NCBI GenBank assembly: GCA_030615745.1
Contig: JAUWYR010000043.1
Location: 1 to 21,700, forward strand
Length of the DNA stretch: 21,700 bases
Source: Candidatus Zixiibacteriota bacterium
Lineage (GTDB): Bacteria > Zixibacteria > MSB-5A5 > SM23-73-2
Reading direction: 5' to 3'
Shown piece by piece: positions 1-21,700 of this stretch; position 1 is the stretch's first letter, and each line of letters begins with the position of its first letter. The notes beneath the pieces are model-generated. The model was not told the DNA's origin. It searched no databases and worked only from the letters and a program-made list of their open reading frames with translations. A program made the translations under genes and the position numbers.

Positions 1-330
1 ATCTAATACCTTTTTTACCGAGAGTGTCTCCTTTTCAACTATCTTTTTCAAAGTCTTTCCCTCACAATATTCCATAACTATAAACATCTGTGACTCAAAT
101 TCATCAATCTCGTGAATGGTGGTGATATTAGGATGATTCAAAGCTGATGCAGCTTTGGCTTCATGCACGAATCTGGTCTTAGCTTCTTCATCACGCAAAA
201 GATGTTTTGGCAGAAACTTCAAAGCCACTATCCGATCCAGCTTGGTGTCCTGGGCTTTATAGACCACCCCCATACCACCTTCTCCCAATTTCTCTAAAAT
301 CTTATAATGTGAAATGGTTTTGCCAATCAT
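1..330 (-). CDS. Serine/threonine protein kinase, N-terminal part (gene runs off the left edge)
   Basis: The visible 110 residues are the N-lobe of a Hanks-type (PknB-like) Ser/Thr kinase. They begin [20 protein letters not shown], with the glycine-rich loop GEGGMG at 16-21, the VALK lysine at 38, and [16 protein letters not shown] as the helix-C region. The start at 330 matches the paralogue at 17060 residue for residue. The ATG overlaps the stop of the upstream kinase gene as ATGA (327-330), so the two are probably translated from one mRNA by coupling. Over 241-330 the DNA matches 16971-17060 at 84 of 90 bases, which indicates recent duplication or gene conversion. Residues after about 75 diverge from the other copies. 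The catalytic loop, any membrane segment and the sensor domain lie outside the window, so its output cannot be judged. Confidence 0.9.
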
Positions 331-2558
331 TTTTCTAATCCCATTTTTTTCAACAACTCAGTGAACCTCGGGTCCGAGCGCACGCTATCGAGCATTGGGT
401 CTACTTTGAGACTTTCCAGCCAGTGATCGCGGTCCTCATAAGCCTTTTCCAGCCATTCGAAAGCCTGATTCTTTTGGCCAAGTCCGACATGAATTAATGC
501 TACGTAAAACGGTGAAACATTCCTCTGCTTTGATAGCTCGTGCAACTCGTCAAGCACTTTGTTAGCCTCATCTCTCTTTCCTGAATACGAATATATAGCA
601 CCGAGCTGTGCTAAAAATAGTGGAATGCCCCTTCCCGAAAGGTCCATCGCCTTTTGAACCTCTGCGATGGCTTCATTATACATTGCCTTTTGCACATAAG
701 GAAACGCGAGAAAGAAATGAGCGACGATAAAGCTCGGCTCCATCTCCAGAGTCTTCTGTAATTGCTCTATTGCTCGGTCGTACTGGCGCGCCTCGTAAAA
801 TAACCATCCTACGAGCGCGTTTATGATAAGCGAGAGCGGATCGATCTCCAGGGCTCGTTTAGCTTCTGCGGTGGACTCTTCGTGCCTCCCCATGTGTGAT
901 AAAAACTCAGCATACCAGTGGTGAGCTGTTGCATGGCTTGGATTGAGCTCAATGGCTCGCTTGTATTCTCTCTCGGCAGCCAACCAGTCCCAATCATAAA
1001 ACTCACTGGCACCTGCTAGAGAGGTGTGTGCTTCTGCAAGGGCATTATCCATCTCCAGTGCCTTCTCTGCTGCTGCCTTTGCTCTTGGGAAAGCCTCTTT
1101 AGGGGGGAGATAACCATACCACCCAAGGAGATCGTAACAGTCGGCTATTCCTGCGTAGGCTAAAGCATAGGTCGGGTCTTTTTCGATTGCCTGCCAGAAG
1201 CACTCCAGACTTTTCTGGAATCCCTCTTCTGTTCTCTTGTTCCAAAAGTAGCGGCCCTTTAGATATAAGTTATATGCATCAAGATCTTCAGTATGACGCT
1301 TGACAAGTTTCGCCTTCTCTCCTCCCAAAAGCTTGAGCTTCAGCTTGTTTACAATCGCCAGGGAGATTTCATCCTGGATGGCGAAGATGTCTTCCATGTC
1401 TTGGTCGTATTTCTCAGACCAGAGATGGTATCCGTCGGCTACATTGATGAGCTGGGCAGTGATGCGTAGCCGGTTACCTGCTTTTCGGACGCTCCCTTCA
1501 AGTAGCGCTTCCACGTTTAGTTTTTTCCCAATCTCGCGGATATCCTCACGCCTGTCCTTGAACACGAAAGCTGAGGTTCGGGCAACGACCCGCAAACCTT
1601 CCACATGAGTCAGAGCATTGATGATCTCCTCTGCCATACCGTCGCAGAAGTAATCCTGTTCTTTATCGGCACTCAAGTTGGTAAATGGGAGAACGGCAAT
1701 AGAGGGTTGACGTCTTTTAGCAGAAGGTTGTTCTTTCATAAATTCGAGCTCCTTTCTGAGCTTTCTTAAATCAACCAGAATATCCCCAGCCTTTTGGTGA
1801 CGTAAATCCGGACTTTTGGCAAGCGCTTTGTTCACAATCAGTTCTAGTTCCGTCTGCACCTCGGTTCGTAAACTCCTTAGCGACTCCGGGTTTTCATTCA
1901 AAATGGAATAAATCACCGCCTGTTCATAGTCCCCCTTGAAAGGCAATTGCCCGGTAATCATCTCATATAAAACCACACCAAATGAGAAAATGTCACTACG
2001 GGGGTCAACTTCTTTACCTTGTGCTTGTTCAGGTGACATATATTGGGCTGTGCCTAAAGCCGTTCCGGTCTTGGTCAGCTGATTGACACCTTTCAACTTA
2101 GCCAAGCCAAAATCCATGATCTTGACTACTCCCTCGTCGGTAAGCATAAGATTATCTGATTTTATATCTCTATGAATGATATCCTTCTTGTGAGCAGTAT
2201 TCAAACCCTCTGCTATTTGAATGGCAATTTTCAAAGTTTCTTCTATGGAAAGCTTTTTTTCTTTAATCACTTCCTTTAGCGATTTGCCTTCAATATATTC
2301 CATAGAGATGAAACATTCACCCTCTACTTCATCTATTTCATAGACTGTGGTGATATTGGGATGATTTAGAGCAGACGCAGCTTTGGCTTCATGCACAAAT
2401 CTCATCTTGGTTTCTTCATCAGGCAAAAGATGTCTTGGCAGAAACTTCAAAGCTACTATCCGATCCAACTTGGTGTCCTCAGCTTTATATACCACTCCCA
2501 TACCGCCTTCGCCCAGTTTTTCGAGGATTTTGTAATGGGATATAGTTTTGCCAATCAT
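327..2558 (-). CDS. Serine/threonine protein kinase with TolB-like domain and TPR tail (cytoplasmic)
   Basis: This 743-residue protein has a complete kinase domain (about 1-275): GEGGMG loop 16-21, Lys38, HRDIKSDN with catalytic Asp131, DFG Asp149 and a SPE motif in place of APE. A TolB-N/adenylate-cyclase-associated-like domain follows (about 285-390, beginning [13 protein letters not shown]), then TPR repeats to the C-terminus (about 425-740). No hydrophobic stretch separates the parts, so it should be cytoplasmic, unlike the paralogue at 14160-17060. An in-frame ATG pair at 2577-2582 would add 8 residues. I prefer 2558 because all paralogues start [10 protein letters not shown] and the best promoter places the transcript start near 2580. 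The kinase half is AT-rich and the TolB/TPR half clearly GC-richer (33% in 2161-2220 against 57% in 841-900, hand counts), so the gene looks chimeric. Its substrates cannot be inferred. Confidence 0.93.
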
Positions 2559-2586
2559 TTTATCTTCAAGTGAGCCCATCATCTAT

Positions 2587-2614
2587 ATTTTAGCAAAAAA
2601 TAATGAATTGCCAA
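2587..2614 (-). promoter_or_regulatory. Putative sigma70-type promoter of the 327-2558 kinase gene
   Basis: On the minus strand, TTGGCA (2609-2614) is followed after 16 bp by TAAAAT (2587-2592); each matches 5 of 6 consensus bases. Transcription would start near 2580, just inside the upstream ATG pair, which supports the start at 2558. It lies in the 184-bp gap after the peptidase stop, where I see no other gene and no convincing terminator. Confidence 0.5.
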
Positions 2615-2766
2615 CCAAAAATTTGACTAACGGCAAGACTCCAGGGTCATTCAGTTGGGCACGTAAACTTCCAATATCTCAGTCTGAGTCACCAGCTTTT
2701 GAATATCTTCCAGCAGGGGAGAATTCAAGCCATTTTCAAATTCTGTTTGATCTTAAGGCATCACGC

Positions 2767-4944
2767 TTATTCGAGCGAAGGCGCGAAGGGTTTAAAATCC
2801 ACACCGAGCCGATCGAATAAAAATACGTAAGTATCGGCATAGAGTGCAATGTCTTCGCTGAGGGCACTACCGATTCCATGACCTGAACCGGAACTCATTC
2901 TTAGCAGCACATAGCCCTCCGAACTGGTTGCCGCCTGGAGACGCGCGACCATCTTCCTCGAATTAGAAGGATTGACCCGGCCGTCATTTTCATCGGCCGT
3001 CATCAAAATATCTGGATAGTGCGTTCCATCGACCACATTCTGATAAGGTGAATACCCATAGAGCGCCCTGAACTGCTCAGGATCCTTGACTGTGCCAAAC
3101 TCGGTAACGTTAAACTCGCCGTTCGGGTCCAGCTCAACCCGTAACATATCTAGAACGCCATTTAGGCATACAACTGCCCGGAAGAGGTCCGGGTGTTGTG
3201 TCATCGTCGCACCCACCAGGAGTCCACCGTTGCTACCGCCCTTAATGGCGAGTTTTGACGGGTTGGTGTAGCCGGCGTCAATCAAATACTGTGCACATGC
3301 GGCAAAGTCATCAAATACGTTCTGCTTGTTCGTAAGATTGCCGGATTTGTGCCATTCTTCGCCAAACTCTCCACCACCACGGAGGTTTGCAATCACATAT
3401 ACACCCCCTTGATCCAACCACAGACTGAGGGTGCGATCATATCTAGGTGTCTGACTTGCACCATACCCGCCATAGCCATAAAGAATAGTTGGATTATTAC
3501 CATCCAGCTTCGTGCCTTTTCGGCAAATAATATTCATCGGCACCTGTGTGCCATCCTTTGAGGTGGCAAATTTGCGTATTACCTCGACCTGGCTGAAGTC
3601 CGCCGGGGATGTGACATATAAGTCTGTCCGCAGGGTCTCCTCCTGCGAGGGCTCATAAGTGTAGCAGACTGGAGGTTCTATGTAGCTGGAGTTTCTAAAG
3701 AGGATCTCATCTCCTCCCAGCGAAATCATCTCCCCCACTGATGAAATCGGCATAACCGGTATCAATTTCTGAAAACTGCCCGTGTGTTCCAGCACACGAA
3801 TCTGCGAGGGGCCACCTACTAGGTCTCGCACGTAGATCTTGTTGGCTGTAGGTAGGAAACTCTGAATAACCATCTCGCTCTCGGCAACAACTGTATTGGC
3901 CTGCGACAGTCTTGTTTTTCCAGGGGGGAGGCGAAGGATCTTGCCTCGCGGGGCGTCTTTATGAGACAGTAAATACAGTGCATTTTCTGGCCCAAATTTG
4001 ACCCGAGTGATCATATCCGAAAACTTGGTTATCTGTTTCCATTTTCCAGAAGGATCAAGGAGATAGTGTGCAAACTCCCCGCCATCGCCGTTGGCGACCA
4101 CTGCCAAAACATATCGACCATCATCTGATGTTTCGAATTCAACCTCGGCAATCCGCGGGAACTCCTCGCCAATTACGTAGATATCCTCTTCTGTCGATGA
4201 GCCCAGCTGGTGATAATAGACCTGCTGGTAAAATCGCATATCCTCAGGCGGCCGTTCGCTGGTGCGAGGGTAGCGGGTATAGTAGAAACCCGAGCCATCT
4301 GCTGTCCAGGCAACATCGCCTCCGGCGGTAGGACCGTTAACGCGGCGGATGACATCCGGCAGGCTTTTGCCGGTAGCGACTTCGTATACATGGACATCGC
4401 CGTCCTCAGTTCCGCCTATGGAAAGGGACACGGCGACCACCCGAGCATCGGGAGACACAACGTAGAAATCGATTGATGTCGAGCCTGTCGTATCTAGTTG
4501 ATTGGGGTCGAGAATCACCTGTTCAGTGCTCGGATCGTGCGGCGATTGCATCCTGACCAGCAACGGTTGATCCTTAGGCGGTTGACTCTTGAGGGCAAAC
4601 AACACACCACCCTTATATCGGAACCAGTAGTATTCCGGTGAAGCCTTATCATACAACTCTTGCAGTCGTTTAGCAATTGCTTCACGGGCGGGAATGTTGT
4701 CTAATACCCAGCGTGCGTACTTGTTCTGTGCTTCGCTCCAACGACGGACCTCCGGATCGTTACCATTTTCCAGCCATCGGTAGTTGTCGATAACCTCAAC
4801 GCCCTGATATGTGTCTGTAACCGGTATGATCGCGCTTTCTGGCAGTCGAGGCGCATCGCCGGAACAGCTAGTTACTGTCAAGCACACGCTTAATGCAAGA
4901 AGCGCGGTACTTAGTGCTATGTTTGTATGTCTTTTAGTATTCAT
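2767..4944 (-). CDS. Prolyl oligopeptidase family (S9A) serine peptidase, predicted lipoprotein
   Basis: This 725-residue protein has prolyl oligopeptidase architecture: an N-terminal beta-propeller region (about 75-440) followed by an alpha/beta-hydrolase domain. The catalytic triad is readable: Ser571 in GGSNGG, Asp654 with the family's Arg two residues later (DGRV, R656), and His689 in GSGHG. The N-terminus is a signal peptide ending in a lipobox (VTSC, Cys27), so it is probably anchored outside the cytoplasm. Aligning to mammalian POP by eye, the S1-pocket Trp595 position (HAWTTDYG) reads EFNVTEFG here, with Asn612 instead of Trp. Strict post-proline specificity is therefore uncertain. 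The start has an AAAGGAG-type ribosome binding site and overlaps the stop of a 36-codon ORF derived from a kinase start (ATGA, 4941-4944). Its GC content is much higher than its neighbours' (63% in 3181-3240, hand count), which suggests horizontal acquisition. Confidence 0.94.
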   Translation of the reverse strand: MNTKRHTNIALSTALLALSVCLTVTSCSGDAPRLPESAIIPVTDTYQGVEVIDNYRWLENGNDPEVRRWSEAQNKYARWVLDNIPAREAIAKRLQELYDKASPEYYWFRYKGGVLFALKSQPPKDQPLLVRMQSPHDPSTEQVILDPNQLDTTGSTSIDFYVVSPDARVVAVSLSIGGTEDGDVHVYEVATGKSLPDVIRRVNGPTAGGDVAWTADGSGFYYTRYPRTSERPPEDMRFYQQVYYHQLGSSTEEDIYVIGEEFPRIAEVEFETSDDGRYVLAVVANGDGGEFAHYLLDPSGKWKQITKFSDMITRVKFGPENALYLLSHKDAPRGKILRLPPGKTRLSQANTVVAESEMVIQSFLPTANKIYVRDLVGGPSQIRVLEHTGSFQKLIPVMPISSVGEMISLGGDEILFRNSSYIEPPVCYTYEPSQEETLRTDLYVTSPADFSQVEVIRKFATSKDGTQVPMNIICRKGTKLDGNNPTILYGYGGYGASQTPRYDRTLSLWLDQGGVYVIANLRGGGEFGEEWHKSGNLTNKQNVFDDFAACAQYLIDAGYTNPSKLAIKGGSNGGLLVGATMTQHPDLFRAVVCLNGVLDMLRVELDPNGEFNVTEFGTVKDPEQFRALYGYSPYQNVVDGTHYPDILMTADENDGRVNPSNSRKMVARLQAATSSEGYVLLRMSSGSGHGIGSALSEDIALYADTYVFLFDRLGVDFKPFAPSLE

Positions 4945-5051
4945 AACGTAACTCCTTTAGGTGCGGCTTGCCAATGGGCAAACACTTCATTATCGATATG
5001 TTTCTCACGTTTCTCCAAAATCTTGTAAAGCGATATTGTTTTGCCGATCAT
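4941..5051 (-). CDS. 36-codon leader ORF: kinase N-terminus remnant coupled to the peptidase gene
   Basis: Translation gives MIGKTISLYKILEK, 13 of 14 residues identical to the starts of the three kinases in this window. It then switches after residue 14 to an unrelated 22-residue tail, and its TGA overlaps the peptidase ATG (ATGA, 4941-4944). The ATG at 5051 has an AAAGGG ribosome binding site in the same place as AAAGGA at the kinase gene start at 17060, and the upstream DNA is homologous to that gene's promoter region. The arrangement is what translational coupling would look like. It could equally be a recombination scar that happens to remain open. I see no function for the peptide itself. 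Confidence 0.6.
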   Translation of the reverse strand: MIGKTISLYKILEKREKHIDNEVFAHWQAAPKGVTL

Positions 5052-5203
5052 TTTGCCCTTTGTATAAAAGATTATCGTTCTTTATCTAATTAAAGGAAAG
5101 ATTTTATTGTTGTCAATCGAAATTCTACAAAAAAAGAGAGATAGATAATCTAAAAGAAGAATATGGTCTAAAAATTCAGTAACAACAGCAACTTAAGAAA
5201 CTA
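5010..5203 (-). repeat. Kinase 5' cassette, copy 1 (promoter, leader, RBS and first 14 codons)
   Basis: This stretch aligns with 17019-17212, the front of the complete kinase gene ending at 14160. In the 65 bases just upstream of the ATG, 57 are identical without gaps, and the match continues, weaker, to about 5203. Here the cassette leads into a peptidase gene rather than a kinase. From 5204 to 5347 I see no gene, clear promoter or terminator. Confidence 0.8.
5088..5116 (-). promoter_or_regulatory. Putative promoter of the leader ORF-peptidase unit
   Basis: A perfect TTGACA (5111-5116, minus strand) lies 17 bp from TTAATT (5088-5093, a weak -10 matching 3 of 6). The same pair with identical spacing is conserved at 17097-17125 in front of the kinase. 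The conservation is the main support. Confidence 0.5.
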
Positions 5204-5347
5204 TCTAAAAAGCCTTGAACAATTAATTCTAATCTATTGCCTTCCAACGGCTTCCACCCACTGTGGCATAGTGCAATCTAATGGGGAATTCAAAGTTCAC
5301 AAAAGTTTGCTAAGAGTGAGGTCAGCCCCCGTTTTATTAGTTTTCTT

Positions 5348-5839
5348 TTATTTTTGCTCTAACTTCTTCTTTATATAAGGAATTAGCCCTCCACTATCCA
5401 AAATCTCTTTGATAAAATCTGGCAAATGAGCAAATTCTATTTTTTTATCATTTAGGATTATCTCTCCCTTTTCAAAATCTATAATTATTTCTTTTCCTTC
5501 CTCTACAAGATCATAAGCTTTTTCCGATTGAACCAAAGCAAGACCCTGATTTATCGCATTTCTGAAAAATATTCTTGAGAATGATTTTGCAACAACGCAA
5601 CTTATTCCTGCATGTTTCAAAGAGGTAGCTGCCTGCTCCCTTGAGCTCCCACATCCAAAATTCTTTCCAGCAACGATTATATCACCTTTTTGTATCTTTT
5701 GCGGGAAATTTTTGTCCAGACCCTCCAAGGCATGCTTTGCCATCTCTTTTGAGTCTATTATCGGAAGATATTTGCCAGGATAGATCAAATCGGTATCGAT
5801 GTTATCCTTCAATTTCCAGACTCTCCCTTTTAAAATCAT
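5348..5839 (-). CDS. Isopropylmalate isomerase/homoaconitase-family small subunit (LeuD-like)
   Basis: This 163-residue protein is the swivel-domain small subunit of the aconitase superfamily, in the short form typical of archaeal-type LeuD/HACN. It carries NIDTDLIYPGKYL (13-25), NFGCGSSREQA (60-70, substrate and cluster contact region) and SFSRIFFRNAINQGL (86-100). With the large subunit encoded just upstream it would form a [4Fe-4S] hydro-lyase isomerising 2-isopropylmalate (leucine synthesis) or a homologue such as homocitrate or citraconate. The loop after strand 1, which contributes to substrate choice in this family, reads YLPI here (24-27), and I cannot assign the substrate from it. 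The start overlaps the large-subunit stop as ATGA (5836-5839), which indicates translational coupling and supports a heterodimer. No leuA or leuB is in the window. Confidence 0.9.
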   Translation of the reverse strand: MILKGRVWKLKDNIDTDLIYPGKYLPIIDSKEMAKHALEGLDKNFPQKIQKGDIIVAGKNFGCGSSREQAATSLKHAGISCVVAKSFSRIFFRNAINQGLALVQSEKAYDLVEEGKEIIIDFEKGEIILNDKKIEFAHLPDFIKEILDSGGLIPYIKKKLEQK

Positions 5840-7449
5840 ACTATTTTACCTTTCCATATTTTTCTCAAAAACTCCCGGGGGTCAGTTATCTTTCCCTTTA
5901 TAGCTGAGGCAGCAGCTGTTGCTGGTGATGCCAAAAAGATTTGAGAATCAGAAGAGCCCATTCTACCTTTGAAGTTGCGATTGGTGGTAGCCAAACACTT
6001 CTCCTTTGCTCCTAAAATTCCCTCATGTGCACCCAGACATGGGCCACACCCTGGATTTAAGACAACGCAATCTGACTCAACAAATACCTTTATGATTCCT
6101 TTTTTTAAAGCTTCTAAATAGACCTCTTTGGAACATGGCAAAACAAGCATCCTAATATCAGGATGAACTTTTTTGCCTTTCAAAATCCTCGCTGCTATCT
6201 CCAGATCATCTAATCTTCCATTGGTGCATGAGCCCAAAACCACCTGGTCGATTTTTACACTCTTTACCTCCTCCACAGGCTTCACATTATCAACAGAATG
6301 GGGACAGGATATTTGGGGCGTAAGTTTTGTGATATCGAACTCGTATTCCTCGTTATATACTGCGTTCTGGTCTGCCCACACAGGCAGGTAATTTTTTTTT
6401 GTCCTTTTTTTAAGGAATCTTTTGGTAGCCTTATCAAATGGAACAATTGCAAATTTAGCACCCATCTCCATTGAAAGATTGCATAATGTGAACCTCTCTG
6501 AGATAGACATATCCGAAACCGCCTCCCCGTAGAATTCAACAGATTTGTAAGATGCACCTTCTGAGGTGAGGTTTTTTATCACAAAAAGTATAACATCTTT
6601 AGCATATACCCCCAAAGGAAGTTTACCTTTTAAAACTATTTTGACCGATTCAGGAACCTTAAGCCATATCTTTCCTAAAGCCCAAACCCCAGCCATCTCG
6701 GTTGCGCCTATTCCGGTTGAGATCGCTCCGATACATCCATATGAAGTGGTATGCGAATCTGTTCCCAAAGCAAGCTCACCTGGCAATATATGCGCCTTTT
6801 CTACCATAACCTGATGGCATATTCCCTCGTTGATATCGTAGAAATTTTTTATTTTTTGTTCTTTGACAAAAAGCCTTATTTGGCGATGAATATCTGCTGT
6901 CTTCTCAGATTCAGCTGGAACTCTATGGTCCAAAGGAATTATGATTTTTCCGGGATTCCATACTCTGGAGATTCCAATCTGGTTAAACTGCTTTATCACA
7001 AGCCCGGTATTATCATGGCTCATCACTATATCCGGTTCCACTTCTACTATCTCCCCAACCTCGATTTTGCTTTTACCCAATTTTTTTGCTAAGATCTTTT
7101 GAGCAATAGTTAGAAAACCAGATTTTGAGCTTTGGGCAAAAGATAGCTCTAATTGTGCCATTTTCAAAACCTTAGGCTTTTCAATTATTTTGTATTTTTT
7201 TCTCCATTTATAAAAAGCAGAAGCTGATAAGGAAAGCTCTGCCCCTGCTTCTTTGTCATTTCCAAATCTCTCCCACAAATCCTTTATCTTCTCCTCAGAA
7301 TATTTAGGCAAAGAAAATTTCTCAATTTTCTTCTTTCTTCTCCAGTAGGTAACAAGATACTTAGGTACACCGATAGCTTGGGCAACCTTTTTATCGGTTT
7401 TATATTTCTCTTGGAGTTTTAAAATCTCTTCTTTTTTGGGTATCTTCAT
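5836..7449 (-). CDS. Aconitase-family isomerase large subunit (LeuC/HacA-like) with N-terminal tandem HTH domain
   Basis: Residues about 113-537 form a complete 3-isopropylmalate dehydratase/homoaconitase-type large subunit. It shows SHDNTG, DHRVPAES, GTDSHTTSYGCIGAISTG, and the three [4Fe-4S] cysteines C408 (GSCTNGR), C468 and C471 (NPGCGPCLGAHEG). In front is an unusual lysine-rich extension of about 95 residues containing two gapless 37-residue repeats (6-42 and 52-88). Each ends in a WRR/WRK motif and looks like a homeodomain/Fis-like helix-turn-helix. The start at 7449 overlaps the HIT-gene stop (ATGA, 7446-7449). An internal ATG at Met97 (7161) has a well-spaced TAAGG, so a plain 441-residue enzyme could also be made. 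The enzyme assignment is firm at family level. The substrate and the role of the HTH are unknown; autoregulation is my inference. Confidence 0.92.
   Translation of the reverse strand: MKIPKKEEILKLQEKYKTDKKVAQAIGVPKYLVTYWRRKKKIEKFSLPKYSEEKIKDLWERFGNDKEAGAELSLSASAFYKWRKKYKIIEKPKVLKMAQLELSFAQSSKSGFLTIAQKILAKKLGKSKIEVGEIVEVEPDIVMSHDNTGLVIKQFNQIGISRVWNPGKIIIPLDHRVPAESEKTADIHRQIRLFVKEQKIKNFYDINEGICHQVMVEKAHILPGELALGTDSHTTSYGCIGAISTGIGATEMAGVWALGKIWLKVPESVKIVLKGKLPLGVYAKDVILFVIKNLTSEGASYKSVEFYGEAVSDMSISERFTLCNLSMEMGAKFAIVPFDKATKRFLKKRTKKNYLPVWADQNAVYNEEYEFDITKLTPQISCPHSVDNVKPVEEVKSVKIDQVVLGSCTNGRLDDLEIAARILKGKKVHPDIRMLVLPCSKEVYLEALKKGIIKVFVESDCVVLNPGCGPCLGAHEGILGAKEKCLATTNRNFKGRMGSSDSQIFLASPATAAASAIKGKITDPREFLRKIWKGKIV
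7159..7174 (-). promoter_or_regulatory. Possible internal ribosome binding site and start (Met97 of the HTH-isomerase)
   Basis: On the minus strand TAAGG (7170-7174) lies 8 nt before an in-frame ATG (7159-7161). Initiation here would produce the isomerase subunit without the tandem HTH, close to the usual family length. A Shine-Dalgarno-like site inside AT-rich coding sequence can also occur by chance. Confidence 0.4.
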
Positions 7450-7934
7450 AAACTGATTTTATCGAACTTCTCTTTTATCTTTTGATAGATTTCATCTAAG
7501 GAGATGGAAATAAGCTTGGTATCAGCTAAAACTGGCATAAAATTGGTATCTCCATTCCAGCGTGGAACAATGTGGATGTGGAGATGATCTGCTATCCCTG
7601 CTCCGGAGACCTTCTGCAAATTCACCCCTAAATTGAAACCGTGAGGTTTCAAAACATCTTTTAATACCTTAACTGAAAGCTGGGTAAGCTTTATCAGCTC
7701 GAAAAGCTCAGAATCTTTCAACTTCTCCAATTTTCCGATATGCCTTTTGGGGCTGACCATAAGATGTCCACTATTGTAGGGAAAACGATTGAGAATAACA
7801 AAACAACTTTTGCCCCTGAACAAAATCAGATTCTTTTTATCTTTTTTCTCCTTTAATCTTTTACAGAAAATACATCCTTTTTCCTTTTCACCCAAGATAA
7901 ACTCTTTTCTCCACGGGGCCCACAGGTTTTTCAT
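7446..7934 (-). CDS. HIT family hydrolase/phosphorylase (Ap4A phosphorylase-like)
   Basis: This 162-residue protein has the histidine triad HLHIHIV close to the C-terminus (His117, His119, His121). It is followed by VPRWNGDTNFMPV, a tail shared with mycobacterial Ap4A phosphorylase-type HIT proteins, and it also begins with their LWAPWR motif. GCIFC (Cys21, Cys24) and the downstream histidines fit a zinc site. Expected activity is cleavage of dinucleoside polyphosphates or nucleotide phosphoramidates in the cytoplasm. I start it at ATG 7934, 6 nt after GGAG; a TTG directly upstream (7937) would leave only 3 nt of spacing. It is the first gene of a three-gene unit with the isomerase subunits, joined by ATGA overlaps. 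A metabolic link between them is not evident. Confidence 0.92.
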   Translation of the reverse strand: MKNLWAPWRKEFILGEKEKGCIFCKRLKEKKDKKNLILFRGKSCFVILNRFPYNSGHLMVSPKRHIGKLEKLKDSELFELIKLTQLSVKVLKDVLKPHGFNLGVNLQKVSGAGIADHLHIHIVPRWNGDTNFMPVLADTKLISISLDEIYQKIKEKFDKISL

Positions 7935-7963
7935 CAAAAGCTCCTTTATAAAATCTTTTTTAA

Positions 7964-7992
7964 AATATAATCAAAAATCTTGTTGATTTCAA
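7964..7992 (-). promoter_or_regulatory. Putative promoter of the HIT-isomerase operon
   Basis: TTGAAA (7987-7992, minus strand) and TATATT (7964-7969), each 5 of 6 to consensus, are separated by 17 bp. The transcript would start near 7957, giving a leader of about 23 nt that carries AAAGGAG before the ATG at 7934. Confidence 0.55.
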
Positions 7993-8227
7993 TCTTTATT
8001 TTTTGAAAAAAATCTTATGCACATTTGGAGTATTATAAACTGTTATAAAGTTATGCTAAGGCATTTTATTTGTCTGTAAGACTTTAAAAAATATATGGCT
8101 TTAAAGATAAATTCCAACTAAAAAATCTCAAACAGATTTTCCTTAAAAAACCGTATTACTACATTTAAGAGTTAATTACAGATGCAGGATAATTATAAAA
8201 TTTCGGGTTTTAAAATCTATTTTTCAT

Positions 8228-8255
8228 TTGAAAAATTTAAAAAAATCTTTATATT
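8228..8255 (+). promoter_or_regulatory. Putative promoter of the ABC operon, placed for a leaderless transcript
   Basis: TTGAAA (8228-8233), 16 bp, TATATT (8250-8255). The -10 box ends 6 nt before the ATG at 8262, so transcription would begin at or next to the start codon. No Shine-Dalgarno sequence precedes this ATG, which agrees with leaderless initiation. Confidence 0.5.
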
Positions 8256-8261
8256 TAAAAA

Positions 8262-9194
8262 ATGATCAAGGTAAAGAATTTAACTAAAAATTATGGGGAG
8301 CAAAAAGCGGTAGACAATATATCCTTTGAGGTAAAAACCGGGGAGATCTTAGGTTTTTTAGGACCAAATGGCGCTGGTAAAACCACTACCATGAGAATCA
8401 TAACCTGCTACATGCCCCCAAACTCTGGCACTGTTGAAATAGATGGGAAAAATATTTTCGACGATTCCTTAAGTATAAGAAAAAAAATCGGCTATCTTCC
8501 TGAGAACGCACCCCTTTATATGGATATGAACACAATAGATTATCTTTACTTCGTAATGGGGTTAAGGGGTGTCTCAAAAAAGGATTACCAAAAAAGGTTA
8601 AAGGATATAATAGAGATATGCGGACTGGGCTCAGAAATACATAAAGATATAGGTGAGCTTTCCAAAGGATTCAGACAGAGGGTTGGGTTAGCCCAGGCTT
8701 TGATTCACGAACCTGAGATATTGATTTTGGATGAGCCCACATTAGGTCTTGACCCCAATCAGATAGTTGAGATAAGAAATATGATAAAAGAGCTTGGAAA
8801 GGAAAAGACCGTGATTCTGTCCACTCACATCCTCCCCGAGGTAGAAGCAACCTGTGGAAGGGTCTTGATAATTAACGAGGGCAAGATCGTAGCTGATGGC
8901 ACCCCAGAACAGCTCCAGAAAGGATTTAAAGGAAAAGAAAAAATCTATATTGAGATAAAATCAGAAGAAGATGTGATAAGCAAGTTGAAAGGTCTGCCTG
9001 GAGTTGAAAAAGTAGATTTTACCGCCCCCGATGAAAATGATATAAAAAAACTCAGTATAGAATGCAGGAAAGGTGTGGATTTAAGGGAAAAGATTTTCAA
9101 TTTCTCTGTTGAGAACAAATGGATAATCCTTGAGATGAGAAGGGAAGAAAAAAGCTTAGAGGAGATCTTCAGACTCCTAACCCAGTCGAATTAG
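8262..9194 (+). CDS. ABC transporter ATP-binding protein, GldA-like
   Basis: This is a 310-residue ABC ATPase: Walker A GPNGAGKT (34-41), signature LSKGFRQR (133-140), Walker B ILILDEP (153-159) and H-loop His189. The Q-loop position reads YLPENAPLY, with Glu instead of Gln, as often seen in DrrA/GldA-type subunits. A C-terminal extension of about 85 residues follows the nucleotide-binding domain. It leads a tightly spaced unit with an ABC-2 permease, a GldG-like protein and a DUF4340 protein, the gene set known from gliding/export loci of the FCB group and relatives. It should power that membrane complex; the substrate is unknown. The start lacks a ribosome binding site (see the promoter at 8228-8255). 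Confidence 0.95.
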   Translation: MIKVKNLTKNYGEQKAVDNISFEVKTGEILGFLGPNGAGKTTTMRIITCYMPPNSGTVEIDGKNIFDDSLSIRKKIGYLPENAPLYMDMNTIDYLYFVMGLRGVSKKDYQKRLKDIIEICGLGSEIHKDIGELSKGFRQRVGLAQALIHEPEILILDEPTLGLDPNQIVEIRNMIKELGKEKTVILSTHILPEVEATCGRVLIINEGKIVADGTPEQLQKGFKGKEKIYIEIKSEEDVISKLKGLPGVEKVDFTAPDENDIKKLSIECRKGVDLREKIFNFSVENKWIILEMRREEKSLEEIFRLLTQSN

Positions 9195-9196
9195 TT

Positions 9197-9910
9197 ATGA
9201 CCCGAAATATCTGGACCATCTGTAAAAAGGAATTTAGATCATACTTTAACTCCCCAGCCGCTTACATTGTCCTGACCATCTTTTTATTACTCACCGGATG
9301 GTTTTTTTTCAGCGATTTTTTTATAGTAAATCAGGCAAGCTTAAGGGGACTTTTTGGAATAGTTCCTTTCATCTTTATGTTTTTTGCTCCAGCTATTACA
9401 ATGAGGTTGATCGCTGAGGAGAAAAAGTCAGGGACAATAGAGGTTTTAGTGACTTTGCCGGTTAAAGACTCAGAGATCATCTTGGGGAAGTTTTTGGCAT
9501 CTTTTTTCCTTTTGTCCATAGCTGTACTTTTAACCTTATTTTATCCACTATTCCTTTCAGCAACAGGAAAATTTGACTTCGGCTCTGTTTTTGGAGGCTA
9601 TCTCGGATTGATTTTGAGCGGATGTTGTTTTTTATCCATAGGTCTTTTCAGCTCGAGCTTAACCCAGAACCAGATCGTGGCATTCATCCTTGGTTTTGTT
9701 ATCATCTTCGTTTTGATGATTTTGGATAAAGTCCTTTTTTTCTTTCCTGGATTTCTTGGCTTTGTTTTTCAGTATTTAAGTGTTGGTTATCATTCCTCAA
9801 ACCTTGGTCGTGGTGTTATTGACTCGAGGGATTTGGTCTATTATTTTTCAATAATATTTTTCTTTCTGGTTTTAGGAATAAAAGCACTGGAGAGCAGAAG
9901 GTGGAGGTAA
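9197..9910 (+). CDS. ABC-2 type permease, GldF-like
   Basis: This 237-residue membrane protein has about six hydrophobic segments (near 22-42, 53-70, 101-125, 131-155, 160-185 and 213-230). The opening (a KEFRSYF motif followed by NSPAAYIVLTIFLLLTGWFF) and RLIAEEKKSGTIEVLVTLPV are characteristic of GldF/ABC-2 permeases. It begins 2 nt after the ATPase stop without a clear ribosome binding site, so translation is probably coupled. It would form the membrane channel of the complex together with the GldG-like protein encoded next. Confidence 0.93.
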   Translation: MTRNIWTICKKEFRSYFNSPAAYIVLTIFLLLTGWFFFSDFFIVNQASLRGLFGIVPFIFMFFAPAITMRLIAEEKKSGTIEVLVTLPVKDSEIILGKFLASFFLLSIAVLLTLFYPLFLSATGKFDFGSVFGGYLGLILSGCCFLSIGLFSSSLTQNQIVAFILGFVIIFVLMILDKVLFFFPGFLGFVFQYLSVGYHSSNLGRGVIDSRDLVYYFSIIFFFLVLGIKALESRRWR

Positions 9911-9919
9911 AAAGATTTG

Positions 9920-11485
9920 ATGTTTAAAAATAAAACTGGACTTGGCACCCTCTTTTTAATTTTTGGAATCTTGGTTTTATTAAATCTTTTGTCCTTAAAG
10001 ATTTTTAAAAGAATCGATCTGACCTCAGGAAAGGTCTTCAGCCTTTCAGAAGCGAGCAAAAGGATTGTTCGCAATTTAGATGATAAGCTTTTAGTCAAGA
10101 TGTTTTTCACAAAAGACCTCCCTCCGCCCCACAATGCTAATATAAGATATGTTAAGGATCAATTGGAGGAGTACAGGTCTTATTCTGGTGGAAATATGGA
10201 GCTTGAACTCATCAATCCTAAAGATGAGGAAAAGGAGATGGAGGCTCAAAGATACAGAATCCCTCCCCTTCAGATGAATGTTTTGCAGAACGATAAGTTA
10301 GAGATCAAAAAAGTCTATATGGGATTGGCTTTTCTTTATGAGGATAAATTCGAGGCGATACCAGTTGTTCATACCATCTCTGGATTGGAATACGAGATCA
10401 CCTCGATCATAAAGAAACTCACATCCGAAAAAATTTCGACAATTGGATTTATCACCGGACACGGTGAGCCAACTACACTCGAGGGTTTAACATATTTAAA
10501 TCAAAAATTGGAAAAGGAATATCGGGTGAGACAGATAAACCTACAGGAGTTAGGGGAAGTTCCAAGGGATATCGATGGTCTGGTCATCATAGGACCCAAA
10601 AAGCCCTTTTCCGATTGGGAGAAATATGTTCTGGACCAGTTTTTGATGAGGGGAGGAAAGTTAGGTCTATTTTTAGATAAATTTGATGTTAACCTTCAGG
10701 AAGGTATGGCTCAACCTTTAAGTTTAGGTCTGGATGATTTTTTAAAAAATTACGGGATAAAAATAAACGATGATTTAGTAGTTGACCTCAAGTGTAGTCA
10801 GCTAAGGGTTCAGCAATCCAGAGGACTTTTCGCAATTACTAATCTTGTTAACTATCCCTATTTTCCTTTAAGCACAAATTTCGATAAAAAAAATGTGATA
10901 GTAAAAGGTTTAGAGACAGTTGAGTTTCCATTTGTCAGCTCAATCGATTCTGCTTTAACTAAAGAGAAAAACTTAAATTTCACTCCGATAGTCCTATCCT
11001 CTGATAAAAGCGGAAGTCTCAGATTCCCATTTGACATAACCCCTTTTAAAAAATTTTCCTCTGAGGATTTCGATAAGAAAAACCTGATATTAGCCGGTAT
11101 AATCTCAGGAAGATTTCAAAGCTTTTTTGTGGACAAACCAAAGCCAGAGCCACCAGAAAAGATTAGTTCTGACACTTTGTTTCTATCTGAAAGTCCTGAG
11201 AACAGATTGGTTGTGGTGGGTGATGCTGACCTTATTCAGGATGGAAAAATCGGGTCTAAGGATAATTTGATATTCTTTATGAATATCATCGATTGGTTAT
11301 CTCAGGATGAGACTTTGATAGCAATTCGCTCCAAAGAGGTTACATCAAGACCTCTGAAAAAGATATCAGATGGGAAGAAAAAGGCTTTGAAATATGGAAA
11401 CATCTTAGGAATCCCTATTTTGGTGGTTTTGTTTGGCGTTTTCCGATGGAGGATAAGAAAACAGGCTAAAAAGAGAGCTCTATGA
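9920..11485 (+). CDS. GldG-like ABC-type auxiliary membrane protein
   Basis: This protein of about 521 residues has an N-terminal transmembrane helix (about 8-27), a large extracytoplasmic region and a C-terminal helix (about 493-510) followed by a basic tail. The LTSGKVFSLSEASKRIVRNL segment, the GFITGHGEPT motif and the late VVVGDADLI motif are typical of the GldG/IFT52-like family that accompanies GldF permeases. Two starts are possible. ATG 9920 lies 12 nt after GGAGG. A TTG at 9917 lies 9 nt after it, the better spacing, so TTG may be the true start. The stop overlaps the next ATG (ATGA, 11482-11485). The family's biochemical role is not established beyond partnering the ABC complex. Confidence 0.9.
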   Translation: MFKNKTGLGTLFLIFGILVLLNLLSLKIFKRIDLTSGKVFSLSEASKRIVRNLDDKLLVKMFFTKDLPPPHNANIRYVKDQLEEYRSYSGGNMELELINPKDEEKEMEAQRYRIPPLQMNVLQNDKLEIKKVYMGLAFLYEDKFEAIPVVHTISGLEYEITSIIKKLTSEKISTIGFITGHGEPTTLEGLTYLNQKLEKEYRVRQINLQELGEVPRDIDGLVIIGPKKPFSDWEKYVLDQFLMRGGKLGLFLDKFDVNLQEGMAQPLSLGLDDFLKNYGIKINDDLVVDLKCSQLRVQQSRGLFAITNLVNYPYFPLSTNFDKKNVIVKGLETVEFPFVSSIDSALTKEKNLNFTPIVLSSDKSGSLRFPFDITPFKKFSSEDFDKKNLILAGIISGRFQSFFVDKPKPEPPEKISSDTLFLSESPENRLVVVGDADLIQDGKIGSKDNLIFFMNIIDWLSQDETLIAIRSKEVTSRPLKKISDGKKKALKYGNILGIPILVVLFGVFRWRIRKQAKKRAL

Positions 11486-12426
11486 AAAAGACTTTCTGGA
11501 TACTTTTTGGGATTTTAATTCTTTTTTTCCTTCTTTATTTTGGATTAACACAAAAAGAAAAGAAAAAACTTTCTCCTAAAATTAAGGAGAATTTCTTGGG
11601 CATCGATACAAAATCTATTGATAAATTTGAGATAAAAAAATTGGGTTTTAAAATTGTATTTGGAAAAAAGGAAAATGTTTGGTGGGTCACAGAACCTGAA
11701 AACTATAAAGCTGATAGACCATCGATAAATAAGTTTTTAGAATCAGCCCAAGAGTTAAAGGTTGAAAATCTCATATCGACCAACAAGAAAAAACAGATTT
11801 TGTTTCAGGTAGATACCCTTACAGGAACTCGCTTAAATTTCTATCAAGGCGGTAAGCTCAAAGCATCAGTGGTGATAGGGAAAATTTCTCCGGATTTCAC
11901 CCATACCTATGTGAGAAAAACTGAATCTGATGAAGTCTATTTAGCTAATACATATCTAACTTATATGTTAAACCGAACTCCAAAGGGATGGAGAGACCGG
12001 GAAATTTTTCGACTTGACCCTGAAGAGGTCAGCACAATTGAGCTCTCAAAAGGAAAAGAGAAGTTCAAACTTATACAACCTGTCCGGTCAGGAAAAGATA
12101 CCCTCTGGATGGTAAGCCCATATCCTTATAAAGACTTTTTTGAGACCAAAAAAGAAGAAATAGACCAATTCCTGAAAGCTTTGTGTTATCTTAAAACAGA
12201 TGATTTCGCAACAAAAAAAGATACAGAAATGCTCGATTTCAAAAACCCCTTCCGCAAATATAAAATCACATTGAAAGATGGCACAGAAAAAACTTTGAGC
12301 GTATTTAAGATAAAAGATAAAGAGGGGAGATATTTTTTAAAGACGGGTGAGGATGACACAGTCTTTCTCCTTTTTGGACACTCCTTCGAAAAAATCGACA
12401 AAAAAATAGATGATTTCAAAACATAA
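11482..12426 (+). CDS. DUF4340 domain-containing membrane-anchored protein
   Basis: This 314-residue protein has an N-terminal transmembrane helix (about 4-22) and a lysine-rich extracytoplasmic part. Two repeated-looking blocks (SIDKFEIKKLGFKIVFGKKE near 46-65 and TIELSKGKEKFKLIQP near 186-201), each leading to W-V/M-(T/S)-(E/P)-P-type strands, match the DUF4340 pattern. It is the last gene of the GldA/F/G-like unit and is translationally coupled to the GldG-like gene. Family members are usually found exactly here, probably as an accessory subunit, but no activity is known. After the stop there is a T-run at 12433-12441 without a GC-rich stem, so I do not call a terminator. Confidence 0.85.
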   Translation: MKKTFWILFGILILFFLLYFGLTQKEKKKLSPKIKENFLGIDTKSIDKFEIKKLGFKIVFGKKENVWWVTEPENYKADRPSINKFLESAQELKVENLISTNKKKQILFQVDTLTGTRLNFYQGGKLKASVVIGKISPDFTHTYVRKTESDEVYLANTYLTYMLNRTPKGWRDREIFRLDPEEVSTIELSKGKEKFKLIQPVRSGKDTLWMVSPYPYKDFFETKKEEIDQFLKALCYLKTDDFATKKDTEMLDFKNPFRKYKITLKDGTEKTLSVFKIKDKEGRYFLKTGEDDTVFLLFGHSFEKIDKKIDDFKT

Positions 12427-12517
12427 ATATATCTTTTTTTTGGAGTGTGCGAAGTCTCTTGACCTTCGGCATCTTGACGATAAAGCTTTAGCTTTACATC
12501 TAAATTTCTCGTGTTCA

Positions 12518-12583
12518 CTGTTGGTCTTTTTGACCAACAGCTTGATGACTTGAAATCTTTCTGTTGGTGAAGGACACCAACAG
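12518..12583 (+). repeat. Pair of related hairpins upstream of rmuC
   Basis: Hairpin 1 has arms CTGTTGGTC/GACCAACAG (12518-12526, 12532-12540) around TTTTT. Hairpin 2 has arms CTGTTGGTG/CACCAACAG (12561-12569, 12575-12583) around AAGGA. The arms are identical except for the innermost pair, which is C-G in one and G-C in the other, so pairing is kept. The second stem ends 5 nt before the GAGG ribosome binding site of rmuC. Confidence 0.75.
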
Positions 12584-12598
12584 ATAGCGAGGAAAAGT

Positions 12599-13585
12599 AT
12601 GGAATATGCAATCTTATTCGGATTAGGGATATTAATAGTTCTTATCTTGATTTTGATTCTGAAGCCTAAAAAGGACACATCATCCCTTCTTTTACAACAG
12701 GAGATCGAAAGCTTAAGAGAGCAGTTAAGGAAAAGCTTGGATAACACCAGTTATCTGATCGACCGAAGATTGGAGACTACCAATAAAGCATTTGTGGATG
12801 TACAAGCCAATTTAGCTAAATTGGAGGAGTCTAACAAAAGGGTCTATGAGATTGGAAAAGATATTTCCTCTTTACAGGAGATTTTAAGGGCTCCTAAGTT
12901 AAGAGGAGGCTTGGGTGAGCTTTTCCTGGGTGACCTTCTGTCTCAAATTCTTCCACCGGAAAATTTCGAACTTCAACATTCCTTTAAATCAGGTGAGAAA
13001 GTTGATGCTGTGGTAAAATTAGGGGATTCGCTTGTGCCGGTCGATTCAAAATTCCCCTTGGAAAACTTCAGAAAGATGCTAAAGGCAGAATTTGAAGATG
13101 AGAAAAAATATTTCAAAAAACAATTTGCAGCCGATGTGAAAGGTCATGTCGATTCAATAGCCTCCAAATATATTTTGCCAGATGAGAAAACATACGAATT
13201 CGCCTTGATGTATATTCCTGCTGAAAATATCTACTATGAAACCATAATAAAAGACGAAGAATTAGGAGAGAAAAAGAGTATATCATCTTATGCTCTGGAG
13301 AAAAAAGTCATCCCGGTCTCACCCAATACTTTTTACATTTACTTGAAAACAATCTTGTTGGGTTTAAAAGGGATGAGGATTGAGGAAAAAGCTTTGGATA
13401 TTATTCGCAACATACAAAGATTAAGAGGGGACTTCTCAAAATTCCAGCAGGATTTTTCAAAGATAGGTCCTCATCTTTCACATGCCAAATCCTGTTATGA
13501 TTCAGCGGAGAAAAGATTGGAAAGATTCGGAGAGAAGTTAGAACAGGTGGAGGAGCCAAACGAAAAAGAGCCTGGAGAAAGTTAA
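12599..13585 (+). CDS. rmuC: RmuC family DNA recombination protein
   Basis: This 328-residue protein has an N-terminal transmembrane helix (about 3-21), then a coiled-coil region (about 30-100), then the conserved RmuC core with LRAPKLRGGLGELFLGDLL, VDAVVKLGDSLVPVDSKFPL and FALMYIPAENIYYETI. RmuC proteins limit inversions and rearrangements at inverted repeats and are thought to contain a nuclease-like fold. The start has GAGG 6 nt upstream. The protein is shorter than the E. coli homologue, which has longer coiled-coil and tail regions. Two hairpins precede the gene and a block of palindromes follows it. Confidence 0.92.
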   Translation: MEYAILFGLGILIVLILILILKPKKDTSSLLLQQEIESLREQLRKSLDNTSYLIDRRLETTNKAFVDVQANLAKLEESNKRVYEIGKDISSLQEILRAPKLRGGLGELFLGDLLSQILPPENFELQHSFKSGEKVDAVVKLGDSLVPVDSKFPLENFRKMLKAEFEDEKKYFKKQFAADVKGHVDSIASKYILPDEKTYEFALMYIPAENIYYETIIKDEELGEKKSISSYALEKKVIPVSPNTFYIYLKTILLGLKGMRIEEKALDIIRNIQRLRGDFSKFQQDFSKIGPHLSHAKSCYDSAEKRLERFGEKLEQVEEPNEKEPGES

Positions 13586-13593
13586 AAACGTAT

Positions 13594-13632
13594 CGGCGGG
13601 CGTTGCAAAGCATTCATAGAATATGCCCGCCG
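13594..13632. repeat. GC-rich inverted repeat
   Basis: Arms CGGCGGGC (13594-13601) and GCCCGCCG (13625-13632) surround a 23-nt loop, starting 8 nt after the rmuC stop. There is no following T-run on the plus strand, so it is not a standard terminator, though it could protect the mRNA 3' end. Confidence 0.6.
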
Positions 13633-13639
13633 TTGAAAA

Positions 13640-13667
13640 GGAGTGCAATCCATATGGATTGCACTCC
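13640..13667. repeat. Perfect 28-bp palindrome
   Basis: The half-site GGAGTGCAATCCAT is followed directly by its reverse complement, with no spacer. The palindrome is flanked by GAAAA and AAAAAAG. It could be extruded as a cruciform, be a protein-binding site, or be a palindromic repeat unit. Confidence 0.75.
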
Positions 13668-13678
13668 AAAAAAGTTTT

Positions 13679-13738
13679 TGTTGTTGCCGAATTTGTAATT
13701 CGGCAATTTTGTGCTACATTTAAAATGCAGCAACAACA
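13679..13738. repeat. Nested inverted repeat
   Basis: Outer arms TGTTGTTGC (13679-13687) and GCAACAACA (13730-13738) enclose or compete with a perfect inner hairpin, TTGCCGAATT/AATTCGGCAA (13684-13693, 13697-13706, loop TGT). A third imperfect arm pair, GCTACATTT/AAATGCAGC, lies inside the right half. Confidence 0.6.
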
Positions 13739-13784
13739 CAAGGTCAGGGCACCTGCCGTGCACAATATTTTATGGTTCAATTTC

Positions 13785-13848
13785 GCAGAGGGATAAACTC
13801 TCTGCTACGCGTAGAGGCCTATCCGTCCCGGGAGCCTTTATGGCTCCG
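13785..13848 (+). repeat. Permuted copy of the CGCGTAG structured element
   Basis: Hairpin B (GCAGAG/CTCTGC, 13785-13805) runs into the palindrome CTACGCGTAG (13805-13814), followed by hairpin A (GGAGCC/GGCTCC, 13831-13847). Both halves match the element at 19007-19088 on the opposite strand (34 of 41 and 20 of 25 bases), but in swapped order. Confidence 0.7.
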
Positions 13849-13901
13849 ATACCATAGAAACTGAATTAAATCAAACCTTTAAACAACAGAGGAGGAATAA
13901 G

Positions 13902-13973
13902 ATGAAACGGATTTATTGTGGTGTCAGGAGTTTCCTCCTGACACCACCTATGAATTATCAAGCCTGTCTTTGA
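13902..13973 (+). other. 23-codon ORF with strong RBS, interrupted by a palindromic stem
   Basis: GAGGAGGAATAAG precedes an ATG at 13902, a textbook initiation region, and the ORF begins MKRIYCGV. From codon 6 onward it runs through a perfect 13-bp stem (13918-13947) and ends at TGA 13971-13973 after 23 codons. It looks like the preserved start of a lost gene with a repeat element inserted or joined behind it. A real small peptide cannot be excluded. Confidence 0.3.
13918..13947. repeat. Perfect 13-bp stem-loop
   Basis: GTGGTGTCAGGAG (13918-13930), loop TTTC, and CTCCTGACACCAC (13935-13947). It is very stable, but no T-run follows on either strand, so it is more likely a dispersed palindromic repeat than a terminator. 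Confidence 0.75.
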
Positions 13974-14142
13974 ACTTTAAACCTTTGAAGTACAAACCTA
14001 TTTCAAAACTATTAAGGAAGATTTTTGTATGACGATAGCTTCTGGAAGCCTGGGATCACAGAAAGTGATTTGTGATTACAATTATTTTACCAATCATATC
14101 TGCATGCTGTCCACTGTTTACTTTTAACTCTTTTCTCTTTAT

Positions 14143-14177
14143 TTTTTAATTTTTAATTTTTAACTTTTAATTTTTAA
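14143..14177. repeat. AT heptamer tandem repeat across the kinase 3' end
   Basis: Five consecutive 7-bp units of (T/C)TTTTAA in exact register span the stop codon (14160-14162) and last codons of the kinase gene. The shared period suggests slippage; the terminal residues of the protein (KIKS) are encoded by the repeat. Confidence 0.7.
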
Positions 14178-17060
14178 TTTCTTAAGCCTCTCCTTCGCAT
14201 CTTCAACCTCCGGTATCCCCGGGTCAGCATCCTTCCAGATTTCCAGAAACTCCTCGTACTTTTCGATTGCCTTTTTGTTCCAGCCTGATTTCTCGTAAGC
14301 TAATCCCAACAGGTAATGAGCTTTCACCACCCAAGTTGCAAAATATGCCCTGCCTTCGTCATATCTTGAAAGTAACTTCTCCAACTCAGCTACCGCCTCG
14401 CCCAGTCTGTCCGATTCCAGGTAAGCTTTGGCAAGCATAAAGTGTACATAAAAAGATGGGACATCTCTGGCTGCTTTTTCAAAGTTAATTAGTGACGCTT
14501 GGAGATTACCCCTTGCCAGCTCTATACATCCAAGGGCATACCAGTAACTATACATCAAGGTTTGATCTTTTTCTTCGATATCTTTCTTCAAAGCTCTTGC
14601 CACCTCTTCAGCTTTTTGAAAATGGTTATTCTCTACCAAGAGCCAGACATAATAATGCCGCCAGTACACCTTATCATAAGGGTTAGCGCTGTGCCAGATT
14701 TTGATGGCCTTTTCAGCTTCCTTTACAGCCAGATTCTGATTTCTCTTCTCCCTATAGATATCTGCCTTTGAGAAATGTTTAATTGCGTTCTGCACTCCTT
14801 CAGCCTGCTCCATTCTATCTGCGCCTATGCCCTGATCCAAAACCTCAAGGGCATCCTTGAACTTGCCCTGATAACGAGGGATATAAGCCAAATAGGTTCT
14901 TCCTGCTGACCGCCAATCTTTCTCAGTGCTGGAGGAAAGTTCTTTATAACAACTTTCAGCTTTAGCATACTCTCTTTTAAAAAGATACATATGCCCCAGT
15001 TTTGTCAGGGACGAATAGAAATCCGGTTTTATCTCTAAAGCCTTTTTGTAAGACTGGATCGCCTGGTCTATCTTGCCATTGTAGGCATAAAGGTCAGCTC
15101 GGCTGTCATAGGGATTGGCTTCATCCGGTGCTAAGGATATATATTGGTTTATAGCCCAGATAGATTTCTCAAAATTGCCGATTTCATTGTAGGCATAGGC
15201 AAGCTCGTTATAAGGGTCTTTATAAAGAGGATCTATCTCAATGGCTTTGTTAAAGTGTCGAACAGCTTGCTCAAACTGTCGCCGCCCATAATAATAGAGC
15301 CCTAACTTATAAAATGCCTCTTTCTCCTCAGGATAGCGCTCTACTATCTTCTTTAGCTCTTTAATCGCCTCTGGATAATTCCCTGATGTAATTGCCTCCT
15401 GACTTTTTATATACCATTTTTCCTTTTGGCTAACTCTATCTGAGTATTCCACTGCTTTAGCTATCAGTTTTATATCCACCTGACCCACCTGGGTCCATCC
15501 AATGTAAGCCAACCGATAATATGCCATGGCAAAGGTGGAGTCAAACTCCAAAGCTTTCCTGTAGCTTTTTTCAGCTTCCGCGTTATAATACTTAGAGCTG
15601 TAATCAAGTCCTTCAAGATAGTAACGATACGCTTCCGGTGAATGGGTGGTAACATCGGCAACGGAAGGGTCTGGTTCTTGCTGCGCCACTGCAGGTAGGG
15701 ACAGGTCTTTCTTGATTTCAACAGTGAGTTTGTCGACCAGAGAAAATACATCTTCTTTCATTTCTCCAGCAATACGTTGAGAAGCTTGCACCTGACCATT
15801 TTCCACATTGACAAGCTGAGTGGTTATTACAGTTCGCGGCTCAACTTGAAGAATGTTCCCCAAAAGCATCCACCGGGCTCCAGCTTTTGTCGCAACCTGG
15901 GTGGCAACTTCTCGGTCGATCTTCTTTTCTCCTTCCCTCCCCAAAAGCTTGAGAATATCATACAGCCTCTGACTGGAGACTACACGCATATATTCAGATT
16001 CAGAAAGATCAGTTATCAAAAGATTGGTTACGATCTCACCCAGCCTTTCGGTATCCTCTCTGTCCACCATATTCTCAAAATACATTATAGCTAAAGAGTT
16101 CTCTTTAGCTATTGCCCTCTTTTCTGGAACTATCTCAAACTTGAAAGGTTTAAGAATGAAGAAAAGCAAAAGAAGGATAAAAACAACTGAGGCGGGAACT
16201 ATAAAGGGAAGAAGTTTCTTTTTAGGCTTTGCCATAACACCAACCGTCGTCTCCTTCTGTAATCTTTTCAAATCCGCCATTATATCAGCTGCACTCTGAT
16301 ACCTGATATTGCGGTCTTTTTTTAATGTCTTGTCAACTACTCTCTGCAACCCTTCTGGAACATTGGCTTTATACCGTGCCAATGGTTCTGGTGTCTCATT
16401 TACAATAGAATAAATTATCGCTGCTTCATGCTCGCCCTTAAAGGGAAGCTGACCTGTGATCATCTCATATAATACCACACCGAAAGAAAAAATGTCTGAT
16501 CGCTGATCAACCTCTTCGCCCTGCGCCTGTTCAGGGGACATATATTGCAAAGTGCCTAAAGTTGTGCCGGTCTTGGTCAGCTTGGTCACACCTTTCAGCT
16601 TGGCCAGGCCAAAATCCATGATCTTGACTACTTCCTCGTCGGTCAACATAATGTTATCTGATTTTATATCTCTATGAACAATTCCCTTCTTGTGAGCAGC
16701 ATTTAAACCCTCTGCTATTTGAATGGCAACTTTTAAAATTTCTTCCATGGAAAATCCCTTTTCTTCGACTAAATCCTTTATGGATTTGCCCTCGATATAT
16801 TCCATGCAGATGAAACATTCACCTTCTACTTCATCTATTTCATAGACTGTGGTGATATTAGGATGATTTAAGGCTGATGCAGCTTTGGCTTCATGCACAA
16901 ACCTTGTCTTGGCTTCTTCATCAAGCAAAAGATGTTTTGGCAGAAACTTCAAAGCCACAATCCGATCAAGCTTGGTGTCCTGGGCTTTATAGACCACGCC
17001 CATCCCGCCTTCTCCTAACTTCTCCAAAATCTTATAATGTGAAATGGTTTTGCCAATCAT
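14160..17060 (-). CDS. Membrane-anchored serine/threonine kinase with TolB/CsgG-like domain and TPR repeats
   Basis: This 966-residue protein has a complete kinase domain (about 1-270): GEGGMG 16-21, Lys38, HRDIKSDN with Asp131, DFG Asp149, and SPE 175-177. A basic stretch and one transmembrane helix follow (about 283-303), then a TolB/CsgG-like domain (about 320-435, LAIMYFENMVD...VITTQLVNVENGQV), then a long run of TPRs (about 465-960). The topology implies an outside sensor of TPRs and a cytoplasmic kinase, in contrast with the cytoplasmic paralogue at 327-2558. AAAGGA just upstream of ATG 17060 is the ribosome binding site. Its upstream region is duplicated in front of the peptidase gene at 4944. 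The signal and the substrates are unknown, and no phosphatase or response regulator is nearby. Confidence 0.94.
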   Translation of the reverse strand: MIGKTISHYKILEKLGEGGMGVVYKAQDTKLDRIVALKFLPKHLLLDEEAKTRFVHEAKAASALNHPNITTVYEIDEVEGECFICMEYIEGKSIKDLVEEKGFSMEEILKVAIQIAEGLNAAHKKGIVHRDIKSDNIMLTDEEVVKIMDFGLAKLKGVTKLTKTGTTLGTLQYMSPEQAQGEEVDQRSDIFSFGVVLYEMITGQLPFKGEHEAAIIYSIVNETPEPLARYKANVPEGLQRVVDKTLKKDRNIRYQSAADIMADLKRLQKETTVGVMAKPKKKLLPFIVPASVVFILLLLFFILKPFKFEIVPEKRAIAKENSLAIMYFENMVDREDTERLGEIVTNLLITDLSESEYMRVVSSQRLYDILKLLGREGEKKIDREVATQVATKAGARWMLLGNILQVEPRTVITTQLVNVENGQVQASQRIAGEMKEDVFSLVDKLTVEIKKDLSLPAVAQQEPDPSVADVTTHSPEAYRYYLEGLDYSSKYYNAEAEKSYRKALEFDSTFAMAYYRLAYIGWTQVGQVDIKLIAKAVEYSDRVSQKEKWYIKSQEAITSGNYPEAIKELKKIVERYPEEKEAFYKLGLYYYGRRQFEQAVRHFNKAIEIDPLYKDPYNELAYAYNEIGNFEKSIWAINQYISLAPDEANPYDSRADLYAYNGKIDQAIQSYKKALEIKPDFYSSLTKLGHMYLFKREYAKAESCYKELSSSTEKDWRSAGRTYLAYIPRYQGKFKDALEVLDQGIGADRMEQAEGVQNAIKHFSKADIYREKRNQNLAVKEAEKAIKIWHSANPYDKVYWRHYYVWLLVENNHFQKAEEVARALKKDIEEKDQTLMYSYWYALGCIELARGNLQASLINFEKAARDVPSFYVHFMLAKAYLESDRLGEAVAELEKLLSRYDEGRAYFATWVVKAHYLLGLAYEKSGWNKKAIEKYEEFLEIWKDADPGIPEVEDAKERLKKLKIKS

Positions 17061-17212
17061 TTTTTCCTTTGGATAAAAGATTGTCCTTCTGTATCTAATT
17101 AAAGCAAAGATTTTTTTGTTGTCAATGGAAATTCAACGAAAAAAGAGGGTAGATAGTCTAAAGGAAGTATGCTTTCCAAAAATTGAGTAGCAAAAGCAAC
17201 TTACAAAACTTT
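17019..17212 (-). repeat. Kinase 5' cassette, copy 2 (intact, in front of its kinase gene)
   Basis: This is the partner of 5010-5203: first 14 kinase codons, ribosome binding site, leader and promoter, with 57 of 65 bases identical immediately upstream of the ATG and recognisable similarity for about 90 bp more. Confidence 0.8.
17097..17125 (-). promoter_or_regulatory. Putative promoter of the membrane-anchored kinase gene
   Basis: TTGACA (17120-17125, minus strand) and TTAATT (17097-17102) with 17-bp spacing, the same as the copy before the peptidase. The -35 is perfect and the -10 weak, so activation by another factor is possible. The leader is about 30 nt. Confidence 0.5.
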
Positions 17213-17360
17213 CCAGAAAAAACAGTGCGGTAAATGTGATATCTCATACCTCTCGAATATGCCAAAGAAAGGGAGTTTCTAAGAAGTTGTGATGCCACTG
17301 AAATTGTCTAGTTGGGAACAAAAATGTATTTAGAAAATATGGGCTTAGCTATATTTCTGT

Positions 17361-17388
17361 TTGACTTTACGATTTTTTGTAATATATT
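17361..17388 (+). promoter_or_regulatory. Putative promoter of ecfT
   Basis: TTGACT (17361-17366), 16 bp, TATATT (17383-17388), each matching 5 of 6 consensus positions. Transcription would start near 17395, followed by AGAGG as ribosome binding site 8 nt before the ATG at 17413. Confidence 0.55.
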
Positions 17389-17412
17389 TAAATTTTCTAA
17401 GAGGTTGGAGCT

Positions 17413-18213
17413 ATGGCTTTGTGGGATAGCATAACTTTTGGACAATTTATTCCAGGTGATTCTGTGATTCACAGATTAGATCCGAGGACTAAACTTTTAA
17501 TGGTTCTGGGATGCGTGGTTTTGGCAGCTATAACTTTGAACCTTTTAACCTACGTTATCCTTATTTCTTTTTTAGCATTTATTTTTATCCTTTCTGCGCT
17601 TCCTTATCTTTTGCTGTTCAAAAACCTGAAGTCATTTTTCTGGCTTTTCTTAATCATCTTTTTTTTCCAGATTCTTTTCACATCTGACACAACAAAAGCC
17701 ATCATCCATTTCGGTTTTATCAACATCACACAAATTGGTATCCATAATGGAATTCTCTATACTCTCAGGCTTTGCGTTTTCATTTTCGGAGCAGTGGTCT
17801 TGAGTCTGACTACCTCACCTATGGATTTGACTGATGGAATATTTAAGTTTTTATCACCCTTAAAAAAACTCAAGTTTCCAGTTCAGGAGCTTTCCCTTAT
17901 AACTATGATCTCCTTAAGGTTTGTTCCCCTTCTTTTGGAGGAGGCTTCTAATTTAAGAAAAGCACAACTTTCAAGAGGTGCCTCTTTTGAGGGTGGGATC
18001 ATTCAAAGGACCAAAAAAACTATACCTTTGCTTATACCTTTGTTTATATCCTCTTTTAGAAAGGCAGATGATTTAGCATTAGCCTTAGATGCAAGAGGAT
18101 TCAGGTCAAAAGAAGAAAGGACATCATATCAAAAGCTTGAGTTTAAAATAAATGATTACGTTTTCTTAGGGCTTTTAATTTTTATAATTTTTATCTGTCT
18201 CTGGATTATATAA
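17413..18213 (+). CDS. ecfT: Energy-coupling factor transporter transmembrane protein EcfT (CbiQ family)
   Basis: This 266-residue membrane protein has the family opening HRLDPRTKLL (20-29), several hydrophobic helices, and the two cytoplasmic coupling motifs containing an R-G pair: LSRGASF (near 187-193) and DARGFRSKEE (near 224-233). EcfT connects the ATPases EcfA/EcfA' to a vitamin- or metal-binding S-component. In many bacteria it sits between ecfA genes and truA. Here truA follows as expected, but no ATPase gene precedes it: the upstream neighbour is a kinase on the other strand. The ATPases and S-components must therefore be encoded elsewhere, or have been displaced. The substrate cannot be assigned. 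Confidence 0.93.
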   Translation: MALWDSITFGQFIPGDSVIHRLDPRTKLLMVLGCVVLAAITLNLLTYVILISFLAFIFILSALPYLLLFKNLKSFFWLFLIIFFFQILFTSDTTKAIIHFGFINITQIGIHNGILYTLRLCVFIFGAVVLSLTTSPMDLTDGIFKFLSPLKKLKFPVQELSLITMISLRFVPLLLEEASNLRKAQLSRGASFEGGIIQRTKKTIPLLIPLFISSFRKADDLALALDARGFRSKEERTSYQKLEFKINDYVFLGLLIFIIFICLWII

Positions 18214-18220
18214 TGGAGTG

Positions 18221-18236
18221 TAAGGCTTTTGCCTTA
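18221..18236 (+). other. Small hairpin between ecfT and truA
   Basis: TAAGGC (18221-18226), loop TTTT, GCCTTA (18231-18236), preceded by GGAGTG immediately after the ecfT stop. It is too weak, and lacks the T-run, for a confident terminator. Confidence 0.3.
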
Positions 18237-18268
18237 TTAATAAAAAATAGATTCTGTGAAAAATTTTA

Positions 18269-19000
18269 ATGCAAAAAAACATAAAGCTAAAAATAGAATA
18301 TGATGGAACAAATTTTTCAGGTTGGCAAATTCAGCCAAAAAAAAGAACCGTTCAAGAAGAGATAGAAAAAAAATTAGAAAAAATCTTAGGTTCGAAAACA
18401 AAGCTTATAGGAGCGGGAAGGACTGATGCAGGAGTTCATGCTTTGGGTCAGGTGGCAAACTTTAAGACCACATCTAAGCTTAAAACAGATGAAATCAAAA
18501 ATGCGCTGAACAGTCTTTTACCGGATGATATAGTGATTAAACACATAAAAGAGGTTGATTTAAATTTTGATGCAAGATATAGCGCTAAATCAAAAGTTTA
18601 TCAGTATCGAATTTATTTATGCAAAACCGCCTTACATAAAAACTATGTTTGGGAGGTAGAATATAACTTAAAAATTAAAAAGATGAGAGAAGCTACTGAG
18701 ATGATAATAGGAGAACACGATTTCTCAGCTTTCTGCGTTGCTAAGTCTTCAAAAGAAAATAACTACTGTAAAGTAATAAAAGCTTTATGGAAAAAAACAA
18801 AAAAAGAACTTTTGTTTGAGATCGAAGCTGATAGATTTTTACATTCTATGGTAAGAACTTTGGTTGGAACTTTAGTAGATGTTGGAAGAGGATATTTCAA
18901 TATATCAGATTTTAAAAAGATCTTAGAGTCAAAAGATAGAAAAAAAGCTGGAATGAATGCTCCAGCAAAGGGTCTTTGTTTGGTGAGAATTAACTATTAA
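18269..19000 (+). CDS. truA: tRNA pseudouridine(38-40) synthase TruA
   Basis: This 243-residue protein is of normal length for TruA. YDGTNFSGWQ (11-20) and GAGRTDAGVHALGQV, with catalytic Asp53, are diagnostic. FDARYSAKSKVYQYRI and FLHSMVRTLVGTLVDVGRG complete the fold. It isomerises uridines 38-40 in the anticodon arm of tRNAs. It follows ecfT by 55 bp, a gene order common across bacteria. No good ribosome binding site precedes ATG 18269, so expression may depend on read-through from ecfT. The stop codon lies inside a 13-bp sequence that is repeated exactly at 19109-19121. Confidence 0.96.
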   Translation: MQKNIKLKIEYDGTNFSGWQIQPKKRTVQEEIEKKLEKILGSKTKLIGAGRTDAGVHALGQVANFKTTSKLKTDEIKNALNSLLPDDIVIKHIKEVDLNFDARYSAKSKVYQYRIYLCKTALHKNYVWEVEYNLKIKKMREATEMIIGEHDFSAFCVAKSSKENNYCKVIKALWKKTKKELLFEIEADRFLHSMVRTLVGTLVDVGRGYFNISDFKKILESKDRKKAGMNAPAKGLCLVRINY

Positions 19001-19121
19001 AAATAGCGCGTAGTGGAGGGTTTACCCCTCCGACTCTTAAACTCAGGCAGAGCCATAAAGGCTCCCTGGCCGGGCAGGCTGCTACGCGATTAAAAAATTC
19101 AAAACTTTCTATTAAAAATAG
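18994..19121. mobile_element. Structured MITE-like element flanked by an exact 13-bp direct repeat
   Basis: CTATTAAAAATAG occurs at 18994-19006 and again at 19109-19121. The first copy abuts a unit bounded by CGCGTAG (19007-19013) and CTACGCG (19082-19088). Inside are hairpins GGAGGG/CCCTCC (19015-19031) and GAGCC/GGCTC (19050-19064). A 20-bp AT-rich tail follows the right arm before the second repeat copy. There is no coding capacity. The direct repeat could be a target-site duplication; its AT-rich, partly palindromic make-up leaves some room for chance. Confidence 0.5.
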
Positions 19122-19136
19122 AATGGAGGTTCTAAA

Positions 19137-19790
19137 ATGAAGTTCTTCATCGACACTGCAAACTTGGATGAGATAAAGGAGGCGGCAAGCTTGGGGGTTT
19201 TAGACGGGGTCACTACCAATCCAACCCTTTTATCCAAGGAAAAGGATAAAGGGGATTTCAAAACAATTTTAAGAAAGATATGCGAGGTGGTTGATGGTCC
19301 TGTTAGTGCTGAGGCTGTTAGTATGGACTGTGAAGGAATAGTTAAGGAGGCAGAGGAGCTTTCCAAAATCCACAAAAATATCGTGGTTAAAGTTCCAATA
19401 ACAAAGGAAGGAATAAAGGCGATTAAGATTTTAAGCTCAGAGGGGATAAGGGTCAATTGCACTCTGGTTTTCTCCCCGATTCAGGCACTTCTTGCAGCAA
19501 AGGCAGGGGCATTATTTGTCAGCCCATTTGTAGGAAGATTGGATGATGCCTCTCATGTGGGAATGGATTTGGTGGAGCAGATAGTCACCATCTTTGAGAA
19601 CTACGACATATCAACTGAGGTTATCGTCGCAAGCATAAGAAATCCTCTACATGCAGTTGAAGCAGCTCTTTTGGGTGCTGATATTGCCACTATTCCACTC
19701 AAAGTCATAGAACAACTTATCAAACATCCATTAACAGATGTGGGAATCAAGAAATTCCTGCAAGACTGGGAGAAGGTTAAAAAGGTATGA
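19137..19790 (+). CDS. Transaldolase, small TalC/FSA-type
   Basis: This 217-residue protein belongs to the short transaldolase/fructose-6-phosphate aldolase family: [23 protein letters not shown] (23-32), the Schiff-base lysine Lys85 in VVKVPIT, and SPFVGRLDD (129-137). It is a cytoplasmic TIM-barrel enzyme of the non-oxidative pentose phosphate pathway. E. coli FSA has Tyr at the position of Phe131 here, and Phe is the residue of true transaldolases (TalB Phe178), so transaldolase rather than aldolase activity is the better guess. The ribosome binding site GGAGG lies 7 nt before ATG 19137. The stop overlaps the purB start (ATGA, 19787-19790), so the two are probably co-translated. Confidence 0.94.
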
Positions 19791-21082
19791 TAGAAAGATA
19801 TACCCTTCCACAGATGGAAAATCTGTGGTCAGACCAAAACAAATATCAAATTTGGCTTTTGCTTGAGCTTTTAGTGTGCGAGGCTTTAGCACATTTAGGT
19901 CAAATCCCAAAAAAAGCAGTCTACCAGATCAAAAAAAAGGCTAAATTTGACTTAAAAAAAATTGAAAAGATAGAGAAGAAAACAAGGCACGACTTCTTAG
20001 CATTTTTAACCAATTTAGCTGAAAACGTTGGGGAAAACTCTGAATATATTCATTTAGGATTAACTTCATACGATATTGAAGATACCGCACTATCTTTTAT
20101 TTTAAGGGAAGCTGGTGAAATCATCTTAAAAGACCTTAAAAACCTTTGTTCTGAGATAAAAAAGAAAGCCTTTAGGTATAAGTTTACCCCAATAATGGGG
20201 AGAACTCATGGAGTTCATGCTGAGCCAACAACCTTGGGTCATAAATTTGCTCTATGGTATTCGGAGATTATAAGGAATATTGAGCGTTTAAATAAGGCAA
20301 TTGATATGATCTCAGTTGGAAAGATCTCAGGAGCAGTGGGAAACTATGCGAATATCAACCCTCAAGTTGAAAGATATGTCTGTAGGAAACTAAAACTAAA
20401 GCCAGCTGATTCATCATCGCAGATTTTGCAGAGGGACAGGCATGCGGAATTTGTGACAACATTAGCAATTATATCGAGCTCAATTGAAAAGTTCTCAACT
20501 GAGATAAGGAATCTTCAGAGGACTGAGATTTTAGAGCTTGAGGAGGGATTTTTCAAAGGACAAAAGGGCTCATCCGCTATGCCCCATAAAAGAAATCCTA
20601 TAACCTGTGAAAGATTATCAGGACTATCAAGGATAGTAAGATCTTATGCTTTAGCTTCTTTGGAGAACATAAATTTATGGCATGAAAGGGATATCACCAA
20701 TTCATCAGTTGAGAGGGTGATTCTTCCAGATTCAACCATTTTAGTCGATTATATGGTGGTAAAGTTCACCCGGATTGTTGAAAATCTTTTAGTCTATCCT
20801 GAGAATATGCTGAAAAATATCGAAACCACAAAAGGTCTTGTCTTCTCCCAGAGACTACTTTTGAAGCTCACAGAGAAGATAGGCGCAAGAGATTTTGCTT
20901 ACCAGATAGTTCAATCCGATGCGATGAAAGCTTGGCAAAAAAAAGAAGATTTTAAAAAATTGGTAAAAAATGATAGAAGAATAAAAAAATATCTTTCGAA
21001 AAAAGAGATCGAGGATTGTTTTGATTTAAGCTATTACACTAAAAATGTTAATTATATTTTCAAGAGGGTCTTTGGGAGATAA
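19787..21082 (+). CDS. purB: Adenylosuccinate lyase
   Basis: This 431-residue protein of the fumarase/aspartase superfamily has the PurB-type motifs TRHDFLAFL (66-74), the [12 protein letters not shown] box (91-102), [17 protein letters not shown] (138-154, with the general-acid His141 region) and the signature loop [11 protein letters not shown] (261-271) carrying the catalytic serine. It cleaves adenylosuccinate to AMP and SAICAR to AICAR, releasing fumarate, in purine synthesis. The length fits bacterial PurB. The GLTS box has Tyr where many PurBs have Ser (GLTSSD), a minor variation. It is coupled to the transaldolase gene by a 4-bp overlap. The next gene starts 17 nt after its stop, so it may be co-transcribed. 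Confidence 0.95.
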
Positions 21083-21099
21083 TACTTTTGAATTAAGAT

Positions 21100-21700
21100 A
21101 TGGATAAGGCAGAACTTAAAAAGATAAAAGAGCTAATCAAACTTGACATAGATAAATACGTTCGGAGAGCGGAAGGGAAAGTGGAAGAAAACGTCAAAAT
21201 AAAGCTCACCATTCCGCTGCTTCAGTTTTTAGGGTATGATGTTCAAAAGGATATGGATTTCGAACATCATGTGAGGAATAAAAGAGCGGATATAGCACTT
21301 ATGTTTGAAGGAAAACCCAAGTTGATTGTGGAAACTAAGGACTTAGATGAGGACTTAGACAATCATATTGACCAAGCCGTAGACTATGCCTCAAAAAAAG
21401 GTGTGGATTGGGTAATACTCACAAATGGAATTGAGATTAGACTTTATAAATCTTATATAAGCGGTGTTCCGCCAGAGGACAGATTAATCTTCGATACCAC
21501 CCTAAAAGAGCTTACAAAAACCTTTCCAAGTTTAGAAGAAAGGGTCTCAAAAAATAATCTAAGAACTGCTGAAAAGATAACTAAGGAGGCTGAGGAGGTA
21601 AGAGAAAATGTCACTGCCTCGATTTTGATAAAAGATTTAGCTAATTGTAAAAGCATGCTTTTCAGTGATCTACTTGATCAATTTAAAATCAGATACAAAA
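21100..21700 (+). CDS. HSDR_N-like PD-(D/E)XK nuclease-domain protein, N-terminal part (cut by the right edge)
   Basis: The first 200 residues stay open to the end of the window. After an N-terminal helix comes IPLLQFLGYDV and then RADIALMFEGKPKLIVETKD, where Asp64, Glu78 and Lys80 form the D...ExK pattern of PD-(D/E)XK nucleases. HIDQAVDYASKKGVDWVILTNG matches the type I restriction HsdR N-terminal (HSDR_N) pattern. It could be the start of a full HsdR with helicase domains, or one of the short stand-alone HSDR_N proteins of unknown role. Residues about 145-200 are charged and helical, not helicase-like, which favours the latter. No clear ribosome binding site precedes ATG 21100. Nearby purB suggests read-through expression. 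No HsdM or HsdS is visible. Confidence 0.8.
   Translation, partial: MDKAELKKIKELIKLDIDKYVRRAEGKVEENVKIKLTIPLLQFLGYDVQKDMDFEHHVRNKRADIALMFEGKPKLIVETKDLDEDLDNHIDQAVDYASKKGVDWVILTNGIEIRLYKSYISGVPPEDRLIFDTTLKELTKTFPSLEERVSKNNLRTAEKITKEAEEVRENVTASILIKDLANCKSMLFSDLLDQFKIRYK

Follow-up and report, generated by a model that had tools for sequence, protein, structure and literature searches.

What does an aconitase-type protein do when its N-terminus carries a second, apparently DNA-binding part? The question is raised by one gene in a 21,700-nt stretch of Zixibacteria DNA (the window, by which we mean the whole stretch analysed), which a sequence-only reading had described as an isopropylmalate isomerase (IPMI)-type large subunit fused to two tandem helix-turn-helix (HTH) repeats. 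Enzyme-derived transcription factors are known. To our knowledge they include none in which an aconitase-superfamily protein carries a fused HTH, and gene regulation in Zixibacteria, an uncultured phylum, is essentially unstudied. Taken as a whole, the evidence makes it likely that the window protein belongs to a phylum-specific family of transcription factors and represents its early-branching type, with the catalytic residues intact.

The fused gene and its predicted HTH extension

The open reading frame was found as described, with an ATG start and 537 aa on the minus strand, and family models together with overlays of the AlphaFold2 model on Fis bore out the proposed architecture. The features of the locus are as follows.

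5228-5256, no strand assigned: candidate operator-like dyad TCTAATCTATTGCCTTCCAACGGCTTCCA, lying between the stop of the small-subunit gene and a prolyl-oligopeptidase-like gene (score 17.2)
5348-5839, minus strand: LeuD/HacB-type small subunit (TIGR02087, 1.7e-62)
5836-7449, minus strand: fused tandem HTH extension and IPMI/homoaconitase-type large subunit, 537 aa (open reading frame, family models)
5875-7110, minus strand: aconitase-superfamily core, residues 114-525, with intact C408, C468, C471, GTDSHTT and NRNFKGRMG (family models, motifs)
7186-7296, minus strand: predicted HTH repeat 2, residues 52-88 (three-helix unit in AlphaFold2, Fis-like with Z 5.1; sub-threshold HTH_Tnp_1/HTH_23 matches)
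7324-7434, minus strand: predicted HTH repeat 1, residues 6-42 (three-helix unit in AlphaFold2, Fis-like with Z 5.9; conserved in 78 aligned relatives)
7446-7937, minus strand: HIT-family gene, first of the operon (Pfam HIT, 3.8e-15)
7938-8261, no strand assigned: intergenic region upstream of the operon, without operator match (best score 1.5 in 7901-8300)

The ATG of the fusion overlaps the stop of the HIT gene (ATGA) and its own stop overlaps the start of the small-subunit gene, so that the layout is that of a single three-gene operon, with the extension inside it. The closest NCBIfam model to the HIT gene was an ATP adenylyltransferase (148 bits, below the cut-off of 290). A HIT gene stood upstream of the fusion in 85 of the 94 non-redundant loci and was the sole near-universal neighbour.

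In the fused protein, Pfam Aconitase spanned residues 118-519 with E 1.3e-99, while the subfamily models of NCBIfam began at residue 114, leaving about 95-113 extra residues at the N-terminus. The two gapless 37-residue repeats claimed there (6-42 and 52-88) are real: 11 of 37 residues were identical, and the BLOSUM62 score of 51 between them was reached by none of 100,000 shuffles. Structure prediction, proposed earlier as a check on residues 1-95, gave two three-helix units in an AlphaFold2 model built on 78 aligned relatives (mean pLDDT 84, about 90 in the core), with helices at 6-16, 19-26 and 30-39 in unit 1 and at 52-62, 65-71 and 76-85 in unit 2. When overlaid on Fis with VIA-align, unit 1 matched over 39 residues (0.9 A, Z 5.9) and unit 2 over 41 residues (1.7 A, Z 5.1); a Z of 5-6 is middling for small helical units, yet both repeats fitted one fold. 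The invariant residues L32, Y35, W36, R37 and K39, and likewise W82 and R83, fell in the third helix of their respective units. Foldseek with the extension alone returned weak matches, none below 1e-3 (the best, E 0.055, being tandem engrailed homeodomains), and the sequence libraries gave sub-threshold HTH matches with no family above its cut-off. As modelled, the extension has the three-helix HTH fold and is a pair of Fis-like HTH units, and the earlier claim of a DNA-binding module covalently joined to an aconitase-family protein is supported by this predicted fold and by the conservation of the fusion.

Two other readings were rejected. A wrongly annotated start codon is contradicted by the extension itself, which was kept with the fusion in every homologue retrieved, phylum-wide. 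An insertion-sequence transposase did not fit either, HTH_Tnp_1 being sub-threshold and the core being an aconitase instead of a DDE nuclease. Separately, in the survey of genomes outside the phylum, an HTH with weak similarity to the extension occurred 11 times in one genome (G140), for the most part within frames of about 340-410 aa; these copies are probably insertion sequences or transposases, and an HTH of this type is a possible source of the module.

Distribution, descent and the fate of the enzyme core

The survey of homologues, which had also been proposed, extended the case from one gene to nearly a whole phylum. The extension was present in 120 of 132 Zixibacteria genomes, including 76 of the 78 good ones, almost always in one copy, and the open frames of the fused genes were mostly about 500-600 aa. 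Among the 94 non-redundant loci, every extension was joined to an aconitase-like core except one, which lay at a contig end where the core was not scored. No convincing extension was detected in 254 genomes outside Zixibacteria, where three weak matches had E values of 2.5e-4 to 9.4e-4. Horizontal occurrence in Calditrichota and Ignavibacterium was rejected: at least L085 and L113 matched genomes placed within Zixibacteria, and those names were therefore treated as probable mislabels.

The window protein belongs to the IPMI/HacA-type large subunits, since it exceeded the curated cut-offs of the subfamily models PRK00402 (582.6 against 385), TIGR01343 (553.8 against 385.7) and TIGR02086 (549.7 against 410). 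It fell short of the models for leucine-pathway LeuC (TIGR02083, 479.7 against 610.65; TIGR00170, 243.8 against 560.25) and for methanogen-type homoaconitase HacA (NF040615, 505.9 against 550). A bacterial leuA model (leuA_bact), run against 11 genomes of the window's order, matched in none of them, and with the equivalog cut-offs missed as well, a role in leucine biosynthesis is not supported. We therefore consider it very improbable that the protein is an ordinary isopropylmalate isomerase of leucine synthesis with the extension as a passive appendage. The scores of PRK00402 and hacA_fam far above cut-off, the adjacent small subunit and the intact catalytic residues in the window would suit such an enzyme; against them stand the missing leuA, the missed leucine-specific models, the loss of catalysis in most members, and an extension found in all members and very highly conserved, also in those whose enzyme is dead. 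The window's genome encodes two further large subunits. One clusters with a small subunit and an NADP isocitrate dehydrogenase (L284, contig C7, 8000-17334), an operon context that marks it as a split TCA aconitase, and the other adjoins a TrpB-like gene.

The three cluster cysteines and the active-site motifs were found together in the window protein and nine relatives, and these ten intact members, which keep the cysteines, GTDSHTT and NRNFKGRMG, all come from the window's order and one sister lineage. In the remaining 84 of the 94 relatives the Fe-S ligands, the active-site motifs or both were gone; counted over all 94, no cluster cysteine was kept in 41, one in 28, two in 8 and three in 17. 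A small-subunit gene adjoined all but one of the intact members. Such a gene also adjoined some degenerate fused genes (L107, L088, L132, L053, L018, L027 and L118), and in L107 and L088 it scored well (163 and 160 bits) though the large subunits lacked ligands.

The sequence-only reading had proposed that substrate or iron status could control transcription directly. As a general rule this is not supported, given the ligands and motifs lost in 84 of 94 relatives, with all three cysteines lost in 41. The window protein retains every ligand and a small-subunit gene, so that metabolite or Fe-S sensing is possible for this lineage only, and no more than the catalytic minority could sense iron or substrate.

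Purifying selection was seen on the core and the extension both, with a core dN/dS of about 0.05-0.15, which places even the dead cores under selection. In degenerate pairs the extension was 88-100% identical and the core 68-95%, whereas in the catalytic clade the core was conserved about as much as the extension, or more. The degenerate L110, which has no cysteine ligand, was modelled with a pLDDT of 89 and matched the IPMI large subunit MJ0499 (4kp1) at E 4e-18, a match that the intact homologues in the model's alignment may have aided.

In the tree, the fused cores formed one clade (SH-aLRT 99) with the non-fused paralogues apart (99), and the 84 degenerate fused cores formed one clade within the analysis (98); support for the intact fused group was only 72. 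Rooted on the non-fused paralogues, the tree gives one fusion to a working enzyme followed by loss of catalysis, and the intact type is basal only if the root falls among these paralogues. Under the favoured account, a single event would have joined two Fis-like HTH units to an active IPMI/homoaconitase-type large subunit at its N-terminus. Elsewhere in the phylum the core would have decayed to a non-catalytic domain, probably ligand-sensing or oligomerising, with the HTH part held under stronger constraint while the core degenerated. The fused family looks like a group of so far undescribed gene regulators that evolved from a metabolic enzyme.

A dyad at HIT-operon and GH35 promoters

To what would such a protein bind? 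A motif search over 92 regions upstream of the HIT gene, with no symmetry imposed, returned tAAc-N4-TTG-N5-CAa-N4-gTTA, that is, the dyad TAAc-N4-TG-N5-CA-N4-gTTA. Its log-likelihood was 239 against 95 for shuffled sequence, its palindromic correlation of 0.83 was reached in none of 1000 column permutations, and 31 of 50 sites fell in a single 21-nt interval where 5.4 were expected. Control searches with other upstream regions gave GC-rich, codon-like motifs of lower likelihood. An 18-base motif model yielded no coherent site. The dyad preceded the HIT operon in one large family and also, within a distant clade, at the two loci L107 and L086.

The exact pattern TAACN4TGN5CAN4GTTA was then compared with its reversed pattern, totals being summed from the count tables. 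It was in excess in 54 genomes of family f10 (65 against 10) and in 78 other Zixibacteria genomes (64 against 12), and the counts were 35 against 28 in 240 genomes outside the phylum. In the catalytic families exact dyads were not enriched (4 against 2 in 12 genomes); GH35 sites were present there. Most inspected sites were intergenic (51 of 60), and the targets common to different genera were a GH35-type gene (seven times) and methylmalonyl-CoA mutase (four times).

In order to read these recurrent target promoters independently, the matrix from the HIT promoters, trained mostly on one family, was applied blind to unseen promoters, a positive being a score above the 95% level of shuffled sequence. 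The GH35 promoters were positive in 27 of 29 f10 genomes, with 0 of 29 in the coding control, and in 53 of 57 genomes of 17 other families, the window's genome included; upstream regions of other genes were positive in 9%, or 11% where gaps were long. In the window's genome the GH35 dyad, TGTAAGCTTTTGATAATCAAAAAGTTACT, lies about 182 bp before the start codon (G000, contig C51), and a congener has one at nearly equal distance from the start. Methylmalonyl-CoA mutase promoters were positive in 15 of 29 f10 genomes (upstream regions L254-L283). The GH35 protein also matched a GLMA-type second domain, which makes a role as exo-glucosaminidase or galactosidase likely as far as its domains tell.

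The f10 GH35 promoters (upstream regions L224-L253) carried two dyads in 28 of 29 genomes, at about -108 and about -14 from the start codon. Their spacing was 92-101 bp (94-96 in 22 of 28) and they flanked a strong TTGACTTT / TATNNT promoter; the centre of the upstream dyad lay 47 bp before the -10 element in 22 of 26, and the second dyad lay over the ribosome-binding site. Two operators nine helical turns apart, one of them over the ribosome-binding site, would be the layout of a DNA-looping repressor, and their position on either side of the promoter suggests repression, possibly through looping between two dimers.

At the window itself, the gap 7935-8261, put forward earlier as the DNA to be bound, contains no dyad operator, and the operon's own promoter gave a best score of 1.5 across 7901-8300. 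The dyad-like site at 5228-5256 reached 17.2 against a maximum of 16.2 in 30 shuffled windows, a single weak case.

We infer that the fused protein is the binder of the dyad, on four grounds: the large family, L107 and L086 carry the dyad upstream of the operon that encodes the protein itself; a subunit with two HTH units would fit a half-site with two contact elements; the phylum in which the dyad is enriched is also the one that has the protein; and of the families with the protein, nearly all have GH35 dyads. Two observations count against the link, namely the window operon without a dyad and one genome (G089, 96% complete) with a GH35 site of score 18.4 and no regulator gene detected, and another phylum-specific factor could own the dyad. 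It may also be asked whether the extension is a nucleic-acid-binding tail of an enzyme, serving DNA or RNA localisation or mRNA control with no transcription factor involved and the dyad belonging to another factor. Aconitases are known as mRNA-binding regulators (PMC6978683), a nucleotide-binding protein of the HIT family is encoded next to the fusion almost throughout, and the fused protein is a putative binder of the dyad; we nevertheless hold such a tail to be unlikely, as the predicted fold is a tandem DNA-type HTH, most lineages lost catalysis yet retained it, and the dyad keeps fixed distances from promoters, among them, in one large family, the promoter of the operon that holds the fused gene, with no enrichment outside the phylum that carries the protein.

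The transcription-factor account would then run as follows. The protein most likely binds the dyad as a dimer, two contact elements per half-site matching its paired HTH units, and its probable targets are its own HIT-regulator operon and the gene of the GH35/GlmA-type glycosidase, with methylmalonyl-CoA mutase a probable target in some lineages. A dimeric or tetrameric state, repression and a ligand are deduced from these patterns, and the family is probably one of dimeric repressors, specific to the phylum and derived from an active isomerase. We lean, with less assurance, towards the fuller statement that this is a phylum-wide core family of transcription factors with an IPMI-fold effector domain, which passed from an active DNA-tethered enzyme to dead one-component repressors of a conserved glycosidase regulon with two operators, the transition being still visible in living members.

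For the window's lineage the account can be refined, with no competition between the two. Since neither the enzyme residues nor the small-subunit gene has been lost in its order, the protein could be a trigger enzyme that is both catalytic and DNA-binding. Judged from its residues, the clade appears competent for catalysis: no other clade retains the three cysteines, GTDSHTT, NRNF and the small subunit all at once, and the core of this clade is constrained as in an enzyme. With the GH35 promoter dyad in the window's genome on one side and the operon's own promoter without one on the other, we put forward only tentatively that DNA binding depends here on cluster occupancy, on substrate or on the small subunit, the degenerate members sensing by ligand alone.

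Relation to known systems

On the best account, the structural claim made from the window holds, and its extent is larger than first thought: a nearly phylum-wide family, of which the window protein is the still catalytic form. No described HTH-aconitase family was found in the literature searched, subscription journals lying largely outside its scope, in agreement with the sequence-only reading, which knew of no described family of this architecture. The family offers a graded record of an Fe-S enzyme turning regulator in nearly every Zixibacteria genome and, with an operator and a regulon predicted, lends itself to direct tests in vitro.

The core shares fold and motifs with MJ0499/MJ1003-type IPMI/homoaconitase (PRK00402/hacA_fam), and the window protein shares the cluster ligands and the separate small subunit as well. 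It differs in the N-terminal tandem HTH and in that most members lack ligands and active site; unlike IPMI, it is accompanied by no leucine pathway synthase found in the 11 genomes of the window's order. Each repeat overlays on the Fis-like HTH known from Fis, the C-terminus of NtrC-family proteins and mariner transposases; here the units are tandem and N-terminal, with no sequence family above cut-off.

In MocR/GabR, a GntR-type wHTH is fused to an aminotransferase-like domain (PMC4944035, PMC5320631). These proteins likewise place an HTH before a domain that descends from a metabolic enzyme and is now a sensor. The window protein, with its aconitase-type core, falls outside that group (GntR wHTH with a PLP aminotransferase fold); HTH type and enzyme family are other ones, and an enzyme-competent form survives beside degenerate ones. 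PutA and BirA are trigger enzymes (PMC6978683), joining enzyme and DNA-binding function in one chain as may be the case in the window's lineage, but their folds are different and most of the fused family lacks catalysis. Bacterial AcnB and IRP1 are aconitases that moonlight as regulators and bind mRNA with the enzyme fold itself (PMC6978683). They share superfamily and regulatory role with the fused family, whereas here a dedicated DNA-type HTH, as predicted, has been fused. Should the window lineage prove to be a genuine trigger enzyme, its active DNA-tethered form could make transcription follow Fe-S or substrate state, and the aconitase/IRP switch would have in it a covalent counterpart that works at the level of DNA.
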